Source: Bacteroidota bacterium (GTDB lineage: Bacteria > Bacteroidota > Ignavibacteria > Kapaibacteriales > UBA2268). Taken from it: DNA of 64,000 bases. Below the pieces are notes generated by a model. It did no database searches. It saw only the letters and a program-made list of their open reading frames with translations, and was not told the DNA's origin. Below, piece by piece: positions 1-64,000 of the stretch. The position numbers were made by a program, and so were the translations under genes. Position 1 is the first letter of the stretch; each line of letters starts with the position of its first letter. The stretch lies in contig JAJXYC010000008.1 in the NCBI GenBank assembly GCA_021780815.1, positions 22,249-86,248 on the forward strand, read 5' to 3'.

Positions 1-64
1 TATGTTAATTTTGTAAAAAATAATATTTCGTAAGTTAATATAATTAAAAAGCAAAATCAGTAAT

Positions 65-829
65 ATGGATAATCTTATTAAAACTGTAATTGTTGATGAT
101 AATATCGATGTCATAAATTCAATTAAAGATTTAGTTACATTTTTTAATTTAGAATTAGATATTCTCGGCACAGCCAACGATGTGGAAAGTGGGAAAAAGT
201 TAGTAAAAAAATATAAGCCCAAATTACTTTTTTTAGATATAGAAATGCCTGATGGTAATGGGTTTAATTTAGTTGATGAATTAGAATATATTCCTGCAAT
301 TGTCTTTATTACAGGGCATCCCCAGTATGCTTTACAAGCATTTGATTATCCTGCTTTTCATTTCTTAGTTAAACCTATTAGTATCTATAATTTAAGAGAC
401 GCAATCCAAAAATATCATGATTTTCAAGAGCAATTTTCTAAAAAATCTTCAAATATTGAAAATTCTGTTCAAAATATTCCTGCAAACAAAATAGCAATTC
501 CTCAAAATGATGGAATTAAAATTTACGATATTCATTCCATTGTTAGATTAGAAGGCGATGGAAATTATACTAATATTATTTTTACAAATGGCTCAAAATT
601 ATTAATCAGTCGCACGCTTTCTGCAATTGAAAATATCTTACCTCCCGAACAGTTCTTACGTATTCATAAAAGTCATATAGTAAATTTGCACCATATAAAA
701 TCATTACCCAAAGGTGGCAAATCGCTTTTTGTTGAAATGGACGATGATATGATGATTGGCGTAGCAAAAGAAAGAAAAGAAATTGTTCTTGAAACATTAA
801 AAAATTTTACTTTGTTTCTGAAATTTTAA
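65..829 (+). CDS. LytTR-family response regulator (receiver + LytTR DNA-binding domain)
   Basis: Receiver motifs VDDN, LLFLDIEMPDGNG, VKPI; C-terminal LytTR signature IVRLEGDGNYTNIIF...FLRIHKSHIVNL. Confidence 0.93.
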   Translation: MDNLIKTVIVDDNIDVINSIKDLVTFFNLELDILGTANDVESGKKLVKKYKPKLLFLDIEMPDGNGFNLVDELEYIPAIVFITGHPQYALQAFDYPAFHFLVKPISIYNLRDAIQKYHDFQEQFSKKSSNIENSVQNIPANKIAIPQNDGIKIYDIHSIVRLEGDGNYTNIIFTNGSKLLISRTLSAIENILPPEQFLRIHKSHIVNLHHIKSLPKGGKSLFVEMDDDMMIGVAKERKEIVLETLKNFTLFLKF

Positions 830-962
830 AATTATTAGATTATGAAAGATTATTCACAATCCATTCAATAAATAATGTTATGCTTACAATAAGTAAACTA
901 TACCATTAGATAAATCTACTAAAATTAATACTTTGAATTTCTTTAAGTTCACATTATCAAAA

Positions 963-1445
963 ATGTTGGAATTAAAAATGTTTATAAAAAATGATACAAT
1001 TGAAGAAAGAGAACAAATGATATATGACTTATTAAATTCAGAGCCATTTCTTGCGTTTTCAATTGCTTTTACTCACTTTGAGTGGTCGTTAAAAAGAACT
1101 ATATTGAGTTTATCTAAAACACCAAGCATAGTTGTAAAAAAGAAACTTGAAGAATCGCTGACAATTAATAATTATCGAACTTTGTGGTCTAAAGAAATTA
1201 AAGGAAAGTTAGGATTACGAGTTTTAGCAAAACAATTTTCTGATTGGAACAATATTGTAGAATCTTTTAAAATGCGGGATAGACTATTTGAAAATTCAAA
1301 ATCTATTAATACCAATAAATTGAAAAATCTGACAAAATCTTTAATAAATTCCGCTCGTGAGCTTAATACCTTGTGTTTACAATTTGATATAAATATATAT
1401 ATAAAAGTTCAAATTAGGCAAAATCGTTTCTTGAAAGTTATTTAA
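963..1445 (+). CDS. Hypothetical protein, possibly HEPN-like with degenerate RxxxxH motif
   Basis: ORF track starts at TTG 933; ATG at 963 more likely. All-helical, FTHFEWSLKRTI and FKMRDRLFEN resemble HEPN helices. Confidence 0.5.
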   Translation: MLELKMFIKNDTIEEREQMIYDLLNSEPFLAFSIAFTHFEWSLKRTILSLSKTPSIVVKKKLEESLTINNYRTLWSKEIKGKLGLRVLAKQFSDWNNIVESFKMRDRLFENSKSINTNKLKNLTKSLINSARELNTLCLQFDINIYIKVQIRQNRFLKVI

Positions 1446-1525
1446 ACACTATATTTGTAACTTTTTATAGTTTATAGTAAAATATTCCTTTCAGATAATA
1501 AAATATTTAGTAGAATTATAAAAAC

Positions 1526-1558
1526 AAAAGAGGTTATCTTTGATAGATAACCTCTTTT
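1526..1558 (-). terminator. Rho-independent terminator of rplS
   Basis: Perfect 14-bp stem aaaagaggttatct / agataacctctttt with 5-nt loop; T-rich tail on the minus strand. Confidence 0.8.
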
Positions 1559-1585
1559 AAAATTAATTTTTTTGAATAAAAAATA

Positions 1586-1963
1586 TTATCTGAGCTTTTG
1601 TCTAATTTTCTTTTCACTCATACCACGCAAATAATATAATTTTGCACGGCGAACATTAGATTTAGAAACAAGTTCGATATTTTGAATAATTGGAGAGAAA
1701 ACAGGAAAAATACGCTCAACGCCGACACCATTCGATATTTTTCTAATAGTAAAAGTTTTATTAACTCCCCCACCGTGCATAGCAATAACAATACCTTTAA
1801 AGTATTGAATTCTCTCTTTTTCGCCTTCAACTACTCTAACAGCAACGTTCAAAGTATCGCCAGGTGCAAAATCAGGAATTTTCACATAACTTTCGTCTTT
1901 TTCTTTCCTTAACTTTTCAACCTGCTCAATAGTTTTTTCTTCTATAAATTTTTCATAATTCAT
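1586..1963 (-). CDS. rplS: 50S ribosomal protein L19
   Basis: 125 aa; [29 protein letters not shown]...[13 protein letters not shown] is L19. Confidence 0.97.
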
Positions 1964-1986
1964 ATCTTCACCAAAGAAATAGAATA

Positions 1987-2017
1987 CAAAATTACGATAT
2001 TTTAAACAAATAACAAA
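1987..2017 (-). promoter_or_regulatory. Bacteroidota-type promoter upstream of rplS (TTTG-N19-TAATTTTG)
   Basis: Plus strand CAAAATTA at 1987-1994 and CAAA at 2014-2017 with exactly 19 nt between. Confidence 0.6.
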
Positions 2018-2029
2018 ATATTTTTAAAA

Positions 2030-3421
2030 TTATTTTTGAACAATAACAATTTCAGTTCTTCTATTTAATTGCCGTCCGAATAATGTAGCATTACTTGCAA
2101 TAGGTTTACTTTTCCCAAAACCTACCGTTTGTATTCTATTCTCATCAATTCCTTTTTTGACTAAATATTCTTTAACCGCAATAGCTCGTTTTTCAGAAAG
2201 CATTTGATTAGCTTTAATATCGCCCACTGCATCAGTATGACCTTCAATAACAATTTTAATATTAGGCTTAGATTGCATAAATTCTGCAAGTATATTTAAT
2301 TCTTCAACGTTATCGGGTAAAGAAAAACTCGCAACGTCAAAAAGGAGATGTTCAAGAATTAATTTTCTTCCAAGTTCAACAATAGGAATAGTCTTTTTAA
2401 ACAATTTCTTTTGTTTAACATCATAGTAACCAATTTCTATTGAATCAGGGATTTCAGATTTATTAGATAAATAAGTAACATAGTATAAATTCGTAAGTTG
2501 ATTGGAAAAATTATCAAGGACAGTAGAAAATGGATAGTCTAAATCGAACCAATTACCACGAGTAGATTTTGCAATTGTCTCATACTGTGTTAATTTCTCA
2601 GGGACAATAGCAAAAAGCCGCATCTGATGCTTTTGCATTAATTGAATAATGCTATTTATATCTTGGTTTGTTGTCCCATCCCCTTGTTCGCCTTTTTGAT
2701 GAAAAGGAGCATCTGTAATTAAAATAATTACTTTGCTTGCTTCTTTACGGTAATTTAACTTGGAAGCTGAAACTAATGCTTCAAGAGCATTTTCCTTTTC
2801 ATCTCCTCCACCATAAGCTTTAACGGTAGAAATCCAATCTAAAAAATCATAAACGTTGTTGGTTGGTTGATAAACTTTTTCAACTTCATCCGAAAACAAG
2901 ATTAAGCCAATACGATAATCTATACCACGCTTTACAAGTCTTTGTGTAAAACTAATTACATTATTTTTTACTGCATCAATATTAGGTTGCATTGAACCTG
3001 TTTTATCAACAACAAAGACAAAATCAACAGCAACTTTTTCAGCCGCTGGAATTTTTTCAACAGAAATGATTTTCTTCCTTTCACCGTTTTCAAAGATATA
3101 AACATTATCAGGACTTAAAGAATCAATTGGTTCGCCAAGCTTATTCATCGCTTCAACTAAAATTTTAATAGTAGGAAATTTGCTAATATCAACACTTTGA
3201 ATTGTTAAATCAACTTCTTTTTTTGCCGCTTCAAGTTTCGCTTTATTCAAAATATCAAACTCAAGATTTGGATTTTGGTTTTGGTTTGGATTTTGATTAG
3301 GATTTTGATTTGAATTCTGGGCTACTAAACTAATTGTTCCCCCCGTAAGAACAAAAGCTATCATCGCAAGAATTGAATAATTAATAATTTTATAAATATT
3401 CAATTTTATTATTTTGTACAT
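2030..3421 (-). CDS. VWA domain + OmpA-like peptidoglycan-binding protein
   Basis: VWA MIDAS VFVVDKTGSM; OmpA C-terminus VIEGHTDAVGDIKANQMLSEKRAIAVKEYLVKKGI...FGKSKPIASN...NRRTEIVI; QNPN-rich segment after the signal anchor. Confidence 0.9.
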   Translation of the reverse strand: MYKIIKLNIYKIINYSILAMIAFVLTGGTISLVAQNSNQNPNQNPNQNQNPNLEFDILNKAKLEAAKKEVDLTIQSVDISKFPTIKILVEAMNKLGEPIDSLSPDNVYIFENGERKKIISVEKIPAAEKVAVDFVFVVDKTGSMQPNIDAVKNNVISFTQRLVKRGIDYRIGLILFSDEVEKVYQPTNNVYDFLDWISTVKAYGGGDEKENALEALVSASKLNYRKEASKVIILITDAPFHQKGEQGDGTTNQDINSIIQLMQKHQMRLFAIVPEKLTQYETIAKSTRGNWFDLDYPFSTVLDNFSNQLTNLYYVTYLSNKSEIPDSIEIGYYDVKQKKLFKKTIPIVELGRKLILEHLLFDVASFSLPDNVEELNILAEFMQSKPNIKIVIEGHTDAVGDIKANQMLSEKRAIAVKEYLVKKGIDENRIQTVGFGKSKPIASNATLFGRQLNRRTEIVIVQK

Positions 3422-3446
3422 ATTTACAACTCTTTAAAATAGGAAA

Positions 3447-3478
3447 CCTCCATCTTGTTTTTAATTGTCAGATGGAGG
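3447..3478 (-). other. Intercistronic GC-rich hairpin
   Basis: Perfect 9-bp stem cctccatct / agatggagg, 14-nt loop, between genes at 3498-4955 and 2030-3421. Confidence 0.6.
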
Positions 3479-3497
3479 CGAATTTCATAAAAATAAT

Positions 3498-4955
3498 TTA
3501 TATAGTTAATCTTAAAAGTGGCGATATCATAAAGAAATTCTGAATTTCGTATGGTCTCGCAACTCTTAATGGTGTAGAATATTTAGCTTCTAAATATAAC
3601 CAGTTACCAAGCAAAGGTAACCAAACGTCCCCCATAATAGTTTGATTAGAATATTGCAAGCTAGCACCAAATGGATAAACAGCTTGATTTCTATATTCAA
3701 CTTTAGCATAAATCCAGTCACCAAATTCAGATGGTTTATAAGTTGTTAATCCATCTACACCTGGGTCAAGTGAATAAATAGTTACGCCACCTTCACCAGG
3801 CCTTTTTGTTAATCCCATTTCAGTAACTTCGCTATAATTTAAACCAAGGTCAAATCTTAAATAGTTTTCAGGATTTTTGGGGTTTAACCACCAATTATAG
3901 AAAAATGACAGAACGCCGCTTGCACGTAGAACTGGAGCAATTGAATCTACTCTACCATTATCAATTATTCTATCACCGGCTGGAATAAAACCATAAGTAT
4001 TTTGGTCTATATCATAGCTAGTAATTGATTTCATAGGTAATTCTGCCCGCAAAGACACACCTGCTTCTGGTTTAAACGGCATATTAACATCAATACCTAC
4101 TACCATTTTACCATCATTAGCATTATTAAGAATTCTTTTTGGTATCCAACTTAATAAACTGCTTGGATTGATACCAGTTTGAACACGATAGCTACCGCCT
4201 AAATAAGCATTAATTAAATAAGGGATTGCACGACTTGTTCTTGAATCGTTATTCACATAAAGAGGTCTTTGAATAACAATTTTTGCAGCACCAGGATACC
4301 AGAATGGATAACCAATTTCATCATTACCCATAATTGAGCGTATCCAGAAACCTGTTTCACCAATTTTTAATGATTGTTCAAATAAAGAAAGCGTAAAAGC
4401 TTGTGAAACATTTGTTGGTTGTAAGAAATTAACAATAGTTTCAGCTTGACTTTGTGTTAATGGTACTTCGGTAGGAATTTCTTGAAAACAGTAATCTCTT
4501 TTTGCAGGAGTTTGTTGTTCTCCACGTTTAGAACCCGAATAGACCATATCACCTGATAGAAAGCCAAGTAAAATTGAACCCATATTAGACTCAATTTGCA
4601 CAGCATTCATACTTGCTTCACCACAGTTAATAACAAGAATTTGGAAAGGGTCTTCATCAAATTCTTTTGGGGCAGCCATAATTTCAATATTTTGTTGGTC
4701 TAAAATTTTTGGGTCATAATTATAATATAAAAAAGATTGATAGATTTGAACTTGCAAATCTGGTTCGCAAAGTTTCCATCTCGGAAAGTATTTCCTAATA
4801 TTTGGGTCTATAGTAGTCAAAGAATCAAGGACTGCTTGCTTATCCAGAGCAGGCGTTGGAGTAGGATTTGTCGTTGGTGTTTGAGCTTTCAAATCTCCAA
4901 GCACTATAACTAACAAAGTTATTACAATAATCGTTATTCGTTTTAAAATTTTCAT
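3498..4955 (-). CDS. Hypothetical secreted / outer-membrane protein, beta-rich C-terminus
   Basis: Signal peptide; C-terminus FGASLQYSNQTIMGDVWLPLLGNWLYLEAKYSTPLRV...PLLRLTI resembles neighbour 4979-6715. Confidence 0.7.
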   Translation of the reverse strand: MKILKRITIIVITLLVIVLGDLKAQTPTTNPTPTPALDKQAVLDSLTTIDPNIRKYFPRWKLCEPDLQVQIYQSFLYYNYDPKILDQQNIEIMAAPKEFDEDPFQILVINCGEASMNAVQIESNMGSILLGFLSGDMVYSGSKRGEQQTPAKRDYCFQEIPTEVPLTQSQAETIVNFLQPTNVSQAFTLSLFEQSLKIGETGFWIRSIMGNDEIGYPFWYPGAAKIVIQRPLYVNNDSRTSRAIPYLINAYLGGSYRVQTGINPSSLLSWIPKRILNNANDGKMVVGIDVNMPFKPEAGVSLRAELPMKSITSYDIDQNTYGFIPAGDRIIDNGRVDSIAPVLRASGVLSFFYNWWLNPKNPENYLRFDLGLNYSEVTEMGLTKRPGEGGVTIYSLDPGVDGLTTYKPSEFGDWIYAKVEYRNQAVYPFGASLQYSNQTIMGDVWLPLLGNWLYLEAKYSTPLRVARPYEIQNFFMISPLLRLTI

Positions 4956-4978
4956 CTTATACCTATCAGCTTAATTAA

Positions 4979-6715
4979 TTAAAAAGTTAGAATAAATCTT
5001 GCCATTGGGATAAAAACACTTTCATTTTCCCAAGCTTTTGGAGAATCAGCAAAAGCTTTAAAGTAGCTTTTTGCATCTAATCTTAAATAAGCTTTATTCG
5101 TTACAAGTGGAATTTGAAGCCATAAATCAGCATAAAGTGCTTCATCGAAGTATTGCAAAGTGCCACCAAATGGAGTTGATAATGATTTTGCCATAAAATC
5201 AATTTTACCCATTATTCCACCTGATGTTGTTGTTGTATATTTCTTGTATAAAAGTTCAGGCATTCTTGTGGTTGGATCTTCAACAACACTATAGTGCCAC
5301 TGCTCAACAGAAAATACTGCACCACCTAAACCAAATCGCATTATATAATCTTCATCTATTGATATTCCAAAAGTGTAAATTAAAGTTGCATTTCCTCTCA
5401 CTAAATAATCATTATCACCGGCTGTATAGACATATTGATCTGGGTCTGTGTTTCTATTTTTATAATCTGCTGGATGCGCATCACCAAAGACATAACCACC
5501 ACTAACATGGAAGATACCACTGGCTGGCATAAGCAATATAGGAAAATCAAGTGATGTTGAAATGCCAACTCCTCCATAAGTTAGTTTTCGTTGCACTGAA
5601 AAGGCATCTTGTGAGAGCGAAGCCCACCCTGATGTAGGAAGAATTAATCCTAATTTTGTTCCTTGCCATAATGCACTTAAAGTCATTCTTTCGCTCCAAA
5701 GTGATGGATAAGAAATATCTTCTATTCCATATTTTAATTCAAATCCATATTTAGGCAAAGATGAATTAGTTATAGTACTTACTGTATCAGATGTGCCATC
5801 TTCATAATTATTAATTTGCATCGCATATTTTGACCAGCGGATTAAATCTGGACTTATTATTACTTCATTAGTAACATAATCCATTTTATTAGGTTGACCC
5901 TCTGTAACTTGTAAAAATTTTTCAACATCTTGTGAAGTTACTTCATATTTGTTTTTTACTAATGAATTTGAAACTCCATATCGTTTAGGAGCAAAACGCA
6001 AAAATGTCCCAATTCCTTGTGATTCTAATGTTTTATTTTCTACATTGCCTTGTCTGAAAGCATTCAACACTAAATCGTACATATTGTTTGCACGAAAATC
6101 AGAAGCATTTATTTCAAAGCTTTTCAATTCAGGATATGTGTAGACATTAGTTGGAGTTGGATTATCAATATTCTTTTGCAATTGGTCATTATCTTCGGTC
6201 GATACAATTAAAGCAATAATTGTATTAGGTTCAATTTGGTCTGATGACATTCTGGTTGTAATAGCATAAGCTGTTCTCAATTGTTTTACTGGTCCAGAAG
6301 TTTTTTTAGAATAGTAATTGTAAATACATTCAATGTCAGGTGGAATAACCATACCACGGCTTAACATTTCACGTCTTAATTGAGCAATTGACATACCTTC
6401 TTTTGTAGCGTTATCTACAAAATTAAGTATAGTTTTATCGCCTTTTTTTACACAATCATCAACTACTGCACCACCTTGGTCATCGCTATTTGTGTTATCT
6501 TGCGATTCTTTTGCTTTTATAGCATTCCTGATATCTTTTATATCTTTAATTTTATAAATAGATATTTCAGAAAAACGATAATTCTTAAATTTGGAAAGTA
6601 TGCTTTCCAAACGAACTCTGAAACCTTCGTCTCCTCCTTGAGCAAATATATGTAATGAGCTAACAAAGAATACAACAATTAAGCTCGTTACAACTATCAA
6701 AGTTTTTTTATTCAT
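4979..6715 (-). CDS. Hypothetical secreted / outer-membrane protein, beta-rich C-terminus (paralogous to 3498-4955)
   Basis: Track start 6790; better start at MNKKTLIVVTSLIVVFFVSSLHIFAQ (signal peptide, 6715). C-terminus FGGTLQYFDEALYADLWLQIPLVTNKAYLRLDAKSYFKA...MARFILTF. Confidence 0.7.
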   Translation of the reverse strand: MNKKTLIVVTSLIVVFFVSSLHIFAQGGDEGFRVRLESILSKFKNYRFSEISIYKIKDIKDIRNAIKAKESQDNTNSDDQGGAVVDDCVKKGDKTILNFVDNATKEGMSIAQLRREMLSRGMVIPPDIECIYNYYSKKTSGPVKQLRTAYAITTRMSSDQIEPNTIIALIVSTEDNDQLQKNIDNPTPTNVYTYPELKSFEINASDFRANNMYDLVLNAFRQGNVENKTLESQGIGTFLRFAPKRYGVSNSLVKNKYEVTSQDVEKFLQVTEGQPNKMDYVTNEVIISPDLIRWSKYAMQINNYEDGTSDTVSTITNSSLPKYGFELKYGIEDISYPSLWSERMTLSALWQGTKLGLILPTSGWASLSQDAFSVQRKLTYGGVGISTSLDFPILLMPASGIFHVSGGYVFGDAHPADYKNRNTDPDQYVYTAGDNDYLVRGNATLIYTFGISIDEDYIMRFGLGGAVFSVEQWHYSVVEDPTTRMPELLYKKYTTTTSGGIMGKIDFMAKSLSTPFGGTLQYFDEALYADLWLQIPLVTNKAYLRLDAKSYFKAFADSPKAWENESVFIPMARFILTF

Positions 6716-6747
6716 ATGTTTTACCTTTTTTTTCTCTTCTTTTTTCC

Positions 6748-6775
6748 CAATGCCTGAGTTTGAACTCAGGCATTG
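6748..6775 (-). other. Intercistronic hairpin without U-tract
   Basis: Perfect 11-bp stem caatgcctgag / ctcaggcattg, 6-nt loop; lies between 6833-9118 and the corrected start of the next gene. Confidence 0.6.
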
Positions 6776-6832
6776 AATATAGTTAATCAATAATTATATT
6801 TTAAATTTCATTATCAAAAATGATACCTAAAA

Positions 6833-9118
6833 TTAGCGTCTTCTTTGTCTGTTTTTATCAGGTTCAAAGTTAATAGGTATTTGTAATGGGATCTTCTTCG
6901 GGTCAGAACGAGCGTTATTTATTGGGTTAATTGAAACTGCTTGTAAATTAACAGAGATAGTTCCTCTAACTTTTGTTTGACCACGTTCGAGCTTCCCATT
7001 TAATTCTAATTGTAAAGTATAACCATTGTCAGGATCCCCATCAATCGAAGGTTCAATTGAGAAATTATACCCTGAAAGTCCATCAATAATTTGAGGTTCA
7101 CCTGCAACTGACATTTCAATTTTAGCATCTTTGTCGCTTCCTGTACCCGGTTTATTTACTTGAATATTAGAAACAACAATCTTTATTTTAGTTGCGGAAC
7201 CAGAAACATCAGTTAAAATATTTCTTAAAATTACATTAGGTTCTTCTTGTTTAATATCATAAGTTTTAAGTGGTAAAATATCAATTTCTTTACCTGTAAA
7301 TGGTTGAACCCAAGTAATTTTAATGCTTAATTTCTTAGCAGGAGGTTTCAAAGGCAATCCATTTTCAGGAGAAATAGTTAATCCACTAAATGGAGGTCTT
7401 TGACTCTCTTGGTCAGTTGTAATATAAATTCTAAATTGGTCAGGTTTAATCTTTCCACCTGATGAAGGAACAGCATTAAGAGAAGCTGACAATCCATAAT
7501 AAGCATATGCTAAAAATCTTTCGTCAATTTCTTTTGCACTTTCAGGTGTAAGTGACGATGGGAAGATTTCAAGTTGTAAAGTTCCTGTTCCTTGTTTACC
7601 CATCAATTTATGGTCAATTTCAACTTTATATTTTCCAGGCGATAAATTCGTGCTTGTAGTTGCTAAATAATCACGACTTCCACCTTGAATTGGTTTAGTT
7701 GCTCCTGAACCTGGAATTTCATCCATTGGTTTCAAAATCAATCTATCAACAATTGCACCTTTACTATCAAACACTTTGCCTTCCAATTGGTTCTGGTTTT
7801 CTTGATATGGACTCATAGTAAATTGGAATGCCGCCGGAACTTTATCAAAACTAGCAACATAATCAGGTGCTGTAACTGTAGGCTGAGCAATTTGTGGTTT
7901 TGGTGTAATTACTCTAATATCAAATTCAATGCTTCCTTTGTTTTGGTCAAAGTTAGCAGATTGACCTGGTGAAAGTAATCTAACAATATATCCATATAAA
8001 TTCAAACTATTGATGATTTCACTTGCATTGTCATCTTTTTTAGCATTAATAATAGATTGATTTAATAAATCCATAAACTTATCAATATTACCATCTTTAA
8101 ACAAAATGTCTGCTGGTGGCGGATTGTATTTATCCAATTTATTAGTTAATTCTTTTAATACACTTCTTAAATCTTTAACGCTTAATTGTACTGTACCAAT
8201 ATTTACAGTGGCATCATCAGAAATTTCATCGGCAGTTAAACCACCTTTAATACCAAGGATACGGTTAGTACGTGAAACAAAACGAAGCTTATACCAACCT
8301 GCTTTATCGGGTGGTTGGAAGTTTACAACAAAATCACGTTTAACTAATCCACCTTTTTTATCAAACCCTTCTTTTAAAGTTTCATCTTTAGAATAGAAGA
8401 ACGCACTATCCAACGGTAAATTCTTTGGAATCAAAATTTGTCCATCTCTTTTAATCAAAGAAGCAGGATAAATAGGTTGAATAGTTTCAGGTCTAACATT
8501 TTTCAAATCCAACGAATTAAAAGTTGCATCTTCATCAAGATTAAGTTCAGTAGAACCAATAAATTCCCACGCAGAACCTGTTGAATTATCAGATTGAACA
8601 AGTTGTCCCGGTTGTAAGTTCATAAAATCAAACTTTCGTCTCTTGATTTCATCTTCCGTAGGGAACATTGGTGGTCCCGCCGGGTCGGCAGAAGAATTAT
8701 AAAAAACTTGATATTGAATTTCTTCAACATTGGCAAGTTTTACTAATTTTTGCAAACGAAGAGTATAATCTTTGTCCGACTCCCCTTCTTTCCTTTTTAA
8801 ATCAGCACTGACATCAGAAACACCAACTGAAACAATATATTTTCTGAAAGGCTTTAAATCAGTTCCAAGAACTTGTTTAATATCTACTCCCGAGGGTGGA
8901 ATAGTAATTTCGTCTTGCGGACGTGTATTTATACCTTCTGTTCCAGCTCCTGATTGCAACTGAGACAATATACTTTCTACAATTTTCATTGTCTCTCTTT
9001 GCTTGCTTGCAAGATGCTCTTCTGCCTCATCTCGCTCCACAATAATAATTAATAACTCTAACACTACAGCAAGATAAAGCACAAAGTAGACTTTCCCTGC
9101 TCCACCACCTTTAGACAT
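6833..9118 (-). CDS. GldM-like single-TM envelope protein with large periplasmic region
   Basis: Short cytoplasmic N-term (MSKGGGAGK), one TM (VYFVLYLAVVLELLIIIV), 700+ aa beta-rich periplasmic part; topology resembles GldM/PorM, identity not established. Confidence 0.5.
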   Translation of the reverse strand: MSKGGGAGKVYFVLYLAVVLELLIIIVERDEAEEHLASKQRETMKIVESILSQLQSGAGTEGINTRPQDEITIPPSGVDIKQVLGTDLKPFRKYIVSVGVSDVSADLKRKEGESDKDYTLRLQKLVKLANVEEIQYQVFYNSSADPAGPPMFPTEDEIKRRKFDFMNLQPGQLVQSDNSTGSAWEFIGSTELNLDEDATFNSLDLKNVRPETIQPIYPASLIKRDGQILIPKNLPLDSAFFYSKDETLKEGFDKKGGLVKRDFVVNFQPPDKAGWYKLRFVSRTNRILGIKGGLTADEISDDATVNIGTVQLSVKDLRSVLKELTNKLDKYNPPPADILFKDGNIDKFMDLLNQSIINAKKDDNASEIINSLNLYGYIVRLLSPGQSANFDQNKGSIEFDIRVITPKPQIAQPTVTAPDYVASFDKVPAAFQFTMSPYQENQNQLEGKVFDSKGAIVDRLILKPMDEIPGSGATKPIQGGSRDYLATTSTNLSPGKYKVEIDHKLMGKQGTGTLQLEIFPSSLTPESAKEIDERFLAYAYYGLSASLNAVPSSGGKIKPDQFRIYITTDQESQRPPFSGLTISPENGLPLKPPAKKLSIKITWVQPFTGKEIDILPLKTYDIKQEEPNVILRNILTDVSGSATKIKIVVSNIQVNKPGTGSDKDAKIEMSVAGEPQIIDGLSGYNFSIEPSIDGDPDNGYTLQLELNGKLERGQTKVRGTISVNLQAVSINPINNARSDPKKIPLQIPINFEPDKNRQRRR

Positions 9119-9457
9119 TTATGCCTCCAATATTTTCATTTCTTTTTATCTTCTTAACAAAAATTTGAATTTTCACTTTTTTCAATTTATAAAACTAATA
9201 ATTTCTTTTCAATTTTAAGTAAGAAAAATTAAACTTTCTTTGGATTTGTTAATAAATCGTATTTCTTTGTAGTAATAAAAGTTACAATATTGTAAAAAAG
9301 AATTATCAAGTGTTTTCAGATTTTCCTTATCTTAAAAAAATAAACGTTTTTTTTCTAATCAAATCTTTTTATATTCGTTTTTAGTTTTATTATAAATTAT
9401 AAATTATAAATTACAAATATTTCAAAATTAATTATATAAAAAACTCAAAATTATTAT

Positions 9458-9465
9458 TAATTTTG
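9458..9465 (+). promoter_or_regulatory. Possible -7 element TAATTTTG upstream of mreB
   Basis: TAnnTTTG match 45 nt before ATG; no -33 TTG at 19 nt seen. Confidence 0.3.
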
Positions 9466-9509
9466 TATTAATATAAATAATTTTTTTTAAAATTACAAAA
9501 AAATAAACA

Positions 9510-10535
9510 ATGCCATTTTTTCGATTATTTTCAAACGACCTTGCAATTGATTTAGGTACTGCTAATACTTTGATTTGGATGCCTGGTAAAGGTATAATTT
9601 TAGATGAACCCTCAGTAGTAGCATTTGACCGTTCAACAAAGCATATAATAGCAATTGGGAAAGAAGCCCAAACAATGATAGGGAAAACTCACAAAGATAT
9701 CAAGGTAATAAGACCATTGCGAGATGGTGTAATTGCTGATTTTGAAATTGCCGAAGGTATGTTAAGATCCTTTATCCATAAGGTAACGAAAAATTGGCAG
9801 CCTCCAAGGCGTGTTGTAATTGGTGTACCTTCTGGAATTTCGGAAGTAGAAAAGCGTGCTGTTAGAGATAGTGCTGAACATGCTGGTGCTCGTGAAGTGC
9901 ATCTTATTGCTGAACCAATGGCGGCAGCAATAGGAATTGGTATGGATGTTCACCAATCTATCGGAAATATGATAGTCGATATTGGCGGTGGTACTTCTGA
10001 AATTGCTGTAATATCGCTTGCCGGTATTGTTGTCGATTTATCTTTACGCATTGCAGGAAATGTTATGAATAATAATATTATTCAATTTTTCCGTAGAACT
10101 CACAATCTTTTGATAGGAGAAAGAAGTGCAGAAATTATTAAGCACCAAGCAGGTTCCGCCGCTCCTATGGATGAAGAACTTGAAATAGAAGTTCGTGGAC
10201 GAGACCTTGTTACGGGAGTACCTAAAATGATTGTTGTTTCTTCAGTAGATATTCGTAACGCTTTATCAGAACCAATTTCTGAAATCGTCAATGGAATTTT
10301 ACGACTGCTCGAGCAAACTCCTCCTGAACTTGCTGCCGATATTCTTGAACGTGGTATATTTTTATCCGGAGGTGGTGCTTTATTAAAAGAATTGGATAAA
10401 CGTATATCAAAAGAAACTGGTATGGCGGTTTATATTGCAGAAGACCCTTTACAAGCTGTTGCTCGTGGTACAGGAAAAGTTCTCGAAAATTTATCGTATT
10501 ATTCGCCTGTACTTATTAAAAATACTCGTTATTAA
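9510..10535 (+). CDS. mreB: Rod shape-determining protein MreB
   Basis: FSNDLAIDLGTANTLIWMPGKGIILDEPSVVAFD...MIVDIGGGTSEIAVISLAGIV...FLSGGGALL. Confidence 0.97.
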   Translation: MPFFRLFSNDLAIDLGTANTLIWMPGKGIILDEPSVVAFDRSTKHIIAIGKEAQTMIGKTHKDIKVIRPLRDGVIADFEIAEGMLRSFIHKVTKNWQPPRRVVIGVPSGISEVEKRAVRDSAEHAGAREVHLIAEPMAAAIGIGMDVHQSIGNMIVDIGGGTSEIAVISLAGIVVDLSLRIAGNVMNNNIIQFFRRTHNLLIGERSAEIIKHQAGSAAPMDEELEIEVRGRDLVTGVPKMIVVSSVDIRNALSEPISEIVNGILRLLEQTPPELAADILERGIFLSGGGALLKELDKRISKETGMAVYIAEDPLQAVARGTGKVLENLSYYSPVLIKNTRY

Positions 10536-10552
10536 TTATTGCCTTTTTTGTT

Positions 10553-11176
10553 ATGTTTAGTAAATTTTTATCATACTTTTTATTTCTATTTTTTTCTGTA
10601 ATTTGTTCCGTTCTGGCAAAAGAAAACAGCAACATCATTATAGATGCACATTTAACTTTTCAAGAAGCTATTAAAGGGACCCAAGCACCTAAAGAAGTAA
10701 TTGATAGCTTAGTTCTAATTGATGTTGAGTATTTTTCTTTTGATAAAAAATTACACCGTGGGCAAATTCTTATTCGCAAAAATTTGGAAAATGATGTTCA
10801 ACACATATTCCAATTAATTAAAGAAAGTAAATTCCCTATCAAAAAAGTCGTCCCAATTGTACAATATAATTGGTCAGACGATTCGTCTATGGCAGATAAC
10901 AATACCTCCTCGTTTAACTATAGAAAAGTTGCTAATAAAAATAAATTGTCTAATCATTCTTTTGGCACAGCAATTGATATAAATCCAGTACAAAATCCAG
11001 CTGTGTATTCAGATAGTACAATTTCTCCAAAAGGTGCAAAATACAGTCCACTCGTAAAAGGAACAATTACAGAAGATTGTTTCTTAACAAAAGAATTTAA
11101 AAAATTGGGTTGGATCTGGGGTGGAAATTGGAAATCTTTGAAAGATTATCAGCATTTTGAAAAAACAAAAAATTAA
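10553..11176 (+). CDS. M15 family peptidase (D-Ala-D-Ala carboxypeptidase-like)
   Basis: NHSFGTAIDINPVQNP...FKKLGWIWGGNWKSLKDYQHFE metal-site motifs. Confidence 0.88.
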   Translation: MFSKFLSYFLFLFFSVICSVLAKENSNIIIDAHLTFQEAIKGTQAPKEVIDSLVLIDVEYFSFDKKLHRGQILIRKNLENDVQHIFQLIKESKFPIKKVVPIVQYNWSDDSSMADNNTSSFNYRKVANKNKLSNHSFGTAIDINPVQNPAVYSDSTISPKGAKYSPLVKGTITEDCFLTKEFKKLGWIWGGNWKSLKDYQHFEKTKN

Positions 11177-11192
11177 TTGCAGGGTTTTAATA

Positions 11193-13217
11193 ATGAGTGA
11201 TTTTAACTCTTTAAATGAACAACTTAATAGCTTAATTAATGAAAATAAAAAGTTAAAAGAAGAAAATCAACAATTAATTCATTTACGTGAACAAGTTACT
11301 CGTCAATCTGTGGAACTTGAAGCACAAAATGATGAATTAACAAGTATTCGTTATGAGTTAGAACTTCAAAATGAAGAATTATTAAAAATAAATTTTGAAA
11401 ATAGCAAATTAATAAATAAATTTAATGCTCTTTTTAATTTTTCACCAGTCGGATTTTTACTAATCAATTCAAAAAACACAATAATTGAAGCAAATCTTTC
11501 AGCCTGTCAATTACTCGAAAGAAAAAGTCAAGATTTAATTAATTCAGATATTGCTAATATCTTAGGCAAAACATTTATTCAAGAGTATAATGCTTTAAAA
11601 AATCTCAGCATGTCTGAATTACAAAATAAAAATATAAAGTTAAAAACCCAAATATCTAATGAAACAGATAAATATTTCCGATTTGATTTTAGATTTTTAG
11701 AAAATTTAATTGAAACTCAACAATATACATTAATTTCATTAGTAGATGTAAGTGGAACATTACAGATACAAAAACAATTAGAAGAAAATGAAGAACGCTT
11801 TCGTAGTATATATGAGCAAACACCAATAGGAATATATAGAACAACTCCTGATGGAAAATTTTTGCTTGCCAACAATAAATTAATTAAGATGCTTGGCTAT
11901 AATTCTTGGGAAGATTTGCAAAATCTTGATTTAGAAAGCAAAGATTATCCTTTACAAGAATCCCGAGAAAAGTTCAAAGAAGAGATAGAAAAATATGGCT
12001 TTGTAAATGGTGCTGTTAATTTATGGTATAAAAAGAATGGAACTGCTCTTGTTGTGCGAGATACTGCAAAATTAATTAAAGATAAAAACGGTAAAACTTT
12101 GTATTATCAAGGTGTAGCGGAAGATATTTCGGAAGAAGAATTTTTACGTGAAACTTTAAAAGCAATTATTAATGCTTTACCTGATTTACTTTTAATACTT
12201 GATGAAGATGGGAATTATCTCGAAATATACACTGTCGATGAAAGTATTTTATATAAGAAAAAAGAAGATTTAATTGGGAAAAACATAAAAGAAGTATTTC
12301 CTAATGAAATTGCCAACTTTTTTATGGAAAATATTGCAAAATCGATAGTTGAACAAAAAAATATTATTATTAACTATGATTTACCTACACTTAGCGGCGA
12401 AAGAAGTTTTGAAGCAAGTATCACACCAGTTCAGCTTTTACATAGAACAAACAAACGATGTGTTGTTTACATAGCTCGTGATATTTCTGAAAGGAAAAAA
12501 ATTGAGTTAGAATTATTAAAATCAAGTTATGAAAAAGATATACTTTTTAGTGTTATAAGTTATGATTTACGGGATCCAATTACTTCTTTAATAACAACAG
12601 CCGATATTTTTACAAATTATTATGATAAATTATCACCGGAACAGTTAAAAAAATATATATACCAAGTAAGTCAAGAAATTTATACATTAAAAAATTTAGT
12701 TGATAATTTGTTAGATTGGTCTAAATCACAAGCGGGCAAACTTGACTTTTTACCAGAAATATCTGATTTGTTCAATCTTGCAGAAGGAGCAATGTTAGTT
12801 TATTTAAATCTTGCTAAAAGCAAGGGGATTAGTTTTGCTTCTTCAATTCAACCTAAAACATATTGTTTTGTTGATAGATTTATGATTTCATCAGTTTTTC
12901 GGAATCTAATTGCAAATGCAATTAAATATGCTTTACCTAATACTCAAATATCTATTAACATTGAAGAACACGAAAATCTTTGGAAAATCAGAATAAAAGA
13001 TTTCGGAGTTGGTATAGAACAATCAAAAATCCAAAGCATTTTTGACGAAGAAGATTCTTATATCTATGGAGCTGAACATCACCGTTCAAAAGGTTTAGGG
13101 TTGCATATTTGCAAAACATTTATAGAAAGGAACAATGGTGAAATATTTGTTGAAAGTGAATTCGGAAAATGGACACAATTTACATTTTCGGTTCCCAAAC
13201 CAGAATCAATGCCTTAA
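11193..13217 (+). CDS. PAS-domain sensor histidine kinase (H-box His replaced by Tyr)
   Basis: Coiled coil, multiple PAS, H-box-like FSVISYDLRDPITSL, N-box NLIANAIKYA, G-boxes DFGVGI and SKGLGLHICK; start moved from 11157 to ATG 11193. Confidence 0.92.
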   Translation: MSDFNSLNEQLNSLINENKKLKEENQQLIHLREQVTRQSVELEAQNDELTSIRYELELQNEELLKINFENSKLINKFNALFNFSPVGFLLINSKNTIIEANLSACQLLERKSQDLINSDIANILGKTFIQEYNALKNLSMSELQNKNIKLKTQISNETDKYFRFDFRFLENLIETQQYTLISLVDVSGTLQIQKQLEENEERFRSIYEQTPIGIYRTTPDGKFLLANNKLIKMLGYNSWEDLQNLDLESKDYPLQESREKFKEEIEKYGFVNGAVNLWYKKNGTALVVRDTAKLIKDKNGKTLYYQGVAEDISEEEFLRETLKAIINALPDLLLILDEDGNYLEIYTVDESILYKKKEDLIGKNIKEVFPNEIANFFMENIAKSIVEQKNIIINYDLPTLSGERSFEASITPVQLLHRTNKRCVVYIARDISERKKIELELLKSSYEKDILFSVISYDLRDPITSLITTADIFTNYYDKLSPEQLKKYIYQVSQEIYTLKNLVDNLLDWSKSQAGKLDFLPEISDLFNLAEGAMLVYLNLAKSKGISFASSIQPKTYCFVDRFMISSVFRNLIANAIKYALPNTQISINIEEHENLWKIRIKDFGVGIEQSKIQSIFDEEDSYIYGAEHHRSKGLGLHICKTFIERNNGEIFVESEFGKWTQFTFSVPKPESMP

Positions 13218-13218
13218 T

Positions 13219-13698
13219 TTATGCCTCTAATTTTGAATTTGTTACAAAATCAGGAAATACATAATAAATATTGCCTTCCTTATCTACTTCCATTTTAAAC
13301 ATACCTCTTGATGTTACATCTTGCATAATTTGTTTTGCTTCATCATAACTTGTGCCAAGTACAAGAACAATATCGAAAAGTTTTAATATTCCCTGCTTTG
13401 CTTTTGCCAAGTTTAGCAATTCTAAATCAATATATTTTTTTTGATGGGATTTAAATTCAATTTCAGCTTTATTTTTCAAAAAATATCCTAATCCCATAGG
13501 GAGTAAACCAAAAAAGGTAGTAAGACCAATCCAAATGCTGATACTTTCCCCTAAGTTGTAGGGTACAGTAAATACAATATTTGCCAACCCTACAATTGCA
13601 AAAAATAATGTATCAATTACACCAACACCAAATATAAGTTTCCAAAACTTTAATTTCCATATTTTACGTTTTAATTGCTTTAAAATCATTTTTATCAA
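13219..13698 (-). CDS. Hypothetical two-TM membrane protein
   Basis: Complete 159-aa ORF with two hydrophobic helices and a conserved-looking C-terminal soluble part. Confidence 0.65.
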   Translation of the reverse strand: MIKMILKQLKRKIWKLKFWKLIFGVGVIDTLFFAIVGLANIVFTVPYNLGESISIWIGLTTFFGLLPMGLGYFLKNKAEIEFKSHQKKYIDLELLNLAKAKQGILKLFDIVLVLGTSYDEAKQIMQDVTSRGMFKMEVDKEGNIYYVFPDFVTNSKLEA

Positions 13699-13738
13699 AT
13701 TTTGTTTACTTGCTTAATACAAAAATAGTAATTAAATA

Positions 13739-14830
13739 TTATTCAAAAAAAATACTTTCTCTTCTGATTGGATAATTTTTTCTAAAATCAATAAAGAATT
13801 GCTTTCTTTTATCAACAGACTGACTGAAAGTTGCTTTAAACATTTCATAATCGTTTTCAAAGCATCTTTTTGTTTTTAAAATTTGAAAAACTTTCAACAC
13901 ATCATCAAAATTTTTAATAATTTCTATATTGTTTATTTGCAATTCATTCAGAAGCAACTTATAATCAGGGGTTATATGAGTAAAATTTTCAAAATGTTTT
14001 AATACTTGAATAGAACCTTTAATTTTAGCATCATAAGCATAACCTGCCAAATGCGGAGTGGCAATTAAAGCAACACTTGCTAAATTAGCGTTAAAATTAG
14101 GTTCATTTTCCCAAACATCTATTGCTAAAAATAATTGTTTTTTTGTTAAAACTTTACTTAATGCTTCTTCATCTACAACACCACCACGAGAAGTATGAAT
14201 AAACAAACTGTTTGACTGCATTAAATTGAGCTGCTGGTAATTTATTAAATATTTTGTCTTGTAAACTCCCGAAAAAGTCAAAGGGACATGATTTGTTATA
14301 ATATCACTGTTTTTGAAAATTTCATTGAGTTCACAATAAGTTACGTAATCAGGGAATTGAAAATCCATATCCAATAATGGTGGGTCATTTACTAATACTT
14401 TCAAACCTAACAAATTGCAATACTGTGCAACGATTTTGCCAATATTTCCAAATCCAATTATCCCTATTGTTTTACTTTTCAATCTGCCTATATCATCTAA
14501 AAGCGACCATTTCAAAATAGAATAAATCACATATTCCGCAACAGAATTAGCATTGCTACCCGTCGCAGAAAAATAAGCAATACCTTTTTGCTTTAAATAT
14601 TCAAGGTCTAAATGGTCAATTCCTGAGGTTGCTGTCGCTATAAATACTACATTAGTCCCTTCAAGTAATTTTTCATTTGCCTTGACTGTTGACCTAATAA
14701 AAAGATGATTTATTGAGTTATTTTTAAGTTGTTCTTGGCTTATCTCTGTTGCTGGAAGCACAACTACACTGCTCTTTGAATTCAATGCTTCAAAAATTAA
14801 TGGAATATTTTTATCTGTTAATACATTCAT
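13739..14830 (-). CDS. pdxB: Erythronate-4-phosphate dehydrogenase
   Basis: 2-hydroxyacid dehydrogenase fold, GIIGFGNIGKIVAQYCNLLGLKVLVNDPP, TNHVPLTFSGVYKTKYLIN, HTSRGGVVDEEAL, PdxB-like length. Confidence 0.88.
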   Translation of the reverse strand: MNVLTDKNIPLIFEALNSKSSVVVLPATEISQEQLKNNSINHLFIRSTVKANEKLLEGTNVVFIATATSGIDHLDLEYLKQKGIAYFSATGSNANSVAEYVIYSILKWSLLDDIGRLKSKTIGIIGFGNIGKIVAQYCNLLGLKVLVNDPPLLDMDFQFPDYVTYCELNEIFKNSDIITNHVPLTFSGVYKTKYLINYQQLNLMQSNSLFIHTSRGGVVDEEALSKVLTKKQLFLAIDVWENEPNFNANLASVALIATPHLAGYAYDAKIKGSIQVLKHFENFTHITPDYKLLLNELQINNIEIIKNFDDVLKVFQILKTKRCFENDYEMFKATFSQSVDKRKQFFIDFRKNYPIRRESIFFE

Positions 14831-14947
14831 TTTTCTCTAATTTGATTAATATTTGTAAAAAAAATATTTTAAATATTGTTTGGAATTCATATTATTTTTT
14901 CTTATTTTGCAATAAAAATTTCTTCAAATTAAGGAAACTTTCGGGAA

Positions 14948-15352
14948 ATGAGAATACTTGTTGTAGAAGATCTTTTAGTTATGCGTCGGTTAATTGTAAA
15001 CACGCTGCATTCATTAGGATATGAGGATGTCCTCCAAGCAAGTAATGGCGAAGAAGCCCTTGAACTCATATTAAATCCTGATTCTAAGATTGAATTTCTC
15101 ATTACTGATTGGCTTATGCCTGTTATGGATGGGTTAACTTTGGTAAAATATGTCCGAGCGAATCACGATACTTATGATTTGCCTGTTATGATGCTAACTT
15201 CTATGAATGAAAAAGATAATTTAATTGAAGCTTTGAAGTTCAGAATTAATGATTATGTTATTAAGCCATTTACGCCAAAACTTTTACAATCTAAAATTGA
15301 AAGCATTGTTACCCGCCAAAAATATAATTTGAATTTACAACCGAACAATTAA
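14948..15352 (+). CDS. Single-domain CheY-like response regulator
   Basis: VVEDLLVMRRLI, FLITDWLMPVMDGLTL, MMLTS, YVIKPF. Confidence 0.93.
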   Translation: MRILVVEDLLVMRRLIVNTLHSLGYEDVLQASNGEEALELILNPDSKIEFLITDWLMPVMDGLTLVKYVRANHDTYDLPVMMLTSMNEKDNLIEALKFRINDYVIKPFTPKLLQSKIESIVTRQKYNLNLQPNN

Positions 15353-15388
15353 TAAATTTTGTAACTAAAAAATTTTAATTAATAATTT

Positions 15389-16063
15389 TTATTTTTTTAA
15401 AGTATTTAACAATCCTTGTTTGCTATCAAGTTTTTTAAACCATTTAACGTTAAAAAATAAAGAAGATAAAATTAAAGCACAAAGAACACCTAAAATTGAA
15501 CCAAAATAAACATCTCGGAAAAAGTGTTGCAATAAATAAACTCGGGAAAGCCCAACCATCAGAGCTAAATAAAAAGAGATGTGTTTAATTATTTTATTTT
15601 CAAATGAAATTGATAGAATTAAAAACATAGCAAAAGCAACAGTTGTATGACCTGATGGAAAAGATAAAAAGTAATTCATCTTTACTCCTTCCACAAAATT
15701 CAGATGAACAGAAGAACTATGCTCGAAGAAACTTGCCGGACGAGGTAAGTTAGTTGCTGTTTTTATTATTCCTACCAACGATGTGGTAATTATTAAATTA
15801 ATAACAGTAAAAACAAACATTGAATATCGGTATAATAATAAAATTAATAGCACCGAAACAATTCCAAAAGTTTCCGCTAAATTTGTAGAAAAAATAAATA
15901 TCTTATTAAAAAAAAGATTTCTATGGGAATTAAAATAAAGGAGCAGAACATCACTGTTCGTTGAAAAATAAAGCATTCCACCAAACAATAAAAAAATACC
16001 TAAATAAAAGAAAAAGATTTTATTATTTTTAAAAATTAATTTTACCATTAATAAATTCTGCAT
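15389..16063 (-). CDS. PAP2-family phosphatase
   Basis: KTATNLPRP, FPSGHTTVAFA, SRVYLLQHFFRDVYFGS. Confidence 0.9.
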   Translation of the reverse strand: MQNLLMVKLIFKNNKIFFFYLGIFLLFGGMLYFSTNSDVLLLYFNSHRNLFFNKIFIFSTNLAETFGIVSVLLILLLYRYSMFVFTVINLIITTSLVGIIKTATNLPRPASFFEHSSSVHLNFVEGVKMNYFLSFPSGHTTVAFAMFLILSISFENKIIKHISFYLALMVGLSRVYLLQHFFRDVYFGSILGVLCALILSSLFFNVKWFKKLDSKQGLLNTLKK

Positions 16064-16070
16064 TATACAT

Positions 16071-16391
16071 TTAAACAGTGAATTTGGACGAAATTATTTC
16101 TTGCTTGTTTTTTTCAATTTCTTCACGCTTTCTTTTACGCACTTGATAAATTCTACGAGCCTCCTCTTTAATCATATCTTGCTCATAAAGAATTAAGGAA
16201 TAATCTAATCGGTTGTTTAAATTACCTAAAACTCTATAAGCCTCTGTAATCAAATGGAACAACCTTAAAGCCTCAGGATCTTTATTAAAATCAGGATGAA
16301 ATTGCTTAACTAATTTGCGATAAGCACGCTTAATTTCTTCTGTTGAAGCCGTACGCTCAATCCTTAATATTTTATAATAATCCTTAATCAT
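16071..16391 (-). CDS. J-domain protein
   Basis: DYYKILRIERTASTEEIKRAYRKLVKQFHPDFNKDPEA contains HPD. Confidence 0.9.
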   Translation of the reverse strand: MIKDYYKILRIERTASTEEIKRAYRKLVKQFHPDFNKDPEALRLFHLITEAYRVLGNLNNRLDYSLILYEQDMIKEEARRIYQVRKRKREEIEKNKQEIISSKFTV

Positions 16392-16400
16392 TATTTATTT

Positions 16401-16655
16401 TCATTTGTATTTTAATTTTAACAATAAAATTATAAAAGCCAAAATGAAAGAAACTATATTAGCTAAAATTATCGGGTAAGAATTGATTAAAACCCCATAT
16501 ACCAACCAAAAGCTAATACCAATAACAAACACAATATACATAATTAAAGAAATATCTTTTGTTTCTTTGTATTTTATTGTTTTGAGCATTTGCGGTAAAA
16601 AAGCCAATGTTGTAAAGGTTGCTGCCACAAATCCAATGATTGATGTTGAATCCAT
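16401..16655 (-). CDS. SemiSWEET-type transporter (MtN3/PQ-loop)
   Basis: 84 aa, three TM, FLPQMLKTIKYKETKDISLIMY. Confidence 0.88.
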   Translation of the reverse strand: MDSTSIIGFVAATFTTLAFLPQMLKTIKYKETKDISLIMYIVFVIGISFWLVYGVLINSYPIILANIVSFILAFIILLLKLKYK

Positions 16656-16656
16656 T

Positions 16657-17394
16657 TTACATAAATTTTATAATTAATAATAGAGAGTTATAAAATAAAA
16701 ATCCCGAAAACAATAAATTCGTTACCAAAAATAAATATAGAACTATTTTATAAATAATTTTACCTCCGAATAAAAAGTTAACAATTAATATTATATAAAA
16801 ACTTGCAATAAAAGCCACAAAATAAATGGAAGAATGCAAATAATCTTCAATGTTATTCTTTAAAATAAATGAACTATTAATGTTCTTTTGAAATTCATTT
16901 GAAAATAAAATAATTGGTAAATCTGGTACTTGTATTGTAATAGAATGTTTAAGAGTGTTTTCGTTTGTATTTAAATTAATTATTGCAATACGATTAGATT
17001 CATTTGTATCCACTTTAAATAAAAAATCTTTTTCTTGCTGTGGTTCGATTTTATATACAATATTTAAATTAATACCTTCTAAATTATGCAATTCAGACCA
17101 GTGATTGTCCAAATAAATTTTTTTTAAGAATAAGTAATTTTGAGTTTGCTTTGTATCGTTTATTATTTTTATCTTTTGCCATTGTTTTGGTTTATTTATA
17201 ATTTTTTCAATCGCAGGGAAATTTAAATTAAATAAAAGATTAAAATAAAGGAAAAAAAAAGGTATTACAAAAATAACTTTGACAACTTTCAATTTATTAC
17301 TTGGTTGAGCAATAGAGGTCTTAAAAAATTTTAAAATTATATGTGTAATAAAAAAAAGAAATACAAGAATAATATAAAAAAATATATAAGCCAA
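16657..17394 (-). CDS. Hypothetical membrane protein
   Basis: 245 aa with N- and C-terminal hydrophobic segments. Confidence 0.6.
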   Translation of the reverse strand: MAYIFFYIILVFLFFITHIILKFFKTSIAQPSNKLKVVKVIFVIPFFFLYFNLLFNLNFPAIEKIINKPKQWQKIKIINDTKQTQNYLFLKKIYLDNHWSELHNLEGINLNIVYKIEPQQEKDFLFKVDTNESNRIAIINLNTNENTLKHSITIQVPDLPIILFSNEFQKNINSSFILKNNIEDYLHSSIYFVAFIASFYIILIVNFLFGGKIIYKIVLYLFLVTNLLFSGFLFYNSLLLIIKFM

Positions 17395-17479
17395 AATTAC
17401 CTTCTTAAATTAATTTAAAATACAAAAATAAACTTAAAGAGAATAATATCTAAAATAAATAATAAAATAAATAATAAAT

Positions 17480-19513
17480 CTACTTTAAGCCATAAATTTC
17501 TTTACTTGACTGCAATTTATTCAAAAATGCTTGCAAATGGTTAATTTCTTTGACTACAACCTCAACTTCGATAGCATTTGCTTCTTTTGCAGGAACTTTT
17601 TTAATAGAAACAATATTTATGTTCATTGCATCAGCAATATCACTAATCAGATGTATAATTTTAATTGAATCTTCACCAAAAATTTTATATTTAACTATTT
17701 GCGATGATTCCCCTTCTGCCCATTTTGCATCTTTGAAATTTTCAGGATTTAATTTTTTCAAATACGTACAGCTTCCCGTATGTATTTTAATTTCAGATTT
17801 AGTAGTAACATAAGCCACAATTGGTTCACCTTTAACAGGGTTGCAACATTTTGCAAGAACAACTTGAATATTTTTTAATCCTTCAACTTCAATTTTAGGA
17901 CTTGTAATAAGTTCTTTTTTGATAGTTTTATCTTTTTGCTTATCACTAATTTTTTGGAAAGCTTCTGGATATAACTTCTTCAATTGCCAATAGCTACATT
18001 TTATAGTTTTACTTGAAATAGCAAAATAAAAGTCATCAGCAGAATCAAATCCAATTTCATTAATACGTTTTTTAAATTTTTGTTCATCAGTATATCCAAC
18101 TAACTTTTTCTTATATTGGTCTTTTAATTTTTCCCAAGCATTTTTACCTTGTGCAACAAAAGATTCACGCTCATTTTTCTTAAACCAACGAGCTATTCTA
18201 TTTTTGGCACGGTTTGTTTTTACAAAAGAAAGCCAATCTCTTGAAGGCGTTGCATTATTGGAAGTAATAATTTCAATTACATCACCACTTTTTAATTTTT
18301 CTTTTAACTTTACAAATTTTTTATTTACTTTTGCTCCTGTTATCTTAAATCCCAAATTTGTATGAATAGCAAAAGCAAAATCAATAGGCGTAGAACCTTC
18401 CGGCAACGATATTATTTCTCCTTTTGGGGTTAATACATTGATATAATCTCTTTTCATCTCATTTTTAAGAGAATCAAAAAATTCAAAAGGGTTATCAAAA
18501 TAAACATCATTTTCCAAAAACTCATGCAAAGTTTTCAGCCAACTTCCTGAACTACCTACTGTCCCTTGCTTATATGCCCAATGTGCCGATGTACCATATT
18601 CTGCTTCTTCGTGCATTTCTTCGGTTCGTATTTGTATTTCAAATTTGTCCCCTTGTTTTGTCATTACTGTTGTTTGTATTGAACGATAGCCATTCGACTT
18701 TGGAAAAGTTATCCAATCTCTAAATCTATCTTCAATTGGCATCCATTTACTATGCACTACACCTAATGTCAAGTAACAATCATATTTTTCTTTGGTAATT
18801 ACTCGCAGTGCAAGCAAATCATAAATCCTATCTATATCTACTTTTTGATTTACCAATTTTCGATATATACTGTAAGGTCTTTTGACCCGATATTGTATTC
18901 GTGCTGTGATATTCTCTCTTTGTAATAACACTTCTAATTCTTGTTTCATTTGCATTAACTTCTCATTGTAATATGGTAAATTATTACTTATATTTTTTTG
19001 CAAATGCTCGAAATCTTTTGGAAATAATGTTTTAAATGAAATATCTTCCATTCTTTGGTATATCTTCCTTATACCAAGCATTTGTGCTACTGGTGAATAA
19101 AAATACAAACATTCTTCTGATAAACTTTTTAAAATCGGGCTTTGTGTTTTCTCTGCAAACTCCAACAATTGCAATCTTTCAGAAAGCTTTAAAATAATTA
19201 TTGATAAATCATCGCTCAATTCTATAAAAGCTTTACGAATATTGGCTATATTTTTTTTGGTTTCAGAAAGTGTAATTGTGCTTAATCTTTTTAATAATAA
19301 ACTTTTTTCGTATATTTCTGGCGAAACTAAAGAAATCAGTTTCTTGCTTTCTTGTACATCTATTTCTTCCATCAAAGAAAGATAAACAACCACCGCATAA
19401 TCATCACTTAAACGCAACTCTTTTGTTCCTTCATATAATGCTACCGCAAATTTGTAGTTCTCTTCTTTAAAATAACCTTTGGTCTTTTCTAATAATTCTT
19501 CTTTTTCAATCAT
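17480..19513 (-). CDS. RelA/SpoT-family (p)ppGpp synthetase with degenerate HD domain
   Basis: Synthetase motifs PYSIYRKL, YDLLALRVI, FPKSNGYRSIQTTV, EIQIRTEEMHEEAEYGTSAHWAYKQG; TGS domain; ACT-like end; canonical HD residues not seen. Confidence 0.92.
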   Translation of the reverse strand: MIEKEELLEKTKGYFKEENYKFAVALYEGTKELRLSDDYAVVVYLSLMEEIDVQESKKLISLVSPEIYEKSLLLKRLSTITLSETKKNIANIRKAFIELSDDLSIIILKLSERLQLLEFAEKTQSPILKSLSEECLYFYSPVAQMLGIRKIYQRMEDISFKTLFPKDFEHLQKNISNNLPYYNEKLMQMKQELEVLLQRENITARIQYRVKRPYSIYRKLVNQKVDIDRIYDLLALRVITKEKYDCYLTLGVVHSKWMPIEDRFRDWITFPKSNGYRSIQTTVMTKQGDKFEIQIRTEEMHEEAEYGTSAHWAYKQGTVGSSGSWLKTLHEFLENDVYFDNPFEFFDSLKNEMKRDYINVLTPKGEIISLPEGSTPIDFAFAIHTNLGFKITGAKVNKKFVKLKEKLKSGDVIEIITSNNATPSRDWLSFVKTNRAKNRIARWFKKNERESFVAQGKNAWEKLKDQYKKKLVGYTDEQKFKKRINEIGFDSADDFYFAISSKTIKCSYWQLKKLYPEAFQKISDKQKDKTIKKELITSPKIEVEGLKNIQVVLAKCCNPVKGEPIVAYVTTKSEIKIHTGSCTYLKKLNPENFKDAKWAEGESSQIVKYKIFGEDSIKIIHLISDIADAMNINIVSIKKVPAKEANAIEVEVVVKEINHLQAFLNKLQSSKEIYGLK

Positions 19514-19641
19514 TTTTTTTCTAAAATTTTTATTTTAATATTTGCCTAACTACTAAAATTATCTTTGGAGCAAATTGATTATTCTATCGCATCATTCATT
19601 AATAATAAATATTTCATTATTTTATCTTTATTTGTTTAAAA

Positions 19642-21300
19642 TTAATCGTTTTCCCTTACTATTTCCCCATTTACTTTTATTTTTATTACTTCTATTGCTT
19701 CTAATCCTTCAGAATCAACTGCTTTTACGGCAATTGTATGATAACCGGGTTTGAATTTATATGTTTGCTTTCCTGTTCGGTCTAATACTACGCTTGGATT
19801 GAATTTATTTTCTTCGGAATTATAATCAAAATCATAAGAATAAAATTCTATTCCTGCTTCGCTCTCGCCTTCTGCAATTAATTCTATTTCTCTAATTCCT
19901 TTCCCATCTGCTCCCATATCATTAATTGCTACATTTAGTTTTGGTTTCTTTGCTATTGGGACAATTTCTTCTACTGTTACTAATTTAATTATTACATTTT
20001 CCTCGTTTTTCAATCTTGCAACTTCCTGAACTGCTCCTTTGCCAAAGGAAAATGCTATTATATACCCTACTGGCTCCGCCACTGATTTGTTTTTCTCGTA
20101 AAGTGCTTTGTCGTAACGCATTAGTGCCGAATGAAAATTATCTATTACATTTCTTCCAATGTTATCTGAACGTTTTACTTGTATTGGCGAACCGTTTCTA
20201 TTTATTCCATCAATTCCGAAATCTCCTCTTTGCTTTAGATTTGATTTTCCGCCAAATCTTTCAACTATCCACGCTTCAAATTGGAAGGCATCTTTATATC
20301 TTAGTGTGTCATAATCATATTTATGCAATTGAACTACAAAGGGTTGAGAGAAAATTCCCTGCTGTTTGTTCAATCTGAATTCGGAAACTTTTATCGCCTG
20401 AACTGATTGGTCTATTCCTATCCAATTTCTTAATAATTTATCGGCAACAACAACAGAAGTTCCTCCGCCAACAAATGGGTCTAAAATAATATCACCTTCA
20501 TTTGAAGATGCTTGAATAATTCTATCTAATAATTTCTCTGGTTTTTGGGTGGGGTAGCCGATACGTTCAGAAGCTTGAGAATTTACTGGAGGTAAATCAG
20601 CCCATAAATTATCTAATGCTCTGCCTTTTTGTTCATCTAAAAATCTTTTATATCTTGCAACACCATTTTTTGTATAAATAATTTCTCCATTCTTCTCATA
20701 TTCTTCCATTTTTTCAATAGGACATCTCCATCTTTTAGTAATTCCTTTCCAATCATATTCATATCCTTTACCTGGAGCAATTAAACTTGTGTCTTGATAA
20801 ATTCTTCCTTCTTCATTTGCCCTCCTATAATGTGTAGGATCATCAACGGGAAAATAAACAGGATTGTAAATAAAATCTTTTGTTTTGGAATACCAATAAA
20901 TAGAATCAGTATTGTTAGATAAAGTTTTAGAATTACCTTTTGGAACAGTTCTCTTCCATATAATATGGCTTCTAAAATTACTTCCTCCACCTCCGAAGAT
21001 TTTATCAAGAATTTGCACTCTAATATATGCATCCGCGTGCCAATCGCAATGTAAATAAATACTTCCGGTAGGTTTTAAAAGTCTGTGCATCTCAGAAACT
21101 CTTTCTTTTAGCCATGCAATATAATGGTCTATACCACCCGACCATCTATCTTCAAAGGAACGCACTTCGCCTTTGTCTCCCCAAATTACTTCGTAATTAC
21201 GATTAGAGAAAAAAGGAGGGTCTAAATAAATTAAATCAATGGATTCTGAGTCCATTTTTCTCATAACTTCGAGACAATCACCTAAAATTAATTTGTTCAT
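19642..21300 (-). CDS. DNA methyltransferase fused to Mrr-like nuclease domain and C-terminal Ig/PKD-like domain
   Basis: LILGDCLEVM, YLDPPF, DPFVGGGTSVVVADKLLRNWIGID (beta-class order); GDFGIDGINRNGSPIQVKRS; C-terminal GKQTYKFKPGYHTIAVKAVDSEGLEAIEVIKIKVNG. Confidence 0.9.
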   Translation of the reverse strand: MNKLILGDCLEVMRKMDSESIDLIYLDPPFFSNRNYEVIWGDKGEVRSFEDRWSGGIDHYIAWLKERVSEMHRLLKPTGSIYLHCDWHADAYIRVQILDKIFGGGGSNFRSHIIWKRTVPKGNSKTLSNNTDSIYWYSKTKDFIYNPVYFPVDDPTHYRRANEEGRIYQDTSLIAPGKGYEYDWKGITKRWRCPIEKMEEYEKNGEIIYTKNGVARYKRFLDEQKGRALDNLWADLPPVNSQASERIGYPTQKPEKLLDRIIQASSNEGDIILDPFVGGGTSVVVADKLLRNWIGIDQSVQAIKVSEFRLNKQQGIFSQPFVVQLHKYDYDTLRYKDAFQFEAWIVERFGGKSNLKQRGDFGIDGINRNGSPIQVKRSDNIGRNVIDNFHSALMRYDKALYEKNKSVAEPVGYIIAFSFGKGAVQEVARLKNEENVIIKLVTVEEIVPIAKKPKLNVAINDMGADGKGIREIELIAEGESEAGIEFYSYDFDYNSEENKFNPSVVLDRTGKQTYKFKPGYHTIAVKAVDSEGLEAIEVIKIKVNGEIVREND

Positions 21301-21312
21301 AAGTATTGCTTG

Positions 21313-21350
21313 TTTTATAATTTTATAATTTTATAATTTTATAATTTTAT
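21313..21350. repeat. Tandem 8-bp repeat (TTTTATAA) x4 plus a partial copy
   Basis: ttttataa at 21313, 21321, 21329, 21337, then ttttat 21345-21350. Confidence 0.9.
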
Positions 21351-24264
21351 CACGATAAACTATATTATAATCGCTATAAATAATTATTGAATAAAATCCA
21401 CTGGATAATTGCTTCAAATTAATTACCGCATCTTCGTTTATTTTACCCGAAAGAACATTCATACCTTCCACAGAATAAATAGAATAAGTCAAGTTCAGCA
21501 TATTACTGCTATTGTCTATTTTTAAATACTCCTTAACAGGATTAGGATATAGTGTAAACTTTGAAAAGAGTAAATGATTTTGTACACTTGTAGTTTTTGG
21601 AGTAATAGAAATATTATCAATAAACCAACCAACATCATTTTTAAACACATTAGTGCTAATCCGAAAACGTAGCAAAACATTATTGGCAATAACAGGGAAA
21701 ACAAGATGCTCTTCAACCCAATCACGTTCATCTAAGATTCCATCATTCCAAAAAGAATAATCATTTTTTGAATAAATTGCAGTTTTATTTTCAAATTGAT
21801 TAGACCAAGTTAAACCATTATCAGAAGAGAATTCAACTGTTGCTAAATCGTTAGGCTCAACAATTACAGCTTGGTAAAAGTTAATTTGGGATTTTTCAGT
21901 TAGATTAACAGGAAAGAGTAAAAAAGTATCTTTTGTATTATTTTCATAATTCGCATTAGGCGAATCAGTCAGAGAGTAAGGTAAAGAAAGGGCTAATTCT
22001 TGTGTTTTTCCCCATTTATGCCCAAAGAAATATTTATTTAATTTAATACCATCAAAATTTTCTTCAAAGGAGTGCGACTCACTTATTTCAATAGGTAACC
22101 CAGAATAAGCCAACATAGAGTTGCTTAAAATACTTAATTTTTTCTTTGAAGTTTGTGCTACGGTTTGAATTTGATAAAATCCTTTTTCTAAATTGTATTT
22201 TGATAAAGACAAATGAAAAGCAATGGTTTTACCCGTATCAGATGGTAAAACTTGTATTTTTGATACCAAAGAACCATCAAGATAGAAAGCAATTGAATCC
22301 AAATCTACCAAAGGGGTAATACTATCGCCCCGTAAAGCAGGCATTTGTGCCATAATATCATATCCGTAATCTGTTTGTTCTTCAAATCCTTCGGCAGAAA
22401 TTAATATTGGTTGAGCAGGATTAAGTGACCCCCCCGGATTAGCATTTATACTACGGATAATACTTGAATCCAATCCAGTAATAGTATAAACATCATATTG
22501 ATAATTTTTATATTCTTCTAATCCAGAATCGAGATAATTTGTCGTTCCCCCATTTAAAGTAGCAATTAATTTATTATCTCTTACAATTTTTATTTGATAA
22601 TCTTGATTTTGTAATTTTTGTCCGAATGAAAATGTTAAAGGGTTAATCCAAGACAAAGCAACCCTATCAGTTAAATCAGGGAAAATTTTAGTTTGCAAAT
22701 TCTCAACAGGCAATGGAGAGCGTGTATCAATAATCGCAGTATAAACATCATCGTCCCGAATATCAGAAATTGCATTACGCATATCAACCCAGGAAGGGAA
22801 AATTTTACCATTAAAAAATGCAACACCACTATAATCGCCAGCAAAAGCATTGTCCATAAACGGATTAAGTCTCAAATCATTAACACCGTCACCAACTCTT
22901 TTATCAATCCAAGTTAAACCACCATCATTAGAATAACTTACATAACAATTCACTAAAATATTGTTGGTATCATCACGACTATCAAAATACATAACAGCAA
23001 TATCACCATTTTTTGGGTCAATAGCCATCCATTGCCAAAATTGATCATTTGTCGTTACAGAATGTACAATTACAGGATTAGACCAAGTTTCTCCAAAATC
23101 AGTAGAACGAGAAAAATAAATGTTTGGGATACTATCCGCAGCCCAAGTTAAATACAAATAACCATTTCTTGGACCACCAGTAATATCGCATTGAATTACA
23201 GGGTATGCCTCGGCTCTTACTTTCCCTTTTACTGTATGTCGATAACCACCTTGACTTTCAATATATTTAGTTATTCCAAAAATATTATACCTTTGAATTA
23301 TTTTAGGTGCTGAATAAGTTTTTCCCCCATCAGTAGATTTTGCAAAACCAACTCCGTGGACAATACCATCATTCCACACAACATAAATTTCGCCATTTGG
23401 TCCGGTTGTAGCTAATGGAAAGCTTTGCCCATAAGTCGTGTCTTCCGAAGAACCAGTTTTACGAGGACTTATAGGAATTGGCTTTGACCAAGTTTGACCT
23501 CTATCCAACGATTTTGCAATGACAATTTGCGTGGCAGAATCACGTGGGGTTACTCTTTTCCAAGGTACATAAAGATTATGTTGATAAGGTGAAGTTACAG
23601 AATTATCAACTTGAATATAATATTTGTCTTCAAAATTTGAATCAAGTGTTTGATTCCCTTGATGCAAAATAACAGGAATATGTGCAGTCCAAGTCTTTCC
23701 CTCATCGATAGTTTTTGCTAAAAAAACACCGTTTTCACCAACCATCTGTGTTTGGTTAGGGTCTATTTTCCCGAAACCACCATAAACAAGATAACCCGTC
23801 CCATCATTATCAAAAAAAACTGACGGGTCATTAGTCGATTGCCAACCACTAAAAGGTTTCCCTAAATCTATATTAGTCCAAGTATTTCCCCCATCAGACG
23901 AAACATAAACCCAAGTTGATGAATTATCTCTATAATCTACCGCAGATGCAATTAAATTCTGTGGATTTTTGGGATTTATTGCTATTGAAGATTCATTTTG
24001 CATCTTATAACTTTGATTAGTTTCGTCTCCGATTATATTTACATTTAAAAAGAACGGCAAAAAAGAAGTGTTGTCTTGTAAAGGAACAACCATTTGACTT
24101 TGAAAATATTTGGCATCGGGAGTTGGATGTGCATTTTCCATCAGCCTATTAAAAGTATTTTTTGCTTGTTGCATTTCATACTCTAATTCTTTTTTGTTTT
24201 CTGAAAATAAATTTGGAGACAGAATTATACTTAAAAAACTAATGAATAGTAAATACTTTTTCAT
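21331..24264 (-). CDS. Secreted BNR/Asp-box (sialidase-like propeller) protein with T9SS C-terminal sorting domain
   Basis: Asp-boxes SSDGGNTWT, SKSLDRGQTWS, SRSTDFGETWS, SYSNDGGLTW; C-terminus LYPNPVKEYLKI...LKQLSSGFYSIIIYSDYNIVYRDKIIKL; start moved from 24285 to MKKYLLFISFLS. Confidence 0.88.
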   Translation of the reverse strand: MKKYLLFISFLSIILSPNLFSENKKELEYEMQQAKNTFNRLMENAHPTPDAKYFQSQMVVPLQDNTSFLPFFLNVNIIGDETNQSYKMQNESSIAINPKNPQNLIASAVDYRDNSSTWVYVSSDGGNTWTNIDLGKPFSGWQSTNDPSVFFDNDGTGYLVYGGFGKIDPNQTQMVGENGVFLAKTIDEGKTWTAHIPVILHQGNQTLDSNFEDKYYIQVDNSVTSPYQHNLYVPWKRVTPRDSATQIVIAKSLDRGQTWSKPIPISPRKTGSSEDTTYGQSFPLATTGPNGEIYVVWNDGIVHGVGFAKSTDGGKTYSAPKIIQRYNIFGITKYIESQGGYRHTVKGKVRAEAYPVIQCDITGGPRNGYLYLTWAADSIPNIYFSRSTDFGETWSNPVIVHSVTTNDQFWQWMAIDPKNGDIAVMYFDSRDDTNNILVNCYVSYSNDGGLTWIDKRVGDGVNDLRLNPFMDNAFAGDYSGVAFFNGKIFPSWVDMRNAISDIRDDDVYTAIIDTRSPLPVENLQTKIFPDLTDRVALSWINPLTFSFGQKLQNQDYQIKIVRDNKLIATLNGGTTNYLDSGLEEYKNYQYDVYTITGLDSSIIRSINANPGGSLNPAQPILISAEGFEEQTDYGYDIMAQMPALRGDSITPLVDLDSIAFYLDGSLVSKIQVLPSDTGKTIAFHLSLSKYNLEKGFYQIQTVAQTSKKKLSILSNSMLAYSGLPIEISESHSFEENFDGIKLNKYFFGHKWGKTQELALSLPYSLTDSPNANYENNTKDTFLLFPVNLTEKSQINFYQAVIVEPNDLATVEFSSDNGLTWSNQFENKTAIYSKNDYSFWNDGILDERDWVEEHLVFPVIANNVLLRFRISTNVFKNDVGWFIDNISITPKTTSVQNHLLFSKFTLYPNPVKEYLKIDNSSNMLNLTYSIYSVEGMNVLSGKINEDAVINLKQLSSGFYSIIIYSDYNIVYRDKIIKL

Positions 24265-24467
24265 TTCAAGACCTATATTAATCAATGAAGTTACAAAAAT
24301 ACAAAATATTAAAAATTGATTATAATTTACTAACGTTTTTCAACAAATTTAGTTTATTATCATAAAAAGCAGCATAAAACAATACAAAACTTAAATAAGT
24401 CTTTGATTTAATTTGAAATAATCTTTGGCATAAAATTTGATTAACTTATATATTGATAAAATAATGG

Positions 24468-25622
24468 ATGTTTATGAAATATTTTCTTTTAATTACAATA
24501 TTTTTAGCGATACAAATCTATGCGAAAGCAGTAGAGCCGACAGCTTTTGTGCCACCTTTACCAGGAAATTTAGACGCATACACCGATAACGAAGAAATAT
24601 TTTTCGCAAAAGTTATGGATTATTATATTCCGACATTACTTTTAGACAACCAATTAAAGTTATTAGGGCAAACTCCTCAAATTAAAGTAATACCTAAATT
24701 CACCTACGAAATGGTTAGCAATTTAGACCCAAAATATATTAAGCAATACTATAAAATTGCAACGGATTTATTTAATCAAGTGAAAAACACTGAATTAAAT
24801 ATTGTTGACCAAAATCTTTATAAATGTGAAAAAGAAAAAAGTGAACTACAAAAACAAGTTGTTAAATTATCTCTCGATACAATCGCTTCAACCCAAAACA
24901 AAGAGTTGTACGAGATGTTAATTAAAAATCTTGATTCTACTATTATCCAGCATAAAGAATTTGAAAAATTATTACTAAAAAAAATAGACAAACTTAACTC
25001 AGAACTATATAATTATAAAATTAACAACATCGATGGCGACAGTAATTTCCAAATTTTTTCAATTAAAGTAAGTAATGAATTAGAACAAATTTTTTATAGT
25101 TCAGATAATATTCAAACTTATTTATCTCCAGGAATTGATTGCAATATTACTTTAATTAAGTTATCTCCACAAGCAAATTTTATAAGCCTTTGGGGTAAAT
25201 ATAATTATATTTCCAATTTAGTTACAACATCACAGAGCAACAAAACTAATTTGAATAATTGGAAATTCAGCTCTAATTTATTGTCTTTGGGAATGAACTT
25301 TGAATTCTCGCTTTCCCAAATTATTAATACCGACAAACTTAACTGGATATTTGATTTAGGAATTGGATACTTTAAACAATATACAAAAGTAGTAAATACT
25401 AATTTACCTGATAATGAATTTTCAGGATATAAAATAAAGATGGAGACTTCATTTTATAAATTTTCACAAGTATTCCCTATTGGACTTGTCTTTGGAGTAG
25501 ATTTTAACAAATATTCAGATGATTTATTTTTCCCTGTTGGTTCTTCAGTAGTTGGTTTAGGGAAAATTTGGGCGCCAAGTGTTTATGCCGGAATCCGTTT
25601 TAATTTAATTAATATATATTAA
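24468..25622 (+). CDS. Hypothetical secreted protein with coiled coil and beta-rich C-terminus
   Basis: Signal peptide; C-terminus ending in aromatic/hydrophobic strand VYAGIRFNLINIY. Confidence 0.65.
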   Translation: MFMKYFLLITIFLAIQIYAKAVEPTAFVPPLPGNLDAYTDNEEIFFAKVMDYYIPTLLLDNQLKLLGQTPQIKVIPKFTYEMVSNLDPKYIKQYYKIATDLFNQVKNTELNIVDQNLYKCEKEKSELQKQVVKLSLDTIASTQNKELYEMLIKNLDSTIIQHKEFEKLLLKKIDKLNSELYNYKINNIDGDSNFQIFSIKVSNELEQIFYSSDNIQTYLSPGIDCNITLIKLSPQANFISLWGKYNYISNLVTTSQSNKTNLNNWKFSSNLLSLGMNFEFSLSQIINTDKLNWIFDLGIGYFKQYTKVVNTNLPDNEFSGYKIKMETSFYKFSQVFPIGLVFGVDFNKYSDDLFFPVGSSVVGLGKIWAPSVYAGIRFNLINIY

Positions 25623-25642
25623 AAATATCAATAAGGTTTAAA

Positions 25643-26542
25643 ATGAAAAAATTTGCTTACATATTGATTTTGATTCTTTCAATAATAAATTTAAACGCAC
25701 AAGAGCTTGAACAAGCTCAAAGATTTCTGAAATTAGCGAGTTCATTCATCTTTGCTGGAGAAACTGATAAAGCTAACACGAACTATCAAAAAGCAAAGGA
25801 AATTTTATCTATTGAAATATCAAAACACCCCAATGATTGGAAAGTAAAATATTGGTCAGCTGTTGCAGATGAAACGTTAGGTTATATTTATTTAAAATTA
25901 GGCAATATAGATTTATCTAAATTATCTTTTGAAACTGCATTAAAGAAATACCAAACAATTTTAAAATTTCAAGATAACTCTCCCGAAGCAATAAAAATGA
26001 TTATCGATAAAATTGATGAAAATGGTATTGTTATTAATAATCTTTCAAATTCATCATCTAAAATTGTAAATTTAGATAATACAAAAAAAATCAGCGGAAA
26101 TTTTATTTTACCTAAAAATACAGAATCTTTTTCTTGTATGAATTGCAATTTGAAAGAACTCCCATCTTTTTTATTGTCAGAAAATAATATAAAAAGAATT
26201 GTAGCACGAAATAATAAAATTAAACAATTTTACATCTCTAAATCAAATAAATTGGTTTATCTTGATTTATCTAATAATAAAATTAAAAGTTTAGAAGGTG
26301 ATTTCAAAGACTTACCAAATTTAGAATATCTTGATTTATCTAATAATTCCTTGAAGACATTACCAATAAATATTTTATCTTTAAAAAATTTGAAAATATT
26401 AAATGTATCAAAAAATCAAATTCCATTTTCTTATATCAAAACTTTAATTCAAGGTCTACCAAACACATTAATTATTAACGACAACTATATAATTGCTCCC
26501 GACGAAAATCAAGATGAAAGCGGTACAATTGAAGGTGAATAA
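25643..26542 (+). CDS. Secreted TPR-like + leucine-rich-repeat protein
   Basis: Signal peptide, TPR-like N-term, LRRs LVYLDLSNNKIKSLEGDFKDLPNLEYLDLSNNSLKTLPINIL. Confidence 0.82.
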   Translation: MKKFAYILILILSIINLNAQELEQAQRFLKLASSFIFAGETDKANTNYQKAKEILSIEISKHPNDWKVKYWSAVADETLGYIYLKLGNIDLSKLSFETALKKYQTILKFQDNSPEAIKMIIDKIDENGIVINNLSNSSSKIVNLDNTKKISGNFILPKNTESFSCMNCNLKELPSFLLSENNIKRIVARNNKIKQFYISKSNKLVYLDLSNNKIKSLEGDFKDLPNLEYLDLSNNSLKTLPINILSLKNLKILNVSKNQIPFSYIKTLIQGLPNTLIINDNYIIAPDENQDESGTIEGE

Positions 26543-26616
26543 TTTTTAACTTAATATTTAATTTTATATAAGTTGAAATCTAATTCGTAATTTTGTAGTT
26601 TATAAATTTACGATGA

Positions 26617-27474
26617 ATGTATTTAATACTTATTTTACAGCAGATATTATCTTCAATCACTCATATAGTGGCAAAAGATGTAACTACCAATATAATTCCT
26701 TCTTCTATTCTATTTTATCGTTCTTTAATTGCCGCAATTTTTTTCTTTTTAATAGTAAAAATTAGAAATAATAAAATTAAAGTTGAAAAGAAAGATTATC
26801 TTACTTTTATAATTTTGTCAATTTTAAATATACCAATAAACCAATTCCTGTTTTTAATTTCTATTAAATATACAACTGCACCAAACGTAGCATTAGCCTA
26901 TGCTTTAAGTCCAATTTTTGTTTATATAATTGCACACTTTTATTTAAAAGAAAAATCCAGTTACTTAAAAATTACAGGCATTGCAATAGCAATTATAGGT
27001 GCATTTTTTTTAATATCAGAAAAAGGGTTTAGTTTTCGTAGCACTGCTTTTTTGGGGGATATTCTTGCCCTATCGGCATCTTTAGCTTGGGCTTTATATA
27101 CAGTCCTTGGGAAAAATGTGATAAATAAATATGGAGCAATTTATTCTGCCGCAATTACTATGCAATTAGGATTCGTCCTGTATTTAGTAATATATTTGTT
27201 TTTACCAGAAAAATCCAACCCGCTAAGTTTTACAACATTTAACTGGTTCGATATTTTATATTTAGGTATATTCTCATCCGGCGTAAGTTATATACTTTGG
27301 TATTATGCCTTAAAAAAAATTCAAGCAAGCAAGGTCTCGGTATTTAATAATTTGCAACCGATATTTACAACAATATTAGCAATAATCTTTTTAAATCAAA
27401 GTTTAACTTTGACATTTGTTTCTGGTGGTTTAATGATTCTTTTAGGAGTAGTACTCACCCAAACAGGGAAGTAA
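26617..27474 (+). CDS. EamA/DMT-family transporter
   Basis: About ten TM in two repeats; ALAYALSPIFVYIIAHFYLKEK and VFNNLQPIFTTILAIIFLNQSLT. Confidence 0.88.
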   Translation: MYLILILQQILSSITHIVAKDVTTNIIPSSILFYRSLIAAIFFFLIVKIRNNKIKVEKKDYLTFIILSILNIPINQFLFLISIKYTTAPNVALAYALSPIFVYIIAHFYLKEKSSYLKITGIAIAIIGAFFLISEKGFSFRSTAFLGDILALSASLAWALYTVLGKNVINKYGAIYSAAITMQLGFVLYLVIYLFLPEKSNPLSFTTFNWFDILYLGIFSSGVSYILWYYALKKIQASKVSVFNNLQPIFTTILAIIFLNQSLTLTFVSGGLMILLGVVLTQTGK

Positions 27475-27486
27475 AAACTAAAAGAA

Positions 27487-29607
27487 TTATTTACACACTT
27501 TTTGAATTAGTTCATCAGCACCATCAATTCCATTTGCTTTTGCAAAATGTAAATCTTCGCACGCTTTATCGAGTAATCCTAATTGAATTTCAGTTAATGC
27601 CCTTTCGTAATATACTTTATATTCGTTCTTTCTTATTTGCAGATATTTATTGAAATCATTCAAAGCCTCTTTATAATTACTGACATTATAGTAAGACAAA
27701 GCTCTTTTATAAATACTTTTTTCATCATTTGCATTTAAATTAATGCTTTTGTTAAAATCAGCAATAGCTGTATTAAAATCATTTTTCAGGAAATAAGTAG
27801 CCCCACGATTATAAAAAGCTTCATGCGACGGTTTAATTTCAATACATTTCGAGAAATCTGACAAGGATGAATCATATTTTTTCAATTCAGAATAAGCAAT
27901 AGCTCTCATATTATAACAATCATAATCATTAGGTCTGTCTTTTAAAGTTTCAGTTAAATCTTTAATAGCACCAACAAAATCCCCTTGAACAATTTTGTTT
28001 TTGCCCATTTGCAAACCATAATAATCGGTTGTAATAAAATTAGTATTAATTGTAAAAAATTTTTTATTCTTTTTATCTTTTAAATTTATGAATTCCGGAA
28101 TATTAGCCGCAAGATTATCAAAACGGAAATTTTCAAGTAAGACAGGAGGTGAATCATTCCCATTTTCATCAATATGAGTTAAGTATAACTGAGTAAAAGG
28201 TCCATTAGCTTTTGATGAAAAAACAAGCCATTTCCCATTTGGAGACCAAGAATGCCACGAGTTCATATTTTGCAAATTGCAATTCATTAATCTTGGTTTA
28301 CCCCCATTAGAAGGAATAATGTACAATTTGCTATCAGGCATAAGTAACATAAAACTTTCTGCTTGAGTAAAAACAATCCATTTGCCATTAGGGGAAACTT
28401 TTGGGAAATAATTGCTCATATTGTTGTTTGATGCTCCCAAAAGCGGTTGTGCAACTCCACCTTTACCATTATTAAAATCAACTGTATATAAATCATATTT
28501 ATATAATTTTTCCCTTTTTACAAAATCTTGAGCAAGTTCAACTGGTAAAACAGCTGATTTTGACTTTTCTATTTCGGGTAATTTATAGTAATTAGTTTTT
28601 GCAAAAATAATTTTTTTGCCATCAGGGAACCAAATTGGATTACTATTGACAAAATTTTTATCGTCTGCTCCTTTCAAGGCATTAAATGTTTTAGTTAATT
28701 TATCATAATAAACTAAAATACCTTTAATAGGGAAGAAAAGCTGAGAATATTCTAGATTATCTTGTTTTACAAATACTGATCGGTCTTTAACTGTGCTTAT
28801 TGCATATCGTCCATCAGGCGAAAGCGCCGAAAGCAATCCAAAAGTTTGTTCACCATCTTCCTTTTTGTAGTCAGTCCAAGTAATTATGCTATTTTTTGTA
28901 AAATTAATTTGAGGAGTAATATCAGCAATAGCATAAGCACCTTTGTCATTACCATAATCAACGTCCATACCCAATGTATTTCCATCAGATGAAAATGAGT
29001 GGCAATTCCCACAAACAGGCACATTTGACAATACTTTCTTTGGTTGTTCTTCGTCTGAAATATAACCTAATCGCCAACTTATTGTTTCAAGATGGTCCAC
29101 CGCATAACCAAAAGGTAATGTTACCGTACGATAAAATATTGGTGCATCTACCCTATCTTTTGAAATTGTAATTTCTCTTTTGTCTTTTACAACCGCTTCA
29201 TCATCATTCCCATTCTTAAATCCAATCAAATTAATCTGGATCTTTTCATCGGGATACTTTTTTAATAGATCCCAATCTTCTTTAGAAATTCTATATTCAT
29301 TTGCAGATGTTGAATAAGTAATATTAATATCCTTATTAGGGATTGTAATTTGTACTATCCATTTTAAACTATCTATATTTGGTTCCCAACGAATTGTTGG
29401 AGATATTATATCTAATGGAAAAACAGATAAATCATAAGGATAAAGCAAAATCTGTGTCTTCCCAATTTTATTTGAGGATTGAATTAATTTATCAAAATTA
29501 TTGTGTTTTGAACAAGAAAAAAGTAACAACAACAACAACAAAACAAACAGGTAAGATAAATGAGTAATTCTATTTTTTATATAAGTAAAAGTAATCATAA
29601 AAAACAC
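27487..29607 (-). CDS. Lipoprotein with CxxCH motif, WD40/PD40-like propeller and TPR repeats
   Basis: LLLLFSCSKHN lipobox; VCGNCHSFSSDG; WFPDGKKIIFAK, SPNGKWIVFT, SPNGKWLVFSS; C-terminal TPRs. Confidence 0.85.
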   Translation of the reverse strand: MFFMITFTYIKNRITHLSYLFVLLLLLLLFSCSKHNNFDKLIQSSNKIGKTQILLYPYDLSVFPLDIISPTIRWEPNIDSLKWIVQITIPNKDINITYSTSANEYRISKEDWDLLKKYPDEKIQINLIGFKNGNDDEAVVKDKREITISKDRVDAPIFYRTVTLPFGYAVDHLETISWRLGYISDEEQPKKVLSNVPVCGNCHSFSSDGNTLGMDVDYGNDKGAYAIADITPQINFTKNSIITWTDYKKEDGEQTFGLLSALSPDGRYAISTVKDRSVFVKQDNLEYSQLFFPIKGILVYYDKLTKTFNALKGADDKNFVNSNPIWFPDGKKIIFAKTNYYKLPEIEKSKSAVLPVELAQDFVKREKLYKYDLYTVDFNNGKGGVAQPLLGASNNNMSNYFPKVSPNGKWIVFTQAESFMLLMPDSKLYIIPSNGGKPRLMNCNLQNMNSWHSWSPNGKWLVFSSKANGPFTQLYLTHIDENGNDSPPVLLENFRFDNLAANIPEFINLKDKKNKKFFTINTNFITTDYYGLQMGKNKIVQGDFVGAIKDLTETLKDRPNDYDCYNMRAIAYSELKKYDSSLSDFSKCIEIKPSHEAFYNRGATYFLKNDFNTAIADFNKSINLNANDEKSIYKRALSYYNVSNYKEALNDFNKYLQIRKNEYKVYYERALTEIQLGLLDKACEDLHFAKANGIDGADELIQKVCK

Positions 29608-29721
29608 TTAATTTAATATTCAAAATTATGAAAATTAGTGATAATTTTTAATTTATTTTAAAAAGAAAAAAATTTCTAAAAAATAAAATCGTTTTAAATA
29701 CAAAAATTAAAAAGTTGCATT

Positions 29722-30708
29722 ATGTTGGACATAAAAGAAATCAACGAAAAAATTCAAGAAGAAAGTTCGTTTATTGATATTTTAAATTTAGAAATATCAA
29801 AGCAGATAGTAGGGCAAAAGCAAATGGTAGAAAGACTGTTCATAGCATTATTAGCCAACGGACATATTTTACTCGAAGGGGTTCCCGGACTTGCAAAAAC
29901 ATTAGCAATCAAGACATTAGCATCAGCAATAGATGCCAAATTTTCACGAATTCAATTTACTCCCGATTTGTTACCTGCCGATTTACTTGGAACAATGATT
30001 TATAATCAAAAGAAAGAAGAATTTACTTTACGAATAGGTCCAGTATTTGCCAATTTAATTCTTGCCGATGAAATAAACCGAGCACCTGCCAAAGTACAAA
30101 GTGCATTACTTGAGGCCATGCAAGAAAGACAAATTACAATTGGAGAGCAAACTTTAAAATTACAAGAACCTTTTTTAGTTCTTGCAACTGAAAACCCACT
30201 TGAACAAGAAGGTACTTATCCACTACCAGAAGCACAAGTAGATAGATTTATGATGAAAGTATTAATTAACTACCCTACTCGTGATGAAGAAAAACTGATA
30301 ATGAAACAAAACACAAAGTCTACAACATCAAAAGTTCAAAAAGTAATAAGCCCAGAAAAAATAATCAGAGCAAGGGAAGTCGTAACAGAAGTATATTTAG
30401 ATGAAAAAATTGAGCAATATATTCTTGATATAATTTTTGCTACTCGTAACCCAGAAGATTATAAATTAGGAAAATTAAAGCCTTTTATTAATTACGGAGC
30501 TTCACCCCGTGGTTCAATCTTTTTAGCGCAAGCTTCAAAAGCATTAGCATTCGTAAAAAGAAGAGGATTTGTTATCCCAGAAGATATCCGTGCTATTTGC
30601 AATGATGTTTTAAGACATAGAATTGGTCTTACTTACGAAGCAGAAGCAGAGAACATAACAGCAGACGATGTAATTAACGAAATAATCAATACTGTTGAAG
30701 TACCATAA
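29722..30708 (+). CDS. MoxR-family AAA ATPase
   Basis: EGVPGLAKT, ADEINRAPAKVQSALLEAMQERQ, LATENPLEQEGTYPLPEAQ. Confidence 0.95.
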   Translation: MLDIKEINEKIQEESSFIDILNLEISKQIVGQKQMVERLFIALLANGHILLEGVPGLAKTLAIKTLASAIDAKFSRIQFTPDLLPADLLGTMIYNQKKEEFTLRIGPVFANLILADEINRAPAKVQSALLEAMQERQITIGEQTLKLQEPFLVLATENPLEQEGTYPLPEAQVDRFMMKVLINYPTRDEEKLIMKQNTKSTTSKVQKVISPEKIIRAREVVTEVYLDEKIEQYILDIIFATRNPEDYKLGKLKPFINYGASPRGSIFLAQASKALAFVKRRGFVIPEDIRAICNDVLRHRIGLTYEAEAENITADDVINEIINTVEVP

Positions 30709-30720
30709 TCAATTAATCCA

Positions 30721-31605
30721 ATGGTTCAACAAGAATTATTTAAGAAGATACGTAAAATAGAAATCAAAACAAGGGGGCTTTCTCGCAATATTTTTGCCGG
30801 AGAATACCAAAGTGCTTTTAAAGGTTCTGGTATGGCTTTTGCAGAAGTTCGGGAATATCAACCGGGTGATGATATTCGGTTGATTGATTGGAATGTTACA
30901 GCTCGCTTAAATCACCCGTATATTAAGATCTTCACAGAAGAACGTGAATTAACAGTTATTCTCCTGATTGATGTTAGCGGTTCTTCTTTATTTGGAACTA
31001 ATTTGCAATTTAAAAGAGATTTAATTGTTGAAATTGCCGCTTTACTTTCTTTTAGCGCAATTTCAAACAATGATAAAATCGGTGTTATTTTTTTTAGTGA
31101 TAGTATAGAAAAATTTATTCCTCCTAAAAAAGGAAAAACACATATCTTGCGAATTATAAGAGAATTGATAGAATTTCAACCTAAGAGCAAAGGAACAAAC
31201 ATTTCAAATGTTTTGCAATTTGCTACAAATGCTATAAAAAAACGAACTACAATGTTCCTTTTAAGTGATTGCTTAACTAATGATAATTACGAAAAACCTT
31301 TAAGTATTATTAGCAAAAAACACGATTTTGTTGTTTTCCAAATTATTGATAAATTAGAAACTAATTTCCCTGATTTAGGATTAATTGAATCTGTTGACCC
31401 CGAAACAAATCAACAATTTTTACTCGATACTTCTTCAAAGGATTTCCGACGCAAATATCAAAATTGGTGGAATACTTTACAAACTTATATCACTTTGACA
31501 ACACGTAAAAACAGTGTTGATTTAGTAAAGTTTAACACGGGCGAATCTTATGTTGTCCCATTGCAAAAATTCTTTAAATTGAGGGAATGGAGGAGGCAAT
31601 CTTAA
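30721..31605 (+). CDS. DUF58 domain protein
   Basis: FAEVREYQPGDDIRLIDWNVTARLNHPYIKIFTEERELTVILLIDVSGS. Confidence 0.94.
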   Translation: MVQQELFKKIRKIEIKTRGLSRNIFAGEYQSAFKGSGMAFAEVREYQPGDDIRLIDWNVTARLNHPYIKIFTEERELTVILLIDVSGSSLFGTNLQFKRDLIVEIAALLSFSAISNNDKIGVIFFSDSIEKFIPPKKGKTHILRIIRELIEFQPKSKGTNISNVLQFATNAIKKRTTMFLLSDCLTNDNYEKPLSIISKKHDFVVFQIIDKLETNFPDLGLIESVDPETNQQFLLDTSSKDFRRKYQNWWNTLQTYITLTTRKNSVDLVKFNTGESYVVPLQKFFKLREWRRQS

Positions 31606-32588
31606 TGTTTGAAAAATCAAGTAATTTGAAACAATTGCTTTTGACCGTTACTTTCGCATTTGTGTTTTTATTTGTAAATTTTGTATTTTCAAATGCACAA
31701 TATAATAATTCTTTTAAAGCCTTCCTTGATACAAATTCAGGATTAATCGGGGACCATATCCATCTAAAATTAAGTGCAGAAATTAATAAGGATTACTCAG
31801 TTACATTCCCTGCCTTATCGGATAGCATTGGTAAATTACAAATTATTGCGAAAAGCAAAATTGATACAATTAAAAACAACAATTTCATAACATTAAATCA
31901 AAATATTACAATTACGGCATTTGATAGTGGTTATTTTCAAATACCTCAACTTTATTTTATTTTACAACGCAAAGGAGACAGTTCAACGACACCATCAGCC
32001 ACAGATGCTCTTTCTCTTGCTTTTCATTCTGTCCCTATTGATACCACTAAACCTATCAAAGATATCAAACCTCCTTTAGATGTTCCTTTTGATATTTTCG
32101 ATTATATCTGGTATTTTGTTGTTCTTATTTTAATTGTAATCGGAGCTTATTTTGGTCTTAAATATTATAAATTGCATAAAAATAAAATACAAGAAAAACC
32201 AAAATATGACCCGAAAGTTCCGGCTCATATTCAAGCATTACTTGATTTAGAAAAATTAGAGCAAGAACGTTTATGGCAAAATGGGAAAATAAAAGAATAT
32301 TATTCTGCTCTTACAGATATTTTCCGTTTATATATTGAACGCCGTTTTGCTTTTCCTGCATTAGAATCAACAACAAATGAGATTCTACATCAAATAGAAC
32401 AGTTCATTTCAGGAGAACAAATATTAAAAAACTTGAAATATGTTCTTGAAACAGCAGATTTAGTAAAATTTGCCAAAGAAATTCCTGCTCCAAATATTAA
32501 CGATGAAATTTTAAAATTAACAAGAAATATTATTGAAGCAACTATACCAATTGAAACTGATTTAGAAATAAACAAAGAAGACCAATGA
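31605..32588 (+). CDS. BatD/DUF4381-like membrane protein of Bat cluster
   Basis: Position, beta-rich N-term, single TM, C-term ALTDIFRLYIERRFAFPALESTTNEIL; start ATG at 31605 overlaps DUF58 stop (TAATG). Confidence 0.75.
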   Translation: MFEKSSNLKQLLLTVTFAFVFLFVNFVFSNAQYNNSFKAFLDTNSGLIGDHIHLKLSAEINKDYSVTFPALSDSIGKLQIIAKSKIDTIKNNNFITLNQNITITAFDSGYFQIPQLYFILQRKGDSSTTPSATDALSLAFHSVPIDTTKPIKDIKPPLDVPFDIFDYIWYFVVLILIVIGAYFGLKYYKLHKNKIQEKPKYDPKVPAHIQALLDLEKLEQERLWQNGKIKEYYSALTDIFRLYIERRFAFPALESTTNEILHQIEQFISGEQILKNLKYVLETADLVKFAKEIPAPNINDEILKLTRNIIEATIPIETDLEINKEDQ

Positions 32589-33574
32589 AAATCAATTTTG
32601 CAAATCCTGATTATTTCTATTTATTGTTGCTTATTCCAATATTAGTGTATATCTATTTTTGGAAAATAAAAAAAACAAGCCCGACACTATTAATTTCAAC
32701 AACAATCTTTATTCAAAAGTTTGGCTCATCTTTAAGAGTAAAGTTTAGGTATTTGCCATTTATTTTAATAATTTTAGGAGTAATTTTATCCATTATTGCT
32801 CTTGCCAGACCTCAGTCAAGTTCATCAAGAAAAGAGATACAAACCGAAGGTATTGATATAGTTATTGCGATTGATGTATCAACTTCTATGTTAGCCGAAG
32901 ATTTAAAACCAAATAGAATCGAATCAGCCAAAAATAATGCGATTAAATTTATTCAAAATAGACCTAATGATAGGATAGGCTTGGTGGTATTTTCAGGAGA
33001 AAGTTTTACACAATGCCCTGTAACAATTGACCATTCCATTTTAATAAATTTAGTAGAGAAAATCAAATCAGGAATGATTGAAGATGGTACAGCAATAGGT
33101 ATGGGTCTTGCTACTGCCGTTGCAAGATTAAAAGATAGCAAAGCAAAAAGTAAAGTAATAATATTATTAACCGACGGGGTTAATAATATGGGCTTTATTT
33201 CTCCGCAAACTGCCGCTGAAATTGCTAAAACATTTGGCATTAAAGTTTATACAATTGGAATTGGTACACTTGGATTTGCTCCTTATCCTTTCAAAACACC
33301 TTTTGGTGTACAATATCAAAATGTTCAAGTCCAAATTGATGAAGGTATCTTAAAAGAGATTGCCCAAATTACAAATGGGAAATATTTCCGTGCTACTAAT
33401 TCTAAATCATTAGAAGAAATTTATAAAGAAATTGATAAGATGGAAAAAACTAAAATTAATGTTTCATTTTATACGAAAAAGACTGAACATTACTTGATTT
33501 TTGCTGTTCCATCTTTAATTTTATTTTTAATTGCAATTACTTTAAAATATACAGTTTACAGAAAAATCCCATAA
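32585..33574 (+). CDS. BatA-like VWA membrane protein
   Basis: VIAIDVSTSMLAEDLKPNRIESAKN...GLVVFSGESFTQCPVT...DGTAIGMGLATAVARLK. Confidence 0.92.
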   Translation: MKINFANPDYFYLLLLIPILVYIYFWKIKKTSPTLLISTTIFIQKFGSSLRVKFRYLPFILIILGVILSIIALARPQSSSSRKEIQTEGIDIVIAIDVSTSMLAEDLKPNRIESAKNNAIKFIQNRPNDRIGLVVFSGESFTQCPVTIDHSILINLVEKIKSGMIEDGTAIGMGLATAVARLKDSKAKSKVIILLTDGVNNMGFISPQTAAEIAKTFGIKVYTIGIGTLGFAPYPFKTPFGVQYQNVQVQIDEGILKEIAQITNGKYFRATNSKSLEEIYKEIDKMEKTKINVSFYTKKTEHYLIFAVPSLILFLIAITLKYTVYRKIP

Positions 33575-33598
33575 TAAAATATTTTTATTATGGGATTT
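33564..33598. terminator. Bidirectional terminator between convergent genes
   Basis: Perfect 14-bp stem aaatcccataataa / ttattatgggattt, 7-nt loop. Confidence 0.7.
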
Positions 33599-34385
33599 AT
33601 AATGTTCTAAGAAAGCCACCATCAACTGGTAAGTTAATTCCAGTGATATAATTTGCAAAATTAGAAGCAAGAAATGCAACGGCAAATCCAATTTCATCAG
33701 CAGAACCAATTCGTTTTTCTGGAATGTTTTCAGTTAATTTATTTATTTCAATTTCAAAAGTAGTTCCATTACGTTCAGCTTCACTTTGAAATAATGATTT
33801 CAACCTTTCTGTTAAAATGTAACCGGGCAAAAGATTATTTACGGTGATCCCAAAAGGTGCAACTTCACGAGATAAAATTTTTGCCCAACTGGAAATTGCA
33901 CCACGAATTGTATTAGAAACACCTAAATTATCAATTGGTTGTTTTGCTCCAATTGAAGTAATATTAATAATTCGTCCATAATTTTCTTTTTTCATACCAG
34001 GCAGAACAATTTGCGTAAGTAATTGATATGCAATTAAATGCGAATTAATTGCTAATTGAATATCTTCAACACTTGCTTCAGATATTTTACCAGATTTTGG
34101 ACCACCAGAATTATTAACAAGAATATGAAAAGTTCCAAATTCTTTCAATTTCGGCAAAAGTAACTCGTTTAATTTATTAGGTTCAGATAAATCAGCAGTT
34201 AAATAATCAAATCGCTGATTTTCATTTTTATGTAATTCATTTATGTTGTTTAGAAGTTTACTTTCAGAACGAGCAATTAACAGAAGGTTTGCACCACAAG
34301 ATGCGAACTGTTTTGCTATTGCCCAGCCAATACCTTGCGAAGCACCACAGACAATAGCATTCTTTCCACTTAAATCAATTTTCAT
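33597..34385 (-). CDS. SDR-family oxidoreductase
   Basis: GASQGIGWAIA, NNSGGP, ITSIG, PGYILTERL, LPVDGGFLR. Confidence 0.92.
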   Translation of the reverse strand: MKIDLSGKNAIVCGASQGIGWAIAKQFASCGANLLLIARSESKLLNNINELHKNENQRFDYLTADLSEPNKLNELLLPKLKEFGTFHILVNNSGGPKSGKISEASVEDIQLAINSHLIAYQLLTQIVLPGMKKENYGRIINITSIGAKQPIDNLGVSNTIRGAISSWAKILSREVAPFGITVNNLLPGYILTERLKSLFQSEAERNGTTFEIEINKLTENIPEKRIGSADEIGFAVAFLASNFANYITGINLPVDGGFLRTL

Positions 34386-34501
34386 AGTATTACTTTCAAT
34401 CTAATTTAAAAATATTATTTGATGAATTAGAAAAGAATTTATTTTATTGTTAATTTGCAGTTTTATTTTTTACACATTTACAATTTTTATAAAGTATAAA
34501 A

Positions 34502-36142
34502 ATGAGTAGTTCACTTTCAAAAAGTTTTCAGACAAAATATATTTTCATCACTGGCGGAGTATTATCTTCTCTGGGCAAAGGAATAGCATCTGCTTCTATC
34601 GGATTAATTTTGAAGCAATGTGGGTTTAATGTCACAATTATGAAATTAGACCCATATATAAATGTAGACCCAGGCACAATGAACCCTTTCCAACACGGAG
34701 AAGTATATGTTACAGATGATGGGGCAGAAACAGATTTAGATTTAGGTCATTACGAAAGATTTTTAGGCGAATCTTTAAGTAAAAAGAATAATCACACAAC
34801 AGGACAAGTTTATTATACGGTGATTAACAAAGAAAGACGTGGAGAGTATTTAGGAAAAACTGTCCAAGTAATTCCACATATAACAGATGAAATAAAACGT
34901 AGAATATTATCTTTTGATGGAGAAAAAGATTTTGTAATTATTGAAATTGGTGGAACAGTAGGCGATATTGAATCTTTGCCTTTCTTAGAATCACAAAGAC
35001 AAATCGGTTTACAATTTGGACATAAAAGAGTTTTGAATATTCACCTAACTTATGTTCCTTATATTGCCTCATCAGGAGAAATTAAAACAAAACCAACCCA
35101 ACATTCTGTAAAAGCTTTGATGGAATATGGTATTCGCCCTGATATTTTACTTTGTCGTAGCGAGAATAAATTAAATAAAGAAATTAAACAGAAAATCGGT
35201 CTTTTTTGTAGTGTTGAAGAACAATCCGTAATTGATGTTCCTGATGCAGTACATACAATTTATGAAGTTCCTTTAGCTTTTAAAGCACAAGGTTTACATA
35301 AAATTATCTTTGATAATCTGCAAATTGTAGATGGAGAGCCTAATTTAGATGATTTCAAAAAATTCGTTGATAGAATTCGGAAGCCTCAATATGAAGTTAC
35401 TGTTGGATTAGTCGGTAAATATACTCAATATCGTGATTCATACAAAAGTATTATTGAATCTTTTATCCATGCAGGTTCAATTAATAATGCCAAAGTAAAT
35501 ATTGAGATGGTCAATAGTGAAGATATCAATGAAGAAAATGTAGTAGCAACGCTTGAAAAACTTGATGGTATATTAATTGGTCCAGGTTTTGGAAAAAGAG
35601 GAATTGAAGGAAAAATTCTTGCTATTAATTATGCAAGAACCAATAATATCCCATTCTTTGGTATTTGCTTAGGCTTGCAATGTGCTGTGATTGAATTTTC
35701 AAGAAATGTTTGCGGATTGCCCAGAGCAAATTCTGCTGAATTTGAAAAAACAGACCAAAATGTCATTGATTTAATGGAATCTCAAAAAGCAATAAAAGAC
35801 AAAGGTGGTACTATGCGATTAGGAGCCTACCCCGCTATTGTAAAAGAAAATACATTAGCATTTAAAGCTTACAAAAGTACTAATATTTCTGAACGCCACC
35901 GTCATCGTTTTGAAGTTAATAATGACTTTCGTAAATTGCTTGAACAGAATGGCTTAGTTATGAGTGCTACTTCACCTGATAATTCATTAGTGGAAATAAT
36001 CGAATATCCTAACCATCCTTGGTTTGTTGGAGTACAATTCCACCCTGAATTAAAATCTCGGGCTATCACTGGTCATCCATTATTTATTGACTTTATCAAA
36101 GCTTCTTTAAAAGAAAGAAAAAGAAAAATGACTAAAAAATAA
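34502..36142 (+). CDS. pyrG: CTP synthase
   Basis: [61 protein letters not shown], GATase FGICLGLQC. Confidence 0.98.
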
Positions 36143-36301
36143 ATACAGTCCCAAATTTATATTACTTTCTTTTAACTTTTAGCAATTTCTTATTTTTAGA
36201 TATTACTTTGTATTTTTATAATTAATCTATTTTTTCCCTTAATTATTTAACTTTTTCGTTTATAATATTTTATAATTAATTTAAATTTTAAAAGGTTTGT
36301 T

Positions 36302-36595
36302 ATGAGTAAAATTCAAAAAAAATTCAAGACCTCTTATACAGCAATTGAAATGAAAAGTTGGGTATCAATGAATATTTTACCACTTCCATTATTCAGTCAA
36401 ATCGTAAACTCTTCTACTTGGTACGATAACACTTTATTTATTGATACAAAGTTTGGAAAAGGGAACATAATTTTACAAGATAATCTAATAGAAGTTGATT
36501 TTGAATTAAACATTATGGGCAGTATGGCAAGTAAGTCAATTGAAGAAGCATTAGATAAAGAATTCAAAAAGCTTGAAACTAGAAATTCAAATTAA
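36302..36595 (+). CDS. Hypothetical small protein
   Basis: Complete 97-aa ORF with aaaggttt upstream of ATG. Confidence 0.55.
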   Translation: MSKIQKKFKTSYTAIEMKSWVSMNILPLPLFSQIVNSSTWYDNTLFIDTKFGKGNIILQDNLIEVDFELNIMGSMASKSIEEALDKEFKKLETRNSN

Positions 36596-36669
36596 AAGTC
36601 TTTGTAATTAATTTTAATTTTGTAATTTAGATTATTGTCAATTTTTATTTTATTAAAATTTAATTTGCT

Positions 36670-37266
36670 ATGAAAAAGTATTTGTTTTATGCATCAGTCT
36701 TACTAATAGTTTTAAACATATTTAGTCCGTTATTACAAGCACAAGATTACGATGAAAATAACGGAGGAAGCGAAGAAGTAATAGATGGAATTTCCAAATC
36801 TATTTTCTTTGATTTAGGATTTGGAGGTCCCGCTGGACTTTCCGGAGGGTTAGGTTTCCGATATTCTTATTTTAGTTTCACGTTAGGTTTGTCCGGATTC
36901 GCAAACAAAGTTCCAGCATATCAAATAAACAACTACGGCACTGGTATCAATGCCTCTCAGCCATTGCCTGTTGGATATTCACAAGAAAGTTATTCTGCTT
37001 TAATTGTAACAGGTGATTTTGGCTTTAACTACGAAATAGCACCTAAAATTATTGCATTTGCTTCTATTGGCTATTATTCTCAACAAGACACAATACTTGC
37101 TCACGATTACAAACAAGATTTACGTTATTATTATAAATATTATACTTCTTCTGGACTTTGTTATAGCATTGGTGGTGAATATACCATCGCTGATAATATT
37201 AATGTAGGAATAGGTTATCATACAAAAAGAGGTGTTTTTGGACGAATCGCCTACACCTGGAAATAA
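36670..37266 (+). CDS. Hypothetical outer-membrane beta-barrel protein
   Basis: Signal peptide LLIVLNIFSPLLQAQ, Gly/aromatic beta-strands, ends GRIAYTWK. Confidence 0.7.
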   Translation: MKKYLFYASVLLIVLNIFSPLLQAQDYDENNGGSEEVIDGISKSIFFDLGFGGPAGLSGGLGFRYSYFSFTLGLSGFANKVPAYQINNYGTGINASQPLPVGYSQESYSALIVTGDFGFNYEIAPKIIAFASIGYYSQQDTILAHDYKQDLRYYYKYYTSSGLCYSIGGEYTIADNINVGIGYHTKRGVFGRIAYTWK

Positions 37267-38230
37267 ATCTTTTGCTAATTTAAGATTATTCTTTAAAACA
37301 CTCCAATCACGAGGTGTTTTGCTATCTTTTATTTTTGCTTTGTCAATTTGGTTATATATTACTTTGCAAAATTCCTTTTCTATTGCAATAGATGTCCCTG
37401 TAGAAATTAAATTAAACGAAGACCAAACCATTGAATCAAATATGCCGAAATACCTTACTGTTGAAGTCAAAGGAAAAGGTTGGGATCTCTTTAATTTAAA
37501 ATATTTTAGTAAATCGCAAAAATGCTTGTTAGATTTGTCTTCTTATCCTGAAAATACAAAATCAATAGTTATTAATTATTCTAAATTATTACAAAGTTTA
37601 GTTTCTTTGGAGCAATACGAAATCAAGTCTATCAGTCCTGAAAGCATAATCCTATCTATGGTACCAATATCAAAAGCACAAAAACCTGTTGCTACAAACA
37701 TCAATATTGAACCTCGCGAAGGATTTATTGTAGTGGGCAAAATATCATTAGAACCTAACTTTATTGAAGCAAAAGGTTATAAAAATTTTTTAGATTCACT
37801 CGATAGTATCCATACAGAACATACCTCTATTTCTGATGTTCATAGCGATATTTCTGGCCTAATTAATTTAGTTAATAATAATTATCCAATTATTAAAATT
37901 AATCCAAAAAAAGTTAAGTATTATGCCAATGTCGAACAACGTTGTGATATGTTGATTAAAAACGTCCCTGTTAAAATCAGAGGCGGAATATTACCAAATA
38001 CAAATTTAATTCAAAACCAATATATTTCTGTTTATATTTCTGGCGGAGTCGACGAAATTGCGAAGATTGATCCTGCACAACTAACCGCTTTCATTAATAT
38101 TGAAAAAGTACTCAATGATACAACTGGTATTTTGCTACCTGAAATTGATCTACCTGATAATATTATATTACTCAAAACAGACCCACCATTCATTTACCAT
38201 TATTTTGTTAATTCGGGAACTTTAAATTAA
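37232..38230 (+). CDS. YbbR-like domain membrane protein (GTG start)
   Basis: SRGVLLSFIFALSIWLYITLQNSFSIAIDVPVEIKL and repeated YbbR-like beta modules; overlaps previous gene by 35 nt. Confidence 0.75.
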   Translation: MFLDESPTPGNKSFANLRLFFKTLQSRGVLLSFIFALSIWLYITLQNSFSIAIDVPVEIKLNEDQTIESNMPKYLTVEVKGKGWDLFNLKYFSKSQKCLLDLSSYPENTKSIVINYSKLLQSLVSLEQYEIKSISPESIILSMVPISKAQKPVATNINIEPREGFIVVGKISLEPNFIEAKGYKNFLDSLDSIHTEHTSISDVHSDISGLINLVNNNYPIIKINPKKVKYYANVEQRCDMLIKNVPVKIRGGILPNTNLIQNQYISVYISGGVDEIAKIDPAQLTAFINIEKVLNDTTGILLPEIDLPDNIILLKTDPPFIYHYFVNSGTLN

Positions 38231-38444
38231 GAATATTTTATGATCCAATTACTTACGAATAATTTTATTGAATTAAATAATAATAAAAATTTTTGTTCGT
38301 CAAAATTACTTTAATTGATTTTTTTTTAATAATTTGTGTATTCATAAATGTTAAATATTATAAATTACAATCATAAACAGCAAAAAGGAGGAAAAATATA
38401 GGGGGAAAAATACATAATTTTTTGTTTAATTAAATTTACTTTGT

Positions 38445-39218
38445 ATGGTTTTAAAAAAGAAAAATAATACTTTAAAAATAATATTAAAAAATTTCAAAAT
38501 TGCTCCTTTCACAATCTTAATTGTCTTTTCTATTATATTAATTACCAAAGCAGAAGATAAAAATTCACAGCCATTAAAATACGATTACGAAAGCGTTATT
38601 GCTGATGAATTTAACTCTCAAAATAGATTAAATCAAACATTAAAAGATATGACTTTCTATAAAGAGGAAGGTATCTCTTCTTTTTATGGGAAAAGGTTCC
38701 ATGGGAGAAAAACTTCCAGCGGAGTAAAATTCGATTTAAATAAATTTACTTGTGCACACAAAACCTTGCCTTTTGGAAGTATCTTAAAAATTACAAATAA
38801 AAATAACGGGTTAAGTTCACTTGCTATAATTAACGATAGAGGTCCATTTATCCGAAAAAGAATTATTGACCTTTCGCAAGCAGTAGCAAGCCAAATAGAT
38901 GCTTTGGGTATTCCAGATGTAAAAATAGAAACATTACAATTTAAAGAAAATACTGATTCAACTATTTTCCGAAGTAAATATATTGCTTTTCCTTTAATTG
39001 AAAATATTCAATATACATCGTTTGATAATTTAAATATATTAAAAAGTTCATCAGACTTTTCAGAACTAATGGTATTATTGCACCAGTTACAAGATATAAA
39101 TCCAAAAATTCCTTATTGCATAATGCTATCAGCCAATGATTACTTCTTCAATAAAGATTATAGAACTTATTATCTTGGTATTTTATTAGAACCGAATAAA
39201 TTCGCTGAAAAATTATAA
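38445..39218 (+). CDS. RlpA-like double-psi beta-barrel protein
   Basis: GISSFYGKRFHGRKTSSGVKFD...CAHKTLPFGSILKITN...INDRGPFIRKRIIDLS. Confidence 0.9.
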   Translation: MVLKKKNNTLKIILKNFKIAPFTILIVFSIILITKAEDKNSQPLKYDYESVIADEFNSQNRLNQTLKDMTFYKEEGISSFYGKRFHGRKTSSGVKFDLNKFTCAHKTLPFGSILKITNKNNGLSSLAIINDRGPFIRKRIIDLSQAVASQIDALGIPDVKIETLQFKENTDSTIFRSKYIAFPLIENIQYTSFDNLNILKSSSDFSELMVLLHQLQDINPKIPYCIMLSANDYFFNKDYRTYYLGILLEPNKFAEKL

Positions 39219-39869
39219 TTACTTTTTAAATGTATTTAAACCTTTCGCTACGATTAATTTAGCAATAGATTTGACAAAATCAGTATTTACTTGGGAAGTA
39301 GCATTTACACTTACAAAATAACGGTCGTTTAAACTTAAAGCACAAGTCGCAATTTGGCTGTCTTTATTTAATTCTTCATAAAGCCAGCTATTAGGAATAT
39401 CAGGAAGTTTAGAAACTTGCATAAATAAAGATTTATTATCTATTGAATGCTCCAAAGCTCTCCACCCTGTAACGCCAGTCAATAAAGAAATTGCCATATT
39501 GTAGTCAAACATATCAATATCAATAGTGTTATCCCCTTTAGTAAATTGAATGGATAAATTGGAATAAGTTAAATTATCTAATTTCAAATTCATCCCATTT
39601 GCTTCACCTCGGACATATCCCGGAATATCCGGTATAAAATTGCCTAATTGTTGCCAATCAAGTGCAATAGTATCACCACTTTTTTTCCTTTTTTCCAATT
39701 GTTGTTCAGCATTATCAATATTTTTATTAATTTTTTCTCCTTTTACTAATATACTTTCTAAATCATCATCATCTATTTGTTTATCATCTTTGTGCTTGCA
39801 AGCATTTGATAAAAACATTAAAGAAAAAATTAACGTTAAAAAGATTAAGTAAAAATTAAACTTTTTCAT
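39219..39869 (-). CDS. Hypothetical lipoprotein
   Basis: Lipobox LMFLSNACKHKDD. Confidence 0.75.
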   Translation of the reverse strand: MKKFNFYLIFLTLIFSLMFLSNACKHKDDKQIDDDDLESILVKGEKINKNIDNAEQQLEKRKKSGDTIALDWQQLGNFIPDIPGYVRGEANGMNLKLDNLTYSNLSIQFTKGDNTIDIDMFDYNMAISLLTGVTGWRALEHSIDNKSLFMQVSKLPDIPNSWLYEELNKDSQIATCALSLNDRYFVSVNATSQVNTDFVKSIAKLIVAKGLNTFKK

Positions 39870-39908
39870 ATTGCCTCATATTAATTTACGAAATTATAAA
39901 AATAAATT

Positions 39909-40913
39909 TCAATCTATATTGCCACGATGAAGAAACTCTAAAACATCAGTAACACCATATTGATTTAAAGCATCACTAATTACACTAGTATTGGTTTGTA
40001 ATTCCTTGATATATTCTAACATACCTTGCTGTTGCCACAAAAAGTTTTGAGGTAAATTCGGGAACTCTCTGCTTAATACCCCATATTTATTCAACGAAGG
40101 AGTAGACCAGTACCATATAAAAAGTTGTACTCTTGTTTCTTCGTTTGATTGAGTTAAAGCAAGTGGTAAAAACACGTTCAAAATAATTTCTCTTCTTAAT
40201 GCCAAACCTTCCTGTGCAATCTTTGTCTTAAGCAACTGAACTAAATTATCAGCAATTGATTCAATTTCATTTAAAGAAAGTAATTTTAAGTATTGAGACA
40301 TCAAAGAACCAGAGATGTTACGCATAATTGCTTCCGATTGTTCTTCCTTGTAGAATGGTCTTCTTTTTTTGGAATAATATCTATCTAGAAAATCTTTGGT
40401 TAGATGAATAATGGCTTGTTCCAAACCTTTTTCATTGATAACTTTTTGTGCTTCTGTTGTATGCCGTAAAAGCCTTACTAATGAATAATTCTGAAGTTCT
40501 TCTAATGAAAATATATCAACATTTTTTTTGGGATTTGCAAATTTTTCTTTATAGATATCAATAATTTTCTCTTCTTTTAAAACAAGAGTAAGAAACTTTC
40601 TATCTAACTTTGCATCATTTTTAAATACTATGTGCAAAATTACAGAATTGTATCTTTCATCATCATTATGGCTATGCTCAATCCAATTGCTGGAAGCAAA
40701 ATGGAATTCTGCATCACCAATAATAATCTTACTATTAACCAGAAGAGCCATTTCTAAGAAATCAGGTCCTTCATTCGGATTAATTCTACCAGGCGATAGC
40801 ACTTGAATTTTTATTCCATCGTCTAACTCTATTATTTTAGAAGGGTCAGATAAATAAAATTGAACAGCTTTCTGTAGTTCTTTTTCACTTATTTTATTAT
40901 TGTTACTTTTCAT
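39909..40913 (-). CDS. DUF2851-like protein
   Basis: VLSPGRINPNEGPDFLEMALLVNSKIIIGDAEFHFASSNWIEHSHNDDERYNSVILHIVF. Confidence 0.82.
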   Translation of the reverse strand: MKSNNNKISEKELQKAVQFYLSDPSKIIELDDGIKIQVLSPGRINPNEGPDFLEMALLVNSKIIIGDAEFHFASSNWIEHSHNDDERYNSVILHIVFKNDAKLDRKFLTLVLKEEKIIDIYKEKFANPKKNVDIFSLEELQNYSLVRLLRHTTEAQKVINEKGLEQAIIHLTKDFLDRYYSKKRRPFYKEEQSEAIMRNISGSLMSQYLKLLSLNEIESIADNLVQLLKTKIAQEGLALRREIILNVFLPLALTQSNEETRVQLFIWYWSTPSLNKYGVLSREFPNLPQNFLWQQQGMLEYIKELQTNTSVISDALNQYGVTDVLEFLHRGNID

Positions 40914-40956
40914 TAATGAGAAATTAATTTTATTAAACGTAAATTATTAAATTTAA

Positions 40957-42597
40957 ATGAAACAAACAAATTTTGTTAAAATAATTTCGAAAAATATTGT
41001 TATTTTTCTTTTCTTTTTGTCTTGTTTAAAGTTAAATGCTCAAATTGACACAACAACAGAAAAAGAAATTAATTTTCAAGCAAGCAAGTTTAAATATTTA
41101 CTTGAAATGGCTACACGGTATTATTATGATAGTTTAAGTTACGAAAAAGTTTCTGATGCCGCATTTCATTCACTTTTAAAAGCATTAGACCCACAAAGTC
41201 TTTATTTTTCTAAAACTGAATATGAAAAATTATCTGAGGCAAATAAAGGAGAATCCGAAGGAATTGGAATTGACATCGTTCCATTGCAAGATACTTTGAC
41301 TATTATTTCCGTATTTAAAGATTCGCCTGCCGATTCAGCAGGGTTATTGCCTGGCGACAAAGTTTTATTTATTAATGGGAAATCCGTTTTGTCTACTAAT
41401 AAAGTAGATGCAGATAATTTAATTAAAGGGGCACCAGGCACGAAAGTTCAATTAATAATTAAAAGGCAGTTTAATTCTTCTGCTTTAAATGAATATGTTA
41501 TTACAAGAAATGAATTTAATTTACCAAGTATTACCGCCTATTTCCTTCTAGAAAAAACAAATATTGGATATATTCAAATTACAAGATTTTCTAATAAAAC
41601 TGACCAGGAATTAAAGCAAGCTTTAAATTCCCTCACAAAAAATGGAATGAGCAAACTAATAATTGATTTAAGAGGGAATTATGGTGGAATACTGGAAGCA
41701 ACACTAAAATCGTTAGAATTCTTTTTACCCAAAGGGACAAAATTACTTCAAATCAAATCCCATTCCAGAGATTTTGATACAACCTTTTACAGCACAAGCG
41801 AAAAAGTTTTTAATAATTTAAAAGTTGCTATTTTAGTTGATAAAAATTCTGCTTCTGCTTCTGAAATTTTAGCAGGTGTATTGCAAGATTATGATGATGC
41901 AATTATTGTTGGAGAAAGAACTTTTGGCAAAGGTACAGTACAAAGAATTTGGCAAATGAATGACGGTACTGCTTTCCGATTAACAGTAGCCGAATATATA
42001 ACTCCATCTGGTCGCAAAATACAAAAAAATCATGATTCTGTTTCTATGGCTGATCTAGACCCTTCAATGCAATTAAATTTAAATATAAAAACTCGTGAAG
42101 AAATCTTGAACACTTTAAGGCAATTTGGAGGTAAATCTCAAATACCTGTTTATTATTCAGCCGATAATCGTGTTATTCTTGGTGGTGGTGGTGTTTTCCC
42201 CGATATTCCCGTAACAAGTGATACTTTAACTCTACTCACAAGAGTTTTAATACAAAAAGGTATTTTCCTCGAATTTATTTATCAATTCCTCGCAACAGAA
42301 AGAGATAAAATTATACAAAATTATAATAATAATTTCAAGATTTTTAATAATACATTTCAAATAACCGAAGAAATCATCAAGAATTTCAAGAACTATTCCA
42401 TTTCTCGCAATATCTGGAATGAATCTTATTTTCAAAAAGATAAAGATTATATTGCAACTTATTTAAAAGCAATTATAGGTTATACAATATGGGGAGAAAA
42501 TGCTTATAAATTAGCTTTGTTAGGAAAAGATACTGTCTTTGATACCGCTGTGAAATCTTTTGCTAATTATGCAAAAATTTTAAATAAAAAAGAATAA
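40957..42597 (+). CDS. S41 family C-terminal processing peptidase
   Basis: PDZ domain plus LIIDLRGNYGG, SASASEILAGVLQDYDDAIIVGERTFGKGTVQ. Confidence 0.95.
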   Translation: MKQTNFVKIISKNIVIFLFFLSCLKLNAQIDTTTEKEINFQASKFKYLLEMATRYYYDSLSYEKVSDAAFHSLLKALDPQSLYFSKTEYEKLSEANKGESEGIGIDIVPLQDTLTIISVFKDSPADSAGLLPGDKVLFINGKSVLSTNKVDADNLIKGAPGTKVQLIIKRQFNSSALNEYVITRNEFNLPSITAYFLLEKTNIGYIQITRFSNKTDQELKQALNSLTKNGMSKLIIDLRGNYGGILEATLKSLEFFLPKGTKLLQIKSHSRDFDTTFYSTSEKVFNNLKVAILVDKNSASASEILAGVLQDYDDAIIVGERTFGKGTVQRIWQMNDGTAFRLTVAEYITPSGRKIQKNHDSVSMADLDPSMQLNLNIKTREEILNTLRQFGGKSQIPVYYSADNRVILGGGGVFPDIPVTSDTLTLLTRVLIQKGIFLEFIYQFLATERDKIIQNYNNNFKIFNNTFQITEEIIKNFKNYSISRNIWNESYFQKDKDYIATYLKAIIGYTIWGENAYKLALLGKDTVFDTAVKSFANYAKILNKKE

Positions 42598-42701
42598 AAT
42601 CCTTTTTAAAATAAATATTTTCTTTAATTTACTTCAAACTCAATTGAATTTAATAATTTTCGTCAATATAATTTAATCTTAAATAAAATATAGAAAAAAA
42701 A

Positions 42702-45700
42702 ATGTTTGATTTTTTAAAGAAGATATTGCCTGACAAGCATAAGAAAGATGTACAAAAAATACAACCAATAGTAGAAGAAATTAATTCTTTTTACGAGAAA
42801 TTTGATTCATTAACAGATGAAGAAATTAAGTATAAAAGTAATGAATTTAAAGCAATGATTCAATCTCGTATTGAAGATTTAGAAAAGGAAAAGAATGAAA
42901 TCTTGGACAAACTAAAAAACGAAGAATTGCCTGCAAGTGAAATACTTTCATTAAATGAGAACTTAAAAAAATACGAAAAAGCAATATTTGAAGAAATTGA
43001 ATCAGCTTTAAATGAGATATTGCCCAAAGCCTTTGCTTTAGTAAAACAATCTTGCAAGAGGTTAACCGAAAGGCGTTATCATTATGAATATGCAGGAACT
43101 TCACAAATATGGGAAATGATTCCGTATGATGTCCAATTAATTGGAGGCGTAGTTCTTCATCAAGGTAAAATTGCCGAAATGGCAACAGGTGAAGGTAAAA
43201 CATTAGTTGCCGTTATGCCAATATATCTAAACGCATTGTCAGGGAAAGGTGTCCATGTTGTTACCGTCAATGATTATCTTGCAAAACGTGATAGCGAATG
43301 GATGTCCCCTGTTTATAACTTCTTAGGAGTTACTGTTGGCGCTTTACAATCTAATATGGAAAGTGAAGAACGTAAACGGATTTATAATTTGGATATAGTT
43401 TATGGGACTAATTCTGAATTTGGTTTTGATTACTTGCGTGATAATATGGTTGTTGAATCTGACCAAATCGTACAACGCCCTCATTGGTTTGCTATTGTTG
43501 ATGAAGTGGATTCTGTATTGATTGACGAAGCAAGAACTCCTTTGATTATATCTGGACCTGTTGGAGAAACAGACCAAAAATACGATTTAATGAACCCAAG
43601 AGTAAAAAGATTAGTTGATGCTCAATTCCAATTAGTGAATAAATTAACTTCCGAAGCAGAACGATTGCTACAATCAGATAAAAAAGATGATAGAGACAAT
43701 GCCGGTATTGCGCTTTTACGAGCTAATAAAGGCTTCCCGAAACATAAAAAATTACGTAAATTATTGCAAGACGGTGGTAATTTAAAACTTATGCAGGAAA
43801 CTGAATTGTTCTTTTTAAGAGATCAAGGAAAAAGGATGCATGAAGTTGATGATGAACTTTTTTATGTTATAGATGAAAAACTTCATCAAATTGATATTAC
43901 AGACAAAGGACGTAATTTGTTAGCAAATGCTAACGAAGACATCGATATGTTTGTCATTCCTGATATCGCCGCTGAATTAAGTAAAATTGAAGGCGATAAT
44001 AATCTCTCTAATTCAGAGAAGGAAAGGTTAAAAGACCAAATACACCAAATTTTCGCACAACGTTCCGATATAATACATACTGTTACTTCTCTTTTAAGGG
44101 CATATTCGCTTTATGAAAAAGATGTAGAATATGTAGTCCAAGATGGCAAAGTGCAAATAGTTGATGAATTTACAGGTCGTATCTTGGAAGGTCGTCGTTA
44201 CTCAGAAGGTTTACATCAAGCTATTGAAGCAAAAGAAAATGTTAAAGTTCAAAGAGATACACAAACGCTTGCAACTATTACTTTGCAAAACTACTTTAGA
44301 TTATACAAAAAACTTGCTGGTATGACAGGAACAGCAGAAACTGAAGCCGCTGAATTTGAAAAAATATATAATTTAGACGTAGTCGTTATTCCAACAAATC
44401 GTCCAATTGTAAGAGATGACCGAGATGATTTAATTTATAGAACTACTCGAGAAAAATATAATGCAATCGTAGATGAAATAGAAAAAATCTTATCCGAAGG
44501 CAGAGCCGTTCTTGTTGGGACAGCATCAGTTGATGTTTCGGAAGTTTTAAGCAAGATGCTCACTCGTAAAAAAATTAAACATAATGTACTAAATGCAAAA
44601 TATCACGAAAGAGAAGCAGAAATTATAGCCCTCGCAGGTCATAAAGGGACAGTTACCATTGCAACAAATATGGCAGGTCGTGGTACAGATATTAAACTTG
44701 ACCCAGAAGTAAAGAAAAATGGCGGTTTAGCAATCATCGGGTCAGAAAGACATGAAGCACGCCGTATAGATAGACAATTAAGAGGACGTGCAGGCAGACA
44801 AGGCGATCCTGGAACTTCAATTTTCTTCATATCGTTAGAAGATAAGTTAATGAGACTTTTTGCGGCAGAGCGTATCGCTAAATTAATGAATACTTTTAAA
44901 ATGCCAGATGGTGAGCCGATTACACATCCTATGATTACTAAAACTGTAGAAAATGCTCAAAAGAAAGTTGAAGAAAACAACTTTTCTATTCGTAAGCATT
45001 TACTCGATTACGACGATGTAATGAATATGCAAAGAGAGCTAATTTATATGAAACGTCGCAATGCTTTACGTGGTGATAGCTTGCGTGGTGAACTCTTTGA
45101 TTATATAACAGATTTAGCATCAATTTGGTATGAAGATTTTCATGAAGACAAAGACTTAAAAGGACTAAAAAATCAAGTTCGTTCACTTTTATTATGCGAA
45201 ATAAATATTAGTGAAAAAGAATTTGATGAAATGACTGTTGAAAAAGTAACTCAAGAGATTGTTCGTGCCGCAGAAGAGTTTTACCATAGAAAAGAAGATT
45301 TACTTGGTCGTGATTTTATGATACAACTTGAAAAATACGCTGTTTTGCAAACTATTGACGATAAATGGAAAGATCATCTTCGCATTATGGACGAAATTAA
45401 AGAAGGTATCAACTTACGTGCTTATGGTCAAAAAGACCCTTTGCTTGAGTATAAATCTGAGGCTGTTGAACAATTTGGAAATTTATTAAAAGAAATCGCT
45501 CTCGGTTCGGTGTCTATTGCATTTAAATATTTTCCACAAATATCTCAACAAGAGCAAGTTCAACATAAGCAAAAAACAGATGTGCCTAAAGTTCGTTCTA
45601 AAAGTCTTAATCAACGTGGTATTAAATATGGTAGAGATGAAGAAACTGTTGAAATGATAACAAAAGCTTCTGCTCCAAGGCCAAAAGAACAAGAAGGTGC

Positions 45701-45824
45701 TCGTGCTGTTGCAGTTGAAACTTACAAAAGAACTGAAACTAAAATTGGTAGAAACGACCCTTGTCCTTGTGGCTCGGGTAAGAAATACAAAAATTGTCAC
45801 GGACGTGATATTAATTTGAATTAA
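42702..45824 (+). CDS. secA: Preprotein translocase ATPase SecA
   Basis: [44 protein letters not shown]-terminal [14 protein letters not shown]. Confidence 0.99.
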
Positions 45825-45861
45825 TTCCTTTATTGATTAAAAAAAATCTTTGGGAAAGTAG

Positions 45862-47808
45862 ATGAAAATCCTTTTTACAATGTTTGGCTGGAATGAATTT
45901 GGAGGTGGAACTACTTTCCCAAAAACTTTAGCCAAATCTCTTCTTAAAAAAGGTTACGAAGTAGGTGTGTTTTTTGCCGCCGGGAAACATAATTTGCTTG
46001 ATATGCCGTATTACCTCGAAGATAAAATTGATAAGGGTATCAATTTATTTGGAGTATATAACCGACCAACCACTTTTCTCGACGAAGCTAATCCTAAACG
46101 TGAAGTTTATGATGAAAGAGTGATTCAACTTTTTAAATTTGCCGTTTCCAAATTTCAGCCCGATTTAATTCATTTTCATAATTTCCTCGGATTATCATTT
46201 GGCATTGCTGATGTTGCCAAATCTTTTAATATTCCAACTTTATTTACTCCGCATAATTACCATTTGATTGATCCAAAACTTTATCTAATTTATCTTCAAG
46301 ATAATGTGCCAATTAAATGGAACAATGTGGATTTATTATCTAATTCGCCTTTAATTAAACTTTATCCAGACAAAATTATAGATTATAAGATTAGACAAGC
46401 AAAAGCAAAAGAATTAATTACGGATAAACTTGATTATTTATTATGTATTTCTACAAACCAAGCAAAAATTTTTAATGATTTTTCTGAAAATAAAACAAAT
46501 AATATTATAATTTTAAATCAAATATCTGAAATTTGCCAAAACATTAACCAAAATGAACATAATTATGAGATAAATGAACCATTAAAAATTGGATATTTAG
46601 GCTCTTTAAGTATTTTAAAAGGTATTAATATTCTTTTTCAAACTGCCGAACTTTTGAAAACCCAGCCTATTGAATTCCATCTATTTGGTAACGATGCTTC
46701 AAATTATTTTACACAAATTTCAAATGCTTTTCCAGAGGCAAAAGTAATATATCGTGGGAAATACAGACCTGATGAATTGGCTCAAATTGCAAAAACAGTT
46801 CATTTAACTTTTCTTCCAATAATTTCGAATGAAGGCGGACCACTTGTTGCTGTTGAATCGATTGCTTTGGGATTACCAGTTGTTGCTTCTTATATCGGCG
46901 GGATTCCAGATTATATAATAAATGATTTTAATGGCTTTTTAATTAATTCACCCGACCCTATTGAATTTTATAAACTATTTCTCGAAATTTTACATAGTCC
47001 AGAAAAACTTAATTCTATTTATAAAAATACATTTTTACCAGTTAATTATAATGATTATTTAAATCAATTAATTTTAATTTATAATTCTGCACTTGAAAGA
47101 AGAAAAGACAAAATAAATAATTTCAACTTTGTTATGAAGAATTTTTATAATAGTTCAGAAGAAAACGAAAAAAAAGAAGAACCCTGCGATGTGCTTATAA
47201 CTGATGAAGTTCAAAATACAACTTTCACATTAGATGAATTGGCTGAATTAGTTAATATGGACACAAATCAAGAAGGAATAGAAACAAAAACGGATTTAAA
47301 TCAAAGTAAAAGTAAAATCCCAACCCCATTATTACTCCATTTAGGTAGCCAGCAATTAATTTTGGAAGGCTTCCATAATTTAGATGCTCAACCAAAGTCA
47401 ATCAATGAAATTAAAGCCGATGTCAGCAATTTACCATATAATAACGAAGCAGCAGATTTAATTTATGCAGTAAATTTGCTGCAAGTTTTTAATCATCGAA
47501 AAATCCAAAAAGTATTAGATGAATGGGCCCGAGTTTTAAAAAAAGGCGGATTATTGATTTTAACTATTCCGAATATGAAACACATCTTGAAGTTATATCA
47601 AGACAACCAAATTTCTTGGGAAACAACAAATTTGTTTCTATTTGGAAAGCAACAAGACAATTATGATCATTATTATAATGGCTTCGATAAAGATTCAATA
47701 ATTGACCACTTAGCTAAAAGCGGATTTCAAATCTTGGAAATTCAAGAATTAATCGACGAAACATTAAACAATATGCCAATAATATATCTACGTTCTGCTA
47801 AGAATTAA
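45862..47808 (+). CDS. GT4 glycosyltransferase fused to class I SAM methyltransferase
   Basis: GT4: IGYLGSLSILKGINILFQ, NEGGPLVAVESIALGLPVVAS; MTase: LLHLGSQQLILEGFHNLD...ADVSNLPYNNEAADLIYAVNLLQVF...WARVLKKGGLLILTIPN. Confidence 0.9.
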   Translation: MKILFTMFGWNEFGGGTTFPKTLAKSLLKKGYEVGVFFAAGKHNLLDMPYYLEDKIDKGINLFGVYNRPTTFLDEANPKREVYDERVIQLFKFAVSKFQPDLIHFHNFLGLSFGIADVAKSFNIPTLFTPHNYHLIDPKLYLIYLQDNVPIKWNNVDLLSNSPLIKLYPDKIIDYKIRQAKAKELITDKLDYLLCISTNQAKIFNDFSENKTNNIIILNQISEICQNINQNEHNYEINEPLKIGYLGSLSILKGINILFQTAELLKTQPIEFHLFGNDASNYFTQISNAFPEAKVIYRGKYRPDELAQIAKTVHLTFLPIISNEGGPLVAVESIALGLPVVASYIGGIPDYIINDFNGFLINSPDPIEFYKLFLEILHSPEKLNSIYKNTFLPVNYNDYLNQLILIYNSALERRKDKINNFNFVMKNFYNSSEENEKKEEPCDVLITDEVQNTTFTLDELAELVNMDTNQEGIETKTDLNQSKSKIPTPLLLHLGSQQLILEGFHNLDAQPKSINEIKADVSNLPYNNEAADLIYAVNLLQVFNHRKIQKVLDEWARVLKKGGLLILTIPNMKHILKLYQDNQISWETTNLFLFGKQQDNYDHYYNGFDKDSIIDHLAKSGFQILEIQELIDETLNNMPIIYLRSAKN

Positions 47809-48965
47809 ATAGCTAAAACTCCTAAAATTGTTGAGTGGGAAGCACCTGTTGCATTTGGAATATTTCCATTTTTTTCATTTAAAAACAGCCAGCCTAAAAA
47901 TGCAAAAGCAACGGATTCTTTTGACTGTGAAGTAATTCCATATTTTTCAATTCCAACAAATTCCGAATCGAACAAATTATGCTTTAATCTCTCCATTAAA
48001 AATAAATTTTTAGAACCACCACCAGAAACTATAACCCGTGATTGCGGTTCAGCAAATTTTCTTATGCTTATTTCAATTGATTTTGCTGTCAATTCTGTCA
48101 ATGTTCTCATTAAATCTAATTCATTAACTTTATAGTTTAACTTCTGTAAAGCATTGTCTATAAATTGATAATTGAATTTTTCACGTCCTGTCGATTTTGG
48201 TGGCTCTAATTCAAAGTATTCATCAGATAGTAAAATTTGCAGTAATTTATTATCCAATTTTCCATTACGAGCATTTAATCCATTTGTATCAAAATTTTGT
48301 CCAAAAAATTTATTCGCATAAAAATCAATCAAAGTATTTGCAGGTCCACAATCAAAAGCAATTACATCGGATAAATCAGCATTTTTTGGCAAATAAGTTA
48401 AATTAGCGATACCTCCAAGATTTAAAGCAATTATTGGGGCATCTGGATTTCTAAAAAGGTAATAATCAAATATTGGCACAAGAGGAGCACCTTGACCTTT
48501 TAAAGCAATATCTCCACTACGAAAATCTCCTACCACAGGAAGACCTGTTAATTTTGCCAATGCTGATAAATTCAAAGATTGGAATGATGATGAAACATAT
48601 TTATCTAAAAACATCTCGGCTTTTGGGTTATGCCACAAAGTTTGTCCATGAACCGAAATAAAATCAATCTTACTCTTTGCAATACCTGTATCCTTTATAA
48701 ATTGCTCTATATATTCAGCAAATACTTGAGATAAGTAATAATTTAATTGAGAAATTTCTTTAACCTTGCTCTCCTTTGCGATTATCTCGTTAATTTTTTC
48801 TGAATACAAAGCAGAAAATTTATAGGATTGAAAGGAAATTAAATTAATTACTGGTTCTGCAATATCATGAATTTCTATTAAGGAAATATCTATTGCATCA
48901 CAAGATGTTCCTGTCATTATACCAATTCCCAAAAAAATATTTTTTTGAAAATTAAAAAAATTCAT
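47805..48965 (-). CDS. anmK: Anhydro-N-acetylmuramic acid kinase
   Basis: GIMTGTSCDAIDISLIEI, SVHGQTLWHNP, GDFRSGDIALKGQGAPLVPIFD, NLGGIANLT, FDCGPANTLID. Confidence 0.96.
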   Translation of the reverse strand: MNFFNFQKNIFLGIGIMTGTSCDAIDISLIEIHDIAEPVINLISFQSYKFSALYSEKINEIIAKESKVKEISQLNYYLSQVFAEYIEQFIKDTGIAKSKIDFISVHGQTLWHNPKAEMFLDKYVSSSFQSLNLSALAKLTGLPVVGDFRSGDIALKGQGAPLVPIFDYYLFRNPDAPIIALNLGGIANLTYLPKNADLSDVIAFDCGPANTLIDFYANKFFGQNFDTNGLNARNGKLDNKLLQILLSDEYFELEPPKSTGREKFNYQFIDNALQKLNYKVNELDLMRTLTELTAKSIEISIRKFAEPQSRVIVSGGGSKNLFLMERLKHNLFDSEFVGIEKYGITSQSKESVAFAFLGWLFLNEKNGNIPNATGASHSTILGVLAI

Positions 48966-48985
48966 AATTTATATTTTTTTTTAAA

Positions 48986-48993
48986 CAAAATTA
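48986..48993 (-). promoter_or_regulatory. Possible -7 element (TAATTTTG) upstream of anmK
   Basis: CAAAATTA on plus strand, about 20 nt from the start codon. Confidence 0.35.
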
Positions 48994-49096
48994 CCATTAT
49001 TTTTACAATAAATTGTATATTTGTATGTCTAAAAATTTACACACTGTAATATTATGTTTTCAGTGGGTTTAATATAAGAAAAAAGGAGATAATATA

Positions 49097-49813
49097 ATGA
49101 TTTTCGCAGTATTAGTTGGAATTATAATTGGATTCGTCCTTGCAATTCCACCGGGACCTGTCAGTGTCTCAGCTGCAAAATTATCAGCATTTTCCACTAA
49201 AAAAAACGCTCTTTTGTTCATCTATGCCTCAAGCACTGTCGATTTTTTATCTGCTTTATCGGCAATATTTGCAGCAACAGCTATTTCAAAGGCAATTAGT
49301 TCTTTTATACAAGTGCATATCTTGTTTACTAATATTATCCAAATTTTGGTAGTTGCCTCATTTATTCTTTTTGGAATTATTAGTTTAATAAGAAGTAAAA
49401 AATACAATATCCAAGATTTTGGCACTGCTCCTACATTGCACTTCCTAGATAAAATTTCACACAAAGGTCCATTCTTTTTTGGACTTGCCATTGCTTTATC
49501 TAATTTAGCAAACCCAACTTTTCTGCCTTCATTAGGTTATATTTCTTTGCAAGTCGAATCTATAAATTTCTTTACTTTGGATTTCTTAAATAAAATTTTA
49601 TTTTCTTTGGGCTTTGGATTTGGAAACTTCCTTTGGTTATATTTAATGACTTTGATAATTGCTTTAAATAAACATAGAATTACTGAATCTTTCCAAAAAC
49701 GATTACAACAATTCGTTGGAATAACTTTTATTAGCTTTGGTACTTTACTCGGCTATCGGCTATTCCAAATTATTCATTGGCAAGATATTATCAGAATAAT
49801 TCTTGCCATATAA
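49097..49813 (+). CDS. LysE-family translocator
   Basis: GFVLAIPPGPVSVSAAKLSAFSTKKNALLF; multi-TM; aaaggagat SD upstream. Confidence 0.85.
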   Translation: MIFAVLVGIIIGFVLAIPPGPVSVSAAKLSAFSTKKNALLFIYASSTVDFLSALSAIFAATAISKAISSFIQVHILFTNIIQILVVASFILFGIISLIRSKKYNIQDFGTAPTLHFLDKISHKGPFFFGLAIALSNLANPTFLPSLGYISLQVESINFFTLDFLNKILFSLGFGFGNFLWLYLMTLIIALNKHRITESFQKRLQQFVGITFISFGTLLGYRLFQIIHWQDIIRIILAI

Positions 49814-50016
49814 ATTTATTTTAGGAATATAGAAACACCCCTTGCCACTCAAAAAAACTCTAATAATTTTGGGATAGAAAGGAAATCACGTCTTCCCCGT
49901 GCGAAAAATCTATATTTTTATAAAGTTTTCTACTTTATCTTCAAAGTTTATAAAACATAATCTTACAAGTAATATTAAAATATAAATTTTTATTTTCTCC
50001 TAATTTTAAATTTGAT

Positions 50017-51555
50017 TTATTCCCACTCGATTGTTCCAGGTGGTTTGCTGGTGATGTCGTAAACTACACGGTTAATTCCTTTTACCTCGTTAATAATTCT
50101 GCTGCTCATTTTTGAAAGGACATCGTAAGGCATTGGGAACCAATCGGCTGTCATTCCGTCAACACTTGTAACAGCACGTAAAACACAAGTGCTTTCGTAA
50201 GTTCGTTCATCTCCCATAACTCCAACGCTTTGAATTGGGAGCAATACTGCAAACGCTTGCCAAATATCATCATAAAGCCCTGCATTACGAATTTCTTCAA
50301 TATAAATCGCATCGGCTTTCTGCAAAATCTCAATTCTTTCTTTGGTGATTTCGCCTAAAATACGAATTGCAAGTCCAGGTCCCGGAAATGGATGACGCTT
50401 CACAAACCAATCAGGCACTCCAAGTTCTCGTCCAACTTCACGCACTTCATCTTTGAAAAGTTCACGGAATGGCTCAATCAATTTAATTCCCATTTTTTCG
50501 GGCAAACCACCTACATTATGATGGGATTTAATAACAACAGAAGGACCTTTTACAGAAACTGATTCAATCACGTCAGGATAAAGTGTCCCTTGTGCAAGCC
50601 ATTTTGCATTATTGAAATTTTTCGCACTTATTTCGAATAAATCAATAAATGATTTCCCGATAATTTTTCTCTTTTGCTCTGGATCTTTCACTCGGTCAAG
50701 TCTTCCGAGAAAAGTTGCGGAACCATCAATTAGTTCAACAGACATATTGAAATGTTTATCGAAAAGTTCCATTAATTTGTGGCTTTCGTTTAATCGCATT
50801 AATCCAGTATCAATGTGAATACAATGCAATTTATCACCAATAGATTTATGCAGCAAAACAGCCAAAACAGTTGAATCAACCCCACCAGACAATGCACAAA
50901 TAACTTCATCGTTGCCGACAGTTTGCTGAATTTGCTTTATTGCAGTTTCAACAAATGAATGAGCATTCCAAGACCCTTTACAATCACAAATATTTCTCAC
51001 GAAATTTTCAAGAATTTTTTTCCCATCAGTTGTATGGTGAACTTCAGGGTGGAATTGAACACCATAAATTTTCTTTTCAGCGTTTTGGATTGCCGCAATA
51101 GGAGAATTATCTGTATAAGCAATCACTTCAAATCCAGTTGGAAATTGCTTTAAAGAATCTCCATGGCTCATCCAAACTTGCATTGAGCTAAGTCCTTTCA
51201 AAAGTTCATTCTCCTTTGAAATAATCAAATTTGCCCTACCGTATTCTCTACGAGCCGATTTATCTACAATTCCATCGTTAAGATATGCTATTAATTGCAA
51301 GCCGTAGCAAATCCCCAAAACAGGAATTCCTAAATTAAAAATATCTTTAAAAGGATAAGGAGATTCTTCGGCATAAACACTATTAGGACCACCAGAAAGG
51401 ATAATCCCTTTTGGGGCAAGTTCAAGCAGTTTTTCCTTTGTAATATTAAATGGATAAATTTCGGCATAAACACCTATTTCACGCACTTTCCTTGCAATAA
51501 TCTGAGTATATTGCGACCCAAAATCAAGTATAATTATTTTCTCTATTGTTATCAT
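50017..51555 (-). CDS. guaA: GMP synthase (glutamine-hydrolysing)
   Basis: [44 protein letters not shown]-terminal [10 protein letters not shown]. Confidence 0.98.
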
Positions 51556-51578
51556 AGAATTTAAATTTTAATAAAAAA

Positions 51579-51586
51579 CAAAATTA
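51579..51586 (-). promoter_or_regulatory. Possible -7 element (TAATTTTG) upstream of guaA
   Basis: CAAAATTA on plus strand, about 24 nt from the start codon. Confidence 0.35.
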
Positions 51587-51658
51587 AAAATAAAAAAACA
51601 TTTAAAACATTTCAATCTATAAATATTTAACTATATGGGTAAATTAAGTAGAACTAAA

Positions 51659-53299
51659 TTATTGTACTTTTGATTTATTTATAAATTCTTCTGGTAAAAC
51701 TTGATAAAATGCGCTAAGCTGTTTGATTTTCTTTTGTAATTCTTGACAATCAGGTAATTTAGCATTTCTAATTTGAAGTTCTTCAGGAATCTTTAAAACA
51801 ATATTATCGTATAAATCTTCAATTTCATCTTTAGCAATTTGCAACGGAAACGATATGTTATCGTGTAATTCTTGTTTATAATGATTAAGTTCATCAAATT
51901 TATTAAAAATTTTGAATAATTCATCGCTTAATAAATTAATTAAAGCAATTAAATGTTCTGGCTCATAACCTTCTGCAAATCTTCGAATTGAAATTTTTTC
52001 AATAAAATCAATAAATAATTTTCTATCTGTACTTCTAATAGTTTCAGATAAAAGAAGATATATAGCGCTAATATTACAATAATTTTCATTATATGAATAT
52101 TCTTTATATTTATCAAACATTTGATTTGCATCTTTTGAAAAAATGGCATTTAAAATATTAGTTAATATTTGCTCTTTGATTTGTAGCATTTTTTCATAAA
52201 TGACTAAATTTATACGTTTTGAAAATCTTTTAAGAGTTTCAGTATTTCTAATTTTCCACTCATTTGGATGTATCTTGTAATTTTCTATTAAAAATAATAA
52301 TCGTCTTTGCAAATACAATCTTGGAGTAGGTTCCCAATCAAGCATTTCCCTTGTTAAATGCGCATCAACTTGTAATTTTTTATCTAAATATTTAATCATC
52401 CATATTCTTTCAATGGCTTGCTCGGAGTTAGATGCAAAAATATTCAAAGCTTTTTTAAGAAATAAACCAGGCAAAACTAACAATTTAGGTAATAATTTAG
52501 GTTTAATTTTATAACCATAAAAATAACGTGTAGCAATTTCGAAAATCTCTTTTTGTGAAACGGGGTTATCTGGACTTATCAAAAAAGTATTGAACGAAGG
52601 TATTACTTCAGTTTTATCAAAAACTTTTGCAATGGCAGAAATAATATCTTTGATATGGATGTAAGTTATAGCTGACATTCCTTTTCCAGCTATAAACTTT
52701 GATTCTAATTTATTTGATAACCAACTTAGGATAAGCATATTTAATGGTGCGTACTCGCACCAATCACTAAAAACAGCGGCAAATCTTAAAATTGTGCAAG
52801 GGAAATATTGAGAAAATTCTTTACATAATAATTCCCCTTGTTTTTTACTTCGGGCATAATGAAAGGAAGCATCAGATGGCGTTTGTTCAGTTATTTGTTC
52901 ATTCCCCTCAGGAAAGTTGCAAGCAACAAGTGAACTTGCAAAAATAAATCGCTTCACTCCTATATCTTTTGTAAATTCTAAAATATTTTTAGTTCCTTCT
53001 ACATTAATTTTTTCATAAGCTGGATTATCTTGGTAAGTATAATCATAATATGCCGCAAGGTGAATCACAAAATCTGCACCACCTTGCTTTTGAATGTATC
53101 TTCTTGCCGTTTGCAGAATGCTTTTATTGGTGATGTCGCATTGTAACCAATGTAAATTGTCGTGAAATAAAACACCAGCCTGATTTCTTGACCTTCTTGC
53201 TATTGCAAATATTTTATAATTTTCAATTAATGCACTAATTAAATATTTTCCAATAAAACCACTTGCTCCTGTTATGATTATTGCAGACTGATTTTCCAT
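51659..53299 (-). CDS. NAD-dependent epimerase/dehydratase with ~200-aa helical C-terminal extension
   Basis: ITGASGFIGKYLISAL, HLAAYYDYTY, YARSKKQGE; long helical C-term of no recognised family. Confidence 0.85.
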   Translation of the reverse strand: MENQSAIIITGASGFIGKYLISALIENYKIFAIARRSRNQAGVLFHDNLHWLQCDITNKSILQTARRYIQKQGGADFVIHLAAYYDYTYQDNPAYEKINVEGTKNILEFTKDIGVKRFIFASSLVACNFPEGNEQITEQTPSDASFHYARSKKQGELLCKEFSQYFPCTILRFAAVFSDWCEYAPLNMLILSWLSNKLESKFIAGKGMSAITYIHIKDIISAIAKVFDKTEVIPSFNTFLISPDNPVSQKEIFEIATRYFYGYKIKPKLLPKLLVLPGLFLKKALNIFASNSEQAIERIWMIKYLDKKLQVDAHLTREMLDWEPTPRLYLQRRLLFLIENYKIHPNEWKIRNTETLKRFSKRINLVIYEKMLQIKEQILTNILNAIFSKDANQMFDKYKEYSYNENYCNISAIYLLLSETIRSTDRKLFIDFIEKISIRRFAEGYEPEHLIALINLLSDELFKIFNKFDELNHYKQELHDNISFPLQIAKDEIEDLYDNIVLKIPEELQIRNAKLPDCQELQKKIKQLSAFYQVLPEEFINKSKVQ

Positions 53300-53316
53300 T
53301 TGATTTTCCTCTTCTA

Positions 53317-53712
53317 TTATTCTTGTTGAATCTCTTTACTTTGTACTTTATAAAAATAATACATAATTAAAAAAATAATTAAATCTACAAAACCTGAAAA
53401 AAACAAAATATAGGAAAAAGAAACAACAATTAAGTATGTAAATAAAAAAATTGAAGCACAAAATTTAACAAAAATTGAAAATATGAATAGTTGTCTATAT
53501 TTTTCAATATTATAACCTGATAAAAAGTAAGCAGTTGCCATTATTATATGGAATACACCACCTTGAGTTTGAAAAAACTGTTCCTGCGATGGCGAAAATC
53601 CTAAAAGAAGTCTCAATTGATTAGTTACTACTATTAATCCTATTCCTACAACAAAAGAATGTAATGCAGTTAAATACAAAAATAATCTTAATATAGAACT
53701 TTTATTTTTCAT
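53317..53712 (-). CDS. Hypothetical four-TM membrane protein
   Basis: 131 aa, four hydrophobic helices; 17 nt upstream of the epimerase gene. Confidence 0.65.
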   Translation of the reverse strand: MKNKSSILRLFLYLTALHSFVVGIGLIVVTNQLRLLLGFSPSQEQFFQTQGGVFHIIMATAYFLSGYNIEKYRQLFIFSIFVKFCASIFLFTYLIVVSFSYILFFSGFVDLIIFLIMYYFYKVQSKEIQQE

Positions 53713-54010
53713 CGTTATATATTGTATATTTATAATTATTGTATTATCTTCAATTTCTCTTTTTTGGTAAGACGATATTTCGAATATTTATTACATATTG
53801 GAAAATACCTGCTAATTAATATTGAATATTATCAGTTCTAATTTTAATTTCGTCGTGAAAGAGATGATAAGAATCAAATTAATTTGTTCAAGTAAGATAG
53901 CAAATTAAAGAAAAAAAATGTTTTTTCTACAATTTCTGAATATTTGATTTTAATTGAGAAGTGTAAATGCTTATATGTTGCGATTATTGCTTGTTACAAA
54001 AGCACATAAG

Positions 54011-55105
54011 TTAACCCAGAGCTAATTCATATTCTAATAATAGAGATTGAATTAATTCTTTTACTGTGATAATTTTATCAATCAAATAAGCATTAGCACC
54101 GGCAAAAGCAAAGCCAAAATTGAATCTACCTTTTTTAGCATTTGTTAAAGCTAATGCTATGCAATAAGGGGCATTTTGATAATCGCAAGGTTTAAGGCAG
54201 TGATAAGGACAACTTACAGGTTCTTTTTTGCCATTATTAAATTCGTCAATAAATTTGTTTTTGATAGCTCTACCGGGCATCCCTACTGGGCTATTTATTA
54301 TTACAATATCATCTTTTCTCGCATTGATGTAAGTTTGCTTGAATTCATTTGATGCATCGCATTCTTCGGTTGCTACAAAACGAGTACCCATTTGAACTCC
54401 GCTAGCACCCAACTGCATAAATTTCAATATATCTTGACCCGTATATATTCCACCTGCGGCTATCACAGGTATTTTCTTCTTAAATTGTTGTTCAAAACTA
54501 TAAACAATCCTTACAACTTCAGGCAATATTTTTTCAAGTTTAAAGCTATCATCATCTATTTCACTTTTTTTATACCCAAGATGTCCACCAGCTAAAGGAC
54601 CTTCTACAACAACAGCATCAGGAATATAATTATAAAGACGTACCCAATTTTGAAAAATAATTTTAATAGCACGGGCTGAAGAAACTATAGGAGCCACCTT
54701 TGTAGTACTTCTTTTTAGTTTGTCAATAGGGAGGATAGTTGGATCCTTTAACGGTAACCCTGCCCCAAGAAATATAATATCTGCCCCTTCTTCTACGGCA
54801 GTTAAACAAAGTTCATTATAATCCGTAAGCGCTAACATTATATTTACACCAATTGCCCCTTTGGTTGCTTCACGAGCTTGCCTTATTTCCTTTCTAAGAG
54901 CTCTTATATTGGCTTCTTTTGGATTTGTTCCAAAATCTGGCTCGAACATACCAATTCCCGCTGTGGCTATTACACCAATGCCACCTTCATTCGCTACTGC
55001 TGAGGCTAATCCAGAAAGAGAAATTCCAACTCCCATTCCCCCTTGTATAATAGGCACTTTTACCTCTAAATTCCCAATTTTTAAAGTTGGAATTCTCAAA
55101 ACCAT
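54011..55105 (-). CDS. Nitronate monooxygenase-family flavoprotein
   Basis: PIIQGGMGVGISLSGLASAVANEGGIGVIA, AGGIYTGQDILKFMQLGASGVQMGTRFVATEECDAS. Confidence 0.92.
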   Translation of the reverse strand: MVLRIPTLKIGNLEVKVPIIQGGMGVGISLSGLASAVANEGGIGVIATAGIGMFEPDFGTNPKEANIRALRKEIRQAREATKGAIGVNIMLALTDYNELCLTAVEEGADIIFLGAGLPLKDPTILPIDKLKRSTTKVAPIVSSARAIKIIFQNWVRLYNYIPDAVVVEGPLAGGHLGYKKSEIDDDSFKLEKILPEVVRIVYSFEQQFKKKIPVIAAGGIYTGQDILKFMQLGASGVQMGTRFVATEECDASNEFKQTYINARKDDIVIINSPVGMPGRAIKNKFIDEFNNGKKEPVSCPYHCLKPCDYQNAPYCIALALTNAKKGRFNFGFAFAGANAYLIDKIITVKELIQSLLLEYELALG

Positions 55106-55277
55106 AAAACATTTCCTGTAATATTTGAGTTCAATTTTATTAATCTATATATAAACGAAATTGAACTAATTTAGTCTTTTATGATGATATTATTATTTTT
55201 GCTAATTTACAATTTAAACAACATTTATGCGTAACTAATTTATATTATCCTTTGTTTTATTTTTTTAGAGGTGATTT

Positions 55278-55382
55278 ATGTCTAAAGAACAGAGTCAAAA
55301 AAAAGAAACTAAAAAGAAACCTACAAAAACTTTAATTGAAAAAAGAAAAGAAAAACAAGAGAAAAAACAAAATAAACAATAA
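55278..55382 (+). CDS. Very basic 34-aa small protein, absent from ORF track
   Basis: ATG at 55278, TAA at 55380; MSKEQSQKKETKKKPTKTLIEKRKEKQEKKQNKQ; SD-like agaggtg a few nt upstream. Confidence 0.65.
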   Translation: MSKEQSQKKETKKKPTKTLIEKRKEKQEKKQNKQ

Positions 55383-55692
55383 GGGTTTCCTTATAGTAAA
55401 GTATTAATTATTTTCAAATAGTAAATGTATTACTGTATAGTGATTTGTTTTAATGCAATTTATTACCAATTTATCTTTTTATGCTTCTCTAGAGGAATAT
55501 TTTTTTATTCGTATAAAAGAGAGGAAGTATAGTTTTTCAGTATGTCCCAAATAGGCAAAGGGAAATAAACAAGAAGAAAATAGACAAAAATGGAATTGTC
55601 ATTCCCCCGAATTTGGTAATCTAAAAACGAGAAAATGACAATAGAAAAATATACTATATCGAATCTGATTAATCCAAGGTTTTACTTTTGCA

Positions 55693-57561
55693 TTACTTAT
55701 TCTGCATTAAACTTTCTAATTCATCTAAATAACTATTTGTTTTTTGGATTAAAGATAAAATTGGTTCTTCGGTAGTCATATCAACTTTTGCTTTTTTTAA
55801 TATATTGATTGGCGTATCACTATTTCCAGCAGATAAAAATTGCAAATATCTATCTATTGCAGGTTGTCCTTCTTTAATAATATTATCTACTAAAAGCGAT
55901 GAAGCGGCAATACCTGTTGCATATTGATAAACATAGAAATTATAATCAAAGAAGTGATGTATTCTTGCCCAAGACAAACCTTCTTCATAATCGGTGATCA
56001 TATCTGGTCCCCAATATTTTTGATATAATTTTGCGAATTCTTCTGTAAGTTGAGGTTCAGTAAGATAAGTTCCTTGCTCTGCTTTCTGGTGTGCAATTTC
56101 TTCAAATTCAGCAAATCTTGCTTGTCTAAAAAAAGTTACTTGTACATTCATTAGAAATTTTTCAATTAATGCCATCTTTTCTTCTTTGCTTTTGGCATTT
56201 GTAATTAAATAATGGAATAATAAGTTTTCATTAGCGGTAGAAGCAATTTCAGCAACAAAAGTTGAATAGTTCCTGTATTGGAATGGCTGTGTTTTTTCTG
56301 TAAAATAAGAGTGCATCGTATGACCTAATTCATGAATTAAAGTGAAAACATCATCAAGAGTATTGTTCCAATTCAAAAGAATAAAAGGATGTGGACCTGC
56401 ACCTGAACTATTGGAATAAGCCCCTGAACGCTTAGCTCGTGTTTCAAAAACATCAATCCAGTTATGTGCGAAAGCATATTTTACTTGATTTACATATTCA
56501 GTTCCAAGTGGTTGTAAAGCTTTTAATACAATTTCTTTTGCTTCGGGAAAAGAGTAAGTTCTTTCTACTGATGGGAAAAGTGAAACGTAAGTATCATAAG
56601 GATGGAAATCTTTAAGGTTCAATACTTTTTTCTTTATTCCGCCCCAGCGGTGCAAGGTTTTTAAATTATCATTTGTTACTTTAATTAAATTATCATAAAC
56701 CGAAACAGGAATATCATCTTGATAAAGAGAAGATTCCAATGCTGATTTATAATGTCTTATTTGTGCCAATGTAACTCTGGTATTAACACGTCCATTAAAA
56801 AGTGTCGCCATTGTTTGTTTTAATTGGTTATAAGGAACATAAGTTGCCTTATAAATATCTTTACGATATTCTCTGTTTTGTGAAAATAATCCTGACCGAT
56901 AACGCCCATGTGAAACTTGAATTTCTTTGCCTGTCGAATCTTTAATTACAGGAAATGGCAATTCTGCATCGTTTAATACACCATAAGCATTGTCTGCAAT
57001 ATTAAAAACAGAAGAAAGTTTAGCAAGTATATTTTCTTCCGAAGCATTTAAAGTATGCTCTTTAAGCCTAATTATAGAATTTAATTCTTGTTTATAAGAA
57101 AGCAGTTTTGGTTCTTCTTTGTAAAATTTTTCTAAAGTTTTTGGATTTATTGTTATAATTTCAGGAGTTATAAATGAAGCTGCTGAATTAAATGCACTGT
57201 TCAATTGGTCAATTTTACTGTAATCTACTTGAAAATTTAAATTATTTAAATCAGCATCATGACCAAGTGAAGCATAAATATAAAGTTTAGAAAACCTTTC
57301 TTGTAATTGAGTTAAAAAGTCAAGACATTCATATAATGCTTTACCTGATTTAGTAAATTTATTTTTGAATGTTGCAAATTTCGAGAATTCTTTTTGTAAG
57401 CTTTGGTATTCTTTGCCCCAACTTTCTTGCGACGAAAATATTTCTTCTAAGTTCCATTTGTATGTAGGGTCAACTTGGTCCCTTGTCGGCAATTTTTCTT
57501 GCGAATACATACTTGTTTGAACTCCTAATATTAATAAAACAATCAATACTTTTTTAAACAT
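55693..57561 (-). CDS. Oligoendopeptidase F (M3B), exported form
   Basis: LPTRDQVDPTYKWNLEEIF, LIHELGHTMHSYFTEKTQPFQYRNYSTFVAEIASTANE; N-terminal signal peptide. Confidence 0.95.
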   Translation of the reverse strand: MFKKVLIVLLILGVQTSMYSQEKLPTRDQVDPTYKWNLEEIFSSQESWGKEYQSLQKEFSKFATFKNKFTKSGKALYECLDFLTQLQERFSKLYIYASLGHDADLNNLNFQVDYSKIDQLNSAFNSAASFITPEIITINPKTLEKFYKEEPKLLSYKQELNSIIRLKEHTLNASEENILAKLSSVFNIADNAYGVLNDAELPFPVIKDSTGKEIQVSHGRYRSGLFSQNREYRKDIYKATYVPYNQLKQTMATLFNGRVNTRVTLAQIRHYKSALESSLYQDDIPVSVYDNLIKVTNDNLKTLHRWGGIKKKVLNLKDFHPYDTYVSLFPSVERTYSFPEAKEIVLKALQPLGTEYVNQVKYAFAHNWIDVFETRAKRSGAYSNSSGAGPHPFILLNWNNTLDDVFTLIHELGHTMHSYFTEKTQPFQYRNYSTFVAEIASTANENLLFHYLITNAKSKEEKMALIEKFLMNVQVTFFRQARFAEFEEIAHQKAEQGTYLTEPQLTEEFAKLYQKYWGPDMITDYEEGLSWARIHHFFDYNFYVYQYATGIAASSLLVDNIIKEGQPAIDRYLQFLSAGNSDTPINILKKAKVDMTTEEPILSLIQKTNSYLDELESLMQNK

Positions 57562-57666
57562 TTTTAACCTTATAGTTTTTAAGAATGCAATTTAAAAAAT
57601 ATAAAAATTTTACTTATTAAATTATAAGTTTGAAAACTAATATTAAGGAGAAATTTTATTAAAAGA

Positions 57667-59939
<2,273 letters not shown>

Positions 59940-60161
59940 ATTTTTATAATTTACATTATTTAATTTTCAAATATAGTAAAAAAGTAGGAGAAAAGAAAAT
60001 ATTTTAATAATCTTTAAATAATTTGTTCATTTGAAAGTAACATTTTCTGTATTTGCATCATCAATTTACAAAAAAATAATCCGAAAATATAAACTTCACC
60101 TCAAAGATAGGGTCTATCTTTATGATTGATTCTTCGCTACGTCCAAAATGACAGAAAAGGA

Positions 60162-60197
60162 AAACCTTCCGAAAGATTTGGACCCTTCGGAAGGTTT
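60162..60197 (-). terminator. Probable terminator downstream of tRNA-Ser
   Basis: Perfect 12-bp stem aaaccttccgaa / ttcggaaggttt, 12-nt loop; T-rich tail on minus strand. Confidence 0.65.
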
Positions 60198-60214
60198 GGG
60201 AATTTTCTTTTTTG

Positions 60215-60296
60215 CGGAGGATGAGAGATTCGAACTCCCACAGGGTTGCCCCCGGCGGTTTTCAAGACCGCTGCAATACCATTATGCGAATCCTCC
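60215..60296 (-). tRNA. tRNA-Ser(UGA), CCA not encoded
   Basis: Acceptor GGAGGAT/ATCCTCC, anticodon arm GCGGT-CTTGAAA-ACCGC (anticodon TGA), long variable arm, T-arm GGGAG-TTCGAAT-CTCTC, discriminator G. Confidence 0.95.
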
Positions 60297-60318
60297 ATAA
60301 TGCTTACAATATAGACTA

Positions 60319-60349
60319 CAAAATTAATAATTATTTTTGAAATAACAAA
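60319..60349 (-). promoter_or_regulatory. Bacteroidota-type promoter of tRNA-Ser (TTTG-N19-TAATTTTG)
   Basis: Plus strand CAAAATTA 60319-60326 and CAAA 60346-60349, 19 nt between. Confidence 0.65.
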
Positions 60350-60388
60350 TTTTCCTGAATTTTTTAGCAAATATTTTCAAAATATTTG

Positions 60389-62713
60389 CTAACGATTAAT
60401 AATAATTGTCTTACATAAATTTTCTCCATCGGCTATTAATCTTACAAAGTATATACCAACAGGTAAATTTTGAACATTATTGATAATATGATATCTTCCG
60501 GGAATTAAGTATTGAGTCATAATATTGCTTACCTGATTTCCTTGTAAATCATAAAGTGCTAATTTGACATAATTATTTTTTGTAGTTTGAAATTCTATTT
60601 GTAATCTATCATTAATAGGATTTGCCCCTACGATATTAAGCGAATTGTGATTTATCAAATTTTCATTTTCTTCAACTGAAACAGATTTTTCAACAATTTT
60701 ATTTATCTCGTTAATTTTGATATTATAATAAGTCAAATAAGTTTTTGATCCTGGCCAGCGAACATCAACTTGCGTAATAACATTAGAATTACCAAGTCCG
60801 AAATGCAAACGAGATGGCTTTTGTATGTTGCGACCACGTCCAGCAGTAACTTCTTGTGTATATACACGTTCAGGAGTATATACCTTTACTTTTGCCCCAA
60901 TAGCTTGCGAATTACCTACTTCCGATCGCAAATCAAGTTCCAACCAATTATTTGGAACTGCCGGACTGTATAGATTTTTATAAAGTGCAAAATTTCTATC
61001 AATAGACATCGCTAAATCTAACCTGCCATCATTGTCAAAATCAACCCATGCCGCATCATCACCAGAAACTATTCGATTTAATCCCCATTCAAAAGTAACA
61101 TTGCTAAAAGTATGGTCTATATTTTGTTTATATAAATCCACGTATCTGCAACCGTAATATGTAGTTAATATCAAATCAACAAGACCGTCATTATCAATAT
61201 CACCCCATGCCCCACCAGATTGAGCTTCTTCATATTCAATTCCCAAAGACGAGGCTCCTTTTTGAAAATCAAAAGTATTAGTAAAATTCCCATTTGAATT
61301 TCTGTATATTGTTGTCCCTTGGAAACCTAAAGCAATAAAATTAGTTGGGCAATATTGAGGCAACATTAAATCTAAATCGCCATCATTATCAAAATCGTAC
61401 CAATCAACACCCATACCGTAATTACTATAGGTTTTCCCTTGATAAGTAAGCATATCAATTGCTTTATCTTTTGCAACATCAGTAAAGACCATATCCCCTT
61501 TATTTTCCCATAATTCATCTTGCTCTTGGTAATAATTAGTAACAAATAAATCTAAATCACCATCATCGTCATAATCAACAAATTCAGTTCCTAAAGTTCG
61601 ACGAGCAACAGGAGTTTGGCATAGACCTCCTTTTAAAGTAAAAGTGTTATCCTTATTATTAATAAGCATATAATTTGGAAGCAAGTTAGGCGGGTCAGTT
61701 GACCAACTTTGTGCAACAAAAATATCAGGATAACCGTCGTTATTTATATCGGCAATACTAAATGCAGAAACTCCACGAAAAGCAGGTAAATTTATATCTT
61801 TCCCTACAAAATTTCCATTACCATCATTAATATACAACTTACTTAACGTGGTACCTTGCGGGTTTGAATTTAAAAAGATAATATCTAAATCGCCATCATT
61901 ATCAACATCTATAAAAGCATTAGCGGCTGGTTTGCCACTTAGTCCTGCTTTCGTCGTTATTTCTTTGAAGCCTCCGTCTTGTGTATTTAAATATAACCGC
62001 CCACTAATTAAAGCATCTAAATAGCCATCATTGTTTATATCGCCCCAAGCGATTGTAGAATCTGGCAAAGATGATGATAGTCCAGAACTTACAGTTCTAT
62101 TGGGTAAATAACCCTTTGTACTACCAAAAATGAACTCAACAACTAAATCGCAAAAATAAGCATAACTCCCTACTCGCCAATTATAAGTTGAATCTACCGA
62201 TTTAAAATCAGTCAATGTTTGATAATTAAATGTTCCGCCTTCGGGCGATTGGCAACTTGGATTAACATTTGTTATTGTAGTATTAAAATAAGTGCTATCA
62301 GGATCATCTGTATAAAATCCTACAAAACACTGGTCATTGTAAAAATCAATTGGTGTTTGTAATGTTATTGTTATAGGTATTGGTTGTTGCGAACCTTGAA
62401 ATTGAAATTGTTCTGTTGATGATATATTTTTGCCAGATGACATAAAAAGATTGGGTATTGGTGAACCTCCTTGATGACCTAAAAGTACCACCTTGACATT
62501 AGCAGGTTTGCCTGATAAATATAAAGTATAGCCTTTTATTTTGCACGGTGAAGGTATGTCAAATCGTTGAAATTGCCAAGTATATTTGAAACTGCTGTTA
62601 TCAAATTTAGCTATTTGGTCATTATCATTCCAATACCTTATTACATAATCATCAGAATAAACCTGTTTTGATATAAATAAAAAGAAGAAGTAAAAGTAAA
62701 TAAATTTTTTCAT
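60389..62713 (-). CDS. Secreted FG-GAP/VCBS propeller + ASPIC/UnbV protein with T9SS C-terminal sorting domain
   Basis: Repeated D.DNDGDLD motifs; NWLELDLRSEVGNSQAIGAKVKVYT...GRGRNIQKPSRLHFGLGN; C-terminus LQIEFQTTKNNYVKLALYDLQGNQV...LPVGIYFVRLIADGENLCKTIIINR. Confidence 0.92.
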   Translation of the reverse strand: MKKFIYFYFFFLFISKQVYSDDYVIRYWNDNDQIAKFDNSSFKYTWQFQRFDIPSPCKIKGYTLYLSGKPANVKVVLLGHQGGSPIPNLFMSSGKNISSTEQFQFQGSQQPIPITITLQTPIDFYNDQCFVGFYTDDPDSTYFNTTITNVNPSCQSPEGGTFNYQTLTDFKSVDSTYNWRVGSYAYFCDLVVEFIFGSTKGYLPNRTVSSGLSSSLPDSTIAWGDINNDGYLDALISGRLYLNTQDGGFKEITTKAGLSGKPAANAFIDVDNDGDLDIIFLNSNPQGTTLSKLYINDGNGNFVGKDINLPAFRGVSAFSIADINNDGYPDIFVAQSWSTDPPNLLPNYMLINNKDNTFTLKGGLCQTPVARRTLGTEFVDYDDDGDLDLFVTNYYQEQDELWENKGDMVFTDVAKDKAIDMLTYQGKTYSNYGMGVDWYDFDNDGDLDLMLPQYCPTNFIALGFQGTTIYRNSNGNFTNTFDFQKGASSLGIEYEEAQSGGAWGDIDNDGLVDLILTTYYGCRYVDLYKQNIDHTFSNVTFEWGLNRIVSGDDAAWVDFDNDGRLDLAMSIDRNFALYKNLYSPAVPNNWLELDLRSEVGNSQAIGAKVKVYTPERVYTQEVTAGRGRNIQKPSRLHFGLGNSNVITQVDVRWPGSKTYLTYYNIKINEINKIVEKSVSVEENENLINHNSLNIVGANPINDRLQIEFQTTKNNYVKLALYDLQGNQVSNIMTQYLIPGRYHIINNVQNLPVGIYFVRLIADGENLCKTIIINR

Positions 62714-62846
62714 AAAGACCTCTTTTTTGTGTATTTAATTTAATAAAACTTTACCAATAATTAGGTAATAACTAATTAAATTTATTCTACTAAAAAGGCA
62801 TAATCAAATTTAATAACAAAATCTTCGGAATGTTTCTTTTATTTCC

Positions 62847-64000
62847 CTACATCTTTACAAATTTTATTGGCTTTTCATTTCCAATTTTCAGAAAATAAAT
62901 TCCCGTGGAAAGTGTGCTTATATTTATCCGGTGACTTTGATCTGTCGGATAAATTTCTTCTGCTTTTACACGATACCCGTACACATCAAAGATTTCAACG
63001 GAAACTCCTACTTGTCCCATTAGAAAAGGAGAATTGAAAATGATATAATCCGTTGCTGGATTTGGGAAAATTTTGTATTTTTCTGTAAAGAATGGGTCAG
63101 AAACAGAAGTTATAGCGTTATCAAGAAGCCAAAGATAAGCTGTTGATACTGAACAAAGAATGTCTGAATTATTCTTATTAAAATTAATAAATTTTGTTTC
63201 TCCGACTCCAAGATATAAATATTTAAAAGTTATTTCTGGAAATAAATATTTTTTTAATCCATAATTATGACCAAGTGATGTTCCAATATAAAAATACTTT
63301 GAATCATTTGACCACCCAAAATTATCTATTCCTACAAAATCACTTTCCCAGACCACAGAATAATCAGTAGTAGAGTAAAGAGTAAGTTTGCCATCATGCT
63401 GATAACCTAATACACTGCCGTCTGGGGAGTATTTGAGCTTGATATTATCAAAATTATTTGGTATTGTTATAGGTATTTCTCTGACTTTTTGCAATGTTTG
63501 TATATCCCATATCTCTAATTTTGAAGTATCTGTATAAAAATCTCCTTTTGAATTTATGGCTGTGCTTTTTAATAAGAATGCGACCTCTTGACCATTTGGA
63601 TTTATTGTTGATGTTATCATTGTAAATGCTTTACCCGGGTATGCTTCCCATTTTAAAATACTCATATCCGATGGTTTAAATATTATTATGCAGCTATCAT
63701 AATATCTGCGACTTTGTTCTTCTATGTAATGATAATCTCCCGATGTTGCTAAACCTATGTCATATTTATCATTAATTTCCCAGTTCCAATTTTCCCACTG
63801 AATATTATTTTTTCCTCCTCCAAATGAAAACAACTTCTTAAATGTGTTTGCATCATACTTATCACCATTGTAATTCCAAAAGTATTGTCCATCTTCGCTA
63901 AATTGACGTATTCCTCCGATTGTGTCAATTGTATCAATGACATTTCCTTGTAAATCGTATTTAATAACTTTATAAGACTCAACAAAAGTTGCGTAAATAA
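62847..64000 (-). CDS. Secreted WD40-like protein with T9SS C-terminal sorting domain; 5' end truncated by window edge
   Basis: C-terminus FPNPATDYIIFNSP...INISTLSTGIYFLKIGNEKPIKFVKM; frame stays open past 63833 (TTG in track): ...ATFVESYKVIKYDLQGNVIDTIDTIGGIRQFSEDGQYFWNYNGDKYDANTFKKLFSFGGG. Confidence 0.85.
   Translation of the reverse strand, partial: IYATFVESYKVIKYDLQGNVIDTIDTIGGIRQFSEDGQYFWNYNGDKYDANTFKKLFSFGGGKNNIQWENWNWEINDKYDIGLATSGDYHYIEEQSRRYYDSCIIIFKPSDMSILKWEAYPGKAFTMITSTINPNGQEVAFLLKSTAINSKGDFYTDTSKLEIWDIQTLQKVREIPITIPNNFDNIKLKYSPDGSVLGYQHDGKLTLYSTTDYSVVWESDFVGIDNFGWSNDSKYFYIGTSLGHNYGLKKYLFPEITFKYLYLGVGETKFINFNKNNSDILCSVSTAYLWLLDNAITSVSDPFFTEKYKIFPNPATDYIIFNSPFLMGQVGVSVEIFDVYGYRVKAEEIYPTDQSHRINISTLSTGIYFLKIGNEKPIKFVKM

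Follow-up and report, generated by a model that had tools for sequence, protein, structure and literature searches.

The closest described counterparts of the locus examined here are the GldL-GldM and PorL-PorM pairs, in which Glu49 of GldL is an essential residue. Like the putative axle M of the present locus, GldM and PorM are single-helix axle proteins with a long periplasmic part that is rich in beta structure; the D1 domain of GldM is formed by five helices (PMC5790014). The ExbB-ExbD, TolQ-TolR and MotA-MotB pairs are alike in general plan, i.e., a multi-helix ring combined with a single-helix axle protein. In canonical T9SS, the step that requires energy is the ejection of carrier-substrate complexes from SprA, and PorG/SprF is disulfide-linked to GldK; an origin of T9SS from the gliding track has also been proposed (PMC12635249). 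A survey with GldK/L/M/N profiles placed T9SS in Bacteroidetes only (PMC4793230), and T9SS cargo tails are known outside Bacteroidia, from Kryptonia and Melioribacter, the motor not being named there (PMC4737851, PMC3534657). Compared with the GldL-GldM system, the system described below has no gldKLMN cluster; it has two putative ring-axle pairs, and barrels and a VWA-OmpA protein apparently take the place of GldK/GldN.

The locus lies in a stretch of 64,000 nucleotides (the window) of a Candidatus Kapabacteria MAG, the host genome, which is 2.63 Mb in size and 99% complete. An earlier note on this DNA had described four co-directional genes with small gaps at positions 2030-9118, and the corresponding open reading frames were found there on the minus strand. 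The features of the region are as follows.

9425-9396, minus strand: promoter-like site upstream of M, 11/12 consensus positions; a consensus match only
9118-6833, minus strand: M, 761 aa; inner-membrane-anchored axle/shaft protein (proposed role)
6790-4979, minus strand: B603; signal peptide, periplasmic N-terminal domain and C-terminal outer-membrane barrel (predicted)
4955-3498, minus strand: B485; signal peptide, N-terminal domain with 3 conserved Cys, barrel-like C-terminus
3421-2030, minus strand: VWA-OmpA; signal peptide, VWA domain, OmpA peptidoglycan-binding domain
1963-1586, minus strand: rplS (ribosomal protein L19), 66 bp past VWA-OmpA
1559-1525, minus strand: terminator-like stem after rplS, 15 pairs, strong; a consensus match only

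For B603, an ATG at 6718 is a likelier start than the TTG. The successive gaps between M, B603, B485, and VWA-OmpA are 114 bp (42 bp with the TTG start), 23 bp, and 76 bp. As a member of the system, rplS was rejected: it adjoins the cassette in close relatives only, not in distant ones. The only domains of the operon recognised by Pfam/NCBIfam were VWA (Pfam, E 4e-16) and OmpA (Pfam, E 4e-22), both complete and both in the last gene, exactly the combination that had been read there earlier. The T9SS cargo domains reported in the window were also recovered, as TIGR04183 matches at 21337-21552, 60395-60622, and 62868-63071.

M has a single hydrophobic helix at residues 10-28. In its AlphaFold model (alignment of 59 sequences; pLDDT 86, pTM 0.53), one helix at residues 8-55 is followed by an alpha/beta region up to about residue 410 and then by beta domains, and the periplasmic part of ~700 residues is mostly beta structure. 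The predicted layout of the 761-aa protein, a single TM segment with ~700 aa of periplasm, was thus borne out. Its N-terminal stretch, KVYFVLYLAVxLELLIIIVERDEAEE, is near-invariant in 59 sequences whose identity elsewhere goes down to about 30%, and the TM segment carries a buried Glu. No match to M was obtained in Pfam, NCBIfam, or the PDB sequences.

Among 40 relatives, M was detected in 38; the remaining two are fragmented assemblies. Judged by M, the named relative nearest to the host genome is a Candidatus Kapabacteria MAG (71% identity). When synteny was checked across the relatives, the order M-B603-B485-VWA-OmpA was intact in 58 of the 67 named loci that had sufficient flanking sequence, down to about 30% M identity. 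Among the other nine, four differed only in that VWA-OmpA was not detected, one had no detected B485, and four were lone second copies of M. It is clear that the gene order recurs far beyond chance. M from other families of the class is shorter, measuring about 495-650 aa, with barrels and VWA-OmpA often still encoded behind it. In two families it is cut to a helix protein of 201-222 aa, followed by a secreted protein of 374-381 aa. The split M is seen at L261:4961-9198 and L262:5607-9412, between the barrel genes and the gene for L1, a membrane protein described below. It may be noted that some close relatives (among loci L081-L160) are publicly named Chloroherpeton thalassium, Desulfobulbaceae, or Bradyrhizobiaceae, and are probably mislabelled Kapabacteria MAGs.

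The earlier note had found gldL not visible. No GldL-like protein is indeed encoded within the window, but distant GldL homologues, L1 and L2, occur at other loci. The lone second copies of M (loci L126, L132, L140, L143, and L144) are immediately preceded by the gene for a ~470-aa membrane protein, and a profile built from this protein led to L1 homologues in 40/40 relatives. In the host genome, L1 (~450 aa) is encoded on contig C2, at about 122496-123848, away from M; it is not adjacent to M in most Kapabacteria. In other families of the class, it stands directly before M (L252, L253, L255-L258, L261, L262). The five loci with lone second copies belong to one Kapabacteria family, which carries a second L1-M pair without barrel and VWA-OmpA genes; this suggests duplication of the motor as a unit in that family.

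L1 has two smaller paralogues, L1b and L2, by profile search. The gene for L2 (268 aa) is directly upstream of that for M2 (492 aa, single helix) on host contig C16, at about 433950-436212 (L193:5951-8213). The TM segments of M and M2 are alike (probability 95), and none of 150 shuffles was as good. In L253, which represents one family of the class, the whole set forms a contiguous cluster, L2-M2-L1-M-barrel-barrel-VWA-OmpA. The same order occurs in L252, L257, and L260, with some of the genes seen by inspection only or lying outside the examined stretch. The L2 and M2 genes overlap, and next come two small genes with lipoprotein-like products of 210 and 182 aa.

For comparison with the known motor, canonical GldL sequences were taken from gldKLM loci. 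GldL matched L2 with probability 85 and E 6e-6, the GAA motif and the invariant Glu of both falling in register, a score reached by 0 of 450 column shuffles (three block sizes). L1 in turn matched L2 with probability 98 and E 4e-13. L1 alone gave no significant match to GldL in profile comparison, and its membership of the GldL superfamily is therefore transitive through L2. The two-helix hairpin, the GAA motif, and the Glu in the second helix are common to GldL and L2 directly, and to L1 through L2; the equivalent of Glu49 is invariant within each family. Unlike GldL, L1 has extra N-terminal helices in its ~450 aa. None of L1, L1b, and L2 matched the GldL models of Pfam/NCBIfam. Assignment of L1/L2 to ExbB/TolQ/MotA was tried and rejected, with no PF01618 match and a probability below 1 against an ExbB/TolQ/MotA profile built with proteins of the same genomes. 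The host genome has three PF01618 proteins of its own. A weak match of L1 to ZorA (E 0.006) was far below the cut-off.

On the outer-membrane side, both B603 and B485 have a signal peptide at the start and an outer-membrane-protein-like end. The two beta-rich proteins had been called paralogous, and this holds for their C-terminal parts, which are homologous by BLASTP (E 2e-5) and by profile-profile comparison (probability 97, E 5e-11, 134 columns). The model of B603 ends in a barrel, for which the best Foldseek matches were porins. Neither protein matched Pfam, NCBIfam, or the PDB sequences, and as candidates for GldK or GldN they were rejected, there being no similarity in profile comparison. 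PorG/SprF-type barrels are alike in being outer-membrane barrels expected to take force from a periplasmic motor. B603 and B485 differ from them in their large periplasmic N-terminal domains and in a lineage where no GldK was found, and no sequence similarity to them was shown. Three cysteines of B485 are conserved (C63 87%, C111 100%, and C156 87% of 47 sequences), and may, as a lead only, parallel the disulfide link of PorG/SprF to GldK. In its place between the putative motor and the outer membrane, VWA-OmpA resembles PorE/PorW and other outer-membrane-side T9SS accessory proteins. The earlier likening of the OmpA-type anchor to PorE proved weak: the OmpA peptidoglycan-binding domain is common to both, but nothing beyond it, the NCBIfam PorE match covering the OmpA part only (63/600 bits). 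VWA-OmpA has a VWA domain in place of the PorE architecture.

A search of the host genome for sprA, porV, gldK, and gldL had been suggested. SprA (744 bits) and PorU (797 bits) were found in this genome, as were three above-cut-off proteins of the PorV family (best 266 bits) and about 106 above-cut-off T9SS CTD cargo tails (TIGR04183). SprA, PorV, PorU, and CTD-tailed cargo are thus all present in the host genome. For gldL, the search gave the distant homologues described above. In 21 genomes of the order, nothing above the cut-off was obtained for GldN, and GldK gave matches to a shared C-terminal domain only, far below the cut-off. No match to TIGR03517 (GldM) was found in the host genome, nor in any of the listed genomes of its order or class. 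These absences are those of family-model searches, and MAG incompleteness could hide genes. Neither a canonical gldKLMN locus, named in the earlier note as one half of what would speak against its proposal, nor a GldM was found. Neither sprA nor porU lies next to the operon cassette. L1, however, adjoins a PorU-like gene in 16 of 30 loci holding about 1.5 kb of flank only, and this gene in L200 is a C25 peptidase/PorU by domain search; in L203, PorU, L1, M2, and L2 are contiguous.

In favour of a motor are the conserved four-gene order, the near-invariant TM helix of M with its buried Glu, the adjacency of L1 and M elsewhere, the full cluster in L253, the GldL-L2-L1 chain, the likeness of the M and M2 TM segments, and the invariant Glu49 equivalent. 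It is highly likely that these genes belong to some sort of trans-envelope motor driven by protons. That the motor serves T9SS is, from gene context, fairly likely: SprA, PorU, PorV, and cargo are present, no GldM, GldN, or above-cut-off GldK was found, and a PorU-like gene stands beside L1 in 16 of 30 loci. We therefore regard it as reasonably probable that the operon is the periplasmic/outer-membrane half of a GldLM-type proton-driven motor, most likely energising T9SS. L1, encoded on another contig, would form a proton-conducting ring in the inner membrane, with the conserved helix of M sitting inside it as the axle. The rod of ~700 aa of M would carry movement across the periplasm, and B603 and B485, with their periplasmic N-terminal domains, would receive it at the outer membrane. 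VWA-OmpA would hold the assembly to peptidoglycan, and the three proteins would stand in for GldK/GldN as receivers and anchor. In this way the SprA/PorV/PorU translocon would be energised, and SprA would eject carrier-substrate complexes. Complex formation, proton coupling, rotation, and the link to secretion are what we infer for this assembly. Several points were counted against this reading: the undetected homology between M and GldM, the differing first periplasmic domain, the transitive link of L1 to GldL, the separation of L1 from M in the host genome, the L2-M2 pair being closer to GldL, the counting of SprA/PorU/PorV in the host genome only, and the unlikeness of B603/B485 to GldK/GldN. 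The earlier proposal, which saw here either a T9SS core that has diverged or a related machine spanning the envelope, nevertheless has the best support, although the GldM similarity of the 761-aa protein was not demonstrated by sequence or fold search.

M could also be a true GldM orthologue, so extremely diverged that sequence similarity has been lost. It has the same layout (N-in, single TM, and a long rod in the periplasm with beta domains at its end), its apparent partner belongs to the GldL superfamily, and a weak profile signal connects GldM D2-D3 with its C-terminal beta domains (probability 12-17). However, three hhalign comparisons of M with the canonical GldM profile gave probabilities of 17, 5, and 12, and its TM segment matched that of GldM no better than shuffles, the common 'YL' being at chance level. 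Foldseek with the M model returned generic Ig-domain proteins only, among the best 50 matches. The membrane-proximal domain of M is alpha/beta, unlike the five-helix D1 of GldM, although the single TM and the C-terminal beta domains agree. With profile, shuffle, and fold tests all negative, direct homology was rejected, and since the first domain also differs, M was not classed as GldM; orthology is improbable. M appears to be placed and partnered like GldM, and may work like it, its identity as GldM not being established by the sequence tests.

Two other readings detach the operon from T9SS or dispense with the motor itself. The operon might be half of a GldL-type motor for surface motility, adhesin movement, or a Tol-Pal-like outer-membrane constriction, with L2-M2, encoded at another locus, powering T9SS. 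There are two motor pairs in the host genome, L2 rather than L1 is closer to GldL, and the cassette is away from sprA and porU. Against this, it is L1, the partner of M, that adjoins PorU in the 16 loci, PorU, L1, M2, and L2 are contiguous in L203, and both motors occur with the receivers in the single cluster of L253, which suggests one machine; we consider such a separate role unlikely. A static, motorless complex tying the inner membrane, peptidoglycan, and outer membrane would suit the OmpA peptidoglycan-binding domain and the outer-membrane barrels, and also the lack of an adjacent L1 in most Kapabacteria. It is, however, very improbable, as the near-invariant TM helix of M with its buried Glu and the recurrent adjacency to L1 with its invariant membrane Glu are both motor-like. 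The favoured GldLM-type motor can be extended to a compound machine, in which the L1-M and L2-M2 motors both act on the barrels and VWA-OmpA, powering T9SS without a GldK/N track. For Kapabacteria, and for certain families within their class, such a machine is possible but somewhat doubtful.

Should this operon turn out to be the energy chain that has been missing, that would explain why cargo tails occur outside Bacteroidia when the profile survey found T9SS in Bacteroidetes only. Its genes would then serve as markers for finding such systems, and would represent a second design of motor-to-translocon coupling. It would help to tell the essentials of T9SS energisation from the particulars of gliding bacteria, and would bear on the proposed origin of T9SS from the gliding track. 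If the compound machine exists, the same translocon would be powered in at least two ways, canonical GldKLMN being one of them. No description of the operon or of L1 was found in the open-licence literature on GldL/GldM/T9SS in Ignavibacteria/Kapabacteria, though it may exist elsewhere.

The third GldL-like protein, L1b (327 aa), is encoded on host contig C4 (L192:6258-7241) and is present in most relatives, in a neighbourhood that is not conserved. Its gene comes after those for a barrel-like protein and a CTD-tailed protein in the host genome, and after a run of response-regulator genes in L194.
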